Source of the DNA: Arthrobacter sp. ISL-65
GTDB lineage: Bacteria; Actinomycetota; Actinomycetes; Actinomycetales; Micrococcaceae
DNA length: 64,000 bases
Assembly (NCBI RefSeq): GCF_018613795.1
Contig: NZ_JAGGPN010000015.1
Coordinates: forward strand, 62,001 to 126,000
Direction: 5' to 3'
The position numbers and the translations under genes are program-made. Positions 1 through 64,000 of the stretch are shown here, piece after piece; within the stretch, counting starts at the first letter, position 1; every line of letters begins with the position of its first letter. Under the pieces are notes generated by a model that saw only the letters and a program-made list of their open reading frames with translations, did not search any database and was not told the DNA's origin.

Positions 1-383
1 TCCTGGATGTTCTTGCCGAACCAGGGGTAGACCGGGGCCGTGTTGCCGCGGCCCAGCACCAGGTCCACGCGGCCGCCGGCGAGGTGCTGCAGCATGGCGA
101 AGTCCTCGGCGATCTTGACCGGATCGTTCGTAGTGATCAGCGTGGTGGCTGTGGACAGCGTGATGCGCTCGGTCTGGGCAGCGATGTACCCGAGCGTGGT
201 GGTGGGGGAGGAGGAGAAGAACGGCCGGTTGTGGTGCTCACCGATGGCGTAGACGTCCATGCCGATTTCTTCGACCTTCTTGGCGATCGCCACTGATGCC
301 TTGATGCGCTCGTGCTCGGTGGGGGTCCGGCCCGTGGTGGGGTCTTGGGTGATGTCGCTGACGCTGAATACGCCGATCTGCAT
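1..383 (-). CDS. LLM-class flavin-dependent oxidoreductase (luciferase-like), N-terminal part
   Basis: The first 127 residues of a luciferase-like monooxygenase are encoded; the rest lies beyond the left edge. The protein begins MQIGVFSVSDITQDP and contains GEHHNRPFF and the segment LSTATTLITTNDPVKIAEDFAML, typical of the TIM-barrel F420/FMN-dependent LLM family. Such enzymes use reduced flavin to oxidise small organic substrates in the cytoplasm; the substrate cannot be read from this fragment. The ATG at 383 is preceded on the minus strand by a GGAAGG ribosome site. A perfect inverted repeat lies about 60 bp upstream and may be an operator. Family assignment is firm; function is not. Confidence 0.9.
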   Translation of the reverse strand, partial: MQIGVFSVSDITQDPTTGRTPTEHERIKASVAIAKKVEEIGMDVYAIGEHHNRPFFSSSPTTTLGYIAAQTERITLSTATTLITTNDPVKIAEDFAMLQHLAGGRVDLVLGRGNTAPVYPWFGKNIQ

Positions 384-439
384 GATGAGCCTTCCGTTCG
401 CCGAAGTTGTTCGGGCCTGTGCTACCAGTGTACCCGATT

Positions 440-457
440 TACATGCGTTTGCATGTA
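440..457. promoter_or_regulatory. Inverted repeat upstream of the LLM oxidoreductase (putative operator)
   Basis: TACATGC and GCATGTA form a perfect 7-bp inverted repeat separated by gttt. It lies in the otherwise featureless spacer before the LLM oxidoreductase start at 383. The shape suits a dimeric regulator of MarR or TetR type, but which protein binds is unknown. Inference only. Confidence 0.4.
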
Positions 458-497
458 CTACCCTCAACGTCCTCGGCGCTAGGTTATTCCCGCCCCT

Positions 498-563
498 CCC
501 AACTGAGTAGCACTTCAGGGCGTTCCCAGCGCTGGGAACGCCTTTTGCTGCTACTCAGATGGG
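498..563. repeat. 66-bp palindromic repeat, copy A
   Basis: This is a nearly perfect 66-bp palindrome centred at 530/531. The core GGCGTTCCCAGC is followed by its complement GCTGGGAACGCC, and the outer arms CCCA-CTGAGTAGCA and TGCTACTCAG-TGGG pair in exact register; the main mismatches are at 513-516. Related copies occur at 1573-1633 and 49722-49782. It overlaps the 3' end of the neighbouring minus-strand gene, whose stop codon (551-553) is inside the right arm. It could fold as a hairpin terminator, but there is no U-run. Confidence 0.85.
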
Positions 564-1504
564 GACCAGCCACGCGCCAGAAGCACCAAGCGAACCTTGC
601 GGACGGCAGCCCGCGCGTCGTTCTCCATGTGGTTCTTGCCGATCCGCAGCAGGATCCAGTCCGCGGCGGCAAAATCCTCGTCGCGGCGGATGTCCCTCAG
701 CACCTGTGCCGAATCCGAATGGCCCTCTCCGTCGTATTCCACGGCCACACGGAACTCGGGATAGGAAAGATCGGGTTGGCGCACGGCGCCGCCGCCCAAC
801 GCCACCGGCACGTTGACGTCGGCTTCGGGAAGGCCGCGGCGGGCGAGGGCAAGCCGGAGCCGTGTTTCGGGGGCAGAATCCGCGCCGACACGCGCCTGTT
901 CAAGAGCCAGGCGGGCCTTCCGGATTCCGGGCGTTCCCTTGTGCCGGTCCAGCATGTCGGCGAGTTCGTCCCGCGTGGCATGGGCCGCGGACCTCCCCTC
1001 GAACTCGGGGCGGGGATGCCGCAGGAGATGGTCAGCCACCACCGTCAGCTCATCGACACTCATCCGCCGGGCGATGTCCAGCCAGGTCCGGGTCCTGCTG
1101 GTGACGAACACCCCATTAAGGCCCACGATCTCGTCAGGAAAGAACTGCCCGCGGTGCCCCACCACACCCCGCCGCCGGGCGATGGCAACCGCATCCGGGC
1201 GGGAAAGGTGGATGCCCGGGAGGTCAGCGCCAGGCAGGAAGCCGGGAAACTCCCACAGCAGGAATGCCGTTGCGTGCGATGCTGCCGAAAGGCCGGTGAC
1301 GAGTGTGTGGGGCCTGGCCAGCTGCGCAAGCTGCTGCGTGCACTCCGGGCGGGTACCGGCGTCGTAAGGTGTCCGGATGCCCCGGCTGGGGGTCCGGAGG
1401 CCGCCGATCTTCAAGCGGTCCCGGGCAACTCCGGCGTTCAGTGCTTCATCCACGGTGAAGGGAACGTCCGACAGATGGTCCGGCAATGGGCTCGGATACT
1501 TCAT
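551..1504 (-). CDS. AbiEi-like / DUF559 domain protein (PD-(D/E)XK nuclease-fold)
   Basis: This 317-aa protein has an N-terminal part like the AbiEi antitoxin winged-helix family common in actinobacteria. Its C-terminal part resembles DUF559/Vsr-type restriction-fold proteins: APETRLRLALARRGLPEADV, then PDLSYPEFRVAVEYDGEGH and RRDEDFAAADWILLRI. The acidic residues in PDLSYPEFRVAVEYDG would be the nuclease active-site candidates. I chose the ATG at 1504 (MKYPSPLPDHL), where similarity begins; an in-frame ATG at 1567 would add 21 residues without family character. No partner toxin is adjacent. The gene lies between two copies of the palindromic repeat, and its last codons and stop are inside copy A. 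Cellular function is unknown; similar genes are usually annotated as hypothetical. Confidence 0.75.
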   Translation of the reverse strand: MKYPSPLPDHLSDVPFTVDEALNAGVARDRLKIGGLRTPSRGIRTPYDAGTRPECTQQLAQLARPHTLVTGLSAASHATAFLLWEFPGFLPGADLPGIHLSRPDAVAIARRRGVVGHRGQFFPDEIVGLNGVFVTSRTRTWLDIARRMSVDELTVVADHLLRHPRPEFEGRSAAHATRDELADMLDRHKGTPGIRKARLALEQARVGADSAPETRLRLALARRGLPEADVNVPVALGGGAVRQPDLSYPEFRVAVEYDGEGHSDSAQVLRDIRRDEDFAAADWILLRIGKNHMENDARAAVRKVRLVLLARGWSPSE

Positions 1505-1572
1505 GGCCCCATCGTTCCAAAAACCGGAGCCCGGAATTGGGTTATCCACAGGGTCACTTGCAGTCACCTATG

Positions 1573-1633
1573 TAGGTAGCAGCAGAGGGCGTTCCAAGCG
1601 CTGGGAACGCCCTGAGCTGCGACTTAGTTGGGT
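1573..1633. repeat. Palindromic repeat, copy B
   Basis: This is the second copy of the repeat seen at 498-563, centred at 1599/1600. It has GGGCGTTCCAAGC followed by GCTGGGAACGCCC, outer arms TAGGTAGCAGC and GCTGCGACTTA, and a trailing GTTGGG. It sits 5' of the DUF559-type gene and 3' of the RND transporter gene, so the nuclease-fold gene is bracketed by copies A and B. Confidence 0.8.
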
Positions 1634-1661
1634 GGGGAGGAGAAGTGGTGACGGGTCAGGG

Positions 1662-4600
1662 TTATTCGGGGGAGCCGGGGGCGGCGCGGCGTCCGCTGAG
1701 CTTGGGAACCATGCCGGTGGTCCAGTCGGCGAACTCGGCATCGACGTCGTCATCGGCGGGGGAGAAGCCGGGGCGCTGCTTGAGCTGGCGCTTGAGCTCC
1801 TTTTTCTCCTTCCGCCCCTCTACCAGCCGGTACAGCACGGGGACGAGCACCAGCGTGAGCGCGGTGGAGGACACCAGGCCGCCGATCACCACGATGGCCA
1901 ACGGCTGCGAAATGAACCCGCCGCCGCCCGTCATGCCCAGGGCCATGGGGGTCAGCGCGAAGACCGTGGCCAGCGCGGTCATCAGGATGGGGCGGAGCCG
2001 CTGCCGGGCGCCGTGGGTGATGGCGTCGGCAACACTCATCCCCGGATTGCCGCCACGCGGGTTCCGGTACTGGTTGATCAGGTCGATCAACACAATCGCG
2101 TTCGTCACCACGATGCCCACGAGCATCAGCATGCCGATCAGCGACGGCAGCCCCAGCGGCACCCGCGCGACGAGGAGCAGGGCAACCGCTCCGGTGGCGG
2201 CGAAAGGCACCGAAACGAGGAGGATCAGCGGCTGCACCAGCGACTTGAACGTCGCCACCATGATCACGTAGACGATGGCGATGGCGGCCAGCAGCGCGAG
2301 GCCGAGCTGCCGGAATGATTCTGCCTGCTGGGTGGTGGCGCCGCCGATCTCCGCGGTCACCCCGGCGGGAAGGTCCACGGCCTTGAGGCGCTGCTGCACC
2401 TCCGCGCTGACGGCGCCCAGGTTGGATCCCGACGGCGTGACGGACACCTTCGCTGTCCGCTGGCCGTTGCTGGAGGTGATGGAGATGGGAATGTCGACCT
2501 GTTCGACGGCGGCAATCTGGCTAAGCGGGATGGCCCCGGACGCGGTGGGGAGCGGGATGTTGCGGACGGCGCCGATGCTGGTGAAGCGTTTTCCTTCGCC
2601 GATCTGGACGGGGAAGTCGTCCGTGTCGATGCGCACGGTGCCTGCGGGGACGGGGCTGATGGTGGAGGCGAGGACGCCCGCAACCTGCTCTTCGGTCAGG
2701 CCGGCGGCAACGGCCTTGGCCCGGTCAACCTTCACCTGCACCACGGGCTGGCTGGCAGCCAGGTTGGTGGTCACCTCGCTGCTTCCGGGAACTCCGGCCA
2801 TCGCCTTGACCATGGCGTCGCTGGCCTTCCCCAGATCTTCGGAGGTGGCCGCCTTCAGGGTGATGTCCACGGTGGAGGACGTTCCGAAGCCCCCCTGCTG
2901 GGAACCGACGGAGATCTTGCCGGCAGCACCTGCAGCCGCAAGCAGGCTGCGGACTGCGTCCTGCAGCCTGCCCTGGTTCGCTTTTTCGTCGGTGACCACC
3001 GTGAACGAGGAGTTGGACGCACCCGAGGACGTTAGCGCGGTGAAGCCCGCCTGCGCATTGCCGGAGGTCACTTGGACGTCCTTGATCCCGTCGATGCCAA
3101 GGAGCACGTCCTCGACCTTCCGGGCCGCGGCGCTGGTGTCTTCGAGGCTCGTGCCGGCGGGCAGTTCCTGCTTGACCGTCATGCTGTTCTCCCCGGAGCG
3201 TCCCAGCAGGTCGGTGGCGAGCAGCGGCGTCATTGCAGCGGTCCCGCCGAGGACCAGGACCGCGGCGATCAGGGTGAGCACGGGGTGCTTCTGGGTCTTG
3301 TTCAGGACGGGAACGTAGCCGCGCTGCAGGAGGCTGCGCTGTTCGGCCTCGTGTGCCTGCGCCTGGACTTCCCGGGCGGAGCGGGGGGCGTCTCCGTTGG
3401 CGGGACTCTTCAGGAACCAGTACGCGAGCACGGGAACGATGGTCAGGGACACCAGGAGCGAGGAGAGCAGCGCAATGGTAACCGTCAGGGCGAACGGACG
3501 GAACAGTTCGCCCGTCAGTTCGCCGACAAAGGCGATCGGGAGGAAGACGGCCACTGTCGTCAGCGTGGAGGCGGTGATGGCGCCGGCCACCTCACGGATG
3601 GAGGTGAGGATCGCGGTGAGCTTGGCTTCGCCGTAGCTCAGGTGCCGCTTGATGTTCTCGATCACCACGATCGAGTCATCCACGACCCGGCCGATGGCGA
3701 TGGTCAGCGCGCCGAGCGTGAGGATGTTCAGCGAATACCCTGTGCCGGACAGGCCGATGAAGGTGATCAGCAGAGACAGCGGAATGGAGACGGCGGTGAC
3801 CAGGGTGGAGCGGACGGACATGAGGAAGACGAGGATGACGGCCACCGCGAAACCGAGGCCCAGGAGGCCTTCCGTGGTGAGGTCCTTGATGGACTTCTCG
3901 ATAAACGGTGCCTGGTCGAAGACGGGGGTGAACTTGGCATTCGAGCCAAGCTCCGCCTCGAGCTGTGGCAGTAAATCCTTCACCGCGTGCGAGATCGCCA
4001 CGGTGTCGCCCTCGGGTTTCTTCGTCACGGAAATGGCCAGCGTTTCGAGACCATTCGTCCGGGTGATGGATGTGCGCGCGTCATCCTTGATGCTGACGTT
4101 GGCCACAGAACCGATGGTGGTGCCGGCTTTGGCCCCGCTGAGCGGCAGGGACTTCACCGCGGCCACCGAGTCGACCGGGCTGCCGATCTGCAGAGAGAGG
4201 CTTTGACCCTTCTCCTCAATCGTGCCTGCCGGAACAAGATCGCCGTTGTTGGTCAGGGCATTCCGGACCGACTGGATGCTGGCACCGCCGGCGGCCATGC
4301 TGGCCGCGTTCGGCTGGATCAGGATGTGCCGGTTGGCGCCGCCCGTCACGTCGGCGCCTCGGACGCCGTCGAGCTTCTGCAGCCTCGGTACCGACAGCCG
4401 CTGAAGGTCCGTATTCAGCTCGCTCAGCGGCTTGTCGGAGGAGACGGCGAGGAAGACGATGGGGAAGTCGCTGATGCTGCCGGCGATGGCCTGGGGCTGG
4501 ACGTCGTCCGGCAGCGTGCGCTTCGCGTTGGAAATTGCCCGGTCGATCTGGTTCCGGGCCCGGTCCAGGTTGGAACCGTAGGTGAACACCAGGCTGATCT

Positions 4601-4871
4601 GCGAGACGCCGTTGCGGGAGTTGGACGACGTCGACTCCAGGCCTTCGACGCCGTTCAGCGCCGTCTCCAGCGGCCGGCTGACCTGCTTGTCCACCACCTC
4701 GGGGGACGCCCCAGGCATCGACGTGATCACCGTGATCCGCGGGAACTCAACCGAGGGGATGAGTTCCTGCTTCAGCGAGGACATGGTGATCACGCCGAAC
4801 ACCGAGGCGAAGATGGTGATCAGCGCGATGAGCGCGCGGTTCCCGAGGGATAGTTGGGCCAGCCGGAACAT
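1662..4871 (-). CDS. RND family efflux transporter permease (HAE1/AcrB/SwrC-like)
   Basis: This 1069-aa integral membrane protein belongs to the HAE1 branch of the resistance-nodulation-division superfamily. Residue 1 opens MFRLAQLSLGNRALIALITI, the first membrane helix, followed by a large porter loop containing PGASPEVVDKQVSRPLE. The hallmark helix-4 motif is visible near residues 389-401 (GRVVDDSIVVIEN), and the second half repeats the layout. It should use the proton gradient to expel amphiphiles or drugs. No membrane-fusion protein or outer-membrane channel is adjacent, as expected for a Gram-positive SwrC-like pump working alone. Mqo lies 67 bp upstream in the same direction, so read-through is possible. 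The family is certain; the substrate is unknown. Confidence 0.93.
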   Translation of the reverse strand: MFRLAQLSLGNRALIALITIFASVFGVITMSSLKQELIPSVEFPRITVITSMPGASPEVVDKQVSRPLETALNGVEGLESTSSNSRNGVSQISLVFTYGSNLDRARNQIDRAISNAKRTLPDDVQPQAIAGSISDFPIVFLAVSSDKPLSELNTDLQRLSVPRLQKLDGVRGADVTGGANRHILIQPNAASMAAGGASIQSVRNALTNNGDLVPAGTIEEKGQSLSLQIGSPVDSVAAVKSLPLSGAKAGTTIGSVANVSIKDDARTSITRTNGLETLAISVTKKPEGDTVAISHAVKDLLPQLEAELGSNAKFTPVFDQAPFIEKSIKDLTTEGLLGLGFAVAVILVFLMSVRSTLVTAVSIPLSLLITFIGLSGTGYSLNILTLGALTIAIGRVVDDSIVVIENIKRHLSYGEAKLTAILTSIREVAGAITASTLTTVAVFLPIAFVGELTGELFRPFALTVTIALLSSLLVSLTIVPVLAYWFLKSPANGDAPRSAREVQAQAHEAEQRSLLQRGYVPVLNKTQKHPVLTLIAAVLVLGGTAAMTPLLATDLLGRSGENSMTVKQELPAGTSLEDTSAAARKVEDVLLGIDGIKDVQVTSGNAQAGFTALTSSGASNSSFTVVTDEKANQGRLQDAVRSLLAAAGAAGKISVGSQQGGFGTSSTVDITLKAATSEDLGKASDAMVKAMAGVPGSSEVTTNLAASQPVVQVKVDRAKAVAAGLTEEQVAGVLASTISPVPAGTVRIDTDDFPVQIGEGKRFTSIGAVRNIPLPTASGAIPLSQIAAVEQVDIPISITSSNGQRTAKVSVTPSGSNLGAVSAEVQQRLKAVDLPAGVTAEIGGATTQQAESFRQLGLALLAAIAIVYVIMVATFKSLVQPLILLVSVPFAATGAVALLLVARVPLGLPSLIGMLMLVGIVVTNAIVLIDLINQYRNPRGGNPGMSVADAITHGARQRLRPILMTALATVFALTPMALGMTGGGGFISQPLAIVVIGGLVSSTALTLVLVPVLYRLVEGRKEKKELKRQLKQRPGFSPADDDVDAEFADWTTGMVPKLSGRRAAPGSPE

Positions 4872-4938
4872 CGCATGATCTCCTGGGTCGACGGACTGTT
4901 TGCCTTCGATGGTGCCTGCCGCAACCCGCGCTGGACGG

Positions 4939-6444
4939 TCACCGCTGGACTGCGGGCGATGCTTCCAGCTGGAGGCTCTTGGCGGTGGCCTTCTCGAGCT
5001 CCGCCGCCAGCTCCGGGTTTTCGTTGAGCTTGACGCCGTAGCCCGGCATCATTTCCTTGAGCTTGGACTGCCAGCCCTTGAAGTTCTTGGGGAAGGACTT
5101 CTGCAGGAGCTCGATCATGATGGGCACGGCCGTGGAGGCTCCAGGTGAAGCGCCAAGGAGGGCGCCGACGGAACCGTCGCGGGCGGCAATGACCTCGGTG
5201 CCGAACTGCAGCACACCGCCCTTCTTCGGATCCTTCTTGATGATCTGCACACGCTGGCCGGCGGTGATGAGTTCCCAGTCGCCGTCCTGAGCCTCCGGGT
5301 AGTACTCGCGCAGCGCCTCCACCTTGTCACCGTGGCGCTTGGCCACCTCTTTGACCAGGTAGGCGGTCAGGTCCATGTTGTCCTTGGCTACGGCGAGCAT
5401 CGGGATGATGTTGCTTGGCCGGATGGACAGTGGGAGATCGAGGTAGCTGCCGTTCTTCAGGAAGTTCGTCGAGAAGCCGGCGTACGGGCCGAACAGGAGG
5501 GAGCGCTTGCCGTTGACGTAGCGCGTGTCCAGGTGCGGCACGGACATGGGCGGCGCGCCGACGGAAGCCTGGCCGTAGACCTTGGCGTTGTGCTGGGACG
5601 CGAGGGACGGGTCCGTGCAGCGGAAGAACTGGCCGGAAACCGGGAACCCGCCGAAGCCCTTGCTTTCCGGGATGCCGGAAGCCTGCAGCAGGTGCAGCGC
5701 TCCGCCGCCCGCGCCGACGAAGACGAACTTGGCCCGGATGCTGCCGCGCTCACCGGAAGCGGGGTGCTTGAGCGAAAGGTCCCAGCCGCCGTCGGACGCC
5801 CTGCGGAGATCGGTGACGTTGTGGCCGTAGTTGATTTCGACGCCGTTGTTGGCAAGGTAGCCGGTCAGCTCCCGGGTGAGGGCACCGAAGTCGACGTCGG
5901 TGCCTTCAGCAGCGCGGGTGGCGGCCACGCGCTGCTTCGTGTCGCGGCCCTTGACGATCAGCGGCGCCCATTTGGCGATCTGCGCGAAGTCCTCGGAGTA
6001 CTCCATGCTCCGGAACAGGGTGTGCTCCTTTAGCGCGTTGTAGCGGGTCTTGAGGAAGCTGGAGTTGTCGTCTCCGATGACGAAACTCATGTGCGGAACG
6101 GTGTTGATGAAACCCTTGGGTGAGCCGATCAGGGAGTTGTCCACCAGGTGGGACCAGAACTGGCGGGACAGCTGGTACTGCTCGTTGATGTGCAGTGCCT
6201 TGGCAGGATTGACCGACCCGTCCTTGGCTGCGGGGGAGTAATTAAGCTCACACAGCGCGGCGTGTCCGGTACCGGCGTTGTTCCACGGTCCTGAGCTCTC
6301 GAGGCCGGCCTCGTCGAGCCGCTCGAACAGGGAGACGGTCCAGTTGGGTTCGAGCTGCTTGATGAACGCACCCAGCGTGGCGCTCATAATGCCGCCACCA
6401 ATAAGGACGACGTCGGCATGTTGGGTCTTGGAAATGAAGGTCAC
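4939..6444 (-). CDS. mqo: Malate:quinone oxidoreductase
   Basis: This 501-aa FAD enzyme oxidises L-malate to oxaloacetate and passes electrons to membrane quinone, bypassing NAD-dependent malate dehydrogenase in the citric acid cycle. The N-terminal dinucleotide fold is clear ([19 protein letters not shown], glycines at about residues 16-18), followed by Mqo segments [20 protein letters not shown] and VSGQFFRC. The start is a GTG at 6444 ([13 protein letters not shown]), preceded by GGGAG at 7-nt spacing; an in-frame ATG 11 codons upstream lacks such a site. Length and motifs match the family. It is expected to be a peripheral membrane protein. Confidence 0.96.
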
Positions 6445-6521
6445 AATCAGTCTCCCGTAGGCGGCTCTGGCTGTCACAGAATATCCCTGTACCGCCCACT
6501 AACTGAAATTGCGCCCCTACG

Positions 6522-8195
6522 TCAAGGCCTCAGCTGGACCTTGGTGAAAACTTCATTTAATACCGGCGAGGCGGGATAGCTGATCACCCGGTCGGACAGG
6601 GCCAGTGCGGAGATCGGGAAAGCGATGGGGACGGCGGGCAAGGACTCCGCGATCTGGGCGTTGATGGTCTGGTACTGCTGCGTGCGTTCCTGGCCGTCCG
6701 GGAGTCCGCGGGCGCGGTCGATCTTGGAGAACACCTGCGGGTCCTGGTAGCCGAACTCGCCGTTCTTCTCGCCGAAGAGCGGGGTGAGGAAGTTGTCCGC
6801 GTCGGAATAGGAACCGTTCCAGCCGAGCAGGTGCAGGGCATGGTCGCCGGGGTTCTGCACCTTCTGCAGGTAGCCGTCCGTCCAGTCCACGGGGACGGGC
6901 TGGATGTTCAGGCCCACCGCCGTGAGTTGGCGGCTGATTTCCGCATAAATCTTTTCCGGCGTGGGCAGGTACGGCCGTGTGACGTTCATGGGGTAGTAGA
7001 ACTTCAGGGCCTGGCCCTTGTAGCCGGCCTCTGCCAGGAGTTCCTTCGCCTTGCGGGGATCATAGCCCAGTGCGGGCGCGTTGTTGTTGAACCCGCTCAG
7101 CTTGGGCGGAACGAACTGCGAGGCCTGGGCGGTGTTGTCGATGAAGAAGCGCCTGATCAGCGTGTCCTTGTCGATGGCCAGCTCGATGGCCTGGCGGACC
7201 TTGAGGTCCTCCAGTACCGGAATTTCCTGGTTCATGCCGAGATACATCACCGAGAACGGGTCCCGCTGGATGATCTGCTTGCCGCGCTTGACCAGCTGGT
7301 CGAAGTTTCCCACCGTCACGGCGTCATAGCCGTCGATCCTGCCGTCCAGCAGGGCCTGCAGCCGGGTCTGCGGGTGGTTGTAGGTGACGAATTTGAGGGT
7401 GGCGATCTGTCCCCGGGTGCCCCAGTATTCCTTGTTGTCCGCGAGTGTGACTCCTGCGCTGTCCCAGGCGGAGAAGCGGAAGGGACCGGTGCCCACAGGA
7501 TGGGTGGCGTAAGCGGAAAGTGCCTGGCTGCCGCGCCGCAGGCTGGGCTGATCGGCCTTCCCGGCGGCGAGAGCCTTGGGGGACGAGATGGCAAACGCGG
7601 GAAGCGTCAGGGCCTGCAGGAAGCCGGTGAAGCGTTCCGTGAGGCTGATCCGCACCCGCAGCGCCGACAGGGCGGTGCAGGATTTGAAGACGGACAGCTC
7701 CGGATGGTCGGCATGCTCCTTGAAGACCCCTTTGAAGGTGGTTCCCGGAGCCTGCTTCCGAAGGGCCTCGGAAAAGTTGAACCAGCGGTCGAAATTGGTG
7801 CAGACGGCGTCGGCGTTGAAAGGGGAACCGTCGTGAAACTTGATGCCTGGGCGAAGGGTGAAGGTGTAGGCCAGACCGTCCGACGATTCCGTCCACTGCG
7901 TTGCCAGCAGCGGCGTGGGCTCGCCCGTTGTCTGGTCGACGCCCACCAGCCCTTCCAGGATCTGCCGGGTGACCCGCTGCGATTCGACGTCGTTGGCCAG
8001 GGCGGGGTCCAGGCCCAGGGGCTGCGAGGCCGTGCCGAACGTGAAAGTCGCCGACGGGGCAGCGGCAGGTGTTGTGGTGCTTGCCGCAACGGACGACGGC
8101 GTGGGCTGGGCTTCGCTCGTGCAGGAAGTGAGCGACAGGCCCAGGAGAACGGCACCGGTCTTGAGGGCCGTACGGCGCGGGATACTGCTGGGCAC
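6522..8195 (-). CDS. ABC transporter substrate-binding lipoprotein, family 5 (oligopeptide/nickel type)
   Basis: This 557-aa extracytoplasmic solute-binding protein is of the DppA/OppA family. The start is a GTG at 8195 (VPSSIPRRTALKTGAVLLGLSLTSC) with AGAGGTGG in front. The leader carries two arginines and a lipobox ending at Cys (LTSC), predicting a membrane-anchored lipoprotein. A Thr/Ser/Ala linker precedes the binding domain, which includes FTFGTASQPLGLDPALANDVES and YTFTLRPGIKFHDGSPFNADAV. No permease or ATPase gene is adjacent, so it is either an orphan binding protein or uses a distant transporter. The ligand is unknown. Confidence 0.92.
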   Translation of the reverse strand: MPSSIPRRTALKTGAVLLGLSLTSCTSEAQPTPSSVAASTTTPAAAPSATFTFGTASQPLGLDPALANDVESQRVTRQILEGLVGVDQTTGEPTPLLATQWTESSDGLAYTFTLRPGIKFHDGSPFNADAVCTNFDRWFNFSEALRKQAPGTTFKGVFKEHADHPELSVFKSCTALSALRVRISLTERFTGFLQALTLPAFAISSPKALAAGKADQPSLRRGSQALSAYATHPVGTGPFRFSAWDSAGVTLADNKEYWGTRGQIATLKFVTYNHPQTRLQALLDGRIDGYDAVTVGNFDQLVKRGKQIIQRDPFSVMYLGMNQEIPVLEDLKVRQAIELAIDKDTLIRRFFIDNTAQASQFVPPKLSGFNNNAPALGYDPRKAKELLAEAGYKGQALKFYYPMNVTRPYLPTPEKIYAEISRQLTAVGLNIQPVPVDWTDGYLQKVQNPGDHALHLLGWNGSYSDADNFLTPLFGEKNGEFGYQDPQVFSKIDRARGLPDGQERTQQYQTINAQIAESLPAVPIAFPISALALSDRVISYPASPVLNEVFTKVQLRP

Positions 8196-8274
8196 TCGAT
8201 TACCACCTCTGGACTGCTTGGGTGCGCGTGGGCGGCGTTTGCCCGCCACCCAGTGTAATTGACGGAACAACAAA

Positions 8275-8310
8275 GGCCGCGGTCCGCACTGTCGGGTGCG
8301 AACCGCGGCC
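8275..8310 (-). terminator. Rho-independent terminator of the fasciclin gene
   Basis: On the minus strand GGCCGCGGTTCGCAC and GTGCGGACCGCGGCC form a long stem closed by a short loop and followed by TTTGTTGTT. It lies just after the fasciclin gene stop codon. Confidence 0.85.
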
Positions 8311-8345
8311 TCTGCCCGGAAGAACTCCCGGAACAGGCCCAGCGA

Positions 8346-9017
8346 CTACTTGGGCATCAGCACCGAGTCCACGAGGTAAACGGTGGCGTTCGCCGTCTGC
8401 ACGCCACCGCAGATCACGTTGGCGCCGTCCACCTTAAGGGCATCCTTGGTCCCGGTCACGGTTACCGATCCGCCCTGCACGGTCTTGTGCGCGCCCACGA
8501 TCTTGTCCGGGGTGATCTGGCCGGGGACCACGTGGTATGTGAGGATCTTGCTCAGGAGGGCGTCGTCCTTCTTGAGCGTCTCGATCGTTGCGGCGTCGAC
8601 CTTTGCGAAGGCGTCATCCACCGGTGCGAATACGGTGAACTCGCTGCCGTTGAGGGTGTCCACGAGGTCAACCTTGGGGTTGAGCTTGCCGGAGACGGCG
8701 GCGGTGAGCGTCTTCAGCAGCGGGTTGTTCGAGGCGGCGACGGCCACGGGGTCCAGGGCCATGCCTGCGACGGAACCCTTGCCGCTGGGGACCTGCTTGG
8801 CGTAGCCAGCGCAGCCGGGCCCTGCCAGGTTGGCGGCCGGATCCATGGCCGCCGCCGACGTCTCCGACGGTGACGGCGCCATGCTGGACGCAGACGGCTC
8901 GGCGGCGGCCGACGAGCTGCTGGACGTGCCGGCGGAGCCGCCGCAAGCGGTGAGGCTCAGCAGGGCTGCGGCTGCAATGCCTGCGACGGTGAAGGTTGAG
9001 CGCTTGAAAGACTGCAT
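8346..9017 (-). CDS. Fasciclin (FAS1) domain lipoprotein
   Basis: This 223-aa secreted lipoprotein starts [20 protein letters not shown] and has a lipobox LTAC, followed by a Gly/Ser/Ala-rich linker. The C-terminal half is one FAS1 adhesion-type domain with the conserved blocks [30 protein letters not shown] and [15 protein letters not shown]. It resembles MPT70/MPB83-type actinobacterial surface proteins. The ATG at 9017 follows AAGGAGAATCGA; upstream ATGs in the same frame lack signal-peptide character. Its role (adhesion or sensing) is unknown. It is monocistronic, with a terminator downstream. Confidence 0.93.
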
Positions 9018-9207
9018 TTCGATTCTCCTTAGTTGTGCCGACGAGCGGGATCGGAGGGGCTGTGGAGCCCTCCGGTGATCCTTTTCCGACTGTGGGGCAC
9101 CGGCCGTGGGGCGGTGTCTCACTGGGTATTCGCCTCGCTGGCAGCAATGGATGGGTGAACCGGAAAAGATTTTCTGGCGGCCTGGTGGGCGGGCCCCTTA
9201 AACGAAA

Positions 9208-9233
9208 GAATCCCGGGCCGTAGCCCGGGATTC
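9208..9233 (-). terminator. Terminator of tRNA-Leu
   Basis: GAATCCCGGGC and GCCCGGGATTC pair around a four-base loop and are followed on the minus strand by TTTCGTT. It is 17 bp downstream of tRNA-Leu. Confidence 0.8.
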
Positions 9234-9250
9234 CCTACTCTTCAATTTTG

Positions 9251-9332
9251 TGCGCAAGGGGGGACTTGAACCCCCACGCCCGAAGGCACAGGAACCTAAA
9301 TCCTGCGTGTCTGCCAATTTCACCACTCGCGC
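9251..9332 (-). tRNA. tRNA-Leu (anticodon UAG)
   Basis: This is an 82-nt class II tRNA read on the minus strand. The acceptor stem is GCGCGAG / CTTGCGC with discriminator A. The anticodon arm is CAGGA-TTTAGGT-TCCTG, giving anticodon UAG for CUA-type leucine codons. A variable arm TGCCTTCGGGCG follows, then the T arm GGGGGTTCAAGTCCCCC. CCA is not encoded. Confidence 0.95.
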
Positions 9333-9477
9333 CCGGCTCCGCCTGGTGCGTTCCGTGCCGGTATAAGCAGCAGGAAAAGTACGACGGCGGATGCCAGCCT
9401 CAATTGTACCGTCACTGTGCGGTCCTTGCGGCAGGCGCCGGTTTCGCTGGACAGTCTTGTCCGGCGGGCCGTGGTTG

Positions 9478-9954
9478 TCAGGCGTCCGCGAGTTTCAGGT
9501 CCTTGCGCAGCTTGGCGACGTGCCCGGTGGCCCGGACGTTGTACTGGGCCACGGCGACGTTGCCGGCCGGGTCCACCACCACGGTGGAACGGATGAGGCC
9601 CTCATAGGTCCGGCCGTAGTTCTTCTTCTCGCCCCACGCGGCGTATGCCTCGGCAACGGCGTGGTCTTCGTCCGACAGGAGGGGAAAGGTAAGGCCCTCC
9701 GTGTCGGCAAAGCTCGCCAGCTTGCCCACCGGGTCAGGCGAGATCCCAAGCACTTCGTAGCCGGCAGCCTGAAGCGATGCCAGGCTGTCCCGGAAGTCGC
9801 AGGCCTGCTTGGTGCATCCGGGCGTGGCGGCGGCCGGGTAGAAATAAACTATGGTGTTCCGGCCGCGGAAGTCGCTGAGGCTGACGTCTGATCCCGTTGC
9901 ATCCTTCAGTGTGAAGCCGGGGGCGGTGTCGCCCGGCGTAAGTTTTTCAGCCAA
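9478..9954 (-). CDS. bcp: Thioredoxin-dependent thiol peroxidase (Bcp/PrxQ)
   Basis: This 158-aa peroxiredoxin reduces peroxides and organic hydroperoxides in the cytoplasm using thioredoxin. The motif YPAAATPGCTKQACDF places the peroxidatic Cys at residue 47 and the probable resolving Cys at 52, the PrxQ arrangement. The usual lysine/aspartate of YPKDNTPGC is replaced by alanines. The start codon is TTG at 9954 (MAEKLTPGDTAPGF) with AAGGAG 7 nt upstream. The gene is divergent from a MarR regulator with 86 bp between starts, so redox control by that regulator is possible but not shown. Confidence 0.95.
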   Translation of the reverse strand: MAEKLTPGDTAPGFTLKDATGSDVSLSDFRGRNTIVYFYPAAATPGCTKQACDFRDSLASLQAAGYEVLGISPDPVGKLASFADTEGLTFPLLSDEDHAVAEAYAAWGEKKNYGRTYEGLIRSTVVVDPAGNVAVAQYNVRATGHVAKLRKDLKLADA

Positions 9955-10027
9955 CGTTGTCTCCTTGTTTTCGTGCAGGACATTTCAGCTTAGTGAGGCT
10001 TCGTGCCGGGTACTAATCAGGCTTAGT

Positions 10028-10033
10028 TATACT
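10028..10033 (+). promoter_or_regulatory. -10 box of the marR-type gene; leaderless start predicted
   Basis: TATACT lies exactly 7 nt before the ATG at 10041, with no ribosome binding site between. Transcription would start at or next to the A of the start codon. No convincing -35 hexamer is seen. Confidence 0.6.
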
Positions 10034-10040
10034 TGGTGGT

Positions 10041-10526
10041 ATGCCTGATATGGATCGCTGGCCCACGGGGCGCCTCTTGTCCACGGCGGCCCGCCTTGTG
10101 GAGCACTCCTGGAACGAGAAGCTGGGCGCCATTGGCCTGACCCATGCCGGCGTCATCGCCATCGAGGTGCTCTACAATAGCGGCCCCATGACGCAGGCGC
10201 AGCTGGCCCAGCTCGTCCGGGTGCAGGCCCAGACCATGGGCAAGACGCTGAGCCGCCTCGAGTCGCACGGGCACATCGTGCGCCAGCGCAGCACTTCGGA
10301 CCGGCGCAGCCACGTCGTATCGCTCACGGAGCGCGGCACCGAAGCTGTAATGGCTGCAGCAGACATGGAGCGGTCGGTCCTGGCCGCGGCATCCATCGAC
10401 CCGGATCGGCTCCGCCAGGAACTCCAGGCGGTGGTCCGGGAGCTGGCCAAGCGTTTCGCGTCGCCTGAAACCACCGCCATTGTGGCCGGAGCTGACGCCG
10501 GGCTGACCGTCGAGGCAAATTCCTAG
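10041..10526 (+). CDS. MarR family transcriptional regulator
   Basis: This 161-aa winged-helix protein is expected to bind DNA as a dimer. The segment YNSGPMTQAQLAQLVRVQAQTMGKTLSRLESHGHIVRQRSTSDRRSHVVSLTERG contains the recognition helix and the wing (SDRRSHVVSLTERG), typical of MarR. It is divergently placed from bcp and so may control peroxide defence or itself; no cysteine-based sensor is evident in the DNA-binding part. Its 3' end is marked by an 18-bp tandem duplication covering the stop codon (10510-10542). Confidence 0.93.
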   Translation: MPDMDRWPTGRLLSTAARLVEHSWNEKLGAIGLTHAGVIAIEVLYNSGPMTQAQLAQLVRVQAQTMGKTLSRLESHGHIVRQRSTSDRRSHVVSLTERGTEAVMAAADMERSVLAAASIDPDRLRQELQAVVRELAKRFASPETTAIVAGADAGLTVEANS

Positions 10527-10542
10527 CTCGAGGCAAATTCCT
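10510..10542. repeat. 18-bp tandem duplication at the end of the marR-type gene
   Basis: TCGAGGCAAATTCCT occurs twice with an 18-bp period. The first copy encodes the last residues before the TAG stop (10524-10526) and the second is non-coding. It looks like a small slippage duplication. Confidence 0.75.
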
Positions 10543-10553
10543 GGCACCGGCGG

Positions 10554-11552
10554 CTACCCGCCGGCAGCGGGAGCCGCCGTGGTCCTGCGCGCAACCAGGT
10601 GCGGGGTCCGCACGACATGCCCGGGCGGCTGCGTTCCCTCAATTCGGGCCACAGCGCGGTCCACGGCCGCGGCGGCAAGCAGCGGAGCGTCTTGGCTGAT
10701 CGAGGACAGTTGCACATAGCTGAGCCGCGCGAACATGCTGTCGTCGTAGCCCAGCACTGACACATCTGCCGGGACTTTTAGGCCCTGCGCCCGGAGGCTC
10801 TCGATCAGTCCCAGGGCTGACCTGTCGTTGAAGGCAATGACGGCTGTCGGCATGTCCGGGCCGAGGGAATTGCCGGCAGTCATCCCGTCTTCCTCCATCG
10901 CGCCGCCGGCTATGATGGCCGGCTCCAGGCCGCGGCGTTCCATCTCCGCCCGGAAGGCAGACCGGCGCGGTTCGGCGGAGACCGCGGTGCCGCCGTCGAT
11001 ATGGACGATCCGCCGGTGTCCCAGGGACACGAGGTGTTCCACCGCCATCCGGATGCCCTCGTAATCGTCACTGCTCACGGAGTCGGTGAGTTCGCCGACG
11101 TCGTTGCGGAGGAGGCTCACCACCGGCACCTGGCCGGCGTACCGGGCCAGTTCGTCGCTGCTGAGCGTCGGTGAGATCAGGATCAGCGCCTCGGACCCGA
11201 AATCCAGCAGGGCCTCGATGGTCCGGTCTTCCGGCCTGCCGCTGGTGACGCCGCCCAGTGCGAGTTCGTAGCCCTTGGCGCTGGCCTCGGCGTACGCGGC
11301 GTCCACAATTTCGGCGTGGAACGCATGCGCCGTGGAGAAGCTGAGGCCCAGGAGTTTGGTCCGGGTACTGCGCAGCAACCGGGCACGGCTGTCGGGCCGG
11401 TAGCCGAGTTCGCGTGCGGCGCCCAGCACTTTCTGCCTAGTGGCTTCGGCCGCGCCGGGGGCGCCGCGCATCACGATGGAAACCAAGGCCCGTGATACGC
11501 CGGCCGCTTGGGCTACGTCCATGAGGGTGGGGCGCCGTTGCTGTTCAGTCAT
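10554..11552 (-). CDS. LacI family transcriptional regulator (first of the sugar locus)
   Basis: This 332-aa regulator has an N-terminal LacI helix-turn-helix (TLMDVAQAAGVSRALVSIVMRG, residues about 9-30) and a periplasmic-binding-protein-like effector domain (SALGLIESLRAQGLKVPADVSVLGYDDSMFARL). The ATG at 11552 has AAGGAGG 5 nt upstream. It is divergent from the Gfo/Idh/MocA gene at 11662, and the 109-bp spacer contains two copies of a CG-centred palindrome expected of LacI operators. The natural inference is that it represses the divergent catabolic and transport genes until a sugar or polyol ligand binds. The ligand is unknown. Confidence 0.94.
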   Translation of the reverse strand: MTEQQRRPTLMDVAQAAGVSRALVSIVMRGAPGAAEATRQKVLGAARELGYRPDSRARLLRSTRTKLLGLSFSTAHAFHAEIVDAAYAEASAKGYELALGGVTSGRPEDRTIEALLDFGSEALILISPTLSSDELARYAGQVPVVSLLRNDVGELTDSVSSDDYEGIRMAVEHLVSLGHRRIVHIDGGTAVSAEPRRSAFRAEMERRGLEPAIIAGGAMEEDGMTAGNSLGPDMPTAVIAFNDRSALGLIESLRAQGLKVPADVSVLGYDDSMFARLSYVQLSSISQDAPLLAAAAVDRAVARIEGTQPPGHVVRTPHLVARRTTAAPAAGG

Positions 11553-11575
11553 GTGCCTCCTTGCTGCCAGCAGTC

Positions 11576-11591
11576 TATAGAACGATCTAGA
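11576..11591. promoter_or_regulatory. Putative LacI operator 1
   Basis: TATAGAACGATCTAGA has CG-centred dyad symmetry (TAGA..TCTA), the classic LacI-family operator shape. An almost identical site lies 48 bp away, between the divergent LacI and dehydrogenase genes. Confidence 0.6.
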
Positions 11592-11624
11592 CAGCTAGCG
11601 AAAAACTGTGTCACCATCATTTCA

Positions 11625-11639
11625 CTAGAACGATCTAGA
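11625..11639. promoter_or_regulatory. Putative LacI operator 2
   Basis: CTAGAACGATCTAGA shares the 14-base core TAGAACGATCTAGA with operator 1. It lies 23 bp before the start of the dehydrogenase gene at 11662, where binding would block transcription. Confidence 0.6.
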
Positions 11640-11661
11640 AGCCTGAGAAGAGGATTGAAAC

Positions 11662-12798
11662 ATGACCTATGTCCAGCAACCGGCCCGCGACAACCATCCC
11701 GTCCGCTTCGGCCTGATTGGAGCCGGCTGGATCGGCGCCTTCCATGCCGAATCAGTGGCGCGTCGGATTCCCAACGCACGGCTGGATGCCATCGCTGACC
11801 CCGCCCTTCCCGCCGCCGAGGCCCTGGCCGCCAAGCTCGGCGTGGCCCGGATTACCGCTGATCCGTCGGACGTGATCAATGACCCCGACATTGACGCGGT
11901 CCTGGTGGCATCCCCGGCAAGGTTTCATTCCGGTCTTATCGCAGCTGCGGCCCGGGCCGGGAAGGACGTGTTCTGCGAAAAGCCGGGCGGCCGCACTGTC
12001 GAAGAACTGGATGAGGCGCTGGCCGCTGCAGACGCCGCCGGGGTCAGCCTCCAGTTTGGCTTCAACCGGCGCTTCGCCGCGGACTTCGCTGCCGCCAGGA
12101 AAATGATCGACGACGGCGCCGTGGGCACCCCGCAGCTGTTGCGGTCCCTCACTCGAGACCCGGGTACCGCGGCCGGAATCGCCTCCCCGGAGCGGATCGC
12201 ACCCGGAACGATCTTCCTGGAAACATTGATCCATGACTTCGACACCCTGAACTGGCTGAACCCGGGCGCGGTGCCCGTGAAGGTGCATGCGGTGGCTGAC
12301 GCCCTGGTGGCGCCGGAAGCGAAAGCCGCCGGGCTGCTGGACACGGCCGTGGTCACGGTGACCTACAGCAACGGGGCCATCGCGGTGGCCGAAGCCAACT
12401 TCAACGCCCTGTATGGCTACGACGTGCGGGGTGAAGTGTTCGGATCTGCCGGCATGGTGACCGCCGGCGGTCCGCAGGCATCAAGCGCCGTGAGCTACAC
12501 CGCCGCGGGCATTGCCTCGGACACCGTGCGGCTGAACATTGACCTCTTCCACGACGCCTATACGGCCGAACTTGCCCGCTTCGTCGAGGGCGTTGCGGCC
12601 CGCCGGGCGGGACATGCGCCGGTTGAAACGTCGGCTCCGGGCGGCGTCGATGCCCGTAATGCGCTCGCAGTGGCGCTGGCGGCGATCCGGTCTCACGAGA
12701 CCGGCCTCCCGGTGGACGTTTCGGCTGTGGCGCGTCTGCAAGCGGCTGAGCCCGAGCTGCAGCTCACGGGAGTGCATCACACGGGGTCGGGCGCATGA
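11662..12798 (+). CDS. Gfo/Idh/MocA family oxidoreductase (1 of 4)
   Basis: This 378-aa NAD(P)-dependent dehydrogenase has a Rossmann start GLIGAGWIGAFHAESVARRIP and the family motif FCEKPGGRTVEEL near residue 105, in which the lysine of EKP is the conserved catalytic residue. FGFNRRFAADFAAARKMIDDGAVGTPQ and ETLIHDFDTLNWL supply the substrate-domain signature seen in inositol 2-dehydrogenases. It probably oxidises a polyol or sugar ring hydroxyl to a keto group. The ATG follows GAGGA at 7-nt spacing. Its stop overlaps the start of the next gene (ATGA), showing translational coupling. The exact substrate is unknown. Confidence 0.92.
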   Translation: MTYVQQPARDNHPVRFGLIGAGWIGAFHAESVARRIPNARLDAIADPALPAAEALAAKLGVARITADPSDVINDPDIDAVLVASPARFHSGLIAAAARAGKDVFCEKPGGRTVEELDEALAAADAAGVSLQFGFNRRFAADFAAARKMIDDGAVGTPQLLRSLTRDPGTAAGIASPERIAPGTIFLETLIHDFDTLNWLNPGAVPVKVHAVADALVAPEAKAAGLLDTAVVTVTYSNGAIAVAEANFNALYGYDVRGEVFGSAGMVTAGGPQASSAVSYTAAGIASDTVRLNIDLFHDAYTAELARFVEGVAARRAGHAPVETSAPGGVDARNALAVALAAIRSHETGLPVDVSAVARLQAAEPELQLTGVHHTGSGA

Positions 12799-13589
12799 GC
12801 TTCCGGCTGGCAGCATGCGCCGAAATGATTTACGGCGAGTTACCACTCGTCGAGCGGGTGCAGCGCATTCATGAGCAGGGGTTCGAGGTGGAACTCTGGG
12901 ACACGCGGAACCGCGACATTGCTGGACTGGCGGCAACAGGTGCCCGGTTTTCCTCTATGAGCGGCTACTTCGGCGGCAGTGTCATTGACCCCGACAGTGC
13001 GGACCGGGTGATCGAATCGGCAGAGAAACTCATCCCGACGGCGCTTGAGCTGGGTGTTGAGCGCATGGTCGTCCATCCGGCGGAACTGGGCGACGGCGGA
13101 GTTGCCGTGCGGCCCGTCCACCGCTCCACCGGCCAGATGTGGCTGACCGGCCTCCGCACCCTGGAGCGCTTGGGCAGGCTAGGGGAGCGGCACGGTGTGG
13201 TCTTTGCGCTGGAGAACCTCAACACGGTTCTGGACCATCCGGGCATCCCGTTGGCGCGGGCGAAGGACACTCAGGCGCTGGTGTCCGCAGCCGACCACCC
13301 GCACGTGAGGATGATGCTGGATCTGTACCACGCCCAAATCGGCGAAGGCAACCTGATTGAACTGGTCCGCGGCGCCCTCCCGTGGATCGGGGAAATCCAG
13401 GTGGCCGACGTTCCAGGGAGGTTCGAGCCCGGAACAGGGGAGATTAACTACAGCGCCGTCGCCACGGCGCTCGCCGACATCGGCTATGCCGGCGTCATTG
13501 GCTTGGAAGCAGGGGCCTCGGGCGGAGCTGGACTCGCCGCCGGGGACAACGCCCTGTCGGCGTTCCGGCGCGCCTTCACCGCCAACTAA
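12795..13589 (+). CDS. TIM-barrel sugar isomerase/epimerase (hydroxypyruvate isomerase-like)
   Basis: This 264-aa protein belongs to the xylose-isomerase-like TIM-barrel group (Hyi/IolE/IolI relatives). Recognisable blocks are FRLAACAEMIYGELPLVERVQRIHEQGFEVELWD, VVFALENLNTVLDHPG, VRMMLDLYHAQIGEGNLIELVRGALPWIGEIQVADVPGR and EINYSAVATALADIGYAGVIGLEAGASG. The Glu, Asp, His and Glu residues in these strands are the expected metal ligands. It overlaps the upstream dehydrogenase by 4 bp, so the two likely act on consecutive intermediates, for example a keto-sugar made by the dehydrogenase. A true hydroxypyruvate isomerase is possible but not demonstrated. Confidence 0.88.
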   Translation: MSFRLAACAEMIYGELPLVERVQRIHEQGFEVELWDTRNRDIAGLAATGARFSSMSGYFGGSVIDPDSADRVIESAEKLIPTALELGVERMVVHPAELGDGGVAVRPVHRSTGQMWLTGLRTLERLGRLGERHGVVFALENLNTVLDHPGIPLARAKDTQALVSAADHPHVRMMLDLYHAQIGEGNLIELVRGALPWIGEIQVADVPGRFEPGTGEINYSAVATALADIGYAGVIGLEAGASGGAGLAAGDNALSAFRRAFTAN

Positions 13590-13610
13590 CCAGAAAGCAA
13601 AACTAATATC

Positions 13611-13626
13611 GTCCTAATGTTAGGAC
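13611..13626. promoter_or_regulatory. Perfect palindrome upstream of the ABC importer operon (putative operator)
   Basis: GTCCTAATGTTAGGAC is a perfect 7-bp inverted repeat with a 2-base centre, immediately upstream of a -35 box. It differs from the LacI-type sites at 11576 and 11625, implying a second regulator for the transporter genes. Confidence 0.5.
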
Positions 13627-13631
13627 AAACA

Positions 13632-13660
13632 TTGACAATAGTGATCCGAGTCACGATGAT
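13632..13660 (+). promoter_or_regulatory. Promoter of the sugar ABC importer operon
   Basis: A perfect -35 TTGACA (13632-13637) is followed after 17 bp by GATGAT (13655-13660). A weaker dyad GTGATCCGAGTCAC lies in the spacer. The 5' UTR to the GTG at 13729 would be about 60 nt and includes AAAGGAG. Confidence 0.65.
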
Positions 13661-13728
13661 CAGAGATATCAATATCCCGGCCGGTGCGGCGCGGCACGGC
13701 CGGAACCCGAATCAAAGGAGATTATCCG

Positions 13729-14724
13729 GTGAAGAAATTTTCATGGCGGAGGGCGGCCCTGGTAGCCGCCGTTGTGCCGATGATGGCTCTCAGCGCTTGT
13801 TCGTCCAGCGGCGGCAGGCCGGAAGAGAACTCGAACGCCGGAGCCGGCGGGCAGGCTGCCTCGACGCCACGTATCAAGGTGGCCCTGATCACGCATGCCG
13901 CTCCCGGTGACACCTTTTGGGACATCGTCCGCAAGGGCGCTGAGGAAGCCGCGGCCAAGGACAATGTGGAGCTGCTGTACACCTCGGACCCGGAAGGCGG
14001 CCGTCAGGCGCAGCTGATCCAACAGGCCGTAGACCAGAAGGTGGACGGCATCGCAGTGACCCTGGCCAAGCCCGATGCGTTGAAGGACGCGCTGAAGAAG
14101 GCGACCGAGGCCGGCATCCCTGTGGTCAGCCTCAATGCCGGCGAGTCCGTGTCGGCCCAGCTGGGTGCGTTCACGCACTTCGGCTCAAATGAAAAACTCG
14201 CCGGCGAAGCCGCGGGAGACAAGCTCAACTCCCTCGGACTCAAGCACGCCATCTGCGTCATCCAGGAACAGGGCCACGTCGGCCTCGAAGCCCGCTGCGC
14301 AGGCGTGAAAGCGAAGGTTCCGGCCACCGAGATCCTGTACGTGCAGGGCACCGACATGACCCAGGTGTCCTCCACAGTGACAGCCAAACTGCAGGCCACT
14401 TCTGACGCCGACGTCGTTATCGGGCTGGGTGCGCCCTACACGCTGACCATCCTCAAGGCGGTGGCCACCGCCGGCAGCAAGGCAAAAGTGGCCTCCTTTG
14501 ACATGAATGCCGACCTCGCCCAGAAGATTGCCGACGGCGCCGTTGAATTCACAGTTGACCAGCAGCCGTGGCTCCAGGGCTACGGCTCGGTGGACGCACT
14601 GTGGCAGGTCAAGCGCGGCGGCTTCAAGCTTGGCGGCGGCCAGCCCGTCCTGACCGGCCCCACCATCGTGGACAAGGCCGGGGCGGCCAACGCCCTCACT
14701 TTCGCCCAGCAGGGTATCCGCTAG
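13729..14724 (+). CDS. Sugar ABC transporter substrate-binding lipoprotein (RbsB/FrcB-like)
   Basis: This 331-aa periplasmic-binding-type protein starts at a GTG (VKKFSWRRAALVAAVVPMMALSAC) with AAAGGAG 8 nt upstream. The lipobox LSAC predicts membrane anchoring. The mature part is of the Peripla_BP_4 type: IKVALITHAAPGDTFWDIVRKGAEEAA, LIQQAVDQKVDGIAVTLAKPDAL and VASFDMNADLAQKIADGAVEFTVDQQPWLQGY. It should bind a pentose, hexose or polyol and hand it to the permease and ATPase encoded next. The operon position beside dehydrogenases supports a sugar or inositol ligand. Confidence 0.93.
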   Translation: MKKFSWRRAALVAAVVPMMALSACSSSGGRPEENSNAGAGGQAASTPRIKVALITHAAPGDTFWDIVRKGAEEAAAKDNVELLYTSDPEGGRQAQLIQQAVDQKVDGIAVTLAKPDALKDALKKATEAGIPVVSLNAGESVSAQLGAFTHFGSNEKLAGEAAGDKLNSLGLKHAICVIQEQGHVGLEARCAGVKAKVPATEILYVQGTDMTQVSSTVTAKLQATSDADVVIGLGAPYTLTILKAVATAGSKAKVASFDMNADLAQKIADGAVEFTVDQQPWLQGYGSVDALWQVKRGGFKLGGGQPVLTGPTIVDKAGAANALTFAQQGIR

Positions 14725-14780
14725 CATTCCGCCACCCGTGCCCGGCGGGACCGCCGGGCCCGGCAGCAAGGAGTATTTCA

Positions 14781-15836
14781 ATGACAATGACCCAGACCAT
14801 TACAAAGCCTGCGGTGACTGACGAGCGGGTCGGCAAGCGGAACCCGCTGCAGAAACTGCTCGGCCGCCCTGAGGTAGGCGCCCTCGTCGGGGCGATCGTT
14901 TTGTTCGTGTTTTTCGCTTCGGTTTCCCAGACTTTTACGCAGCCGAACGCCTTCGCCACCGTCCTTTATGGCAGTTCCACCATCGGCATCATGGCCGTGG
15001 GCGTGTCGCTGCTGATGATCGGCGGCGAGTTCGATCTCTCCACAGGCGTCGCAGTCATCAGTTCCGCCCTCACGGCCTCGATGTTCAGCTGGTACTTCAG
15101 CATGAACGTCTGGGTCGGCGTAGTCCTGGCCCTCGTGGTCTCGCTCGGCATCGGGTACATCAACGGCTGGATTTTGATGAAGACCAAGCTGCCGAGCTTC
15201 ATCGTCACCCTCGCAACGTTCCTGATGCTGACCGGCCTCAACCTTGGCCTGACCCGCATGATCGGCGGCGGCGTGTCCTCCCCGTCCATTTCCAGCATGG
15301 ACGGTTACCAGGCGGCCCGGGCCATCTTTGCCTCCTCGGTGAACATCGCCGGGGTGGACGTCAACAACACGGTCTTCATCTGGATCGCCCTGGTTGCCGT
15401 GGCGTCCTGGGTACTGCTGCGCACCAAGGTGGGCAACTGGATCTTCGCCGTCGGCGGCGATGCTAACGCCGCCCGCGCCGTGGGTGTTCCCGTCAAAGCC
15501 ACCAAGATCGGCCTTTTCATGGCCGTCGGCTTCTGCGGCTGGATCCTGGGCATGCACAACCTGTTCGCCTTTGACGCCGTGCAGTCCGGCGAAGGCGTGG
15601 GCAACGAATTCCTCTACATCATCGCCGCCGTGATCGGGGGGTGCCTGCTGACGGGAGGCTACGGATCCGCTGTGGGCGGCGCGATCGGCGCCTTCATCTT
15701 CGGCATGGCGAACAAGGGCATCGTGTACGCACAGTGGAACCCGGATTGGTTCAAGTTCTTCCTGGGCCTGATGCTGCTCCTGGCCACCATCGTGAACCTG
15801 ATCGTCAAGCGCCGCGCAGACTCAAGTAAGGGCTGA
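14781..15836 (+). CDS. Sugar ABC transporter permease (RbsC/FrcC-like)
   Basis: This 351-aa hydrophobic protein has about ten membrane segments. The family segments [18 protein letters not shown] and [34 protein letters not shown] are those of inner-membrane translocators for monosaccharides. The ATG at 14781 follows AAGGAG; the longer upstream reading frame has no membrane character and is rejected. It lies between the binding protein and the ATPase gene, 56 bp after the former and 5 bp before the latter, so the three form one importer. Confidence 0.93.
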
Positions 15837-15841
15837 ACACC

Positions 15842-16768
15842 ATGGACGCCAAACAAATCGACCAGCAGGAACTCCTCAGGGACGAGAAGGACCCGCTGAC
15901 CCACACCCCGGTGCACCTGCTCTCGCTGGAGAGCGTGGGCAAGCACTACGGCAACATCGTCGCCCTCACGGACGTCACGATGGCCGTGGACAACGGCAGG
16001 GTGACCTGCGTGCTCGGGGACAACGGCGCGGGCAAGTCCACGCTGATCAAGATCATCGCCGGCCTGCACCAGCACGACGAAGGCGTCCTCCACATCATGG
16101 GCGAGGAGCGGAGATTCGATTCGCCCCGTGACGCCCTGGATGCCGGCATCGCCACCGTCTACCAGGATCTCGCAGTCGTTCCCCTGATGCCCATCTGGCG
16201 CAACTTCTTCCTCGGCTCCGAGCTGACCACGGGCTTCGGTCCCTTCAAGCGCATGGACGTCCAGGCCATGAAGGACATCACCAAGAAGGAACTGGCGGAT
16301 ATGGGCATCGACCTGCGCGATGTTGAGCAGCCCATCGGCCAGCTTTCCGGCGGTGAGCGCCAGTGCGTAGCGATCGCCCGTGCCGTCTACTTCGGCGCCA
16401 AGGTGCTCATCCTGGACGAGCCCACCGCAGCGCTGGGTGTGAAGCAGTCCGGTGTGGTGCTCCGGTATATCCTGCAGGCCCGCGACAGGGGGCTGGGCGT
16501 CATCTTCATCACCCACAACCCGCACCACGCCTTCCCTGTGGGCGACCGGTTCCTGCTGCTCAAGCGCGGCAAATCAATCGGCTACTACGACAAGAAAGAC
16601 ATCACCATCGACGAACTCACCGCCCAGATGGCCGGCGGCGCCGAACTGGCAGAACTCGCCCACGAACTCGAACAGCTCGGCGGCCACACCGACGTCGTCA
16701 AGGAAGTCCAGGCCGAGGTCGCCGGCGTGGCTGACTCCAAGGCCGACACCGGCCGCGCATCGGCGTAG
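15842..16768 (+). CDS. Sugar ABC transporter ATP-binding protein, single-domain (FrcA-like)
   Basis: This 308-aa ATPase has Walker [14 protein letters not shown], signature [27 protein letters not shown] (including Walker B) and the H-loop [10 protein letters not shown]. Most ribose-type importers use a tandem double-domain ATPase of about 500 residues; here only one domain is present, as in the rhizobial fructose transporter FrcA. A hydrophilic tail of roughly 50 residues follows the ATPase core ([20 protein letters not shown]). It completes the importer encoded upstream. Confidence 0.93.
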
Positions 16769-16775
16769 GGCAGCC

Positions 16776-17825
16776 GTGACAAGGAGCGGCAAGCAAGAAG
16801 TAACTCTTGGACTTGTGGGCGTCGGCCGGATCGGCACCATGCACGCCCGGAACATCACTGGCCTGAACGGGCTGATGGGGCCGCAGGGCACCTCGGTTCA
16901 CCTCAAGCTAACCGACGTTGCCGCAGAGCACGCCCGGTCCCTGGCCGGCGGAATTGGTGCCGAGTTCCTGCCCTCCGTCGAAGCCTTGCTTGACTCCGGC
17001 ATCGACGGTCTGGTCATTGCCACCGGAACAGCCACGCATCCAGGCCTGATCAGGGCCGGCGTGGACGCCGGAATCCCGGTGTTCTGCGAAAAGCCGGTGG
17101 CTGTGAACGTTGAGGAATCACTGCCAGTGCTCGACCACATCCGGACCACGGGAGGCACTGTGCAGATCGGCCACCAGCGCCGGTTCGATCCGGGGTACCT
17201 GGAGGCCAAGCGCGCCTTCGACGCCGGGGAGCTGGGATGGCTCCACACGGTCAGGGCGGTCACATGCGACATGACGCCGCCGCCTGTGGAGTTCCTCGCG
17301 ACGTCCGGCGGGCTCTTTCGCGATTGCTCCGTCCACGACTTCGACATACTCCGGTGGCTCACCGGCAAGGAAATCGTGGAGGTTTTCGCCAAGGGTTCCA
17401 ACAACGGTGACCCCGCAATCGGTTCCGTCGGCGACGTCGATACCGCGCTGGCCGTGGTGACGTTCGACGACGGCAGCGTCGGCACGGTCTCGGCCACCCG
17501 CTACAACGGGGCGGGCCATGATGTCCGGCTGGAACTCCAGGGATCCGCCGGGTCGGTCATGGTGGGGATGGATGAGCAGATGGCGATGTCTTCTGCCGAG
17601 CCCGGGGTCGGTTTCCCGGCCGGGCCGCCGCACATGACGTTCGCCGAGCGGTTCCACACGGCATACCGTGCCGAGATGGCAGCCTTCGTGGAAGTGGTGC
17701 TGGGGCAGCGGCAGAACCCGTGCACACCGGAGGACGCGGTCGCAGCGTCCATGGTGGCCGACGCTGCCCAGGCATCGCTGCAGTCCGGGGAGCCCGTGCG
17801 GGTGGCGCTCCAGGCGGCGGGCTGA
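16776..17825 (+). CDS. Gfo/Idh/MocA family oxidoreductase (2 of 4)
   Basis: This 349-aa inositol-2-dehydrogenase-like enzyme has the Rossmann motif GLVGVGRIGTMHARNI, catalytic-lysine motif FCEKPVAVNVEESL, and FRDCSVHDFDILRWLTGKEIVEV. The predicted start is GTG at 16776 (VTRSGKQEVTLGLVG), 7 bp after the ATPase stop; the ribosome site (AGGG) is weak, so translation is probably coupled. Being last in the importer operon, it likely acts on the imported compound. GHQRRFDPGYLEAKRAFDAGELG resembles IolG-type substrate regions, but the full iol pathway (IolB, C, D) is absent from the window. Confidence 0.9.
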   Translation: MTRSGKQEVTLGLVGVGRIGTMHARNITGLNGLMGPQGTSVHLKLTDVAAEHARSLAGGIGAEFLPSVEALLDSGIDGLVIATGTATHPGLIRAGVDAGIPVFCEKPVAVNVEESLPVLDHIRTTGGTVQIGHQRRFDPGYLEAKRAFDAGELGWLHTVRAVTCDMTPPPVEFLATSGGLFRDCSVHDFDILRWLTGKEIVEVFAKGSNNGDPAIGSVGDVDTALAVVTFDDGSVGTVSATRYNGAGHDVRLELQGSAGSVMVGMDEQMAMSSAEPGVGFPAGPPHMTFAERFHTAYRAEMAAFVEVVLGQRQNPCTPEDAVAASMVADAAQASLQSGEPVRVALQAAG

Positions 17826-17862
17826 CACAGCCCGAACGTACAGTTGTGGCCCCTCAGGCGAA

Positions 17863-17900
17863 CCGAAACCCCTGCGCCCCACGGGGCGCAGGGGTTTCGG
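17863..17900. terminator. Bidirectional terminator hairpin
   Basis: CCGAAACCCCTGCGCC and GGCGCAGGGGTTTCGG form a 16-bp stem between the convergent genes ending at 17825 and 17905. Confidence 0.85.
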
Positions 17901-17904
17901 CTCG

Positions 17905-18918
17905 TCAGTACTGGATCGTCTCGGTCCTGCCCGTGCCCAGCGACAGCGTTGCTGCTTCAGCTATGGCCTGTGCCTTCAGGCCATCATCAAGTGACGGCGC
18001 GAAGGCTACGCCGCCGTCGGTTGCTGATCCGTTCTCCAGTGCGGCCACAAAGTGGGCCAGGGCGGCGGCGTAGGTCGGCTGGACCCGTTCGAACCAGCCC
18101 GGATGCATTCCGTCGTCCACCACCTTCCCTGAGTAGTAGCGCGACACCGCACCGGCGCGGTGGCGGCCGGCCTCGGCCATGCCCTCTGATCCCATGATTT
18201 CGATCCGCTCGTCATAGCCGTAACCGGTGCGGCGCGCGCAGTCGATCTGGACCAGGGCGCCGCCGGGAAGCCGCAGGGATACCACTGACGTGTCCACATC
18301 GCCGTACTCGGCCAGCCGGGGTTCGGCGAGGGCTGATCCGGTGGCGAACACCTCCACGGGGTCCGCTCCTGTCAGCCAGCGGACCAGATCGAAGAAGTGG
18401 ACGGTCTGGTCGCGCATCTGGCCGCCCGACGTGGCGATGTAAGAGAGCGGCGGCATGGCCGGTCCGCGGCTGGTGAGCTGGATAAGTTCCACCTCTCCGA
18501 TTTCCCCGGCATCGACAATCCGTTTGAGCTCGGCGTAGTCACGGTCAAAGCGGCGGTTGAAGTCCACCATGACCGGCACGGCGTGCCGGGCGGCGAAGGC
18601 AGCAGTTTCCCGGGCCTGCCCGAGGTCCAGATCGATCGGTTTTTCGCACAGCACTGCCAAACCGGCCTTGGCGGCGCGGCGCAGGTGCCCAGCGTGGGTG
18701 TCGGTGGAGGAAGCGATGAATACCGCGTCGATGACAGCGGAATTGAACACCTCCGCCAAGTCTGCGGCAGCGCGGGCGCCGTGGTTGACAGCAAGGGTTT
18801 TTGCGCGGTCCTGGTCAACATCGAAGACCAGCCGGAAGTCTACGTCCGGGTGGGCTGCGAGGTTCGCGGCGTGGACGGAGCCAATGAAGCCTGCCCCGAG
18901 GAGTGCGAAGCGTTGCAT
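17905..18918 (-). CDS. Gfo/Idh/MocA family oxidoreductase, inositol 2-dehydrogenase-like (3 of 4)
   Basis: This 337-aa enzyme starts MQRFALLGAGFIGSVHAANLAAHP and contains VLCEKPIDLDLGQARE, MVDFNRRFDRDYAELKRIVDAGEIGEVE and DQTVHFFDLVRWLTG. Of the four paralogues it looks most like classical IolG (myo-inositol to scyllo-inosose). It follows the next dehydrogenase gene by 2 bp on the minus strand, so the two are co-transcribed from the promoter at 20148-20177. Annotation as IolG is plausible but unproven. Confidence 0.92.
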   Translation of the reverse strand: MQRFALLGAGFIGSVHAANLAAHPDVDFRLVFDVDQDRAKTLAVNHGARAAADLAEVFNSAVIDAVFIASSTDTHAGHLRRAAKAGLAVLCEKPIDLDLGQARETAAFAARHAVPVMVDFNRRFDRDYAELKRIVDAGEIGEVELIQLTSRGPAMPPLSYIATSGGQMRDQTVHFFDLVRWLTGADPVEVFATGSALAEPRLAEYGDVDTSVVSLRLPGGALVQIDCARRTGYGYDERIEIMGSEGMAEAGRHRAGAVSRYYSGKVVDDGMHPGWFERVQPTYAAALAHFVAALENGSATDGGVAFAPSLDDGLKAQAIAEAATLSLGTGRTETIQY

Positions 18919-18920
18919 GG

Positions 18921-20105
18921 TTAGACTCCCACCTTCTCCGCGGCCCCTGCCGGCGTGACCCAGGCGGCATCCTGGGCATCTGATGCGGCGACCGCCTCGA
19001 CGAATCTGACGCCAACGAGGCCGTCGTGCCCCGTGGGAAAGGACAGCTCGCGGGTCTCCGGCAGGGTGCCGTCCCGCCGGGCGCGCAGTTCCGCGGCCAG
19101 ATCGCGGTAGAAGTTGGCGAAGGCTTCGAGGAATCCTTCAGGATGGCCCAGCCCTATCCTGGTGAGGCGGGAGGCGTCCTCTGACAGCGTGCTGAGACCT
19201 TCCGTCAGCACCGTGGTGGTCCCGTCGAGGTCCTGGAGGGTCAAATGATGGGGGTCCTCATGCTGCCATTCGAGGTTTCCCTGAGTGCCGAAAACCCGGA
19301 TGCGCAGCCCGTGGTTGTGGCCGGCGGCTGCCATGCTGGCCCACAGCCGGCCCGGAACCTCGCCGGTGAGCTGCAGTTCGACCGTCGCGTGGTCAAAGAC
19401 CCGCCTGCCCGGGACCAGGGTTTTCAGCCGTCCGGACACCCTCTCGGCCTCGAGCCCGGTGATGTAGCGAAGAAGGTGGAAGCCGTGCGTGCCGAGGTCG
19501 CCAACGACGCTGGGGAAGCCGGCGATATCCGGGTCCGTCCGCCAGATGGCCTGCTTGTGCCCGCCCTGTTCCAGGGGAGACGCCGCCCAGCCCGAGGCAT
19601 GCTCCACGTCCGCGAACGTGATGGTTCCCAGCTGCCCGTCCCGCACCATCCGGGCCGCGTGGCGCACCATGGCGTAAGCGGAGTAGCAGTGCGGAACCGC
19701 CAGGACGGCGCCATTGTTGGCTGCAACCCGTACCAGTTCCGCGGCGCTCGCCGAATCACGGGTCAGCGGCTTCTCACACACCACGGAAATGCCGGCCTCG
19801 AGAAAAGTGCGGGCGATCTCGAAGTGACTGTCGTTCGGCGTGGCAACAACCACCACATCGACGCAGTCTTCCCGGCCGGCTTCCTTTTCCGCCATCTCGC
19901 GGTAGCTGGCGTAGTGCCTGTCCTCCGGGATGCCAAGCCGAGAGGCCAGGGTAGCTGAGCGGCCGTGATCGCGGCCAAAGACGCCGGCCTGAAGGTCGAA
20001 TTCGCCGTCAAGGCGCATCGCACGACGATGGGTCTTGCCGATGTCTGCGCCTGCGCCGCCGCCAACCATTCCGGCCACCAGCCGCCGTGCGTGCGGTTCA
20101 CTCAT
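18921..20105 (-). CDS. Gfo/Idh/MocA family oxidoreductase (4 of 4)
   Basis: This 394-aa protein is longer than the other three paralogues. The start MSEPHARRLVAGMVGGGAGADIGKTHRRAM has the N-terminal dinucleotide fold, followed by VVCEKPLTRDSASAAELV and DLGTHGFHLLRYITGLEAERV. The ATG at 20105 has AGAGGG upstream; the long in-frame extension to 20258 runs into the divergent regulatory region and is rejected. It is the first gene of a two-gene minus-strand operon divergent from a LacI gene. It probably oxidises a sugar or polyol, or reduces its keto form. Confidence 0.91.
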   Translation of the reverse strand: MSEPHARRLVAGMVGGGAGADIGKTHRRAMRLDGEFDLQAGVFGRDHGRSATLASRLGIPEDRHYASYREMAEKEAGREDCVDVVVVATPNDSHFEIARTFLEAGISVVCEKPLTRDSASAAELVRVAANNGAVLAVPHCYSAYAMVRHAARMVRDGQLGTITFADVEHASGWAASPLEQGGHKQAIWRTDPDIAGFPSVVGDLGTHGFHLLRYITGLEAERVSGRLKTLVPGRRVFDHATVELQLTGEVPGRLWASMAAAGHNHGLRIRVFGTQGNLEWQHEDPHHLTLQDLDGTTTVLTEGLSTLSEDASRLTRIGLGHPEGFLEAFANFYRDLAAELRARRDGTLPETRELSFPTGHDGLVGVRFVEAVAASDAQDAAWVTPAGAAEKVGV

Positions 20106-20136
20106 GAGCACCCTCTTTGATTCTTTGGAATTTTCT

Positions 20137-20148
20137 TGGATCGGTCCA
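20137..20148. promoter_or_regulatory. Putative operator of the second LacI regulator
   Basis: TGGATCGGTCCA is a CG-centred near-perfect dyad, immediately downstream of the -10 box of the minus-strand dehydrogenase operon and between it and the divergent LacI gene. Its half-site differs from the TAGAACGATCTA sites of the first LacI. Confidence 0.55.
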
Positions 20149-20177
20149 TAATCTAGGGTGAGGGGCCTGTTCGTCAA
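20148..20177 (-). promoter_or_regulatory. Promoter of the minus-strand dehydrogenase operon
   Basis: On the minus strand -35 TTGACG (20172-20177) and -10 GATTAT (20148-20153) are separated by 18 bp. The operator-like dyad abuts the -10 box. Confidence 0.55.
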
Positions 20178-20237
20178 CCCCTTAGGCTGGTAGAACCGGA
20201 CTGGCAGCGCCGGGCTGCCATGACTTGGAGGAACACC

Positions 20238-21278
20238 GTGAGCCCATCGTCTACCCATAGGGGCCTGCCCGCGGCCAAACCCACGATCCGCGATGTGGCA
20301 GACCGGGCAGGGGTGTCCAAGTCGCTCGTTTCGCTGGTCCTACAGGGCTCCGGGAACGTCAGTGAAGCCCGACGGCGGGCGGTGCTTGCGGCGATGGACG
20401 AGCTGGAATACCGGCCCAACAAGCTTGCCCGCGGGCTCTCGATGCCTCGCACAGGTACCGTTGGTGTGCTCCTCAACGATCTCCGTAACCCCTGGTTCAT
20501 TGAGCTCCTCGAAGGCCTCTCCGCGTCCCTGCACGCCGCCGGTGTTTCCCCCGTCCTTGCCGATTCCTACACGGACCACAGGATCGGCCGCCCGTCCGTC
20601 GAGGCGCTGCTGGAGCAGCGGATTGACGGCCTGGTGGTGGTGGGAACCACCACTGAGTCCGCCGCTATCAGAACCGCCTCCGCCGTCGTTCCCGTGGTGC
20701 TGGCAGGAACCCTGGACCCCGAGTTGCCGGGTGTGGACGTGGTGGTCAACGACGACGCCGCCGGCGCGCGGAAGGCCACCGAGCATCTCATTGCGCTCGG
20801 CCACCGGCGCATCGCACATCTCCAGGGGCCGGATGAGATCGGGCGCCTGCGGCGGGCGGGCTACGAGCAGGCGATGCGGGCGGCCGGTTTGGAACCGCAC
20901 ACAGTGGCGGGCGGCATGAGTGAAGAAAGCGGCTACAGTGCCGCCCGGACCCTGCTGGCCGCCAGCGCCCCGCCAACAGCGATTTTCGCCTTCAACGACA
21001 TTGCCTGCATCGGCGTGCTGTCCGCGGCCGCTGACGCGGGTGTGACGGTTCCCGGCGACATTTCCCTAGTGGGCTACGACAACACCTATCTGGCACGCAT
21101 CCGCCACATCTCGCTGACCTCGGTGGACAACGGCAACCTTGCGGTTGGGGTCCAGGCGGGCAGGTACATCCTGGAGCGGCTGGGAAATCCTGATTTACCG
21201 GGCCGCAAGCACCTGGTCAGCAGCGAGCTGCAGGTCAGGGGTTCCTCCGGCGGTGCCCCGGACGCCGGGGGAGCCTGA
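20238..21278 (+). CDS. LacI family transcriptional regulator (second of the sugar locus)
   Basis: This 346-aa repressor-type protein has the helix-turn-helix PTIRDVADRAGVSKSLVSLVLQGSGNVS and an effector domain ending in PTAIFAFNDIACIGVLSAAADAGVTVPGDISLVGYDNTYLARIRHISLTSV. The start is GTG at 20238 with GGAGG 6 nt before it; an ATG at 20220 would precede that ribosome site and is unlikely. It is divergent from the two minus-strand dehydrogenase genes and probably controls them and itself. Confidence 0.94.
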   Translation: MSPSSTHRGLPAAKPTIRDVADRAGVSKSLVSLVLQGSGNVSEARRRAVLAAMDELEYRPNKLARGLSMPRTGTVGVLLNDLRNPWFIELLEGLSASLHAAGVSPVLADSYTDHRIGRPSVEALLEQRIDGLVVVGTTTESAAIRTASAVVPVVLAGTLDPELPGVDVVVNDDAAGARKATEHLIALGHRRIAHLQGPDEIGRLRRAGYEQAMRAAGLEPHTVAGGMSEESGYSAARTLLAASAPPTAIFAFNDIACIGVLSAAADAGVTVPGDISLVGYDNTYLARIRHISLTSVDNGNLAVGVQAGRYILERLGNPDLPGRKHLVSSELQVRGSSGGAPDAGGA

Positions 21279-21313
21279 GCGGAAATCCTCCCGCGAGGGG
21301 GCTCCGGCCCGGG

Positions 21314-21380
21314 CAACGGCTTCTTCGTCGCGACAACGGTTGCTTCAAAGCAAGCAACGGTTGCTTCGGCGCAAGCAATA
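21314..21380. repeat. Short tandem repeats forming small hairpins
   Basis: CAACGGTTGCTTC occurs at 21334 and 21355 with a 21-bp period, and a decayed copy (CAACGGCTTCTTC) starts at 21314. GTTGCTT/AAGCAAC and TTGCTT/AAGCAA give two small hairpins after the LacI gene. Together with the tRNA-Lys terminator this is all I see between 21279 and 21439. Confidence 0.65.
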
Positions 21381-21397
21381 GTCCGGGAACGACAAAA

Positions 21398-21430
21398 CCC
21401 CGCCTTCAGGTTTGTGGCCTGAAGGCGGGG
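21398..21430 (-). terminator. Terminator of tRNA-Lys
   Basis: CCCCGCCTTCAGG and CCTGAAGGCGGGG form a perfect 13-bp stem with a 7-nt loop, followed on the minus strand by TTTTGTC. Confidence 0.88.
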
Positions 21431-21439
21431 CTTCCGTGG

Positions 21440-21512
21440 TGCACCCCCCGGGACTTGAACCCGGAACCCATTGATTAAGAGTCAATTGCTCTGCCAATTG
21501 AGCTAGAGGTGC
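21440..21512 (-). tRNA. tRNA-Lys (anticodon CUU)
   Basis: This is a 73-nt tRNA on the minus strand. The acceptor is GCACCTC / GGGGTGC with discriminator A. The anticodon arm ATTGA-CTCTTAA-TCAAT gives CUU, reading AAG. The T arm is CCGGGTTCAAGTCCCGG. CCA is not encoded. Confidence 0.95.
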
Positions 21513-21629
21513 ATCTGTTGTTTCGTTCATCCGTGGGCTTTTGTTTCCCTCGTTGACCTCCGCAACGACATGAAACTCTACACGAAGTTTTGGCCAGTGT
21601 GAAATCGAGGTGCGCGGGAGGTGCCGCCA

Positions 21630-22871
21630 CTAGCGTGGAAGCGCCAAAATCAGCGCGAAATCAGGGTTTTGGTTGTTGCTGAGGGCCCATAAATCCCCGT
21701 TCGGGGCCAGCGAAACGTTCCGGATCCGCCCAAACTGCTGTGTGAAGTAGCCCACAGGAGCGCCGGCATTTTCGCCGTCGAGCGGGACTGCCCAGATGCG
21801 CTGGCCCCTCAGCGCGCCAAGGTAGGCCGTGCTGCCAACGATTTCGAGTCCGCTGGGCGAGGAGTCTGCTGTCGACGGCCAGACAACCTTGGCGTCGATG
21901 ACGCCATCGCGGTGGGGTGCTCCCGTGACTTCGGGCCACCCGTAGTTTCCGCCGGGCTGGATCAGGTTGAGTTCGTCATTAACGTCGGGTCCGAATTCGC
22001 TGGCCCAGAGCCGGCCCTGGCTGTCCCATGCCAGGCCCTGCACGTTTCTGTGGCCAAGGCTGTAGACGGGATTGTTCGGGAAGGGATTGCCGGGCGCGGG
22101 GGCGCCGTCCTTGGTGAGCCGCAGGATCTTGCCGCCCAGGGCGTTCCGGTCCTGCGGCTGCTCCCGGCGCTGCGAGTCTCCCGTGCCGACGTAGAGGAAC
22201 CCGTCCGGGCCGAAGCGGATCCTGCCGCCGTTGTGGGTGGAGGCCTTGGACATGCCGGAGAAGATCACCTCCAGCTCACCCAAGCGGAGGCCGCCACCGC
22301 TGGCTGACCCGCTGCCTTCCAGGCGCATGCGGGCAATCCGGTTGTCACCGGCCGCGGTGAAGTAAGCGTAGAGATAGCGGTCCGAGGCAAAGCCGGGCGA
22401 CAGTGCCAGGCCCAGCAACCCGCCCTCGCCGCCGGGAACGACGCCTGGGACGGCCCCGATGGTGCCCACCCTGCCGTCCCGTACCGATTTGAGCAGGGTG
22501 GAATCGCGTTCGGAGATGACGGCCGTCCCGTCCGGCAGGAACACCGTCGACCAGGGAATCTGCAGTCCCTCGATCCTGCTCCGCACTTCCGGCGCCCGCA
22601 GCGGTGTGGGGGCAACGCTGGAAGCAAGCGGCGCACTCGTACCCGAGGCGGTCGGCCCCGGTGAGCCGGTGCCCGGGGTGGGTGTCGCAGTTGCCCCGCT
22701 GGCCGTGGAGCCGGTGCTGCCCGGGGCCGGTTGACCGCCGTCGCCGGTGCAGCCGGACAGGAACAACGCTAGGGACAGGGACAACGCTAGGGCGGAAAAC
22801 GCCCGGGCGGTCACGGCCAGGGGCAGGGCGGCGGCAGCCGTTGCGGGCTTTCCGGGGTGGTTGCGTGTCAT
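21630..22871 (-). CDS. PQQ-dependent sugar dehydrogenase-like lipoprotein (GSDH family)
   Basis: This 413-aa exported protein starts MTRNHPGKPATAAAALPLAV and has a hydrophobic signal ending in lipobox LSGC. A long Gly/Ser/Thr/Pro linker leads to a six-bladed beta-propeller of the glucose/sorbosone dehydrogenase family: IPWSTVFLPDGTAVISERDS, GEGGLLGLALSPGFASDRYLYAYFT, HNGGRIRFGPDGFLYVGTGD and GHRNVQGLAWDSQGRLWASEFGPD. The ATG at 22871 has GGAG 7 nt upstream. The family is often tagged PQQ-dependent, but many soluble actinobacterial members have no proven activity. Confidence 0.92.
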   Translation of the reverse strand: MTRNHPGKPATAAAALPLAVTARAFSALALSLSLALFLSGCTGDGGQPAPGSTGSTASGATATPTPGTGSPGPTASGTSAPLASSVAPTPLRAPEVRSRIEGLQIPWSTVFLPDGTAVISERDSTLLKSVRDGRVGTIGAVPGVVPGGEGGLLGLALSPGFASDRYLYAYFTAAGDNRIARMRLEGSGSASGGGLRLGELEVIFSGMSKASTHNGGRIRFGPDGFLYVGTGDSQRREQPQDRNALGGKILRLTKDGAPAPGNPFPNNPVYSLGHRNVQGLAWDSQGRLWASEFGPDVNDELNLIQPGGNYGWPEVTGAPHRDGVIDAKVVWPSTADSSPSGLEIVGSTAYLGALRGQRIWAVPLDGENAGAPVGYFTQQFGRIRNVSLAPNGDLWALSNNQNPDFALILALPR

Positions 22872-22911
22872 GCGCTTACTCCGTCCGCAATCTGCCCCCG
22901 CCGCGTGGGCG

Positions 22912-23910
22912 TTAGCGCCGGGACCGCCGAGGCGCCCGGAACCCGGCAGCCTCGGCGTGTGCCGGGGAAAGGAACCAGACTTCCGCCCGGGCGTCCTCAT
23001 AGCCGGCACTGTCGTCGTCGTAATAGGTCATGGCGCTGACGTCGCCCTTAACGGCGTATCCGTCCGGGGCGCTGCCGTCTGCGGCCGGCAGGGCCGAACC
23101 CTCGCCATATGGCTGTTCCCCTGCGACTGCTGCACTCACATCGGCCACCCGTTCACGGTGGATGGGCTGTTCGCCGAAACCCCGTTCGGCGCCGAAGCCC
23201 TGTTCCAGATGATGCGGCTGGGGTTCGCGGTGATGAGGCTGGGCGTCGTGGCTGGCTCCGGCTTCCGTGGCGGCGGAGGACTGGATCCGCTGCCGGGTCT
23301 CGGCCTCAGCGTCCATCGATTCGGCCGCCGCGGATTCCGCGCCCGGCAGGGTGGGAGCATGCGCGTCCGTGTACTCCGCATGATGCGTCGGGCCGGCAGG
23401 CTCTTGCGCTGCGGGCCGGGTAGAACTGTCTGCTGCGGCGCTGCCGGCATCCGACCACTGGGCATCCCATTCGGCTTTGTCCCCGTCGTCGTCCCAGTCG
23501 TCAACATCTCCTCCGGCGGACCGCGCCGAGGAGGGGCGGGCGGTGGCGGCTTCCCAGGATTCGACGTCCGGTTCCACATCTTCGGGGTCCGGGCGCGTGG
23601 ACGCAGGGGCGGGCCGGCCTACCAGCGGCGCGGCTTCCGCGACCGCCGGCCCGGCGTCCGGCTCGGCCAGGCGGCCTGTTTCCGGTACGGTCCGGGTGGT
23701 GGCGGACGGAGGTCCCGCCGCCGCTGCGGCAGAAACGGCCGACGGCGTCTCCTCCGTTCCGGTTGACGCTGCGGGAGAGGCTCCGGCCCGGGGCGTTACC
23801 TGTTCGGTCCGGGTCGCGTCGGCTGCCGTTCCCCGCGAGTTCCGGTTTAGCAGCCACCAGACAATGGCAATGATCAAAACAATGACAATGACCCAGATAA
23901 TCCACTCCAT
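22912..23910 (-). CDS. Membrane-anchored low-complexity protein with C-terminal sunset-like motif
   Basis: This 332-aa protein begins MEWIIWVIVIVLIIAIVWWL, a single N-terminal membrane helix. About 250 residues of Ala/Glu/Pro/Asp-rich low-complexity sequence with several His-rich patches (HHREPQPHHLEQ) follow. The last 45 residues (GYAVKGDVSAMTYYDDDS...ARAEVWFLSPAHAEAAGFRAP) look like the short sunset-type module found at the ends of actinobacterial proteins. The start ATG at 23910 has GAAAGG upstream. The function is unknown; the C-terminal match is by eye only. It lies 40 bp upstream of the sugar dehydrogenase gene on the same strand, so the two may be co-transcribed. Confidence 0.7.
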   Translation of the reverse strand: MEWIIWVIVIVLIIAIVWWLLNRNSRGTAADATRTEQVTPRAGASPAASTGTEETPSAVSAAAAAGPPSATTRTVPETGRLAEPDAGPAVAEAAPLVGRPAPASTRPDPEDVEPDVESWEAATARPSSARSAGGDVDDWDDDGDKAEWDAQWSDAGSAAADSSTRPAAQEPAGPTHHAEYTDAHAPTLPGAESAAAESMDAEAETRQRIQSSAATEAGASHDAQPHHREPQPHHLEQGFGAERGFGEQPIHRERVADVSAAVAGEQPYGEGSALPAADGSAPDGYAVKGDVSAMTYYDDDSAGYEDARAEVWFLSPAHAEAAGFRAPRRSRR

Positions 23911-24122
23911 AGCAAAGCCTTTCATCCGTCACACGAGGTTGCCGTTGCTTGACGGTACGTCGCTGTCAATAGGGCTGTCTAGGCTTGTCGACGCCAGTGG
24001 GGGAGAGGGCACACCGGCCCTCGGTCCCAGAATGTGAGACGCGAGTCCACTATTTGATCGAAATTTTCTGGAAATTGTGCCGAACCGGCCACTTCCGGTC
24101 GTTGGCGGCCTTTCAGGAGTCA

Positions 24123-24128
24123 TAGACT
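24123..24128 (+). promoter_or_regulatory. -10 box of ilvD; leaderless start predicted
   Basis: TAGACT ends 7 nt before the ATG at 24136. The only purine-rich stretch (AGGAGT) is 15 nt from the start, too far to serve as a ribosome site, so a leaderless mRNA is likely. Confidence 0.5.
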
Positions 24129-24135
24129 TTGACCC

Positions 24136-25857
24136 ATGAGTGAGGACACCCAGATCGCAACCGATAACAAGCCTGACATCAAGCCCCGGAGCCGGGTTGT
24201 CACCGACGGCATTCACGCAGCTCCGGCACGCGGAATGTTCCGGGCCGTGGGCATGGGCGACGACGACTTCGCCAAGCCCCAGATCGGCGTAGCGAGCTCC
24301 TGGAACGAAATCACTCCCTGCAACCTGTCCCTGAACCGGCTGGCCCAGGGTGCCAAGGAAGGCGTGCACGCCGGTGGCGGCTTCCCGATGCAGTTCGGCA
24401 CCATCTCCGTGTCCGACGGTATCTCCATGGGCCACGAGGGCATGCACTTCTCCCTGGTCTCCCGCGAAGTCATCGCCGACTCGGTGGAAACCGTCATGCA
24501 GGCAGAGCGCATCGACGGCTCCGTGCTGCTGGCCGGCTGCGACAAGTCGCTCCCGGGCATGCTCATGGCCGCTGCGCGCCTGGACCTCGCCAGCGTATTC
24601 CTCTACGCCGGCTCCATCATGCCGGGCTGGGTCAAGCTTGAGGACGGCTCCGAAAAGGAAGTCACCCTCATCGACGCTTTCGAAGCCGTGGGCGCCTGCG
24701 CCGCCGGCAAGATGAGCATGGAAGACCTCACCCGCATCGAAAAGGCCATCTGCCCCGGCGAAGGCGCCTGTGGCGGCATGTACACCGCGAACACGATGGC
24801 CTGTATCGGCGAGGCCTTGGGCATGTCCCTGCCAGGCTCCGCGGCTCCGCCCTCGGCAGACCGCCGTCGTGACGAATTCGCCCGCAAGTCCGGCGAAGCG
24901 GTGGTCAACCTGCTGCGCCTGGGCATCACTGCCCGCGACATCATGACCAAGAAGGCCTTCGAAAATGCCATCGCCGTCACCATGGCCTTCGGCGGATCCA
25001 CCAACGCCGTCCTGCACCTGCTGGCGATCGCCCGCGAGGCAGAGGTCGAACTGACCCTGGACGACTTCAACCGCATTGGCGACAAGATCCCGCACCTGGG
25101 CGACCTGAAGCCGTTCGGCCGTTACGTCATGACCGACGTCGACAAGATCGGCGGCGTTCCGGTCATCATGAAGGCACTGCTCGACGCCGGCCTCCTCCAC
25201 GGTGACTGCCTCACCGTGACCGGCAAGACCGTGGCCGAGAACCTCGACGCCATCAACCCTCCGGACGTCGACGGCAAGATTCTGCGCGCTCTGGACAACC
25301 CGATCCACAAGACCGGCGGCATCACCATCCTGCACGGTTCCATGGCACCCGAGGGTGCCGTAGTGAAGAGCGCAGGCTTCGACGCCGATGTCTTCGAAGG
25401 AACCGCCCGCGTGTTCGAGCGCGAGCAGGGTGCCCTGGATGCGCTGGATAAGGGACAGATCAAGGCCGGCGACGTCGTAGTCATCCGCTACGAAGGTCCC
25501 AAGGGCGGACCGGGCATGCGCGAGATGCTCGCCATCACGGGCGCCATCAAGGGTGCGGGCCTGGGCAAGGACGTCCTGCTCCTCACCGACGGGCGCTTCT
25601 CCGGCGGCACCACCGGACTCTGCATCGGCCACGTTGCGCCGGAAGCGGTCGACGGCGGCCCCATCGCCTTCGTCAAGGACGGCGACCGGATCCGCGTCGA
25701 CATTGCCGCCCGCAGCTTCGACCTGCTGGTGGACGAGGCGGATCTCGAATCGCGCAAGGAAGGCTGGGCACCGCTGCCGGCCAGGTACACCAAGGGTGTG
25801 CTGGCCAAGTACGCCAAGCTGGTGCACAGCGCCTCCACCGGCGCATACTGCGGATAA
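24136..25857 (+). CDS. ilvD: Dihydroxy-acid dehydratase
   Basis: This 573-aa Fe-S enzyme dehydrates 2,3-dihydroxy-isovalerate and -methylvalerate to the 2-keto acids in valine, leucine and isoleucine synthesis. Cluster ligands appear in the expected places: PCNLSL (about residue 61), GCDKSLPGM (about 134) and [12 protein letters not shown] (about 211). Length and the C-terminal block [20 protein letters not shown] match the family. Two stem-loops follow the stop codon. It is transcribed in the same direction as the ilvBNC group but is separated from it by terminators and a 404-bp leader region, so it is a separate unit. Confidence 0.97.
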
Positions 25858-25920
25858 CCCTATTAAGCTTGGGCAACCAGGCTTAATAAGGGAGGCCCCG
25901 AGCGCACGGCGCTCGGGGCC
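25858..25920 (+). terminator. Two tandem stem-loops after ilvD
   Basis: The first stem pairs TATTAAGCTTGG with CCAGGCTTAATA (25861-25888). The second pairs GGCCCCGAGCGC with GCGCTCGGGGCC (25894-25920). They separate ilvD from the ilvB leader; no clear U-run follows. Confidence 0.7.
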
Positions 25921-26066
25921 GGAGCCTCCCGCTTGCCGCCCTTAGCGGGCGGGGTACAGTTTGGTCCTAGCGTTGTTGAGGATCAACTAGTGGACAAGGA
26001 TGTCCACATGGTGAGATGGCGTGCCGCTTCGTTGACACGCTACCCACCAGAGGGAAAACTGAACGC

Positions 26067-26123
26067 ATGATCTTCGTTACCGTCGGCACCGTCGTCGTAC
26101 TTACCAAGCGCGTGGCTCCATAG
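26067..26123 (+). CDS. ilvB leader peptide (attenuator peptide)
   Basis: An 18-residue reading frame encodes MIFVTVGTVVVLTKRVAP: five valines, one isoleucine and one leucine among 18 residues, with V-V-V-L in a row. It lies 138 bp before ilvB, upstream of a strong terminator, which is the layout of ribosome-mediated attenuation of the actinobacterial ilvBNC operon. A ribosome stalled at the Val/Leu codons for lack of charged tRNA would change folding of the RNA downstream. The ATG is preceded by AGGGAAA at 26051-26057. It is too short for routine gene finders. Confidence 0.88.
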   Translation: MIFVTVGTVVVLTKRVAP

Positions 26124-26150
26124 CCCGACTGGTAACGAACTGTCACGCGC

Positions 26151-26190
26151 AACCCCTCGAAAAGCCACCAGGCTGAGGGGTTTTTTTATT
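26151..26190 (+). terminator. Attenuator terminator of the ilvBNC operon
   Basis: AACCCCTC pairs with GAGGGGTT, with an inner AGCC/GGCT stem, followed by a T-rich run (26181-26192). Upstream segments offer alternative pairings: TTCGTTACC (26073) with GGTAACGAA (26131), GCGCGTG (26108) with CACGCGC (26144), and GTGGCT (26112) with AGCCAC (26163). The first two cross and exclude each other; the third would break the terminator's inner stem. Confidence 0.85.
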
Positions 26191-26261
26191 TTCCGGGCGG
26201 GACGGAACGTTCAGTTTTCCCGAGCACCACACCAATTCAAGATCCACTAAGGAAGAGTTCG

Positions 26262-28163
26262 ATGAGCAAAGGATCGCCCATCAGCCCCTCGCTGATGGCT
26301 TCAAAGTCCGCTGGAGCCGCCAAGGCTCCGGATCGCGTCGACAAGCCGGCTGAGGCCGGGGTCGACATTGCTGCAGCCGCCTCTCCTGTCCTTGGGCCGA
26401 ACAACGTCGTACCCCCGACGGTGATGACCGGCTCAGAAGCAATTGTCCGTTCGCTCGAAGAACTCGGCGTCGACGACATTTTCGGTTTGCCCGGTGGCGC
26501 GATCCTGCCCACCTACGACCCCTTGATGGCCTCCAAAATGAACCACGTTCTGGTCCGTCACGAACAGGGAGCTGGCCACGCCGCGCAAGGCTACGCCATG
26601 GTCACCGGGCGGGTGGGCGTCTGCATCGCCACCTCGGGCCCGGGTGCCACCAACCTCGTCACCGCCATCATGGATGCGCACATGGATTCCGTTCCGCTCG
26701 TGGCCATCACCGGCCAGGTCTCCAGCGGGGTGATCGGCACCGATGCCTTCCAAGAAGCCGACATCGTGGGCATCACCATGCCCATCACCAAGCACTCGTT
26801 CCTGGTGACGGATCCCAACGACATTCCCCACGTCATGGCCGAGGCCTTCCATCTCGCCTCGACCGGACGTCCGGGCCCGGTCCTGGTTGACATCGCCAAG
26901 GACGCCCAGCAGGGGCAGATGACGTTCTCCTGGCCGCCCAAGATCGACCTGCCGGGCTACCGTCCGGTGGTTCGTGGCCACAACAAGCAGGTCCGCGAGG
27001 CGGCAAAGCTGATCGCCGCCGCCAGCAAGCCGGTGCTGTACGTGGGCGGCGGTGTGGTCAAGGCCCACGCCGCGGCTGAGCTCCGCGAGCTGGCCGAACT
27101 GACCGGTGCACCAGTGGTCACCACGCTTATGGCCCGTGGTGTCTTCCCGGATTCACACCCGCAGCATGTGGGAATGCCCGGCATGCACGGCACGGTTTCC
27201 GCCGTGACCGCACTGCAGCAGGCGGACCTCCTGGTGACCCTGGGTGCGCGCTTTGACGACCGCGTCACCGGCGTCCTGAAGACCTTCGCGCCCAACGCCA
27301 AGGTCATCCACGCCGACATCGACCCCGCGGAAATCTCCAAAAACCGCACGGCCGACGTTCCCATCGTGGGCTCGGTGAAGGAAATCATTCCGGAACTGAC
27401 GGAAGCCGTCCGGACCCAGTTCGGCACCACCGGAACACCGGACCTGGCCAACTGGTGGGCCTTCCTGAACAACCTGAAGGACACCTACCCGCTGGGCTGG
27501 ACCGAACCCGAGGACGGCCTGACTGCACCGCAGCGGGTCATCGAGCGCATCGGCGCCCTGACCGGCCCCGAGGCCATCTACGTTGCCGGTGTGGGACAGC
27601 ACCAGATGTGGGCTGCGCAGTTCATCAAATACGAGCGTCCGCATGCCTGGCTGAACTCCGGCGGTGCCGGCACCATGGGCTACGCCGTTCCGGCCGCCAT
27701 GGGCGCCAAGGTGGGCGAACCGGACCGTGTGGTCTGGGCCATCGACGGCGACGGCTGCTTCCAGATGACCAACCAGGAACTGGCCACCTGCGCCATCAAC
27801 AACATCCCCATCAAGGTTGCTGTCATCAACAACTCCTCGCTGGGCATGGTGCGGCAGTGGCAGACCCTCTTCTACGAGGGCCGCTACTCCAACACAGACC
27901 TGAACACCGGCCACGAGACCATCCGGATCCCTGACTTCGTCAAACTCGGCGAGGCCTACGGCTGCGCGTCCTTCCGGTGCGAGCGGGACGAGGACATCGA
28001 CGCAACAATCCAGAAGGCACTGGAAATCAATGACCGCCCCGTGGTCATCGACTTCGTGGTCAGCCCCGACTCCATGGTGTGGCCGATGGTGCCCGCCGGG
28101 GTCAGCAACGACCAGATCCAGGTTGCCCGCAACATGACCCCGGAATGGGAAGAGGAGGACTGA
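26262..28163 (+). CDS. ilvB: Acetolactate synthase large (catalytic) subunit
   Basis: This 633-aa thiamine-diphosphate enzyme condenses two pyruvates to acetolactate, or pyruvate with 2-ketobutyrate, the first common step of branched-chain amino acid synthesis. The cofactor-activating glutamate is in [14 protein letters not shown] near residue 100. The diphosphate motif [19 protein letters not shown]...VAVINN is near residue 496. About 45 residues of Ala/Lys-rich N-terminal extension precede the catalytic core. The ATG follows GGAAGAG. The gene lies behind a leader-peptide attenuator and is followed 2 bp later by the regulatory subunit gene. Confidence 0.97.
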
Positions 28164-28165
28164 TC

Positions 28166-29778
<1,613 letters not shown>

Positions 29779-29805
29779 GGCTGAGCCCTTCACAGCACGA
29801 CAGTG

Positions 29806-29841
29806 AGGCCGGGTTCACACTTAACAATGTGAGCCCGGCCT
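29806..29841 (+). terminator. Terminator of the ilvBNC operon
   Basis: AGGCCGGGTTCACAC and GTGAGCCCGGCCT form a stem interrupted by one mismatch, 28 bp after the ilvC stop. Confidence 0.75.
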
Positions 29842-29895
29842 TGCCGTACGCCTAGACTTTAGGTACCCCCAGGACTTCAACGCAGAGGATCAGCT

Positions 29896-31485
29896 GTGTC
29901 AAAACCCGTAGTACTGCTCGCCGAAGAACTTTCGCCCGCCACCATCGAGGCCCTTGGCCCGGACTTTGAAATCCGCCAGACCGACGGCGCCGATCGTTCC
30001 CAGCTGCTCTCTGCCATCGAGGACGTTGACGCCATCCTGGTCCGCTCCGCCACGAAGGTGGACGCCGAGGCCATTGCCGCCGCGAAGAACCTGAAGGTCA
30101 TCGCGCGTGCCGGCGTCGGGCTGGACAACGTCGACATCAAGGCTGCCACCCAGGCCGGTGTCATGGTGGTCAACGCCCCGACGTCGAACATCGTTTCCGC
30201 CGCGGAACTGACCGTTGGCCACATCCTGAGCCTGGCCCGCCACATCCCGCAGGCCAGCGCCGCCCTGAAGGACGGCGAGTGGAAGCGCTCCAAGTACACC
30301 GGCATCGAACTGTTCGAAAAGAAGATCGGCATCATCGGCCTGGGCCGCATCGGCGCCCTGGTCGCCGCCCGCCTCCAGGGCTTCGACACCGAGATCCTCG
30401 CGTTCGACCCCTACATCACCTCTGCCCGCGCCGCCCAGCTCGGCGTGAAGCTCGTCACCCTGGACGAGCTGCTCGCGCAGTCTGACTTCATCACCATCCA
30501 CATGCCCAAGACGCCGGAAACGGTCGGCATGCTCGGAGCTGACGCCTTCAAGAAGATGAAGAGCACGGCCTACGTGGTGAACGTGGCCCGCGGCGGCCTC
30601 GTGGACGAGGAAGCCCTCTACACCGCGCTGCAGGACCGCCAGATTGCCGGCGCCGCCGTGGACGTCTTCGTCCAGGAGCCCAGCACCGACCTGCCGTTCT
30701 TCAAGCTGGACAATGTTGTGGTCACCCCGCACCTGGGCGCGTCAACGGACGAGGCACAGGAAAAGGCCGGCGTTTCCGTCGCGAAGTCGGTCCGCCTCGC
30801 CCTCGCGGGGGAACTGGTTCCGGACGCCGTGAACGTTGCCGGCGGCCTGATCGCCCCCGACGTCCGCCCCGGCATCCCGCTGATCGAGAAGCTGGGCCGC
30901 ATCTTCACGGCGCTGACCCACGCCTCCGTGACCCAGATCGACGTCGAGGTGGCCGGCGAAATCGCCGCGCTTGACGTCAAGGTCCTGGAGCTTGCCGCCC
31001 TCAAGGGGATCTTCGCCGACGTCGTCACCGAGCAGGTGTCCTACGTCAACGCCCCCGTGATCGCAGAGCAGCGCGGCATCAACGTCCGCCTTATCACCAC
31101 CCCCGAGGCCGAGGACTACCGCAACGTGCTGACGCTGCGCGGCGCCCTGAGCGACGGCGCGCAGATCTCCGTGGCCGGCACCCTGACCGGTCCCAAGCAG
31201 GTGCAGAAGCTCGTCGGCGTGAACGGCTACGACGTCGAGATCCCCATCAGCGAGCACCTCGTGGTGGTCTCCTACGCGGACCGTCCTGGCGTCATCGGCA
31301 CCATCGGCCACATCCTGGGCATGAACAACATCAACATCGGCGGCATGCAGGTGGCACGGAGCGCGGAGGGCGGCCAGGTCCTGGCGCTGCTCACCATCGA
31401 CAGCTCCGTCCCGCAGCAGGTGCTGGACGCCATCAAGGCCGGCATCGGTGCCGAGATGGTGCGCGAAGTGGACCTCGAGGACTAG
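29896..31485 (+). CDS. serA: D-3-phosphoglycerate dehydrogenase
   Basis: This 529-aa enzyme oxidises 3-phosphoglycerate to 3-phosphohydroxypyruvate, committing carbon to serine. The nucleotide fold GIIGLGRIGALVAARL and the catalytic blocks VNVARGGLVDEEAL and TPHLGAST are present. Beyond the catalytic core it carries the extra substrate-binding domain and a C-terminal ACT domain (DRPGVIGTIGHILGMNNINIGGMQVARS), the long actinobacterial form subject to serine inhibition. The start is GTG at 29896 behind AGAGGAT. It is probably monocistronic: a terminator lies before it and a stem-loop after it. Confidence 0.96.
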   Translation: MSKPVVLLAEELSPATIEALGPDFEIRQTDGADRSQLLSAIEDVDAILVRSATKVDAEAIAAAKNLKVIARAGVGLDNVDIKAATQAGVMVVNAPTSNIVSAAELTVGHILSLARHIPQASAALKDGEWKRSKYTGIELFEKKIGIIGLGRIGALVAARLQGFDTEILAFDPYITSARAAQLGVKLVTLDELLAQSDFITIHMPKTPETVGMLGADAFKKMKSTAYVVNVARGGLVDEEALYTALQDRQIAGAAVDVFVQEPSTDLPFFKLDNVVVTPHLGASTDEAQEKAGVSVAKSVRLALAGELVPDAVNVAGGLIAPDVRPGIPLIEKLGRIFTALTHASVTQIDVEVAGEIAALDVKVLELAALKGIFADVVTEQVSYVNAPVIAEQRGINVRLITTPEAEDYRNVLTLRGALSDGAQISVAGTLTGPKQVQKLVGVNGYDVEIPISEHLVVVSYADRPGVIGTIGHILGMNNINIGGMQVARSAEGGQVLALLTIDSSVPQQVLDAIKAGIGAEMVREVDLED

Positions 31486-31524
31486 TCCGACGAACACCGG
31501 CCGGCACCGGCCAGGTCCCCAACG

Positions 31525-31559
31525 CGGGGTGAACTCCTTGTCCCCTGGAGTTCGCCCCG
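31525..31559 (+). terminator. Stem-loop after serA
   Basis: CGGGGTGAACTCC pairs with GGAGTTCGCCCCG around a 9-nt loop, 40 bp after the serA stop. There is no U-run, so it may be only a partial terminator. A second dyad, CCGGCCAA/TTGGCCGG, overlaps its end at 31557-31578. Confidence 0.6.
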
Positions 31560-31584
31560 GCCAAGTATGATTGGCCGGTCTGCG

Positions 31585-31590
31585 TACAAT
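31585..31590 (+). promoter_or_regulatory. -10 box upstream of the FtsX-like permease gene
   Basis: TACAAT is a near-consensus -10 hexamer in the 231-bp spacer before the permease start, giving a 5' UTR of about 120 nt. No strong -35 is seen. Confidence 0.45.
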
Positions 31591-31716
31591 AGCTAGGTTC
31601 GAATTTAAGGATCCAGCCGGCAGGCCGGCCAATACTTTTTGCACGCCCGCAAGGGACACCCCCACATTCTGCGGTCATCGTGGCGTGCGCACGCAATCCA
31701 GGTTTCAGGGAGCCCA

Positions 31717-34512
31717 ATGAACGCCGTCCAGAGGTTCATCAGAAGCAAAGTGCTGCTGCTAACCGCTGCAATTCTGATCTTCGCCATGTGCCTGTCCGTC
31801 CTCGTCCAGACCCAGTCGCAGGCAGCGCTGAACCGGACCGTGGACCAGAACTCGCGCGGGCTCTACGACATCCTGGTGCAGGCCAAGGCGGGCTCCGACG
31901 GTTCGCTTATGCAGCCCGAGATTGCCACGGGTCAGGGCGGCGTCAGCTTTGACCAGCTGCAGAAGATCCGGGATCTGTCCGGCACCTCTGTTGCTGCGCC
32001 CATCAGCCTGGTCTCGCGCGTGACGCAGAACCTCGAGACGCCGCGCCTGGAGGCCATGGACTACCTGGGCTTTAACGCCGGACTCGTTGGCACCGCGACC
32101 GCCGGGCAGCCCGGCGGCACCGATCCCAGCAAATGGCCGGAAGCGCAGTCCGTACTCAGCGACACCCCCAAGAAGTACCGCCTGACGGCCAGCGCCACGA
32201 GCTCCGACGGGTCCGCGCAGCACACCCTTTTCAAGTCCACTGCCGAGGGCAGCCTCGGCAAGGGCAAGCTCGTAGAGCAGCAGGTCGATGGAGGCAACAG
32301 CATCCAGATTGCCGGTCCCGATGGCGAGACCGGGATCAAGTTCCCGGCTCCGGCCGGCGGGTCCGAACACAACCTGTTCAACCTCACTGTTGCCCTGCCC
32401 ATGGCTCCGGAGGTCACGGAGTCCGTGGTCGCCGTCGACCCCGTTTCCGAGCGTGCCCTGCTGGGCACCTCCGGTGACTTCCTGGCACCGCTGGAGAAGG
32501 CACCACCGGCCGACGCCCGCAGCGCCGAGGCGGTTGGCCAGCACCTGGAGAGCCTCTTCACCACGGGCATTGGCATGAAGGAACTCGAGGAGGGCCCTGA
32601 CTTCCTTGGCGTGAAGCTCAAGTACTGGGCTCCCATCATGACCCAGTACCAGCAGGCCAAGCGCAACGGCCAGCTCACCGAGGATTCCCAGGCCATCCCG
32701 CTGATCGTCCGCTCCGGCACTTCGGTTGACCTGAAGTACTCCGTGAAAATCGAGGAGATCGACGACTCCGGAAACGTGGTCAAGGAAGTCGGCACCGCTG
32801 AGCGCTCCCTGGACAAGGACTACCTGCCCTTCGTCTCCAAGTCGCCCTTCGCGCTGTCCTGGCCCGGGTCCACGGATTACTCCGAGCTGCTCGGCAACTC
32901 GGCGAACTTCAGCCGCGGCCTCTACAGCCCCGCCACCTGGAGCACAAACTTCGCGTCCGCCCCCAAGTACACGGACGGTTCCACCGCAGGCAACGGTGCC
33001 GAGGACAAGACCGCCACCCCCGGCGAGTGGGTCACCGTGAACCGCCTGCCGGAGAAGAGCGCCAACGGCGAGGCCGTAGACCAGACCCAGCGCAATCCCG
33101 TTGACGAGCGCTCCTACCGGGAGAACCTGGAAACGGGCAAGAAGCTGGCTACCCCGCTCGCCATGGTCTATGGCACCTTCGATCCCGCCGCCGTCCAGGA
33201 CGCGGCCGGGGACGTCAACCGGCTTCCGCTCGGCGGCTACGATCCCACGCCCATGACGCTGAGCAAGGATGCGCAGGGCAAGGACGTTGCGGACACCGCG
33301 CTCAAGCCCTCCCTGAGCGCCACCGGACTCGTCAGCCAGTCGGCCGGCGCCATCACCGACTACTACGGCCTGGCTGCTGCCCGCGGCTATGAGAAGAATG
33401 CCTCCGTTATCGACGCCGTCCGCGTGCGGGCCAGCGCCGCCGGCAGCTGGAAGCAGGTCCAGCCTGAGGTGGACAAGCTTGCCACCGAGATCCGGGACAT
33501 GGGTCTTGAAGCCACGGTGGTGGCCGGTTCTGCCCGCGAGGATGCCAACATCTTCGTTCCCGGCTACTCCAAGGACGACGCCGGCAAGGAGTCCGCCCTT
33601 GGGACTGTCCAGCAGTCGTGGGTCAGGCAGAACGCGGCCGACGCCGTTGCCGGCTCGCTCACGGCGACGAACCTGACGCTGCTGTTCCTCACGCTCTGCG
33701 GTGCCGCGCTGCTGACCGGTGCCTCTACTGTCAGCTACGTGCGGCTGCGCCGCAGTGAGGCCGGCACGCTGCGCGCCATGGGCTGGACCCAGCGCCGCAT
33801 CCGGTCCTGGGTGCTGGAGGAGTTTGCCGTCGGCGCCGGGCTGCTGGCCGTGGCCGGAATAGTGCTTAGCCTCCTGAGCTGGAATATCGCCACCGCCATC
33901 GTCTCGGCGTCCGTGCTGGCCCTGTACCTCGGCGCGGCCTTCTTCGCCGCCCAGCAGCTGCGCCACCGCGAGGAAGTGAACCAGGAACCGCAGCACGATG
34001 AAAAGCTCATTGCCGTCGACTCGCCGCTGACCTTCGCGAACCGGCAGCTGGGCACGCACCGCTTCAACGCCATCTCGCTGGCCGTTGCCGTTGGCGTGTT
34101 CGGCTCGGCAGTCGGCGGCCTGATCGCCCTGCTGATCGACATTCCGCGTGCCGCCGGCGCCAGTGCGCTCAGCGGCCTGGCCGCCGCCAGCGTGGCCCTG
34201 CCGAGCATCATCCTTGGGCTGTCCGGCGTGGCGGTGGGACTCCTGCTCACACTGGTGACCGGGCGCTTCGAGCTGAAGGCCAAGCGACGGTACCTCGGCA
34301 CGCTGCAGGCGATGGGCTGGAACCCCGACATGCTGGGCCAGGTCCGCTTCTTCGAAAACGCCCTGGTGGGCGCGGTTGCCCTCCCGCTGGGTATCCTCGG
34401 CGCCCTGGGCATCGGCCTTGTTCTTGCCCCCTACGCCGCGCTGTGGGCAGCCGTGGCCGGGTTCGTGGCTGTTCTCTGCTGGATTCCGATTGCAACGAAA
34501 GTGGTCAAATGA
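31717..34512 (+). CDS. FtsX-like ABC exporter permease with large extracytoplasmic domain
   Basis: This 931-aa protein has one N-terminal membrane helix (SKVLLLTAAILIFAMCLSVLV), then about 620 residues predicted outside the membrane. A C-terminal membrane region follows (NLTLLFLTLCGAALLTGAS...), including the FtsX-family segment VRLRRSEAGTLRAMGWTQRRIRSWVLEEF and a second repeat LKAKRRYLGTLQAMGWNPDMLGQVRFFEN. The ATG at 31717 follows AGGGAG. Its stop overlaps the ATPase start (ATGA), so the two form a MacB/LolCDE-type mechanotransmission or export complex. The cargo is unknown. The outer domain is unusually long and not one I recognise. Confidence 0.88.
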   Translation: MNAVQRFIRSKVLLLTAAILIFAMCLSVLVQTQSQAALNRTVDQNSRGLYDILVQAKAGSDGSLMQPEIATGQGGVSFDQLQKIRDLSGTSVAAPISLVSRVTQNLETPRLEAMDYLGFNAGLVGTATAGQPGGTDPSKWPEAQSVLSDTPKKYRLTASATSSDGSAQHTLFKSTAEGSLGKGKLVEQQVDGGNSIQIAGPDGETGIKFPAPAGGSEHNLFNLTVALPMAPEVTESVVAVDPVSERALLGTSGDFLAPLEKAPPADARSAEAVGQHLESLFTTGIGMKELEEGPDFLGVKLKYWAPIMTQYQQAKRNGQLTEDSQAIPLIVRSGTSVDLKYSVKIEEIDDSGNVVKEVGTAERSLDKDYLPFVSKSPFALSWPGSTDYSELLGNSANFSRGLYSPATWSTNFASAPKYTDGSTAGNGAEDKTATPGEWVTVNRLPEKSANGEAVDQTQRNPVDERSYRENLETGKKLATPLAMVYGTFDPAAVQDAAGDVNRLPLGGYDPTPMTLSKDAQGKDVADTALKPSLSATGLVSQSAGAITDYYGLAAARGYEKNASVIDAVRVRASAAGSWKQVQPEVDKLATEIRDMGLEATVVAGSAREDANIFVPGYSKDDAGKESALGTVQQSWVRQNAADAVAGSLTATNLTLLFLTLCGAALLTGASTVSYVRLRRSEAGTLRAMGWTQRRIRSWVLEEFAVGAGLLAVAGIVLSLLSWNIATAIVSASVLALYLGAAFFAAQQLRHREEVNQEPQHDEKLIAVDSPLTFANRQLGTHRFNAISLAVAVGVFGSAVGGLIALLIDIPRAAGASALSGLAAASVALPSIILGLSGVAVGLLLTLVTGRFELKAKRRYLGTLQAMGWNPDMLGQVRFFENALVGAVALPLGILGALGIGLVLAPYAALWAAVAGFVAVLCWIPIATKVVK

Positions 34513-35264
34513 CTAACGACCTGAACCTTCGCCGCGTGCGCGGGAACAATGAGGCTGTAACCCCGGTTCAGACCCGGGCCAACACCATCGTCAAGGAAGC
34601 CGACCACGCCACCCCGCTGGAGCTGAGCAACATCACCATCCGCTACGGCGGAGGCAAGAACGGTTCCGACGCCGTCAGCGTCGTGGAGGGTTTTGACCTC
34701 ACCCTGAACGCGGGGGAGATGCACTGCGTGGCGGGCCGAAGCGGCTCGGGCAAGACCAGCATCCTGACCGTCGGAGCGGGCCTGACCCTGCCGACGTCGG
34801 GCCGGGTGCTGTGGGAGGGCGATTCGCTCGAATCCATGAGCGACGACGAGATCGCCGACCGCCGTCGTGCCCTGATCGGCTATGTTGACCAGGGCGGTGC
34901 CCTGATCGACGGCATGAGCGCGCTTGAAAACGTTCTCCTTCCGGCGGTTCCGGACGGCGAGGTGGAGCAGCGGCGTGAGATGGCCAAAGACCTGCTGGAC
35001 CTCGTGGGCCTCGGCCGCCGCATGCGGCACCGTCCCGAGCAGCTCTCCGGCGGTGAGCGCCAGCGCGTCGCTATCGCCCGCGCCCTGATCCTGGGCACCC
35101 GCGTCCTGGTGGTGGACGAGCCCACGGCGAGCCTGGACCGGGCCTCCGCCAACCGCATCATCAGCATCCTCAAGGACACAACGTCTGACGGCATTGCAGT
35201 CCTCGTGGCGTCACATGATCACGAACTGGTCCGGCTGAGCGATACGCTGACCGAACTGATCTAA
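34509..35264 (+). CDS. ABC transporter ATP-binding protein (MacB/LolD-like)
   Basis: This 251-aa ATPase has Walker A GRSGSGKTSILT, signature LSGGERQRVAIARALILGTRVLVVDEPTASLD and H-loop VLVASHDHELV. It overlaps the FtsX-like permease gene by 4 bp and must be its motor. About 40 hydrophilic residues precede the ATPase core. It is followed 36 bp later by metG. Confidence 0.94.
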   Translation: MTNDLNLRRVRGNNEAVTPVQTRANTIVKEADHATPLELSNITIRYGGGKNGSDAVSVVEGFDLTLNAGEMHCVAGRSGSGKTSILTVGAGLTLPTSGRVLWEGDSLESMSDDEIADRRRALIGYVDQGGALIDGMSALENVLLPAVPDGEVEQRREMAKDLLDLVGLGRRMRHRPEQLSGGERQRVAIARALILGTRVLVVDEPTASLDRASANRIISILKDTTSDGIAVLVASHDHELVRLSDTLTELI

Positions 35265-35287
35265 GATTCATCCCTCCGCACTAAAGG

Positions 35288-35293
35288 TAACGT
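35288..35293 (+). promoter_or_regulatory. Possible -10 box of metG
   Basis: TAACGT ends 7 nt before the GTG start at 35301 and no ribosome site intervenes, as expected for a leaderless message. Confidence 0.4.
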
Positions 35294-35300
35294 TCCGCCC

Positions 35301-36860
35301 GTGACTTCCTCAGACAAGAGCCCCTTCTACATCACTACGGCCATCACCTACCCGAACGGCGTGCCGCACATCGGCCACGCCTACGAGTACATCGCCACTG
35401 ATGCAATGGCCCGGTTCAAGCGGCTCGATGGCTACGACGTGAAGTTCCTGACCGGCACGGACGAGCACGGGCTGAAGATTGCGCAGACGGCGGAGAAGGA
35501 AGGCGTCTCGCCCAAGGAACTGGTGGACCGGAACGCGGAAATCTACAAAGCCGCGCACGCCGCCCTCGGCATCAGCTACGACCGGTTCATCCGCACCACG
35601 GACGCAGACCACTACACCGCCTCGCAGGCCATCTGGAAGAAGATGGAAGCCAACGGGGACATCTACCTGTCCAAGTATGAGGGCTGGTACTCCGTGCGGG
35701 ACGAGGCCTACTACGGTGAAGACGACACCGTAGTGAAGGAGGACGGCGCCCGGTACACCAAGGAGACCGACACCCCGGTGACCTGGACCGCCGAGGAAAG
35801 CTACTTCTTCCGGCTGTCCGCCTACCAGGACAAGCTGCTGGCTCTGTACGAGGCACAGCCGGAGTTCGGCGCGCCGCAGTCCCGGTTCAACGAGGTCATC
35901 AGCTTCGTTAAGCGCGGCCTCGAGGACCTGTCCATCAGCCGCACCACCTTCGACTGGGGGGTGCCCGTCCCCGGCGATGAAAAGCACGTCATGTACGTGT
36001 GGGTGGACGCCCTGACCAACTACCTCACCGGCGCAGGCTACCCGGACGTGGAATCCGAGTCGTTCAAGCGGTACTGGCCGGCCGATGTCCACATCATCGG
36101 CAAGGACATCTCGCGCTTCCATGCCATCTACTGGCCGGCCTTCCTCATGAGCGCCGGTCTTGAGCTGCCCAAGCGGGTCATGATCCACGGGTTCCTGCAC
36201 AACAACGGCGTCAAGATGTCCAAGTCCCTGGGCAACGTCGTTGCCCCGGCGGACTTCGTGGCCCAGTACGGCCTGGACCAGGTCCGGTTCTTCTTCCTCC
36301 GCGAGGTCCCGTTCGGCGCGGACGGCAGCTACAACCACGAGGCCATCGTTGGCCGGATGAACTCGGACCTGGCGAACAACTTCGGAAACCTGGCGCAGCG
36401 CTCACTGTCCATGGTGGCCAAGAACTGCGAGGGCCGGGTACCCGTGCCGGGCGCGTTCACGGACGCGGACGCTGCCATCCTCGGCCAGGCCAACGCGCTG
36501 CTGGAGCAGGCACGTGCGGCCTTCGAAAAGCAGGAGTTCAGCCGTGCCCTCGAGGCGATCTGGACGGTACTGGGGGACACCAACGCGTACTTCGCCGAGC
36601 AGGCACCCTGGGTGCTGCGGAAGACCGACGTCGAACGCATGCAGACGGTGCTGTACGTGACCCTCGAGGTGCTGCGCATCGTCTCGATCCTTGCCCAGCC
36701 GGTCATGCCCACCGCCTCCGCCTCGCTGCTCGGGTGCCTCGGCCAGCCGGAAGGAGCGGCCCGGGAGTTCTCGGCCATCTCGACCCCGATCGTCGCGGGC
36801 ACCGACCTGCCCGCCCCCGCGCCGGTGTTCCCGAAGTACGAGGAACCCGCGGACGCCTAG
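35301..36860 (+). CDS. metG: Methionyl-tRNA synthetase
   Basis: This 519-aa class I synthetase charges tRNA-Met. The HIGH motif is in [24 protein letters not shown] is in [12 protein letters not shown] near residue 302, and [14 protein letters not shown] is typical. The zinc-knuckle cysteines of the long form are absent, placing it in the short form without zinc fingers. The start is GTG at 35301, apparently leaderless. The intergenic region after it carries an unusual repeat cluster. Confidence 0.96.
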
Positions 36861-36861
36861 G

Positions 36862-36996
36862 ACGCTTCCTCACGTCCTGCAGGTTTTCTCCAAACGCTTC
36901 CTCACTTTCTTTCGGAAAGTGAGGAAGCGTTTGTGTTTGGGCGGCGAAAGTTGAGGGAGCGTCTGGAATTGGGCCGCGAGAGCTGAGGGAGCGTCG
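36862..36996. repeat. Cluster of GAGGRAGCG-type repeats with a long hairpin
   Basis: A short motif occurs five times between metG and leuB: CGCTTCCTCAC at 36863 and 36895, its complement GTGAGGAAGCG at 36919, and TGAGGGAGCGTC at 36952 and 36983. The second and third copies form a perfect 19-bp stem with a 5-nt loop (36891-36933), which probably terminates metG. The last two copies sit in a direct repeat of about 31 bp. Confidence 0.75.
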
Positions 36997-37023
36997 CGTC
37001 CGGCGACCGAATAGTGAGACGGC

Positions 37024-37054
37024 TTGACCAGAATGTGGATGGTTTGGCTACCCT
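37024..37054 (+). promoter_or_regulatory. Promoter of leuB; leaderless start predicted
   Basis: TTGACC (37024-37029) and TACCCT (37049-37054) are separated by 19 bp. The -10 ends 6 nt before the ATG at 37061 and there is no ribosome binding site, so the transcript probably begins at the start codon. Confidence 0.5.
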
Positions 37055-37060
37055 GAAAAT

Positions 37061-38113
37061 ATGAGCGCATCTACCATCAATCTCGCTGTCATCCCGGGCG
37101 ACGGCATTGGCCCGGAGGTCATCGCCGAAGCCCTGAAGGTTCTCGAAAAGGTCGTGGCCGCCGAGGGCGTCACCCTTGACCAGACCCACTACAAGCTCGG
37201 TGCCCAGCACTGGCTTGAGACCGGTGAGACCCTTCCGGAGGCTGTCCTCGAGGACCTGAAGTCGCGCGACGCCATCCTCTTCGGTGCCATCGGTGCAGCG
37301 CCGGGGGACACCCGCATCCCGTCCGGGCTGATCGAACGCGAACTGCTCCTCAAGCTGCGCTTCAGCCTTGACCACTATGTCAACCTGCGCCCCTCACGGC
37401 TCTACGGGACCGTGGGCAGCCCGCTGGCTGAACCGGGCAACATCGATTTCATTGTTGTCCGTGAAGGGACCGAGGGCCCCTACGTGGGCAACGGCGGCAC
37501 CCTGCGCGGCGGCACGCCCCACGAGGTGGCCACCGAGGTTTCCCTGAACACTGCCTACGGCGTCGAGCGCGTGGTCCGGGACGCGTTCCGGCGTGCCAAC
37601 GAGCGCCCGCGCAAGAAGCTGACGCTGGTCCACAAGCACAACGTGCTGGTCTTTGCCGGCCACCTCTGGAAGCGCACTGTCGAGGCCGTGGCCAAGGAAT
37701 TCCCCGAGGTCACCCACGACTACCTGCACATCGATGCGGCGACCATCTTCATGGTCACTGATCCCGCCCGCTTCGACGTCATCGTCACCGACAACCTCTT
37801 CGGCGACATCATCACCGACCTTGCTGCGGCCGTTACCGGCGGAATCGGCCTGGCCGCCTCGGGCAACATCAACATGGACCGCACGGCGCCGTCCATGTTC
37901 GAACCGGTCCACGGTTCCGCACCCGACATTGCCGGCCAGCAGAAGGCGGACCCCACCGCGGCAATCCTGTCCGCAGCCCTCCTCCTGGACCACCTGGGCT
38001 ACCCCGATGCGGCTCGGAGGATCGAGTCCGCGGTGGTGGCCGACGTCGAAAGCCGCAACGGCGAAGTGCGCAGCACCAGCGCCATCGGCGACGCCATCGC
38101 GGCGGCCGTTTAG
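37061..38113 (+). CDS. leuB: 3-isopropylmalate dehydrogenase
   Basis: This 350-aa enzyme oxidatively decarboxylates 3-isopropylmalate to 2-ketoisocaproate in leucine synthesis. Diagnostic blocks are [56 protein letters not shown] and [33 protein letters not shown]. It is not next to leuCD, which lie 12.5 kb downstream, so the leu pathway is split. The upstream promoter suggests its own unit. Confidence 0.97.
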
Positions 38114-38213
38114 CCTCCGCCAGCAGGCGTAAGCTTGACCTGAATTACCAATCGCTGCCGTGGTCCGATGCTGAACCACATTCAGATGCCAGGCAGCCGA
38201 CCGTGGAGGAACC

Positions 38214-39326
38214 ATGACTCAGACTGCCCATGGCGTCGAATTCACCCAGCAGCTCTCGGCAACCCCGAAGTCTGCTGAGGAGCGTGCAGCCATCCTGGCG
38301 AACCCAGGCTTTGGCGACCACTTCACCGACCACACTGCGATTGTTGACTACACGGTCGACGCCAGCGGCCAGGGCGGATGGCATGATGCGCGGATCGAGG
38401 CCTACGGGCCGATCATGCTGGACCCGTCGGCCGCTGTGCTGCACTACGGGCAGGAAATCTTCGAGGGACTGAAGGCGTACCGCCACGCGGACGGCTCCAT
38501 CTGGAGCTTCCGGCCTGAGGCCAACGCCGCCCGGATGAACAAGTCCGCCCGCCGTCTGGCGCTTCCGGAGATTCCGGCCGAATACTTCCTCGGCGCCATC
38601 CGCGAACTCGTGGCGGCGGACAAGGAATGGGTTCCTGCCGGCGACGGCGAGGCCCTGTACCTGCGCCCGTTCATGATCGCCACCGAGGCATTCCTGGGTG
38701 TGCGGGCAGCGCGTGAGGTGTCATTCCGCGTCATTGCCTCGCCGGCCGGAAACTACTTCGGCGGCGAGCTGAAGCCGATTTCGATCTGGATTTCCCGCGA
38801 ATACGCCAGGGCAGGCCGTGGCGGCACGGGCGCTGCGAAGTGCGGCGGCAACTACGCCGCCTCGCTCATCGCGCAGCAGGAGGCCGAGGCGAACGGCTGC
38901 AAGCAGGTGCTGTTCCTGGACCAGTTCAACGACAATGCCGTTGAGGAACTGGGCGGAATGAACGTCTTCTTCGTCATGAAGGACGGCTCCCTGGTGACGC
39001 CCGCGCTGAGCGGCACCATCCTCGAGGGCGTGACCCGCTCGTCGATCATGCAGGTCGCCAAGGACATGGGCCGCGAGGTGACCGAGCGGAAGATCACCCT
39101 GGATGAATGGCGCGACGGCGTCGCCACCGGCGGCATCTCCGAGGTCTTCGCCTGTGGCACCGCCGCGGTCATCACGCCCATCGGCGTTCTCAAGGACGCC
39201 ACGGAGTACATCGGCTCCGAGGACGCAAAGGCAGGCGAGACCACCATGGCTATCCGCAAGCAGCTGCTCGGCATCCAGACCGGCGCCGTCGCGGACACCC
39301 ACGGCTGGCTGACCCGGCTCGCCTGA
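38214..39326 (+). CDS. ilvE: Branched-chain amino acid aminotransferase
   Basis: This 370-aa fold-type IV PLP enzyme transfers amino groups between glutamate and the branched-chain keto acids, the last step for Val, Leu and Ile. The PLP lysine is in AAKCGGNYAASLIAQ, near residue 209; DQFNDNAVEELGGMNVFFV and GITRSSIM-like GVTRSSIMQVAKDMG are family blocks. The ATG has GGAGG 5 nt upstream. It follows leuB in the same direction after a 100-bp spacer. A GC-rich stem-loop follows. Confidence 0.97.
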   Translation: MTQTAHGVEFTQQLSATPKSAEERAAILANPGFGDHFTDHTAIVDYTVDASGQGGWHDARIEAYGPIMLDPSAAVLHYGQEIFEGLKAYRHADGSIWSFRPEANAARMNKSARRLALPEIPAEYFLGAIRELVAADKEWVPAGDGEALYLRPFMIATEAFLGVRAAREVSFRVIASPAGNYFGGELKPISIWISREYARAGRGGTGAAKCGGNYAASLIAQQEAEANGCKQVLFLDQFNDNAVEELGGMNVFFVMKDGSLVTPALSGTILEGVTRSSIMQVAKDMGREVTERKITLDEWRDGVATGGISEVFACGTAAVITPIGVLKDATEYIGSEDAKAGETTMAIRKQLLGIQTGAVADTHGWLTRLA

Positions 39327-39355
39327 GCCGCTTTGGCTAAATAATTTCAAAGCGT

Positions 39356-39412
39356 ACGACGGCGGGTGGCCGGCTGGGCTGTTTCGGCAGCTCACCGGCC
39401 GCCCGCCGTCGT
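39356..39412 (+). terminator. Stem-loop after ilvE
   Basis: ACGACGGCGGG pairs with CCCGCCGTCGT and GGCCGG with CCGGCC, a stem of about 17 bp, 30 bp after ilvE. No U-run is visible. Confidence 0.65.
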
Positions 39413-39459
39413 TCTGCTGTCCGTCTGCTCCCGTTGGTCGCTTGTTCCGGGGTGACAGA

Positions 39460-40266
39460 ATGAAACACGTGAACCAGGACATCACCAGCGCCTTTGCCGG
39501 CAGCAGCCCACTGACGCGTTTCCGCCTCGCGCCCAATCCGGGGCCGATGAGCCTGGAGGGGACCAACTCCTACATCGTCGGGGAGTCTGGCCATGCGGCC
39601 ATGGTGGTGGTTGATCCGGGTCCGCTTGATGAGGCTCACCTTCAGGCGCTGGCGGCGGCCGGACCCGTGGAGCTCATCCTGATCACGCACCGGCACGCGG
39701 ACCACACCGCCGGTTCGGCCCGTCTCGCGGAAATCACCGGCGCGCCCGTCCGGGCCGCCGCTTCCGAGCATTGCCACGGGGGAGCCGTGCTGCAGTCCGG
39801 GGAAACGATCGCTGCCGGCGGGACAGAGATCCGGGTGGTTTCCACGCCGGGGCACACCTCCGACTCCGTCTGCTTCCATCTGCCCCTTGACGGACCCGCC
39901 GGCTCCGTACTGACCGGCGATACCATCCTGGGCCGGGGGACCACCGTGCTGGACCATCCGGACGGCACGCTGGCCGACTACCTCACTTCCCTCGACCGGC
40001 TGGAGCGGCTGGGGCCGGCCACCGTTCTGCCTGCCCACGGCCCCGTCCTGCCCGCGCTCGACGCGGTGGTCCGCGCCTACCGTGACCACCGGCTGGACAG
40101 GCTCGCCCAGATCCGGACGGCCCTCGCCGGCCTGGGGCCGGACGCAGCCGTAGGTGACGTGACCAGCGTTGTTTATGCCGACGTCGACCCTTCCGTCCGG
40201 CGCGCGGCGGAAAATTCGGTGGCGGCACAGCTGGAATACCTGCGCCTCCTGAGGCAGAGGGGCTGA
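39460..40266 (+). CDS. MBL-fold metallohydrolase (LACTB2-like)
   Basis: This 268-aa metallo-beta-lactamase-fold protein has the zinc motif ITHRHADHTAGS, then ETIAAGGTEIRVVSTPGHTSDSVCFHLP and VLTGDTILGRGTTVL. A C-terminal helical part carries the last ligand region (VLPAHGPVLPALDAVV). Such proteins may be hydrolases or endoribonucleases. The ATG at 39460 (MKHVNQDITSAF) follows GGGGTGA; a GTG three codons later is an alternative. The substrate is unknown. Confidence 0.88.
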   Translation: MKHVNQDITSAFAGSSPLTRFRLAPNPGPMSLEGTNSYIVGESGHAAMVVVDPGPLDEAHLQALAAAGPVELILITHRHADHTAGSARLAEITGAPVRAAASEHCHGGAVLQSGETIAAGGTEIRVVSTPGHTSDSVCFHLPLDGPAGSVLTGDTILGRGTTVLDHPDGTLADYLTSLDRLERLGPATVLPAHGPVLPALDAVVRAYRDHRLDRLAQIRTALAGLGPDAAVGDVTSVVYADVDPSVRRAAENSVAAQLEYLRLLRQRG

Positions 40267-40271
40267 GACTG

Positions 40272-40277
40272 TAGGCT
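40272..40277 (+). promoter_or_regulatory. -10 box of the FAH-family gene; leaderless start predicted
   Basis: TAGGCT ends 7 nt before the ATG at 40285, only 5 bp after the upstream stop codon, suggesting an independent leaderless promoter between closely packed genes. Confidence 0.5.
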
Positions 40278-40284
40278 TGGAGCC

Positions 40285-41061
40285 ATGCGTATTGCCCGGT
40301 TTGTAGTCGATTCTGATCCCCTTTACGGCGTTGTTGAAGGCCAGCCCGGCAGTGAGGAAATCACTGTCATCAACGGCGATCCGTTCTTCAACGGTGTGGA
40401 ACGCACCGCCGTACGGCACAAGCTGGAGGATGTCCGCCTGCTGGCGCCCATCATTCCGCGCAGCAAGGTGATTGGCGTCGGGCGGAACTTTGTAGAGCAC
40501 GCCCACGAGCTCGGCAATGAGGTGCCCCAGCAGCCGCTGCTGTTCCTGAAGCCCAACACGTCCGTGGTGGGTCCGAACGATCCTGTTGTTCTGCCGGAGT
40601 TCTCCGAGGAGGTCTCCTTCGAGGCGGAGCTGTGCGTCGTCATCGGCCGCATCTGCAAGGACGTGCCTGAGGAGCGCGCCGACGATGTGATCTTCGGATA
40701 CACCTGCGGCAACGACCTCACCGCCCGCGACGTCCAAAAGACAGACCTGCAGTGGGCGCGGGCCAAGGGCTTCGATACTTCCGCGCCGCTTGGACCATGG
40801 ATCGAAACCGAACTTGATCCCGAGGACCTGTCCATCAAGGGCCGGCTCAACGGCGAACTTCGCCAGGACGGCAGCACCACCCAGATGATCCGCGGCGTCC
40901 GCGAGCTGGTCTCCATCGTCTCCAGCGCGTTCACTCTGCTGCCCGGGGATGTCATCATGACCGGCACCCCCGCAGGCGTGGGCCTCGTCCAGGCCGGCGA
41001 CCGGTACGAAGTGGAGATCGAGGGCATCGGCCGTCTGTCGAACCCCATCGTCCGCCGCTAG
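40285..41061 (+). CDS. Fumarylacetoacetate hydrolase family protein
   Basis: This 258-aa FAH-fold protein has the metal-binding segment [40 protein letters not shown] and the family C-terminus [38 protein letters not shown]. Family members cleave C-C bonds in beta-diketo acids or act as oxaloacetate decarboxylases or acylpyruvate hydrolases. It precedes gltX by 59 bp. The precise substrate is unknown. Confidence 0.92.
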
Positions 41062-41120
41062 CCGCGGACGGGGCAGCCGGGCAGGGGCAGGGGCGCCCGG
41101 TTGGTAAAGTTGGTATCACT

Positions 41121-42632
41121 ATGACTACCCCCTCCGCCGCTCCTGCTGCCATTCCTGCCGTCACCGCCGAAACGCCCGTCCGCGTCCGCTTCTGCCCCTC
41201 ACCCACGGGTACCCCGCACGTCGGGCTGATCCGCACGGCGCTGTTCAACTGGGCCTACGCCCGCCACACCGGCGGCAAGATGATCTTCCGCATCGAGGAC
41301 ACGGACTCGGCACGCGACAGCGAGGAAAGCTACCTCCAGCTGCTGGATGCCCTGAAGTGGCTCGGCATCGACTGGGACGAGGGCGTCGAGGTGGGCGGGC
41401 CCCACACGCCGTACCGCCAGTCGCAGCGGAGCGAGCTGTACCAGGACGTCGTCGCCAAGCTCCGGGCAGGCGGCCACATCTACGAGTCCTACTCGACGCC
41501 GGATGAGATCGAAGCGCGCCACCGCGCCGCCGGGCGGGACCCGAAGCTGGGCTACGACGGCTTTGACCGCGACCTCAGCGACGAACAGGTCGCGGCGTTC
41601 AAGGCCGAGGGCCGGGAAGCCGTGCTGCGCCTGCGGATGCCGGACGAGGACATCACGTTCACCGACCTGGTCCGTGGCGAGATCACGTTCAAGGCCGGCT
41701 CTGTCCCGGACTTCGCCGTGGTGCGTGCCAACGGTGCACCGCTTTACACGCTGGTCAACCCTGTGGACGACGCGCTCATGGGGATCACGCACGTTCTCCG
41801 CGGCGAGGACCTGCTCAGCTCCACGCCGCGGCAGATCGCACTGTACCGGGCGCTGTATGCGGTGGGCGTTGCAGAATACATGCCGGAGTTCGGTCACCTG
41901 CCCTACGTTATGGGCCAGGGCAACAAGAAGCTCTCCAAGCGCGACCCGGAATCAAGCCTCTTCCTGCACCGGGAGCGCGGCTTCATCCCCGAGGGGCTGC
42001 TGAACTACCTTTCCCTGCTCGGCTGGTCCCTGAGCGCCGACGAGGATATCTTCACGGTGGAACAGCTGGTGAAGAACTTCGACATCCACGATGTCCTGGC
42101 CAACCCGGCCCGGTTCGACCTCAAGAAGGCCGAAGCGATCAACGGAACACACGTCCGGCTGCTGGACCCTGCGGTCTTCCGCGAGCGGCTGGTCCCGTAC
42201 CTCCGGCACGCCGGCCTGGTGGGGGAGATCCTTACCGACCGCCAGGAGGAGATCCTGACGGAGTCCGCGCCGCTGGTCCAGGAGCGGATCACCCTCCTCG
42301 GCGAAGCCCCGGAGATGCTGGCGTTCCTGTTCAAGGCCGATGACGCGATCGACGTCGCCGCCGACGCCCGCAAGGGCCTGCCGGAGAACGTCACCGAGGT
42401 TCTTGATGCGGCGCTGGCTGCCCTCGAGCCCATCGGCGACTGGACCGCTGAAAACATCCAGTCCGCGCTGAAGCAGGCGCTGGTGGAAGATTTGGGGATC
42501 AAGCCCCGGCTCGCGTTCGGTCCCGTGCGCACCGCGATCTCCGGCCGCCGGATCTCGCCGCCGCTGTTCGAGTCCATGGTCATCCTGGGCAAGGAATCGT
42601 CCCTGGCGCGCCTGCGCGCTTTCCGCGGCTGA
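41121..42632 (+). CDS. gltX: Glutamyl-tRNA synthetase
   Basis: This 503-aa class Ib synthetase has the HIGH-like motif [37 protein letters not shown] and the KMSKS-equivalent [12 protein letters not shown]. It charges tRNA-Glu; because actinobacteria often lack GlnRS, it may also load tRNA-Gln for amidation by GatCAB (inference). Both tRNA-Gln and tRNA-Glu genes lie about 1 kb downstream. Its stop overlaps the next start (TGATG), coupling it to the HAD gene. Confidence 0.96.
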
Positions 42633-43384
42633 TGTCACACCCAGCAGTGGAAACCGCCGTCCTGTCCCGCAGCCTCGGCGCGGTCAGCGGTGTCCTGTTC
42701 GACATTGACGACACCCTTGTGGACCTTGCCTACGCCATGACCACGGCGCTGCGGGACGCCAGCGAACACCTCCTGCCCGGCCTGGACCAGGCCGGGTGGG
42801 AGAAAGTGGGGCGGATCTTCACACACGAGACGACCCACTACTACGACCGTTACCTTGCCGGTGAGCTGACCTTCAACGAGCAGAGACTGCTCCGGGGCCG
42901 CGCTGCCCTGGGCCACTTCGGCGTCGAAATGGGCGAGGGGGAGGAGTCGCACAACTGGCTCAGCACCTACTCGCGGCTGCAGCCCAGCTACGTCAAGGCC
43001 TATGAAGATGTCCTGCCGTTCCTCGACGCCTTGGACCAGGCCGGTATTCCTTATGGTGCCGTGAGTAACAACGTGCACGACTACCAGCGGGTGAAGCTGG
43101 ACAGCGCCGGCCTGGAACGCATCCGGTTCCTCGTGGGCACCGATACGGTCGGTGTCCCCAAGCCGGACCCCGCCATCTACCTCGAGGGCGTCCGGCTGAT
43201 CGGCAGCACTCCCGCCACCACGCTCTACATCGGGGACAACCGGCTCCTGGACGCCGAGGGCTCGACGGCGGCAGGACTGCTGGGCATCTGGCTGAACCGC
43301 AGCGGGGAGCAGGCTCCGGGTTTCCAGGGGCAGGAGATTGCCTCGCTGCTGGAACTGCTGGCTCTGCCAGCCGGGTCCAGCTAG
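42632..43384 (+). CDS. HAD family hydrolase
   Basis: This 250-aa haloacid-dehalogenase-fold phosphatase has the nucleophile motif VLFDIDDTLVDLAYAM (first Asp near residue 22), motif II region IPYGAVSNNVHDYQ, the lysine in VGVPKPDPAIYLEGVRLIG and the acidic motif TLYIGDNRLLDAEGSTAAG. The domain order suits a subfamily I phosphatase. Translation is coupled to gltX through a TGATG overlap. The substrate is unknown. Confidence 0.92.
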   Translation: MSHPAVETAVLSRSLGAVSGVLFDIDDTLVDLAYAMTTALRDASEHLLPGLDQAGWEKVGRIFTHETTHYYDRYLAGELTFNEQRLLRGRAALGHFGVEMGEGEESHNWLSTYSRLQPSYVKAYEDVLPFLDALDQAGIPYGAVSNNVHDYQRVKLDSAGLERIRFLVGTDTVGVPKPDPAIYLEGVRLIGSTPATTLYIGDNRLLDAEGSTAAGLLGIWLNRSGEQAPGFQGQEIASLLELLALPAGSS

Positions 43385-43452
43385 CGGCCGGGCCCGTTGC
43401 CTGCGCCCGTCACGGCGTTCTGAAAGTGTGGCGCAGGTAACGGCCTGCCGAT

Positions 43453-43481
43453 TTGTGCGGGGCAAAACTCTCGGGTAGAGT
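43453..43481 (+). promoter_or_regulatory. Promoter of tRNA-Gln
   Basis: TTGTGC and TAGAGT are separated by exactly 17 bp, 64 bp before the tRNA-Gln gene. Nothing else is recognised between 43385 and 43452. Confidence 0.6.
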
Positions 43482-43545
43482 AATTACTCGTGCTGAGGGG
43501 CACGGAGCGAAAGATAAAGACTTTCGACCGGCCCGAAAGTGCCCA

Positions 43546-43617
43546 TGGGATATGGTGTAATTGGCAACACTACGGTTTCTGGTACCGTCATTCTAGGTTC
43601 GAGTCCTGGTATCCCAG
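43546..43617 (+). tRNA. tRNA-Gln (anticodon CUG)
   Basis: This is a 72-nt tRNA. The acceptor is TGGGATA / TATCCCA with discriminator G. The anticodon arm ACGGT-TTCTGGT-ACCGT gives CUG, reading CAG. The T arm is CTAGGTTCGAGTCCTGG. Confidence 0.95.
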
Positions 43618-43748
43618 CTCTGAATCTCTACGGATTTTCCGCAGAAGTTCAGGCCGTTGCGAATCGAAAATCATCGATTTGGAACAAACCAAAATGTGTG
43701 AAACACTAATTTGGCTCGATTGGCGGATACGCTGATCGTGAAGTACAC
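43618..43748. other. Spacer between tRNA-Gln and tRNA-Glu
   Basis: This 131-bp AT-richer spacer has no recognisable gene. It contains no clear terminator, so the two tRNAs may be co-transcribed, or tRNA-Glu may use a promoter that I cannot define. Confidence 0.5.
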
Positions 43749-43821
43749 GGCCCCATCGTATAGCGGCCTAGTACGCTGCCCTCTCACGGCGGTAACGCGG
43801 GTTCGAATCCCGCTGGGGTCA
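43749..43821 (+). tRNA. tRNA-Glu (anticodon CUC)
   Basis: This is a 73-nt tRNA. The acceptor is GGCCCCA / TGGGGTC (one G-U) with discriminator A. The anticodon arm CTGCC-CTCTCAC-GGCGG gives CUC, reading GAG. The T arm is GCGGGTTCGAATCCCGC. Confidence 0.95.
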
Positions 43822-43826
43822 CAAGT

Positions 43827-43860
43827 AACCGGCTCCGGGCAACAGCCCGGGGCCGGTTTT
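43827..43860 (+). terminator. Terminator after tRNA-Glu
   Basis: AACCGGCTCCGGGC and GCCCGGGGCCGGTT form a 14-bp stem with a 4-nt loop, followed by TTGCTTTT. Confidence 0.85.
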
Positions 43861-43951
43861 GCTTTTCCGGAAAATCCCGTATGCGCCCTGAGTGTTTAGC
43901 GGCCGCCAATGCGCGGGTCCGAAACCAGGCCTGAACTGGCATGATGAGGCT

Positions 43952-45748
43952 GTGACCTCCGACCGGATCCCGCCAACCCAAGGCCAGGACATGGAAACGC
44001 AGCCCGCCGGCGTGCGCCTCCTTGAGGACGTCCGCCGCGGTCTGGCAGCTGTCTCGTTGCCGCTGGCCCTGCCGACGGCCGAACAGGCGCGGCTGGAGAT
44101 CCGGAACTCCGTGGCCCAGCTCGATGACTACGTCCTGCCCCGCTACCGCAGCCTTGACGCTCCGCTGTTGGCCGTCGTCGGCGGTTCGACAGGCGCCGGC
44201 AAGTCGACACTCGTGAACGCGCTCGTAGGCCATCCGGTCACACGTGCCGGCGCCATCCGGCCCACCACCCGCCAGCCCATCCTGCTGCACCATCCCTCGG
44301 AAGCTGACTGGTTCGAGGACCAGCGGGTACTGCCCGGACTCAGCCGGATCCGCGGAACCGTCGTCCCAGCCGCCGCTACGCCTGCTGCTACTGTTGCGCC
44401 CGCCGGTGTGGCCGGACCGTCAACGGACACCGCGCCCGTCACATCATTGGTCCTCGTGGGCGAGCCCGCCGTGCCTGCGGGCATTGCACTGCTTGATGCT
44501 CCGGACGTGGACTCCATCTCCGACGAGAACCGCAGGCTCGCCGGGCAGCTGCTGGCGGCCGCCGACCTGTGGATCTTCGTGACCACCGCAAACCGCTACG
44601 CTGACGCCGTTCCGTGGAAGCTGCTGCTGAACGCGGCGTCGAGGGACATCATGGTGGCGGTGGTCCTCGACCGCGTGCCGCCGGCGGCGGAAGCCGAAGT
44701 GAGCGAGGACCTGCGCAGCATGCTGGCCAGGGAAGGCCTTGGTGCCGCCCGCCTGTTTGTCATCCCGGAGGTCGCCCTCGGCAGCTCCGGCATGCTGCCG
44801 GCGGAAACCGTGGAACCCCTGAAAGCCTGGCTCCGCGGCCTTGCCGACGACACCGCTGCCCGCGCTGACATCGCAAGGCGGACGCTGCACGGCGCAATAC
44901 GGGACCTTGGCCAACGCGTGGGCCGCATTGCCGACGCCGCCAAGGAGCAGGGCCGCGCGGTAACCCTGCTGGGCGACGACGTACGGGCCGCCTACCAGGA
45001 CGCGGGCACCCGGATCATCGACGCCACCAAGGACGGGGCGCTCCTGCGCGGCGAGGTCCTGGCCCGCTGGCAGGATTTTGTGGGAACGGGTGAGTTCTTC
45101 CGCAGCCTGGAGCAGAACGTCGGGCGGCTCCGCGACCGGCTTGGGGCGTTTTTCCGCGGCGAGCCTGCGCCCGCAGTGGAAGTGGAAACCGCCATTGAGA
45201 CGGGGCTCCATGCCGTCATAGTGGATGAAGCTGCCAAGGCGGCGGAGGACGCAGACCAGCGCTGGCGCTCGGATCCGGCGGGCCGGCAGCTCCTGGGCAC
45301 TGACGACCTCTCGGGTACGAGCCCCGGCTTTGCGGACCTCGTGGCGGCGGAAATACGCGACTGGCAGGCCGGCCTCATGGAACTGATCAGGACCGAGGGA
45401 CAGGACAAGCGGACCCAGGCGCGCTGGCTCTCCTTCGGCATCAACGGCCTGGGCGCCGCCCTGATGATCGTGGTTTTTTCCATGACTGCTGGCCTAACCG
45501 GCCTTGAGATCGGCGTCGCCGGAGGGACCGCCGTCGTGGGCCAGAAACTGCTCGAAGCCGTCTTCGGCGAGGACGCCGTACGCCGGCTCGCACGTACCGC
45601 ACGTGACGATTTGAGCAGCAGGTGCCGAAGCCTGCTGGCGGTGGAGCAGGAGCGCTTCCTGGACCGGCTGGCCCCGGAAGCCGGGCAGGCCGCCGTCGGG
45701 CTTGCCGAACATGCGCGGGCGCTTACACGGCTGGCGGACGCCACGTGA
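43952..45748 (+). CDS. Dynamin-like GTPase, first of a pair
   Basis: This large GTPase (598 aa) has P-loop VVGGSTGAGKSTLVNALVG near residues 74-90, a switch region RPTTRQPILLHHP and G3-like LLDAPDVDSISDENR. A hydrophobic segment pair near the C-terminus (GINGLGAALMIVVFSMTAGLTGLEIGVAGGTAVVG) could insert into or lean on the membrane. Helical regions between resemble bacterial dynamin-like proteins. The start is GTG at 43952 (VTSDRIPPTQGQD), with a CATGAT box 6 nt upstream suggesting leaderless transcription; ATG at 43991 is an alternative. It overlaps the next GTPase gene by 4 bp. It probably acts in membrane remodelling or stress protection. Confidence 0.82.
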   Translation: MTSDRIPPTQGQDMETQPAGVRLLEDVRRGLAAVSLPLALPTAEQARLEIRNSVAQLDDYVLPRYRSLDAPLLAVVGGSTGAGKSTLVNALVGHPVTRAGAIRPTTRQPILLHHPSEADWFEDQRVLPGLSRIRGTVVPAAATPAATVAPAGVAGPSTDTAPVTSLVLVGEPAVPAGIALLDAPDVDSISDENRRLAGQLLAAADLWIFVTTANRYADAVPWKLLLNAASRDIMVAVVLDRVPPAAEAEVSEDLRSMLAREGLGAARLFVIPEVALGSSGMLPAETVEPLKAWLRGLADDTAARADIARRTLHGAIRDLGQRVGRIADAAKEQGRAVTLLGDDVRAAYQDAGTRIIDATKDGALLRGEVLARWQDFVGTGEFFRSLEQNVGRLRDRLGAFFRGEPAPAVEVETAIETGLHAVIVDEAAKAAEDADQRWRSDPAGRQLLGTDDLSGTSPGFADLVAAEIRDWQAGLMELIRTEGQDKRTQARWLSFGINGLGAALMIVVFSMTAGLTGLEIGVAGGTAVVGQKLLEAVFGEDAVRRLARTARDDLSSRCRSLLAVEQERFLDRLAPEAGQAAVGLAEHARALTRLADAT

Positions 45749-47358
45749 ACCGTCGGGGGAGGGCGAAGGAAGAGACGCGGCTGCAGGGCCGCCTCGAGGC
45801 TTTGGGCAAGGCCCGGGAACTGGCCGAAGGCGTGCTTCCCGATACTGCCCTCGAGGACGTCCTCGGGGTGCTGGAACGTGCCAGGTCGCGGCGGGCGCTC
45901 TCCGCCGACCATACGGTGGTGGGCTTCTTCGGGGCGACCGGAAGCGGAAAATCCACCCTGTTCAACGCCGTGAACGGCGCTGAAATCGCGACGGCGGCGG
46001 CGCGACGGCCCACCACATCCGAACCTTTGGCGAGTGTGTGGGGCGCCGACGGCAGTGAGCCGCTGCTGGACTGGCTGGATGTTCGTGCCCGCCACCATGC
46101 AGATGCTGTGGACGGGTTCGCGGACGAGGACACCGGGCTTATTCTGCTGGACTTGCCCGACTTCGACTCGACGCGCATCGCCAACCGGGAGATCGTGCAG
46201 CGGCTGGTGGGGATGGTGGACGTCCTGGTCTGGGTACTGGACCCGCAAAAGTACGCCGACGCCGCCGTCCACAACGGCTTCCTGGTGCCGCTGGCATCAC
46301 ACGGCGCCGTCACGCTGGTGGTGCTCAACCAGGTGGACAGGCTTCCGGCAGGGGATGTCGCGCCGGTGCTGGAGTCGCTGCGGGGACTCCTGGCGCGCGA
46401 CGGGCTGGGCAAGGTCCAGGTCCTGGCGGCCTCCGCGCTGACCGGAGCTGGAGTAGAGGGCGTCAGAGCCGCCGTCCGCCGCGTGGTTTCGCAGCGGGAA
46501 GCGCTGTCACTGCGGCTTTCCGCGGACGTGACCAAGGCGGCGGCGCAGCTGGAGGAAGCGGCGGGCCGCGGGGATGCCGCCGGCGTGAGGGGCGGGACGG
46601 TGGCCCGGCTTGCCGATGAACTGGCGACGGCGGCCAACGTACCCCTCGTGGCCGATGCAGTGTCCGCGTCCTACCGAATCGAGTCCACCCGGCGCACGGG
46701 ATGGCCGGTGACGCGGTGGCTTGTGCGTTTCAGGCCTGATCCACTCCGCCGGCTCAACCTGCGCCGCAACGCCAGCGCCGAGGTGAACCGGACGTCCCTG
46801 CCGCCCGTCGGGGCTCCGGAGCGCGCGCGGACCGATGCTGCGGTCCGCCAGTTTGCCGACGCCGCCAGTGACGGTGCCCCGGGCCCCTGGCGCGCCTCCA
46901 TCCGCGCGGCGGCCCGGGCGGGAAGGGACCGGCTGCCTGATGCCCTTGACCAGGCCATCGCCGGGGCTGACCTCGGTGCGGGACGGAGGTCCTGGTGGTG
47001 GGGTGCATTCAACGTGATCCAGTGGCTCGCGCTGCTCGCGGCCGTGGCGGGGTTGGGCTGGCTAGGTGTCCTGGCCGGGCTCGGCTACCTTCAGCTGCCC
47101 GTTCCGGAGGTGCCCCGGGTGGAAGGCTGGCCGGTCCCCACCCTGCTGATTGCCGGCGGAGCTGCGCTGGGGATCCTGCTCGCCGTCACTGCCAAATTCA
47201 TCTCCGCCGGCGTGGCCCGGCGCCGCGGCGCGAGGGCCAGGAAGCGGCTCAACGCCGCCGTGGAAGGGGTAGCTGGCCGGCTTGTTGTGGAACCGGTGGA
47301 GGCCGAGGTCCGGCGCCTTGAGGCGTTCAACGCGGCGCTCCGGGCTGCCGCCGGCTAG
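45745..47358 (+). CDS. Dynamin-like / YfjP-type GTPase, second of a pair
   Basis: This 537-aa GTPase has P-loop GFFGATGSGKSTLFNAVNGAE, RRPTTSEPLASVWG (G2), LILLDLPDFDSTRIANRE (G3) and VTLVVLNQVDRLPAGDV (G4, N-x-x-D). Two C-terminal hydrophobic segments (FNVIQWLALLAAVAGLGWLGVLAG and TLLIAGGAALGILLAVTAKFI) predict membrane insertion. The start is GTG at 45745, overlapping the upstream GTPase stop (GTGA). Paired, co-translated dynamin-like GTPases are known in actinobacteria (for example Streptomyces DynA/DynB and mycobacterial IniA/IniC); orthology to these was not tested. Confidence 0.82.
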   Translation: MNRRGRAKEETRLQGRLEALGKARELAEGVLPDTALEDVLGVLERARSRRALSADHTVVGFFGATGSGKSTLFNAVNGAEIATAAARRPTTSEPLASVWGADGSEPLLDWLDVRARHHADAVDGFADEDTGLILLDLPDFDSTRIANREIVQRLVGMVDVLVWVLDPQKYADAAVHNGFLVPLASHGAVTLVVLNQVDRLPAGDVAPVLESLRGLLARDGLGKVQVLAASALTGAGVEGVRAAVRRVVSQREALSLRLSADVTKAAAQLEEAAGRGDAAGVRGGTVARLADELATAANVPLVADAVSASYRIESTRRTGWPVTRWLVRFRPDPLRRLNLRRNASAEVNRTSLPPVGAPERARTDAAVRQFADAASDGAPGPWRASIRAAARAGRDRLPDALDQAIAGADLGAGRRSWWWGAFNVIQWLALLAAVAGLGWLGVLAGLGYLQLPVPEVPRVEGWPVPTLLIAGGAALGILLAVTAKFISAGVARRRGARARKRLNAAVEGVAGRLVVEPVEAEVRRLEAFNAALRAAAG

Positions 47359-47394
47359 CACCTGATCCGATGCACCTGCCAAGCCCGCGGCCGG

Positions 47395-47949
47395 TCAGCC
47401 GGCTGCCGTCTCCAGTGCTGCGGCGGCGTCCCGGACCTTGATCATGGTGCGGAGGTTTCGGGTGGTGGTGGAGGCTTTGTACTTCGGCTTGGCGGAAAGT
47501 TTGCTGAATGGACTTTCGAGCGTGCCGCCGGCAGGCGCCAGCCAGGCCATGGCCTCGGGGCCCAGACGGTCCTGCTCCACGCCGCCGTCCAGGGCTTCCG
47601 CCGCGGAGAACAGCTCATCCAGTGCGGCCGTGTCCGAGGCCAGCGTGAGGTATGTGTGCGTGCTTTTGTCATCGGCCGGATAGCGGCAAGCCGCAACGAG
47701 TTCCGACACGCGGTCCGAGGTCAGCACCACCACCCAGGCGTCGTAGCCGAAGGCCTTCCGCAGGGTTGTCTCGAATTCCTTTTTGACGGCGGCAGGCTCG
47801 AGTTCGCTGGCCAGCACCACATTGCCGCTGGCCAGCAGCGTCTTCACACCGGTGAACGGTCCCGCCTTCAGGGCGTCCTTGAGGTCCGCCATCTTGATGG
47901 TGATGCCGCCCACGTTGATGCCGCGGAGGAAAACTGCGTAGCTGGCCAT
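47395..47949 (-). CDS. DUF1697 domain-containing protein
   Basis: This 184-aa protein matches the DUF1697 family from its start MASYAVFLRGINVGGITIKMADLKDALKAGPFTGVKTLLASGNVVLAS to KASTTTRNLRTMIKVRDAAA. It is a cytoplasmic protein of unknown function. It is convergent with the GTPase pair. A TAGTCT box ends 6 nt before the ATG and no ribosome site is present, so it appears leaderless. Confidence 0.93.
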   Translation of the reverse strand: MASYAVFLRGINVGGITIKMADLKDALKAGPFTGVKTLLASGNVVLASELEPAAVKKEFETTLRKAFGYDAWVVVLTSDRVSELVAACRYPADDKSTHTYLTLASDTAALDELFSAAEALDGGVEQDRLGPEAMAWLAPAGGTLESPFSKLSAKPKYKASTTTRNLRTMIKVRDAAAALETAAG

Positions 47950-47955
47950 GCGCCC

Positions 47956-47961
47956 AGACTA
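47956..47961 (-). promoter_or_regulatory. -10 box of the DUF1697 gene; leaderless start predicted
   Basis: TAGTCT on the minus strand lies 6 nt before the ATG at 47949, with no ribosome binding site between. Confidence 0.5.
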
Positions 47962-47978
47962 CTGCCCGGCCGCGCGCT

Positions 47979-49625
47979 TTAAGGCGAGGGGCCCGGCCGA
48001 TCCGCTTCACTGGTTCCGGGCCATCCAGATCCGGGTAGGGGCGGCGCCGTGGAGCGGTAGGTGTGGCCGGTGGGCGTGGTGAGTTCGATGGTGTGCCGTG
48101 GACCCGGTCTGGGTCGGGCTTTCCAGCCGGGGAGTTCTTTGGTGTGGTTGCAGGCTTCGCACAGTCCGGCGCCGTTGGCGAGGCTGGTGGTTCCGCCGTC
48201 GTGCCAGGGGATGATGTGGTCGTGGTGGCGGATTGGGGCGTCGCAGTAGGGGGTGCGGCAGGTGTCGTCGCGGATGTGGATGAAGCGGCGCAGCGGTGCC
48301 GGGAAGAGCCGTCTTCGCGTGTCCATCGCGACGAGGTCCCCGGTCCCGGGGGCGGTGTAGAGGCGCCGGATCCAGGTCTTCAGCTCCTTCACGGCGGTTG
48401 AATCGACTTCGCCGGGCTGGCCGCGATCCGGCCGGCCCGGATGCTGGAACTGGGCGGAATGTTGTCCCTGCGTGATGAGATCGCGTGCCCAGTCTGCGGG
48501 GACGATGCCGTAGCCGGGTATCCGGGCGGGTTCGGTGTCGCCTTGGAGGAGGGTGCGGTCGGTCATGACGAGGTTGAGCTCGATGCCGGTGATGCCGCCG
48601 GGGGTGCCGGTGGTCCACTCGACCAGGGTGTCGGCCTTGATCTGGTCGCGGGAGCGCGGGTCCCCGGCGGCACGGAGGGAATCGGCCTGCCGGGTCAGCG
48701 CCGCGGACACGGCGACGCCCTGCTGGACGGGCAGCAGTGCCGTCAGATACGTCATGCAGTCCGGCGCCGGGCGCAGGCTCACCCTCCGTTCCGACGCGGC
48801 ATGGCTGGCCCGCTGGGCGACGGAGCGGGGATCCCGCCGGATGGCGGCCGCCCGGACCGCTGCCACCACGGTGCGGGTCCCGGCGCCAACGAACGTTCCG
48901 GTGTCGGCGGCGAGCTCCGCATCGACGGCGTACCGGTCCTCGACGGTCAAACAGGCGGTTTCTTTCGCCAGGTACATGACGCGCTCTTCGTTGAGGTGTC
49001 CGGTGTCCAGCGCGGTCAAAGTGTGGGGCATCTCCATGAGCGCCTTGGCTGTTCCGAGCAGCCGGCCGCCCCGGGTTGGGGACTCGCCCCGGGCCAGCGC
49101 GATCTGCTCAGCCGCGCCCGTGCCCCTGTCTTTCCCGCGGTCCTTGCCCAGGTTCTCCGCGGCCAGTGGCTCCCGGTCGGTGGATTCCTGCCGGAGCCGG
49201 GCCTCGAAGGTCACGGAAAGCCGCGCCTGTTGCCAGGCGGCCCAGCTCTTGAAGTTCTCGTAGCCACGTATCTGGTCGATCAGCCCGGCAGCGTCGGCGC
49301 TAAGGTCGGCCGTCAGAAGCGCCATTGCCGTAGCGACCCGGTCCTTCGCCGAACCCCGCCACGCCGCACCAGCGCTGGAGGCAGCGCCCTCGGCGAACAG
49401 TACGTCGGCAAACATGGCCTCGGGAAAGGGGTCCACTGGAAACGTTGCCGGATACGCGGCGTCGGGGTCATCGTCGTAGGGCGCGGCGTCGGCAATCCCG
49501 TTGTCGGGGAACGCATCGAAGGGGAAACCGGCACCGTGAGAATCGGCGTCGCGAAACGCAGCAGCGTACGGGGCGGCGCCATGCGGCGCCACTGCTGTCG
49601 GTGCTGAATTTCCAATGCCTTCCAT
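47979..49625 (-). CDS. HNH endonuclease with DUF222 (13E12 repeat family-like)
   Basis: This 548-aa protein has a helical N-terminal DUF222-type region ([63 protein letters not shown]). A C-terminal HNH nuclease domain reads [42 protein letters not shown], with paired cysteines for zinc and the catalytic HDH. Such genes are multicopy in actinobacterial chromosomes and resemble selfish or mycobacterial 13E12 repeat proteins. The ATG at 49625 is tentative because no good ribosome site is seen. A palindromic repeat (copy C) lies just upstream. Confidence 0.88.
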
Positions 49626-49721
49626 GGACACAGTCTGCCAAGGGGGACCGACATTTAAGGGCTGATCCGACACCAGATATGGGCGGGATCTTGAAGTTTT
49701 TTGGATCCGCATGGGAACGAA

Positions 49722-49782
49722 AACTAGGTAGCAGCTGGCGGCGTTCCCAGCCCTGGGAACCCCCTGATCTGCTACTGAGTTG
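49722..49782. repeat. Palindromic repeat, copy C
   Basis: This is the third copy of the repeat at 498-563 and 1573-1633. GCGTTCCCAGC and CTGGGAACC form the core, and AACTAGGTAGCAG and CTGCTACTGAGTT the outer arms. It sits between the HNH gene (5' side) and the IclR-type gene. Confidence 0.8.
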
Positions 49783-49813
49783 GGCGCACTGCCAGTTTGG
49801 GAAACAGGTGTAG

Positions 49814-50533
49814 CTAGTCGTTGTTCTTGCGGAGGGCTTCCGTCAGCACGCGGGCTGCGTTGCAGACAACCTCCGCGTGCAGCCGGCCCGGCTGGCGGGT
49901 GAGGCGCTCGATGGGGCCGGAGATGGAAACGGCGGCGATCACCCTCCCGGAGGGTCCACGCACAGGTGCAGAGACTGAGGCGACGCCCGGCTCCCGTTCG
50001 CCGAGGCTCTGGCCCCAGCCCCGCCGTCGTACTCCCGCCAGGACGGTGGGCGTGAAGCGCGCCGACTGCAGGCCTTCCAGCAGCCGGTCGTGGTCCTCCC
50101 AGGCGAGCAGGACCTGTGCCGCAGAACCAGCCTTCATGGACAGCTGCGTACCCACGGGAATGGTGTCGCGAAGGCCGATCGGACGTTCTGCGGAGGCAAC
50201 GCAGACCCGCCAGTCGCCCTGGCGGCGGAAAATCTGGGCGCTTTCGCCGGTGGCGTCGCGGAGCTGCATGAGAACCGGCCCCGCGGAGGCGATCAGCCTG
50301 TCCTCGCCGGCGGCGGAGGCAAGCTCGACGAGCCGGCTGCCGAGGACAAAGCGGCCCTGGATGTCGCGGCTCACCAGCCGGTGGTGGACCAGCGCCAGCG
50401 CGAGCCGGTGCACGGTAGGCCGCGCCAGTCCCGTGGCGGCGACGAGCTGCGCAAGAGTGGTGGGCCCGGCCTCAAGTGCGTCGAGCACCTGCGCTGCTTT
50501 ATCAATGACACCGACTCCACTAGAATTGTCCAT
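49814..50533 (-). CDS. ltbR: IclR family regulator of leucine biosynthesis (LtbR/NdgR-type)
   Basis: This 239-aa regulator has an N-terminal winged helix ([47 protein letters not shown]) and the IclR effector domain ([27 protein letters not shown]-like). It is divergent from leuCD, the conserved position of LtbR in Corynebacterium and NdgR in Streptomyces, which repress leuCD and related genes. The start ATG at 50533 ([10 protein letters not shown]) was preferred over 50554. A TCTCA-N5-TGAGA palindrome in the spacer is the likely operator. The symbol rests on synteny and family, not on a search. Confidence 0.88.
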
Positions 50534-50548
50534 GTACTGATATTGCCG

Positions 50549-50563
50549 TCTCATTATCTGAGA
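50549..50563. promoter_or_regulatory. Operator-like palindrome between the IclR-type gene and leuC
   Basis: TCTCATTATCTGAGA is a perfect TCTCA-N5-TGAGA dyad in the 111-bp divergent spacer, 16 bp from the regulator's start codon. A possible leuC -35 (TTGACT, 50574-50579) lies beside it. This fits autoregulation and repression of leuCD by the LtbR/NdgR-type protein. Confidence 0.6.
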
Positions 50564-50644
50564 TGCAAATCATTTGACTGGCTTATTACAGGGGTCTGCT
50601 GTTTCAGTGGATCCGACAGCAAACAGCATCGAAGGGAGATGGTC

Positions 50645-52099
50645 ATGGCCAAAACATTGGCCGAGAAAGTCTGGGATGCGCACGTGGTGCGCAAAGGCGA
50701 CGGCGAAGGCGCCAACGCCCAGCCGGACCTTCTGTACATCGACCTCCACCTCGTCCATGAGGTGACCTCCCCGCAGGCCTTTGAGGGTCTCCGCCTGGCC
50801 GGCCGCAAGCTGCGCCGCCCGGACCTCACCATCGCCACCGAGGACCACAACACGCCGACGCTGGACATTGACAAGCCGATCGCCGACCTCACCAGCCGGA
50901 CCCAGATCCAGACCCTGCGCAACAACTGCGAGGAGTTCGGCGTCCGCCTGCATTCCCTCGGTGACGCCGAGCAGGGCATCGTGCACGTCGTGGGGCCGCA
51001 GCTTGGACTGACCCAGCCCGGAATGACCGTGGTGTGCGGCGACTCGCACACCTCCACCCACGGCGCGTTCGGTGCGCTGGCCATGGGCATCGGCACGTCC
51101 GAGGTGGAGCACGTCATGGCCACCCAGACGCTGTCCCTCAAGCCCTTCAAGACCATGGCCATCAACGTCGAGGGCACGCTGCGCCCCGGCGTGACCGCCA
51201 AGGACATTATCCTTGCCGTCATCGCCAAGATCGGCACCGGCGGCGGCCAGGGCTACGTCCTGGAGTACCGCGGCTCGGCCATCCGCGCCCTGTCCATGGA
51301 CGCCCGGATGACCATCTGCAACATGTCCATTGAAGCAGGCGCCCGCGCCGGCATGGTGGCTCCGGATGAGACCACCTACGCTTTCATGTCCGGCCGCCCG
51401 CACGCGCCGCAGGGCGCCGAATGGGACGCTGCCGTCGAGTACTGGAACACGCTGCGCACCGATGACGACGCCGTCTTCGACGCCCAGGTCGACCTGGACG
51501 CCAACACCCTCGAGCCGTTCGTCACCTGGGGCACCAACCCCGGCCAGGGCGTCTCGCTGTCGGCAAAGGTTCCGTCCCCGGAGGACTTCGGCGACGAGAA
51601 CGCCAAGGCCGCCGCGGAGCGCGCCCTCCAGTACATGGGCCTGGCAGCCGGAACGCCCATGAAGGACATCCGCGTGGACACCGTCTTCCTGGGCTCCTGC
51701 ACCAACTCCCGCATCGAGGACCTGCGGGCGGCGGCGGACATCGTCCGCGGCCGCGAGAAGGACCCGAAGGTCCGGATGCTGGTGGTCCCCGGCTCGGCAC
51801 GGGTACGCCTCGAGGCCGAGGCCGAGGGCCTGGACAAGGTCTTCAAGGACTTCGGTGCCGAATGGCGTTTCGCCGGCTGCTCCATGTGCCTGGGCATGAA
51901 CCCGGACCAGCTGGAGCCGGGGGAGCGGTGCGCCTCCACCTCCAACCGCAACTTTGAAGGCCGGCAGGGCAAGGGCGGCCGCACGCACCTTGTTTCTCCG
52001 GTGGTCGCAGCCGCCACGGCCGTCCGCGGAACGCTGAGTTCGCCGTCGGACCTCCAGCCGGCACCGGAATCCGCAGCCCTCACCACCGACGCCGCCTAG
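50645..52099 (+). CDS. leuC: 3-isopropylmalate dehydratase large subunit
   Basis: This 484-aa aconitase-family subunit isomerises 2-isopropylmalate to 3-isopropylmalate. The 4Fe-4S ligands are in [22 protein letters not shown] (about residue 351) and [13 protein letters not shown] (about 411-414). [32 protein letters not shown] is the family signature. The ATG at 50645 is at proper distance from GAAGGGA; an in-frame ATG two codons upstream overlaps that site. leuD follows after 9 bp. Confidence 0.97.
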
Positions 52100-52108
52100 G
52101 AAGACGCC

Positions 52109-52711
52109 ATGGAAAAGTTCACCACCCACACCGGTATCGGCGTCCCGCTGCGCCAGAGCAACGTTGACACGGACCAGATCATCCCCGCCGTGTACCTCAA
52201 GCGCATCACGCGCACTGGCTTTGAAGACGCGCTGTTTTCCGCGTGGCGCAAGGATCCTTCCTTCATCCTGAACCAGGAGCCGTTCAATGCCGGGTCCGTC
52301 CTGGTTGCCGGCCCTGACTTCGGCACCGGTTCCTCCCGCGAGCACGCCGTCTGGGCTCTGAAGGACTACGGCTTCCGCGCCGTCCTCTCCTCCCGCTTCG
52401 CCGACATCTTCCGCGGCAACTCGGGCAAGCAGGGACTCCTCGCCGCCCAGGTTGCCCAGGATGACATCGAGCTCATCTGGAAGGTCCTCGAGAACGCGCC
52501 CGGGACCGAGGTGACCGTTGACCTCGCCTCCAAGACCGTCACCTGCGGCAACGTGGTTGCGCCGTTCGAGATCGACGATTACACGCGCTGGCGCCTGCTG
52601 GAGGGCCTCGATGACATCGGGCTGACCCTGCAGCACGAGGAGGACATTACGGCCTACGAAGCCACGCGGCCGTCCTTCAAGCCGCTAACGCTCCCGGCCA
52701 GGACTTCCTGA
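52109..52711 (+). CDS. leuD: 3-isopropylmalate dehydratase small subunit
   Basis: This 200-aa swivel-domain partner of LeuC begins [38 protein letters not shown] and includes [44 protein letters not shown]. It is 9 bp after leuC and completes the enzyme. A terminator follows. Confidence 0.97.
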
Positions 52712-52734
52712 CCGCTTATCAAAAAGCATTGCCA

Positions 52735-52768
52735 AAAGGCCCGCCGTGCATAGCCGCGGCGGGCCTTT
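52735..52768 (+). terminator. Terminator of leuCD
   Basis: AAAGGCCCGCCG and CGGCGGGCCTTT form a perfect 12-bp stem, 24 bp after leuD. Confidence 0.85.
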
Positions 52769-52899
52769 CCGCTGCCCCCGGTCCGGCCGTCGGGCCCCAC
52801 TCGCCCGCGTCAGTATTTCGGTTCGGTAACGCGAACTCATATGCTTAGCTGGTGCCTTTGTAAGGATTTGGGGGCGAGTAGTCGTGAGGAAACCGGTAA

Positions 52900-54225
52900 A
52901 TGAGTAGTGTTCTGACAATCCGCGGAGGCGTCCCGCTAACTGGCCGCGTCAGCGTCCGCGGTGCCAAGAACCTTGTGCCCAAGGCCATGGTGGCCGCGCT
53001 GCTGGGCAACGAGCCCTCCGTGCTGCGGAACGTTCCGGAAATCAAGGACGTCGAGGTGGTCACCAGCCTGCTCCAGCTCCACGGCGTGACCGTCGAGAAG
53101 GACCCCGTCACCGGTGACCTGACCTTGGATCCCAAGGCTGCTAAGACTGCGCCGAGCACGGCCATCGACGCCCACGCCGGCGACTCCCGGATCCCCATCC
53201 TGCTGTGCGGTCCCCTGATCCACGCGGTCGGCGAAGCCTTCATCCCGGACCTGGGCGGCTGCAAGATCGGCGACCGGCCCATCGACTACCACATGAACGT
53301 GCTGCGGCAGTTCGGCGCCGTCGTCGAAAAGCGCCCGGGCGGCATCCACATTTCGGCGCCCAAGGGGCTGCGCGGGGCCAAGATTTCCCTGCCGTATCCC
53401 TCCGTCGGCGCCACGGAGCAGGTTCTCCTGAGTGCAACGCGCGCCGAAGGCATCACCGAACTCTCCGGTGCCGCCACCGAGCCCGAGATTGTTGACCTCA
53501 TCGCCGTGCTCCAGAAGATGGGCGCCATCATCAGCGTCCAGACGGACCGCACCATCCGGATCGAGGGTGTCCGCGAGTTGGGCGGCTATAACCACCGGGC
53601 CCTGTCGGACCGCAACGAGTCGGCCTCCTGGGCGTCCGCGGCGCTGGTGACGCGCGGCGACATTTTCGTCGAAGGCGCCTCGCAGCGGGACATGATGACC
53701 TTCCTGAACACCTTCCGCAAGGTGGGCGGCGGCATGGACATCGGCGAGGACGGCATCCGCTTCTACCACCGCGGCGGAAAGCTCAGCCCCCTTGTCCTGG
53801 AGACGGATGTCCACCCGGGATTCATGACCGACTGGCAGCAGCCCCTCGTCGTGGCCCTGACCCAGGCCGAAGGCGTGTCCATCGTGCACGAGACCGTCTA
53901 CGAGAACCGCTTCGGCTTCACCGACGCGCTCATTCGCATGGGCGCCAGCATCCAGGTGCATCGGGAATGCCTGGGCAGTGTGCCGTGCCGCTTCGGGCAG
54001 CGGAACTTCCTGCATTCTGCAGTCATCTCGGGCCCCACCCAGCTCAAGGGAACCGACATCGACGTGCCGGACCTCCGCGGCGGATTCAGCCACCTGATCG
54101 CCGCTTTGGCTGCCACGGGGACCTCGCGTGTAACCGGAATCGACATCATCAACCGTGGCTACGAGCGGTTCACCGAAAAGCTGGCCGGGCTCGGCGCCGA
54201 CTTCGACATCTCGTCGGCGAAGTAG
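52900..54225 (+). CDS. murA: UDP-N-acetylglucosamine 1-carboxyvinyltransferase
   Basis: This 441-aa enzyme transfers enolpyruvate from PEP to UDP-GlcNAc, the first committed step of peptidoglycan synthesis. The catalytic cysteine sits in GGCKIGDRPIDYH (residue 121), so it should be of the fosfomycin-sensitive type, unlike mycobacterial MurA with Asp. LRGGFSHLIAALAATGTSRVTGIDIINRGYERFTEKLAGLGADF is the family C-terminus. It heads a run of envelope genes (plsC, gpsA, ddl). Confidence 0.96.
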   Translation: MSSVLTIRGGVPLTGRVSVRGAKNLVPKAMVAALLGNEPSVLRNVPEIKDVEVVTSLLQLHGVTVEKDPVTGDLTLDPKAAKTAPSTAIDAHAGDSRIPILLCGPLIHAVGEAFIPDLGGCKIGDRPIDYHMNVLRQFGAVVEKRPGGIHISAPKGLRGAKISLPYPSVGATEQVLLSATRAEGITELSGAATEPEIVDLIAVLQKMGAIISVQTDRTIRIEGVRELGGYNHRALSDRNESASWASAALVTRGDIFVEGASQRDMMTFLNTFRKVGGGMDIGEDGIRFYHRGGKLSPLVLETDVHPGFMTDWQQPLVVALTQAEGVSIVHETVYENRFGFTDALIRMGASIQVHRECLGSVPCRFGQRNFLHSAVISGPTQLKGTDIDVPDLRGGFSHLIAALAATGTSRVTGIDIINRGYERFTEKLAGLGADFDISSAK

Positions 54226-54235
54226 CGGGGGCCCG

Positions 54236-54982
54236 GTGAAGGAATCGGCCAAGAGCCACATAACGTTCGTGCTTATCGCCAGCCTTGTCCGGCCGGTCCT
54301 GAACCTGGTCATGAACAAAAAGTGGGAGGGCACGGAAAAGCTTCCCGCGGGTGGCTTCATCGCCGTACCCAACCACTGCACCGAGATCGACCCCCTCGTG
54401 ATCGGGCACATGCTGTACAACCAGAAGCGCGCCCCGCACTTCCTGGCGAAGTCGGGCCTCTTCAAGGTCCCGGTGGTGGGCGCCGTGCTGCACGCCACCA
54501 AGCAGATTCCGGTGGAACGCTCGACGGCGGGGGCCAACCGCTCGCTGCAGCTCGCCCAGGAGGTTGTGGCCGAGGGCGGAGCGATCATCATTTACCCCGA
54601 GGGTACGCTGACCCGCGACCCCGACCTGTGGCCGATGAAAGGCCACACGGGCGCCGCCCGCCTGGCCCTCGAGGCCGGAATCCCGGTCGTTCCGATGGCG
54701 CACTGGGGCGCACATGAGCTCTTTCCCCGCTACGCCAAGCGGTTCCACCTGTTCCCGCGCAAGACGTCCAGAATCCGGATCGGGGACCCGGTAGACCTTT
54801 CCCGCTTCGCGGGCCGGTCCCGGGACAGGGCCACGCTTGCGGAAGCCACGGACGTCATCATGGATGCCGTCACCGGGCTCCTGGCCGAGCTCCGCGGGGA
54901 GCAGCCGCCGGCCCGGCGCTGGGACCCGACTGCCCACAACCAGACGAAGCACGGACGCGACGTCGAACGGGGCGGAAAATGA
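54236..54982 (+). CDS. plsC: 1-acyl-sn-glycerol-3-phosphate acyltransferase
   Basis: This 248-aa membrane-associated acyltransferase acylates lysophosphatidic acid in phospholipid synthesis. The HX4D motif is in VPNHCTEIDPLVIG (about residue 46), and later blocks are PVERSTAGANRSLQLAQE and IIYPEGTLTRDPDLWPMKGHTGAARLALEAGIPVVPMAHWG. The start is GTG at 54236, 10 bp after murA; the ribosome site is weak. It overlaps gpsA by 4 bp, linking two steps of glycerophospholipid synthesis. Confidence 0.93.
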   Translation: MKESAKSHITFVLIASLVRPVLNLVMNKKWEGTEKLPAGGFIAVPNHCTEIDPLVIGHMLYNQKRAPHFLAKSGLFKVPVVGAVLHATKQIPVERSTAGANRSLQLAQEVVAEGGAIIIYPEGTLTRDPDLWPMKGHTGAARLALEAGIPVVPMAHWGAHELFPRYAKRFHLFPRKTSRIRIGDPVDLSRFAGRSRDRATLAEATDVIMDAVTGLLAELRGEQPPARRWDPTAHNQTKHGRDVERGGK

Positions 54983-56031
54983 CGCCTGTGTACGCCCGGC
55001 CCGGTTCTGCCGTGTCCGTGGCAGTCCTGGGCGCCGGTTCGTGGGGGACCACGTTCGCGAAAATTCTGGCCGACGCCGCCACGGCCTCCGGCGTTGACCG
55101 CAGCATCCGGCTTTGGGGCCGCCGGGCGGAAGTCGTGGCGGAGATCAACGGCAACCACCGAAACCCCCAGTACCTCACCGACATCGATCTTCCGCCGAGC
55201 ATCACGGCCTCTGCCGACGTGGCGGATGTGCTGTCCGGAGCCGATCTGGTGGTCCTCGCCGTTCCGGCGCAGTCGCTGCGCCTCCAGCTGCGCAAGTGGA
55301 AGCCCCTGATCGGGCCCGACGCCCTCGTGGTGTCGCTGATGAAGGGCCTCGAACTGGGCTCGGACGCACGGATGAGCGAGGTCATCGCCGAGGAACTGGA
55401 CATCCCTGCCGACCGCATCGCGGTCGTGTCCGGTCCCAACCTGGCCATGGAGATCGCCCGGGAGGAGCCCACGGCTTCGGTTGTTGCCTGTCCTGACGCA
55501 GCCGTGGCCGGCTGGATCGCCAGAAGCTGCACCGCCCCGTACTTCCGTCCCTACACCACCTCTGACATCGTGGGTGTTGAAATCGGCGGCATCGTCAAGA
55601 ACGTCATCGCGCTGGCCGTGGGCATCTGCGAGGGAAAGCAGATGGGGGACAACACCAAGGCTTCCGTCATTACCCGCGGGCTGGCCGAAACCTCGCGGCT
55701 GGCGCTGGCGCTTGGCGGCAGAGCCCACACCATGGCCGGGCTGGCCGGACTTGGGGACCTGGTGGCCACGTGCTCGTCACCGCTGTCCCGGAACCACACT
55801 GCCGGCCGCCTGCTGGGACAGGGCCTGACGCTGGACGAGGTCGCGCAGAAAATGACCCAGACCGCCGAAGGCATCAAGTCCGGCCAGGCAGTCCACGAAC
55901 TGGCCGGCAAGCTCGGCGTCGAAATGCCCATCACGGCGGCCGTCGTCGCGGTCCTCGCCGGAAAATTGTCCGTTGACCAACTCGGGCCGCTACTGCTGTC
56001 CCGGGAACTTAAAGCCGAAGGCGATTACTGA
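54979..56031 (+). CDS. gpsA: Glycerol-3-phosphate dehydrogenase (NAD(P)+)
   Basis: This 350-aa enzyme reduces dihydroxyacetone phosphate to sn-glycerol-3-phosphate for lipid synthesis. The nucleotide motif VAVLGAGSWGTTFAKILAD starts near residue 13; VSGPNLAMEIAREEPTASV, EIGGIVKNVIALAVGICEG and GLAGLGDLVATCSSPLSRN are family signatures. The ATG overlaps the plsC stop (ATGA). Confidence 0.96.
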   Translation: MTPVYARPGSAVSVAVLGAGSWGTTFAKILADAATASGVDRSIRLWGRRAEVVAEINGNHRNPQYLTDIDLPPSITASADVADVLSGADLVVLAVPAQSLRLQLRKWKPLIGPDALVVSLMKGLELGSDARMSEVIAEELDIPADRIAVVSGPNLAMEIAREEPTASVVACPDAAVAGWIARSCTAPYFRPYTTSDIVGVEIGGIVKNVIALAVGICEGKQMGDNTKASVITRGLAETSRLALALGGRAHTMAGLAGLGDLVATCSSPLSRNHTAGRLLGQGLTLDEVAQKMTQTAEGIKSGQAVHELAGKLGVEMPITAAVVAVLAGKLSVDQLGPLLLSRELKAEGDY

Positions 56032-56033
56032 CA

Positions 56034-57206
56034 GTGTCGGAAGATAACTTGACCGCAGCGGACATCACCAGCCAGGGCAAGACCGCCCACGGCGGAACTC
56101 AGCCCAAGCCCCGGGTGGCCGTCCTCTTTGGCGGCCGCTCCAGCGAACACGCCGTCAGCTGCGTGACCGCTGCCGGCGTGCTGGGGGCCATCGACCGGAA
56201 CAAGTACGACGTCGTTCCCATCGGCATTGCCAAGTCCGGCCAGTGGGTCCTCGCGTCAGGGGACACGGCGCAGTGGTCCTTCTCCGCAACCTCGCTTCCG
56301 GAGGTCCCGCCGTCGGCCCAGACGGTAAGCATCACGGAGATCCGGGGAGAGCACCAGCTCATCGTGACGGCCCCCAACGAGGTGCCGCAGGAACTCGGAT
56401 CCGTGGATGTGGTGTTCCCGCTGCTGCACGGGCCGTTCGGTGAGGACGGCACCATCCAGGGGCTTCTGGAGCTCTCCGACACCCGCTACGTCGGTGCCGG
56501 CGTGCTCGCCTCGGCGGTGGGCATGGACAAGCACTTCATGAAAGTGGTCTTCGAGGCCGCCGGCCTGAAGGTGGGCCCGTACATCGCTGTGACCGACCGG
56601 CAGTGGCGCAACGACCCCGAGTCTGTCCGCAAGCAGGTTGACCTGCTGGGCTTCCCGGTGTTCGTCAAGCCCGCCCGCGCCGGATCCTCAATGGGCATCT
56701 CCAAGGTGGAATCGCTTGACGGCCTGGACGCCGCTATAGAGGCGGCCCGCGAGCATGATCCGAAACTGGTGATCGAGGCCGGCATTGTGGGCCGGGAAAT
56801 CGAATGCGCCGTGCTCGAGGGCCGCGGTGGCGATGCTCCCCGCACGTCCCTGCCCGGCGAGATCTCCGTGGCCGGCGGCGGGCACGAGTTCTACGACTTC
56901 CAGGCCAAGTACGTGGATGACGCGGCCGCCCTGAGCTGCCCCGCGGACATGCCCGAGGAAGCGATTGCCCGCGTCCGCGAGCTCGCAGCCGCGGCGTTCG
57001 ACTCTGTGGGGGCGGAGGGCCTGAGCCGGGTCGACTTCTTCTACACGCCGGACGGCGACCTCATCATCAACGAGATCAACACGATGCCCGGATTCACGCC
57101 GAAGAGCATGTACCCGCAGATGTGGGCGGCCACCGGACTGAGCTATCCGGACCTGATCGACGAGCTGATCCACCTGGCGCTGACCCGCAAGACCGGCCTG
57201 CGCTAG
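56034..57206 (+). CDS. ddl: D-alanine--D-alanine ligase
   Basis: This 390-aa ATP-grasp ligase makes D-Ala-D-Ala for peptidoglycan. Blocks: VAVLFGGRSSEHAVSCVTAAGVL, VDVVFPLLHGPFGEDGTIQGLLE, VFVKPARAGSSMGISKV and DLIINEINTMPGFTPKSMYPQMWAATGLSYPDLI. The start is GTG at 56034, 2 bp after gpsA, and about 25 residues precede the fold. It is the last gene of the murA-plsC-gpsA-ddl run. Confidence 0.96.
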   Translation: MSEDNLTAADITSQGKTAHGGTQPKPRVAVLFGGRSSEHAVSCVTAAGVLGAIDRNKYDVVPIGIAKSGQWVLASGDTAQWSFSATSLPEVPPSAQTVSITEIRGEHQLIVTAPNEVPQELGSVDVVFPLLHGPFGEDGTIQGLLELSDTRYVGAGVLASAVGMDKHFMKVVFEAAGLKVGPYIAVTDRQWRNDPESVRKQVDLLGFPVFVKPARAGSSMGISKVESLDGLDAAIEAAREHDPKLVIEAGIVGREIECAVLEGRGGDAPRTSLPGEISVAGGGHEFYDFQAKYVDDAAALSCPADMPEEAIARVRELAAAAFDSVGAEGLSRVDFFYTPDGDLIINEINTMPGFTPKSMYPQMWAATGLSYPDLIDELIHLALTRKTGLR

Positions 57207-57210
57207 TCCC

Positions 57211-57339
57211 CACCGGCACCCTAACCTCGCTCCGCTTCGGCCAGGGAACCCTGCCGGCGTGGGCCCAGCACCGGCACCCTAACCTCGCTCCGCTTCGGCC
57301 AGGGAACCCTGCCGGCGTGGGCCCAGCACCGGCACCCTA
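57211..57339. repeat. 58-bp tandem repeat, 2.2 copies
   Basis: A 58-bp unit beginning CACCGGCACCCTAACCTCGC starts at 57211 and 57269, and a 13-bp remnant starts at 57327. The copies appear identical. The remnant contains the stop codon (57337-57339) of the convergent DUF3515 gene, so the unit probably derives from the end of that gene. Each full unit holds an AGGG-AA-CCCT hairpin that may terminate transcription. Confidence 0.85.
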
Positions 57340-57840
57340 CTTGCTGGTGGGCAGGTCTTGGAGATCCTCCTGGCCCACGCAGTTGCGGCTGGCCTTGATC
57401 TTCGCGGCTGCGGCGGACAGGTCAGCCAGGACGGTGGCCGAGCTGATCTTGTCCGGATCCATCAGGATTTCCGTGGCGGGTTCCCGGCCATAGGTGGTCA
57501 GCGTCCACGCAGGGCTGCCCTCCTTGATGACCCAGTCCACGTCGTTGACGCTGACGCAGCGGTCCGTGGTGGGCCCGGGGGCGTTGACGCCGCACCGCAG
57601 GACCACCTGAGACGGGTCGCCCCAGGCGGCGGTGGCCTGGCTGTTCGTCTTCCGCAGGCGGGCGTCGCCAATGGCGTCCGGAAGCGCCACCATCATCGGG
57701 GCGCAGGCCGGGTTGGCTGCGTCGGCGGCGGGGGCAACGTCGACGGCGGGTGAACAGCCGCCCAGCGCCAGTCCGGTTAGCGCCGCGGCCCCTGCCACTG
57801 TCAGCCTGCGGACGGGTTTCTGGGCGAGCGGGAAATGCAT
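57337..57840 (-). CDS. DUF3515 domain lipoprotein
   Basis: This 167-aa secreted protein has signal MHFPLAQKPVRRLTVAGAAALTGLALGGC with lipobox LGGC. It then has the DUF3515 pattern CAPMMVALPDAIGDARLRKTNSQATAAWGDPSQVVLRCGV and CVSVNDVDWVIKEG, with cysteines that could form disulfides. Its function is unknown; the family is actinobacterial and commonly lies between ddl and thiL, as here. It appears leaderless. Confidence 0.92.
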   Translation of the reverse strand: MHFPLAQKPVRRLTVAGAAALTGLALGGCSPAVDVAPAADAANPACAPMMVALPDAIGDARLRKTNSQATAAWGDPSQVVLRCGVNAPGPTTDRCVSVNDVDWVIKEGSPAWTLTTYGREPATEILMDPDKISSATVLADLSAAAAKIKASRNCVGQEDLQDLPTSK

Positions 57841-57846
57841 CCGTCA

Positions 57847-57852
57847 AGCCTA
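57847..57852 (-). promoter_or_regulatory. -10 box of the DUF3515 gene; leaderless start predicted
   Basis: TAGGCT on the minus strand lies 6 nt before the ATG at 57840, with no ribosome binding site between. Confidence 0.5.
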
Positions 57853-57953
57853 TCGTTCCGCGGGGAGCCGGACTGACCGCCGAGTGACGCCCGCACTCCG
57901 TGCCGGCCCGGGGCCGGGAACCCGGCCAGCCAATGAATGTCGGTCCGTGGCGG

Positions 57954-57959
57954 TAGCGT
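57954..57959 (+). promoter_or_regulatory. -10 box of thiL; leaderless start predicted
   Basis: TAGCGT ends 6 nt before the GTG start at 57966, without a ribosome binding site between. Confidence 0.5.
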
Positions 57960-57965
57960 AGTGGC

Positions 57966-58991
57966 GTGCCTCAAACACCATTGACTGTCGCCCAACTGTC
58001 CGAAGCGGAGCTTCTGGCACGGATTTTCCCGCGCCTGGAACTTAGCGCCCTGCACAGTGCCGCCGTGGTCCTCGGACCGGGCGATGATGCCGCCATCGTT
58101 GCGGTTCCGGATGGCAGGACCGTCATCAGCATCGACACCCAGGTCCAGGACCAGGACTTCCGGCTTGAGTGGAACAACGGCTACCGGACCACCGGATACG
58201 ACGTCGGATGGAAGGCCGCAGCACAGAACCTCAGCGACATCAACGCCATGGGTGCCTCGGCAACGTCCATGGTGGTGAGCCTGACCCTGCCGCCTGGCAC
58301 GCCGGTCGGATGGGTCGAGGATCTGGCTGACGGTCTCACGGCCGCCATCAGCAAGCTGGGCGCGGGTGCCTGCTCTGTCGCGGGCGGCGACCTTGGCCGC
58401 GGCCGCGAACTGTCTGTCACCGTTGCAGTCCTCGGCACGCTCGACGGCGGCCAGCCAGTACTCCGGTCCGGCGCCCAGGAAGGCGACACCGTGGCCATCG
58501 CCGGGCGGGCGGGCTGGGCTGCCGCCGGGCTGGCACTGCTGGAGTCCGCCCATCATGTGGATTCACTTTCACCGGAACTGCTGTCATTGCTTGAGCTTCA
58601 GTGCCGGCCGGAGCCGCCCCTGGATGCCGGGCCCCTGGCGCGCATGTCCGGCGCCACAGCGATGATGGACATTTCCGATGGCCTGGTGCGGGACGGAACC
58701 AGGATGGCCGTGGCCAGCCACGCTGTGCTGGACCTGGATCCCGGGCACCTCGGCCAGCTCGCCGAGCCGCTCCGCCCCGCAGCAACTCTGCTGGGCGCCG
58801 ACCCGCGCGCCTGGGTATTGGGCGGCGGGGAAGACCATGGCCTCCTGGCGACATTCCCTGCGGCCATGCAGGTGCCGCCCGGCTTTACTGGGATAGGCTC
58901 AGTACAAGCCTGCGGCGCTGACAAGGCACCGGGCGTGACGATCGCGGGACGGCCCGCTGACTCCGTGGGATGGGATCACTTTGCAGACTAA
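57966..58991 (+). CDS. thiL: Thiamine-monophosphate kinase
   Basis: This 341-aa enzyme phosphorylates thiamine monophosphate to the active diphosphate cofactor. Family blocks are VVLGPGDDAAIVAVPDGRTVISIDTQVQDQDF, DVGWKAAAQNLSDINAMGA, VAGGDLGRGRELSVTVAVLG and MMDISDGLVRDGTRMA, which contain the metal and ATP ligands. The start is GTG at 57966. The next gene begins inside its last codons. The cofactor made is needed by IlvB elsewhere in the window. Confidence 0.95.
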   Translation: MPQTPLTVAQLSEAELLARIFPRLELSALHSAAVVLGPGDDAAIVAVPDGRTVISIDTQVQDQDFRLEWNNGYRTTGYDVGWKAAAQNLSDINAMGASATSMVVSLTLPPGTPVGWVEDLADGLTAAISKLGAGACSVAGGDLGRGRELSVTVAVLGTLDGGQPVLRSGAQEGDTVAIAGRAGWAAAGLALLESAHHVDSLSPELLSLLELQCRPEPPLDAGPLARMSGATAMMDISDGLVRDGTRMAVASHAVLDLDPGHLGQLAEPLRPAATLLGADPRAWVLGGGEDHGLLATFPAAMQVPPGFTGIGSVQACGADKAPGVTIAGRPADSVGWDHFAD

Positions 58992-59988
58992 GGTTGCCGC
59001 GAACGCGCAAGCGATGAAGCGGTGGTTGGGTAAGGCCGAAACCGCACTGGGCAACCACAGCGACCGCTTGAATGCCATCAATATCTTCCCGGTAGCGGAC
59101 GGCGACACCGGTACCAACCTCTACCTGACGGTCCGTGCCGCCTACCGGGCACTGCAGGATGCCAGCCCCGCAGACGCAGTCGACGTGGGCGCCGTCCTTG
59201 CGCGTGCCGGCCAGGCAGCGATGGAGCAGGCCAAGGGGAACTCCGGCACGCTGTTCTCCGTATTCCTCTGCGCCGCCGCCGAACCACTGGCCGGGCATGC
59301 CAGGCTCACCTCGTCGCTCCTCGCCGCAGCCCTCAACCGGGCGCAGATCAGGGCCTGGTCCGCGCTGAGCGACCCCGTGCCGGGCACCATGCTGTCCGTC
59401 ATGGAGGCGGCGGGCCGGGCCGCTGCTGCCGTCGACGCCGGACAGAACGGCAACGACAGCAACCACGCCCTCGGCCTGGTCCTGGATGCGGCCGTGGAGG
59501 CCGCCCTCGAGGCCGTGGTTCGCACGGAGGGGCAGCTCGATGCCCTGCAGGCCGCGCACGTGGTGGATGCCGGCGGCGTGGGCATGCTGCTGATCCTGGA
59601 TTGCCTCCGCTCGGCGGTGCTCGGCGAGGAGCTCCGCAGCGAACTGCTGGACGGCCTGCACGGGTACGACCTCCAGGACCCCCACATCCACACCGACATG
59701 CCGGACGACGACGGCGTGGAGGTCATGTGCACCATCAGCCTGTCCCCGCTTGACGCCGCCACACTCCGGCTGCGCCTGGATGAACTCGGGGACTCCGTGA
59801 TCATGAGCCAAGTTGGCCCTTCCGCTGATGCTGAGGGCCTGTACCGGTGGCGGGTCCACGTACACGTCCCGGCCCCGGCTCCGGCCCTTGCGGTGATCAG
59901 ATCGCTGGGCGATCCGGCGGACGTGTCCGTCAGCGAGCTCGCCCTGCCCAGGGATCCGTCAGGAGAAGTGAGCGCAGAAGGACGATGA
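58981..59988 (+). CDS. DAK2 (DhaL) domain protein
   Basis: This protein of about 335 aa has an N-terminal DhaL/DAK2 nucleotide-binding domain with the metal motif NIFPVADGDTGTNLYLTVRAA and AKGNSGTLFSVFL. A C-terminal portion of about 120 residues follows (DGVEVMCTISLSPLDAATLRLRLDELGDSVIMSQ). It resembles the FakA/YloV fatty-acid-kinase N-terminal part. The start is uncertain: TTG at 58981 overlaps thiL by 11 nt, and ATG at 59014 (MKRWLGKAE) is the alternative. It is coupled to recG through an ATGA overlap. Confidence 0.85.
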   Translation: MQTKVAANAQAMKRWLGKAETALGNHSDRLNAINIFPVADGDTGTNLYLTVRAAYRALQDASPADAVDVGAVLARAGQAAMEQAKGNSGTLFSVFLCAAAEPLAGHARLTSSLLAAALNRAQIRAWSALSDPVPGTMLSVMEAAGRAAAAVDAGQNGNDSNHALGLVLDAAVEAALEAVVRTEGQLDALQAAHVVDAGGVGMLLILDCLRSAVLGEELRSELLDGLHGYDLQDPHIHTDMPDDDGVEVMCTISLSPLDAATLRLRLDELGDSVIMSQVGPSADAEGLYRWRVHVHVPAPAPALAVIRSLGDPADVSVSELALPRDPSGEVSAEGR

Positions 59989-62204
59989 ACGTCGAACTGG
60001 AACTCAGCCTGGAGCGCCGGGTCGGCAAGCGCTCCGCGGCCGTGATCGAGAAACATTTGGGCATCACCACGGTGGGCGGCCTGCTCAACTACTATCCGCG
60101 CCGCTACCTCAACCGCGGTGAACTGACGCCCATCAGCGAACTGCCGCTCGATGAGGAGGTCACCCTCATCGCCAGCGTTGTCTCCAACAGCACCCGGCAG
60201 ATGCGCGCCCGGAAAGGCTCCATCACCGACGTCGTCATTACCGACGACGGCAGAACGGGCACGCTGAAAATCAGTTTTTTCAACGGCCGCCGCCCCAAGG
60301 CCGAGCTGCTGCCCGGCCGGCGGGCCATGTTTTCCGGGAAAGTGACGCGCTACGCCGGTTCGCTGGGACTCACCAACCCGAACTACCAGCTGCTGGACGA
60401 GGATCCGGATGTTCCGGGCATGGACCCGGAGAAGCTCGCGGCCATGCCCATCCCGGTTTACCCGGCCACCGCAAATCTCACCAGCTGGTCCATCCAGAAG
60501 GTCATGAAAACCCTGCTGGAAACGGCGGACCTGAACGCCCTGCGGGATCCGCTGCCGGCGGCCATCTCCACCCGCGAGAGATTTTTGCCGCTGCCGGAGG
60601 CCTACCGGCTCATCCACGCCCCGGAGACCGCGGAGGACTGGCGCAAGGCCAGGGACCGGTTCCGTTACCAGGAGGCGCTGGTCCTCCAGTCCGCCCTTGC
60701 CCGGCGCCGTGCCCAGCTTGCCGCGGAGGAGGCCACCGCACGGCGTCCCGTGCCGGAGGGACTGCTCGCAGCCTTCGACCGCCAGCTGCCTTTCACCCTG
60801 ACCGCAGGCCAGTCTGCCGTCGGCAAGACCCTCTCGGAGGAGCTGTCGCAGGACGGGCCCATGAACAGGCTGCTGCAGGGCGAGGTCGGCTCCGGCAAAA
60901 CCATTGTGGCGTTGCGGGCCATGCTCCAGGTGGTGGACGCCGGGGGACAGGCCGCGCTGCTGGCGCCCACAGAAGTTTTGGCGGCACAGCACTTCGATTC
61001 CATCCGTCGCACGCTCGGCCCGCTGTCCCGCGATGGACTCCTCGGCGGGCTGGGCGACCATTCGGTGCAGGTCAGCCTGCTTACCGGCTCCATGCCCACC
61101 GCCGCGCGCAAGCAGGCGCTGCTCGACGCCGCCTCCGGCACGGCCGGGATCGTCATCGGCACCCACGCGCTGTTGAGCGATAACGTCACCTTCTTTGACC
61201 TGGGCCTGATCGTGGTGGATGAGCAGCACCGCTTCGGCGTGGAACAGCGCGACGCTCTGCGTGCCAAGGCCAGCAAGCCGCCGCACCTGCTGGTCATGAC
61301 CGCCACCCCGATCCCCAGGACCGTAGCCATGACGGTGTTCGGCGACCTCGAAACGTCCGTGCTTGACGAACTGCCCGCGGGCCGGGCGCCCATCACCACG
61401 CACGTCGTCGGCCTCGCGGAAAACCCCGCCTGGGCGGGCCGCATCTGGTCCCGGTCACGCGAAGAGATCGAGTCAGGCCACCAGGTCTACGTCGTGTGCC
61501 CCAAGATCGGGGCGGACGACGACGGCGACTTCACTCCCGGTGAAGCGGAACCCGACCCCGGGGAACTGGAGGGGGACGGAGGCGCGCGCGAACTGGCCTC
61601 CGTGACCGCCGTCGTCGAACACCTCAGGGAGGAACCGGCCTTGGCCGGAGTGGCGCTGGCGCCGCTCCACGGGCGCCAGGACCCGGTGTTGAAGTCAGAC
61701 ACCATGGCCTCCTTCACCGCCAACCAGACCAAGCTGCTGGTATCCACCACCGTCATCGAGGTGGGCGTGGACGTGCATAATGCCACCCTGATGGTCATCC
61801 TGGACGCCGACCGCTTCGGCATCTCCCAGCTTCACCAGCTCCGCGGGCGCGTGGGCCGGGGAGGGCTGCCGGGCACGTGCCTGCTCGTGACCACCCTCGA
61901 GCCGGGGCACCCGAGCCGGCGCCGGCTGGATGCCGTCGCGGCCACCACCGACGGGTTCGAGCTTTCCCAGGAGGACCTGAAGCTGCGCCGCGAGGGCGAC
62001 ATCCTCGGCGCCTCGCAGTCCGGTGGCCGGTCCACGCTGAAGTTGCTCCGTGTCCTGGAGCACGAGGACATCATTGCCCGGGCCCGGCAGGACGCCCAGA
62101 AGATTGTGGGCACAGACCCTGCGCTGGCCGGCTATGCGGCACTTGCCGAGGCCATTGATGAGTACCTGAATCCCGAGAAGGAGGCGTTCCTTGAACGCGG
62201 CTAG
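59985..62204 (+). CDS. recG: ATP-dependent DNA helicase RecG
   Basis: This 739-aa superfamily 2 helicase regresses stalled forks and branch-migrates Holliday junctions. An N-terminal wedge/OB domain (residues 1-220) precedes Walker A GEVGSGKTIVAL (about residue 300), the DEQH box VVDEQHRFGVEQRDALR, TATPIPRTVAMTVFGDLETSVLDELPAGR, and the C-terminal RISQLHQLRGRVGRG-like QLHQLRGRVGRGGLPG. An acidic insertion (DDDGDFTPGEAEPDPGELEG) interrupts the second motor domain, as in other actinobacteria. The ATG overlaps the DAK2 gene stop. Confidence 0.96.
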   Translation: MNVELELSLERRVGKRSAAVIEKHLGITTVGGLLNYYPRRYLNRGELTPISELPLDEEVTLIASVVSNSTRQMRARKGSITDVVITDDGRTGTLKISFFNGRRPKAELLPGRRAMFSGKVTRYAGSLGLTNPNYQLLDEDPDVPGMDPEKLAAMPIPVYPATANLTSWSIQKVMKTLLETADLNALRDPLPAAISTRERFLPLPEAYRLIHAPETAEDWRKARDRFRYQEALVLQSALARRRAQLAAEEATARRPVPEGLLAAFDRQLPFTLTAGQSAVGKTLSEELSQDGPMNRLLQGEVGSGKTIVALRAMLQVVDAGGQAALLAPTEVLAAQHFDSIRRTLGPLSRDGLLGGLGDHSVQVSLLTGSMPTAARKQALLDAASGTAGIVIGTHALLSDNVTFFDLGLIVVDEQHRFGVEQRDALRAKASKPPHLLVMTATPIPRTVAMTVFGDLETSVLDELPAGRAPITTHVVGLAENPAWAGRIWSRSREEIESGHQVYVVCPKIGADDDGDFTPGEAEPDPGELEGDGGARELASVTAVVEHLREEPALAGVALAPLHGRQDPVLKSDTMASFTANQTKLLVSTTVIEVGVDVHNATLMVILDADRFGISQLHQLRGRVGRGGLPGTCLLVTTLEPGHPSRRRLDAVAATTDGFELSQEDLKLRREGDILGASQSGGRSTLKLLRVLEHEDIIARARQDAQKIVGTDPALAGYAALAEAIDEYLNPEKEAFLERG

Positions 62205-62249
62205 CACGATCCACCTGCCACCCGGACCGCCACGGGCGGGGGACGGGGC

Positions 62250-62855
62250 ATGAGCAGGATCGTTGCCGGTGCCGCGGGCGGAACCCCGCTGGCCAACGTG
62301 CCAGGTTCAATGACGCGTCCCACTACGGACCGGGTCAAGGAGGCGCTGTTTTCCAGGATGGACGCGTTCAACGTGCTCGGCGGCGCCCGGGTCCTGGACC
62401 TGTACGCCGGATCCGGAGCGCTGGGGGTCGAGAGCGCCAGCAGGGGTGCGGAAACGGTTGATCTCGTGGAGTTCGACGCGAAGGCCAGCGCTGTGTGTCA
62501 GCGGAACGCGGACCTCATCAATGGCGTCCTGGGCCGGAAGGCCGTCACAGTGCACCGCTCCAAGGTGGAGTCCTTCCTCGAACGCACGGCCGGGGACACC
62601 ACATGGGACGTCGCCTTCCTGGACCCGCCTTACCCCCTCGGTGAGCCCGAGCTGGCGTCTGTCCTGGCAAAGCTTGCCCCGCATCTCAACGACGGGGCAG
62701 TCGTGGTGGTCGAACGGTCGTCGCGCACCAGCGAACCCGGATGGCCGGACGGCCTGGAGCGCTTTGCCGAGAAGAAATACGGCGAGACACGGCTGTGGTA
62801 CGCCGAACCCTCCAGCGGCCAGGATGTGGACCTCGCGCTGGAGGCCGAGGACTGA
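62250..62855 (+). CDS. rsmD: 16S rRNA (guanine(966)-N2)-methyltransferase
   Basis: This 201-aa SAM-dependent methyltransferase methylates G966 of 16S rRNA. MSRIVAGAAGGTPLANVPGSMTRPTTDRVKEALFSRM is the RsmD N-terminus, VLDLYAGSGALGVESASRGA the SAM-binding loop and VAFLDPPYPLG the catalytic DPPY motif. It follows recG by 45 bp. In many actinobacteria coaD comes next; here a convergent gene follows instead. Confidence 0.96.
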   Translation: MSRIVAGAAGGTPLANVPGSMTRPTTDRVKEALFSRMDAFNVLGGARVLDLYAGSGALGVESASRGAETVDLVEFDAKASAVCQRNADLINGVLGRKAVTVHRSKVESFLERTAGDTTWDVAFLDPPYPLGEPELASVLAKLAPHLNDGAVVVVERSSRTSEPGWPDGLERFAEKKYGETRLWYAEPSSGQDVDLALEAED

Positions 62856-62858
62856 GCG

Positions 62859-63641
62859 CTAGTCCGATAGACCGTCCAGTTCCACGCCCGCCAGGACCTT
62901 GGCCGGATGGGGGCCGCGGGCCGTCAGGGCGGCGGTCCACTCGGGCGGCCACGGCTTGCGGGTGCCGGCAAGGATGATGTTCCCCGGATACTTGCCCGTG
63001 AACATGCCCGCCTCGGCGCAGGCTGCGACGTCCGTCATGGCCCTCCGCAGCGCAGCCACCTGGCTCCGGACGAGTGTCAGGCCGGGCTCGTCGCCGACAT
63101 TCACGATCAGCACGCCCCGTTCCGCAAGGACCGCTGCGGCCTCCTGGTAGAACTCGGTGCAGGCGATATGACCGGGCGCCTCCGGTCCGGAAAAGATGTC
63201 AAGGATGACGACGTCGAAACGCAGGTCCGCGGGCAGCTCCGCCAGGGCAGCGCGTGCGTCGCCGATAACGGTATGCAGTTCGGTGCCGTCCGGCAGCGGC
63301 AGCCGCTCCAGCACGAAGTCCAGCAGCTCCCGCTCCAGCTCTACGGCGTACTGCACGGAGCCGGGGCGGGTCGCCTGGATGTACCGCGCCAGGGTCAGGG
63401 CGCCGGCGCCCAGATGGAGCGCGCGGATGGGTTCACCCCACGGAGCGGCGAGGTCCACGATGTGCCCGATGCGGCGCAGGTATTCGTAGAAGATGTCCTC
63501 AGGGTCGGCCAGGTCCACGTGTGACTGCTCGGCGCCGCCGATGCTGAGCACAAAACCGCCGTCAGTGTAGGTATCCGGTTCTATGACGGCGTGCTGGCCG
63601 GTGGCGCGCAGGAAGCGCGATGCCCGGGCGCCGTCGGCCAT
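62859..63641 (-). CDS. Spermidine synthase-like methyltransferase-fold protein
   Basis: This 260-aa PABS-like protein includes GGFVLSIGGAEQSHVDLADPEDIFYEYLRRIGHIVD, IRALHLGAGALTLARYIQATRP (SAM/dcSAM loop), YAVELERELLDFVLERLP and FDVVILDIFSGPEAPGH. These stand-alone forms are common in actinobacteria and many are unproven as polyamine synthases. The ATG at 63641 is 2 bp from the upstream aminotransferase stop, so they are co-transcribed. Confidence 0.88.
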   Translation of the reverse strand: MADGARASRFLRATGQHAVIEPDTYTDGGFVLSIGGAEQSHVDLADPEDIFYEYLRRIGHIVDLAAPWGEPIRALHLGAGALTLARYIQATRPGSVQYAVELERELLDFVLERLPLPDGTELHTVIGDARAALAELPADLRFDVVILDIFSGPEAPGHIACTEFYQEAAAVLAERGVLIVNVGDEPGLTLVRSQVAALRRAMTDVAACAEAGMFTGKYPGNIILAGTRKPWPPEWTAALTARGPHPAKVLAGVELDGLSD

Positions 63642-63643
63642 GG

Positions 63644-64000
63644 TCAGAGCCTGTCCCGGAGGGTCGCCAGCCGCCCGGCGGCCTCCTCAATTACTTCGTC
63701 GCGTTTGCAGAACGCGAACCGCAGCAGGCTGCGCGTCCTCTCCGCGCCTTCGGGGTGGCAGAACACGGGCACCGGGATGGCCGCCACTCCCAACAGCGCG
63801 GGCAGACGGCGGGCCAGGTCCACCGAGTCCCGGATGCCCAGCGGCGAGGTGTCCACGTTGACGAAGTAGGTGCCGTCGGGGCTGAATACCTCCAGTCCGG
63901 CGGCGCGCAGCCCCTCACTCAGGATGTCGCGCTTTTTCCGCAGCGTGGCGGAGATGCCTTCATAGAACTCGTCGGGCAGCGCCAGTCCGGTGGCGATGGC
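63644..64000 (-). CDS. Class I/II pyridoxal-phosphate aminotransferase, C-terminal part
   Basis: The last 118 residues of a fold-type I aminotransferase are visible: ALPDEFYEGISATLRKKRDILSEGLRAAGLEVFSPDGTYFVNVD, then IPVPVFCHPEGAERTRSLLRFAFCKRDEVIEEAAGRL. The C-terminal R-x-x-F-type segment (LLRFAFCK) holds the carboxylate-binding arginine. It resembles methionine or DapC-type aminotransferases. The N-terminal part lies beyond the right edge. Confidence 0.88.
   Translation of the reverse strand, partial: AIATGLALPDEFYEGISATLRKKRDILSEGLRAAGLEVFSPDGTYFVNVDTSPLGIRDSVDLARRLPALLGVAAIPVPVFCHPEGAERTRSLLRFAFCKRDEVIEEAAGRLATLRDRL

Follow-up and report, generated by a model that had tools for sequence, protein, structure and literature searches.

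Within the 64-kb stretch of DNA analysed here (‘the window’; bases 62001–126000 of contig 7 in a 5.26-Mb draft genome) we see a compact cassette with the order palindrome, DnaA box, nuclease gene, second palindrome; the encoded protein joining an AbiEi-like N-terminal half to a Vsr-type nuclease domain, both folds being predicted. The nuclease gene and its palindromes suggest a type of spreading repeat system that had not been recognised before, for which our preferred and reasonably probable reading is that a palindrome-reading nuclease spreads palindromes by a logic like that of REP elements and their RAYT enzymes. The features concerned, in window coordinates, are:

1–383, minus strand: gene for an LLM-class flavin oxidoreductase (5′ portion), bordering the site of cassette insertion on one side
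498–563, no strand: palindrome A, stop-codon side of the cassette, holding the TAG stop of the nuclease gene
551–1504, minus strand: nuclease gene, AbiEi-like N-terminal half plus Vsr-type (DUF559/MTES_1575) domain
1542–1550, no strand: DnaA box TTATCCACA, 16 bp from palindrome B
1567–1632, no strand: palindrome B, start-codon side of the cassette
1662–4871, minus strand: RND/AcrB-type transporter gene, the other border of the insertion site
47979–49712, minus strand: HNH endonuclease gene beside palindrome C, with a palindrome on one side only
49719–49784, no strand: palindrome C, a lone copy with an IclR-type gene ending (3′) on one side of it and the HNH gene beginning (5′) on the other

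All three copies of the repeat picked out by the initial annotation are present, and the full unit is a palindrome of 66 bp; the coordinates it gave for copy A (498–563) stand, those for B (1573–1633) and C (49722–49782) become 1567–1632 and 49719–49784, and its remark that copy A supplies the stop codon of the nuclease gene is borne out. A scan for inverted repeats (31-nt arms, at least 22 pairs) returns five in the window, A, B and C among them, and the same scan, with the same arms and pairing, returns none in one Markov-shuffled window. Folded as single-stranded DNA, the three copies beat their own shuffles (z of −8.3, −5.1 and −3.7 for A, B and C; 0 of 200 shuffles equal for each copy), and a covariance model built on copies from the same genome (R2) matches 47 places across the 5.26 Mb (94 rows on the two strands), of which 44 are full-length, two are cut at contig ends and one is a weak partial match. 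The suggestion that three copies in 64 kb might be chance is ruled out by the shuffled-window scan, the folding scores and these 47 matches.

When 37 of the genome copies are aligned, 85% of cells are paired across 32 pairs, and 19 pairs have changed on both sides—far fewer when the partners are slid against each other. The ends of the palindrome typically read CCCAAST...GCAG plus the mirror image, and the inner arms vary by subtype, those of this genome being mainly of the GGGCGTTCCC and GTTGTTGTCGTTTT types. Within the genus, R2 matches 36 of the 37 genomes scanned; in other families of the order it matches 0 of 22. Three contig ends (G000 C1, C21 and C69) lie inside palindromes, so that the hairpins seem to break draft assembly, making copy number a lower bound.

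The bracketing of a DUF559 nuclease-fold gene by A and B, as initially annotated, is exact and encloses a single gene; it is also an arrangement that recurs across loci. The reading frame of this gene is open upstream to 1567, with conservation favouring the ATG at 1504 as the start. A second such gene in the same genome, 61% identical, is likewise bracketed, by palindromes of another subtype, and across 121 genomes of the genus the homologues of 60–87% identity form a clade separate from more distant paralogues. Thirty loci of this clade were fetched, 27 having both palindromes and three having one. At 71 homologous loci from named genomes (mostly Arthrobacter, Pseudarthrobacter and Paenarthrobacter; a set overlapping in genomes with the 30) palindromes are found on both sides at 57, on one side at 13 and on neither at one. 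The stop side is broken in all three one-sided loci of the smaller set and in four of the eight viewed among the 13; here the palindrome starts and then gives way to other sequence, the break falling about 90–120 bp from a contig end (three plus four loci). At L128/L157, L134/L175, L180 and L141/L185 this looks as if an insertion sequence had landed there. The stop side of L207 holds an imperfect palindrome under the cut-off and that of L216 a remnant, with no trace in the 110 bp viewed at L165 and L202.

The DnaA box is an equally regular component of the cassette. TTATCCACA is the sole exact box in the 64-kb window, where shuffles expect 0.03, and an exact box lies between the start-side palindrome and the gene, in constant orientation, at 68 of the 71 loci, its distance from the palindrome, measurable at 64 loci, being 13–17 bp at 63 of them. 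Among lone copies, 0 of 34 have such a box within 100 bp. One locus from a record titled Sporosarcina beigongshangi (L214; a distant genus, and a label that may be wrong) encodes a nuclease 57% identical to that of the window and has the DnaA box, with no palindromes by the criterion used.

Pfam gives the window protein weak matches to MTES_1575 and DUF559, both below cut-off; MTES_1575 is named a novel Vsr-REase in the available text of PMC3710099. PADLOC assigns the N-terminal half to AbiEi in five of five members (AbiEi profile E 3.5e-9). An AlphaFold2 model of the window protein (pLDDT 80.7, pTM 0.76) places the C-terminus closest to the homing endonuclease I-Bth0305I (PDB: 3r3p; Z 12.7 over 95 residues, rmsd 2.6), followed by 3hrl (Z 11.6) and Vsr itself (1cw0; Z 10.1), and aligns residues 23–226 with AbiEi of Streptococcus agalactiae (6y8q_A; Z 10.8, rmsd 5.4). 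Foldseek alone ranks I-Bth0305I first, with no match at E 0.001 or better. No Y1_Tnp match is seen by Pfam at E 0.1 among six members. A comparison of 57 of the 71 loci (those omitted having a frame that seems interrupted under an over-strict test) shows no variation at E234, D266, E277, G280, H283, D292 and W304, and the E, D, H and D among these residues probably correspond to the EDxHD motif; from residue 30 onward the frame is open in 67 of the 71. Against two relatives the window nuclease has dN/dS values of 0.19 and 0.15.

A viral or plasmid vehicle for the nuclease was considered and rejected: one exact core pattern has 0 matches in viral_contigs, and protein matches comprise one phage record, at 36%, and six plasmid records, a single one of them above 60%. 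That record is the 1.35-Mb replicon of StoSoilB13, in which one flanking palindrome was found.

Palindrome and protein vary together. In 57 cassettes the left and right palindromes agree at 21.9 of 24 inner-arm positions on average, as against 15.4 with shuffled partners (largest of 10000 partner shuffles, 16.9), with the true partner ranking first or tied in just 27 of the 57 because related cassettes resemble each other. Palindrome distance also follows protein distance (Mantel r 0.60, 0 of 5000 permutations; 46 of the 57 two-sided loci, those with seemingly interrupted frames and L212–L215 being left out). The association extends to copy number: among the matches listed, counted on both strands and with candidates capped at 88, the median is 72.5 in 20 genomes with a clade-1 nuclease (best E <1e-80, which takes in one fragment, in G027) and 15 in 17 genomes lacking one, about a fivefold difference (p 2.7e-6; the genomes are not independent, so that this p-value and the permutation tests above overstate). 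The palindromes of genomes lacking the clade-1 nuclease are probably remnants; an exception in number is G033, which has no clade-1 nuclease and 72 matches.

Lone copies, too, mostly resemble the local cassette. Their subtype was read by eye among the listed pattern matches of four genomes, in three of which the lone copies are like the cassette: all 12 copies in G134 (two of them cassette ends), every listed copy in G091 and most of the 27 in G138 are of the cassette's subtype. In the fourth, G069, most lone copies are like a second, degraded cassette and unlike the first. With both folds joined in one protein, and its gene set between 66-bp palindromes that change with the protein, the enzyme is most simply a palindrome-specific nuclease.

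The window cassette and one lone copy are each missing from the equivalent place in relatives. By flanking genes, the 71 named cassettes and the two of our genome fall into three main sites, represented by about 49, 8 and 8 genomes; at L194 the cassette seems to be inverted at the first, usual site, as recombination between its palindromes would give. Thirty loci were examined for the window site, the gene being present in four and both flanking genes lying within reach in 23, of which 19 are empty, with neither gene nor family-1 palindrome. Seven empty sites (L227, L229, L231, L233, L235, L236 and L238) hold a different hairpin whose arms resemble GATGCCCGYACC...GGTGCGGGCATC; it may be a terminator or one more dispersed palindrome. 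On contig 7 there are five palindromes, four of them common to the related region of G002; the remaining one, at contig position 49693, is absent from G002 between flanks that are 95% identical, the difference amounting to ~100 bp, and the pair fits either a gain here or a loss there. Presence/absence polymorphism, proposed initially as a check on mobility, is therefore seen both for the cassette (absent at 19 of 23 comparable loci) and for one lone copy. Two of the six palindromes in G002 have no placement in our contig, family-1 palindromes are lacking from the 140 and 120 kb of this region that were compared in two less closely related genomes, and the flanks of the named loci hold 11 lone copies, four of these being without a comparable locus.

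Within our genome, 38 copies (cassette ends included) could be placed relative to genes: 14 in convergent gaps, 20 in tandem gaps, with copy C assigned to these by hand, one in a divergent gap and three at locus edges. Divergent gaps are thus avoided (1 of 35 copies vs 25 of 109 in the background, p 0.005) and convergent ones hold a mild excess (14 of 35 vs 23 of 109, p 0.04), lone copies lying mostly at gene 3′ ends.

Alternatively, the palindromes might be operators, with the AbiEi-like protein an autoregulator that binds the start-side copy, the lone copies a regulon or terminators, and the nuclease half serving defence or repair with no movement of repeats. AbiEi antitoxins are described in the available text of PMC7319586 as binding inverted repeats in their own promoter; the N-terminal half of the nuclease matches AbiEi, and the near-constant 13–17 bp between start-side palindrome and DnaA box (63 of 64 measurable loci) and the 3′-end position of most lone copies would suit operators and terminators, respectively. 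Saying this, such an account leaves the second palindrome, over the stop codon, unexplained, and it sits poorly with how few copies occupy divergent gaps (1 of 35 vs 25 of 109), with the DnaA box being near 0 of 34 lone copies, and with a copy absent from its orthologous place between flanks of 95% identity; we consider it unlikely as a whole.

A selected role in RNA—the repeats being retained because their transcripts form hairpins that act as terminators or stabilise mRNA, with the link to the nuclease secondary—we hold to be improbable. The 3′-end position and the excess in convergent gaps (14 of 35 vs 23 of 109, p 0.04) would be expected of it, as would another terminator-like hairpin at some of the empty sites. 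Against this, G-U mismatches show no excess (14 G-U vs 26 A-C, p 0.08, in 19 tandem copies oriented by transcription, with cassette ends in and copy C out), on which ground the RNA hairpin as the selected form was rejected; downstream of the window copies there is no long stretch of T, and neither the cassette nor the change of palindromes with their nuclease is explained. Lastly, MITEs characteristically come as many short derivatives of a unit that has inverted ends, yet for an ordinary DDE insertion sequence to have these palindromes as its MITE-like ends, with the nuclease a passenger, is very improbable, and this reading was rejected, no target duplication being found (0 of 34 lone copies share at least 4 bp across their ends) and the palindromes at two-sided loci abutting the nuclease gene so as to leave no room for a transposase gene.

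Returning to the palindrome-reading nuclease, we envisage the following sequence of events. The AbiEi-like half would, most likely, read the palindrome, and the nuclease half would cut or nick DNA there, probably while replication lets the palindrome extrude as a hairpin. Through repair, copies of the palindrome, and on rare occasions of the complete cassette, would then reach further intergenic places; cutting followed by repair would be the obvious copying route, as in homing. Lone palindromes would then be non-autonomous descendants. The nuclease gene itself is mostly vertically inherited and maintained under purifying selection, and a palindrome family of its own goes with many a nuclease clade. 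The DnaA box may couple expression or activity to replication. The architecture and its recurrence, the matching palindromes, the empty sites and the conserved residues are observed, and the domain folds predicted; that the nuclease binds, cuts and mobilises the palindromes is what we infer.

Among known repeat systems, the likeness is greatest to REP/RAYT elements (REPtrons). As described in the available text of PMC3116915 and PMC3733652, these consist of many-copy extragenic palindromes and an enzyme gene flanked by palindromes of its own; inheritance is mostly vertical, distinct enzyme–repeat pairs may share a genome, and copies favour gene 3′ ends. Here too we see many-copy extragenic palindromes (47 places in one genome; 36 of the 37 scanned in the genus) and a cognate enzyme gene flanked by matching ones. 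The two systems differ in their enzyme, a RAYT being an HUH Y1 tyrosine transposase related to IS200/IS605 where ours is an AbiEi-like plus Vsr-type nuclease; in their repeat, a REP being 20–40 bp with an unpaired GTAG or CGTC tag where our unit is one symmetric 66-bp palindrome paired along its length; and in the DnaA box inside the cassette. The enzyme is thus no RAYT by that definition, and the system not a REPtron, yet it appears to work like one.

The two halves of the protein point to other relatives. I-Bth0305I, a homing endonuclease of the EDxHD/Vsr fold, resembles the predicted nuclease domain in its fold and in the invariant E, D, H and D; according to the available text of PMC3943268 it forms a dimer on a target nearly 60 bp long, close to the length of our 66-bp palindrome. 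It differs in its DNA-reading half and in that our palindromes are dispersed; moreover, unlike the gene of a homing endonuclease, the window cassette lies between two genes and neither in an intron nor inside a gene. The N-terminal half shares its predicted fold with AbiEi of the type IV toxin–antitoxin system AbiE, which binds inverted repeats (PMC7319586, available text), but is here fused to a nuclease, and no AbiEii-type (nucleotidyltransferase) toxin gene is adjacent to the window cassette, its neighbours being the RND transporter and LLM oxidoreductase genes. CGTC-tagged REPs, reported in the available text of PMC3733652 to be dispersed palindromes with no dedicated transposase, are alike in their dispersal and differ in their 20–40 bp length and in the phyla that hold them; that text contains no link between them and a Vsr-type nuclease. 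RepRanger, as presented in the available text of PMC12306157, lists Arthrobacter livingstonensis and has a palindrome maximum of 32 nt. In the accessible portion of the open-access literature we found no report linking DUF559, MTES_1575 or Vsr-type nucleases to such palindromes, and we take the system to be new because its enzyme type, 66-bp unit and DnaA box match no repeat system found there.

How REP-like palindromes spread is described as an open question in the available text of PMC3733652, with some families having no known enzyme. The cassette offers a second enzyme type, unrelated to RAYT, that carries a REP-like signature, and a possible function for part of the proteins annotated ‘DUF559’ and ‘AbiEi-like’. 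Since the enzyme–repeat pairs differ in sequence and so come with built-in specificity controls, the question is directly testable.

The signature extends beyond the clade of the window nuclease. Nineteen other-clade paralogues, chosen as a negative control, have both palindromes at 13 loci, one at two and none at four, with a DnaA box in the fetched stretch at all 19. Their outer arms differ from those of the window, being CCCATCGATTGCTCCG in clade 2 and GTTGCTCTATCAC or CCCGCGAGATGGC in others, while the clade-2 inner core (GTCGTTTTGAG-like) is similar to that of some clade-1 subtypes; clade-2 palindromes are few, with one to eight exact-pattern copies per genome in six genomes. Six further paralogues include two with both palindromes (L361 and L364) and four with none (L359, L360, L362 and L363), the box being present in five of the six.

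A model of the whole protein family (E 1e-20) matches 148 of 296 genomes of the class, in 70 of 114 genera. Other genera contributed 27 loci, with approximate gene borders: inverted repeats flank the gene on both sides in 11 and the pair is missing in 16, while control windows at the ends of the same loci have such repeats on both sides in 0 of 27. For some proteins of other clades and genera, then, the palindrome is dispensable, or it was missed. Nine of the 11 two-sided pairs are more alike than 95% of between-locus pairs, with L315 just short of this. The signature is seen in the Arthrobacter group and at loci of at least three other actinobacterial families. One of the other-genus palindromes, GTTGATCATGG...CCATGATCAAC, has 32, 46, 24, 10 and 1 copies in five genomes and 0 in a sixth, from another family, reversed-pattern controls giving 0. 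A broader proposal—that across the class Actinomycetes each clade of the AbiEi–Vsr fusion writes, spreads and co-evolves with a palindrome of its own, timed by DnaA and independent of RAYTs—we judge about evenly poised between right and wrong; if true, much of the intergenic palindrome load of Actinomycetes would gain a named enzyme.

The initial annotation had also linked the repeat to a second, unrelated nuclease family through copy C, which lies before the HNH gene. The start-side position holds: among four long paralogues of this HNH gene, three (loci including L039 and L057) have a family-1 palindrome immediately ahead of the start. The palindrome is one-sided, though, and L253 has none, so that neither bracketing nor a universal link can be claimed. 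Of the 38 copies in our genome, four are cassette ends and three lie beside an HNH gene of this type; tblastn of the 1.5–5 kb flanks finds neither protein beside the other 31, its one weak HNH match (25%, at L046) being more than 2 kb away. As first worded, an association with two nuclease families is accordingly not supported, and of the idea that a REP-like element is mobilised by such enzymes it is the tie to the DUF559-type gene that is strongly supported. The HNH association is minor, and the HNH enzyme was rejected as the main mobiliser, its palindrome being on one side only and absent at L253.

Some HNH-linked palindromes have a variant outer end, GTTTTCGTT...GGATC, which is seen at L032 as well, beside an exonuclease-type gene and a fatty-acid oxidation gene. 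The window itself contains a further long hairpin at 17881, with CCGAAACCCCTGCGCCCC arms and perhaps a terminator, and a perfect 58-bp tandem duplication at 57211–57326.
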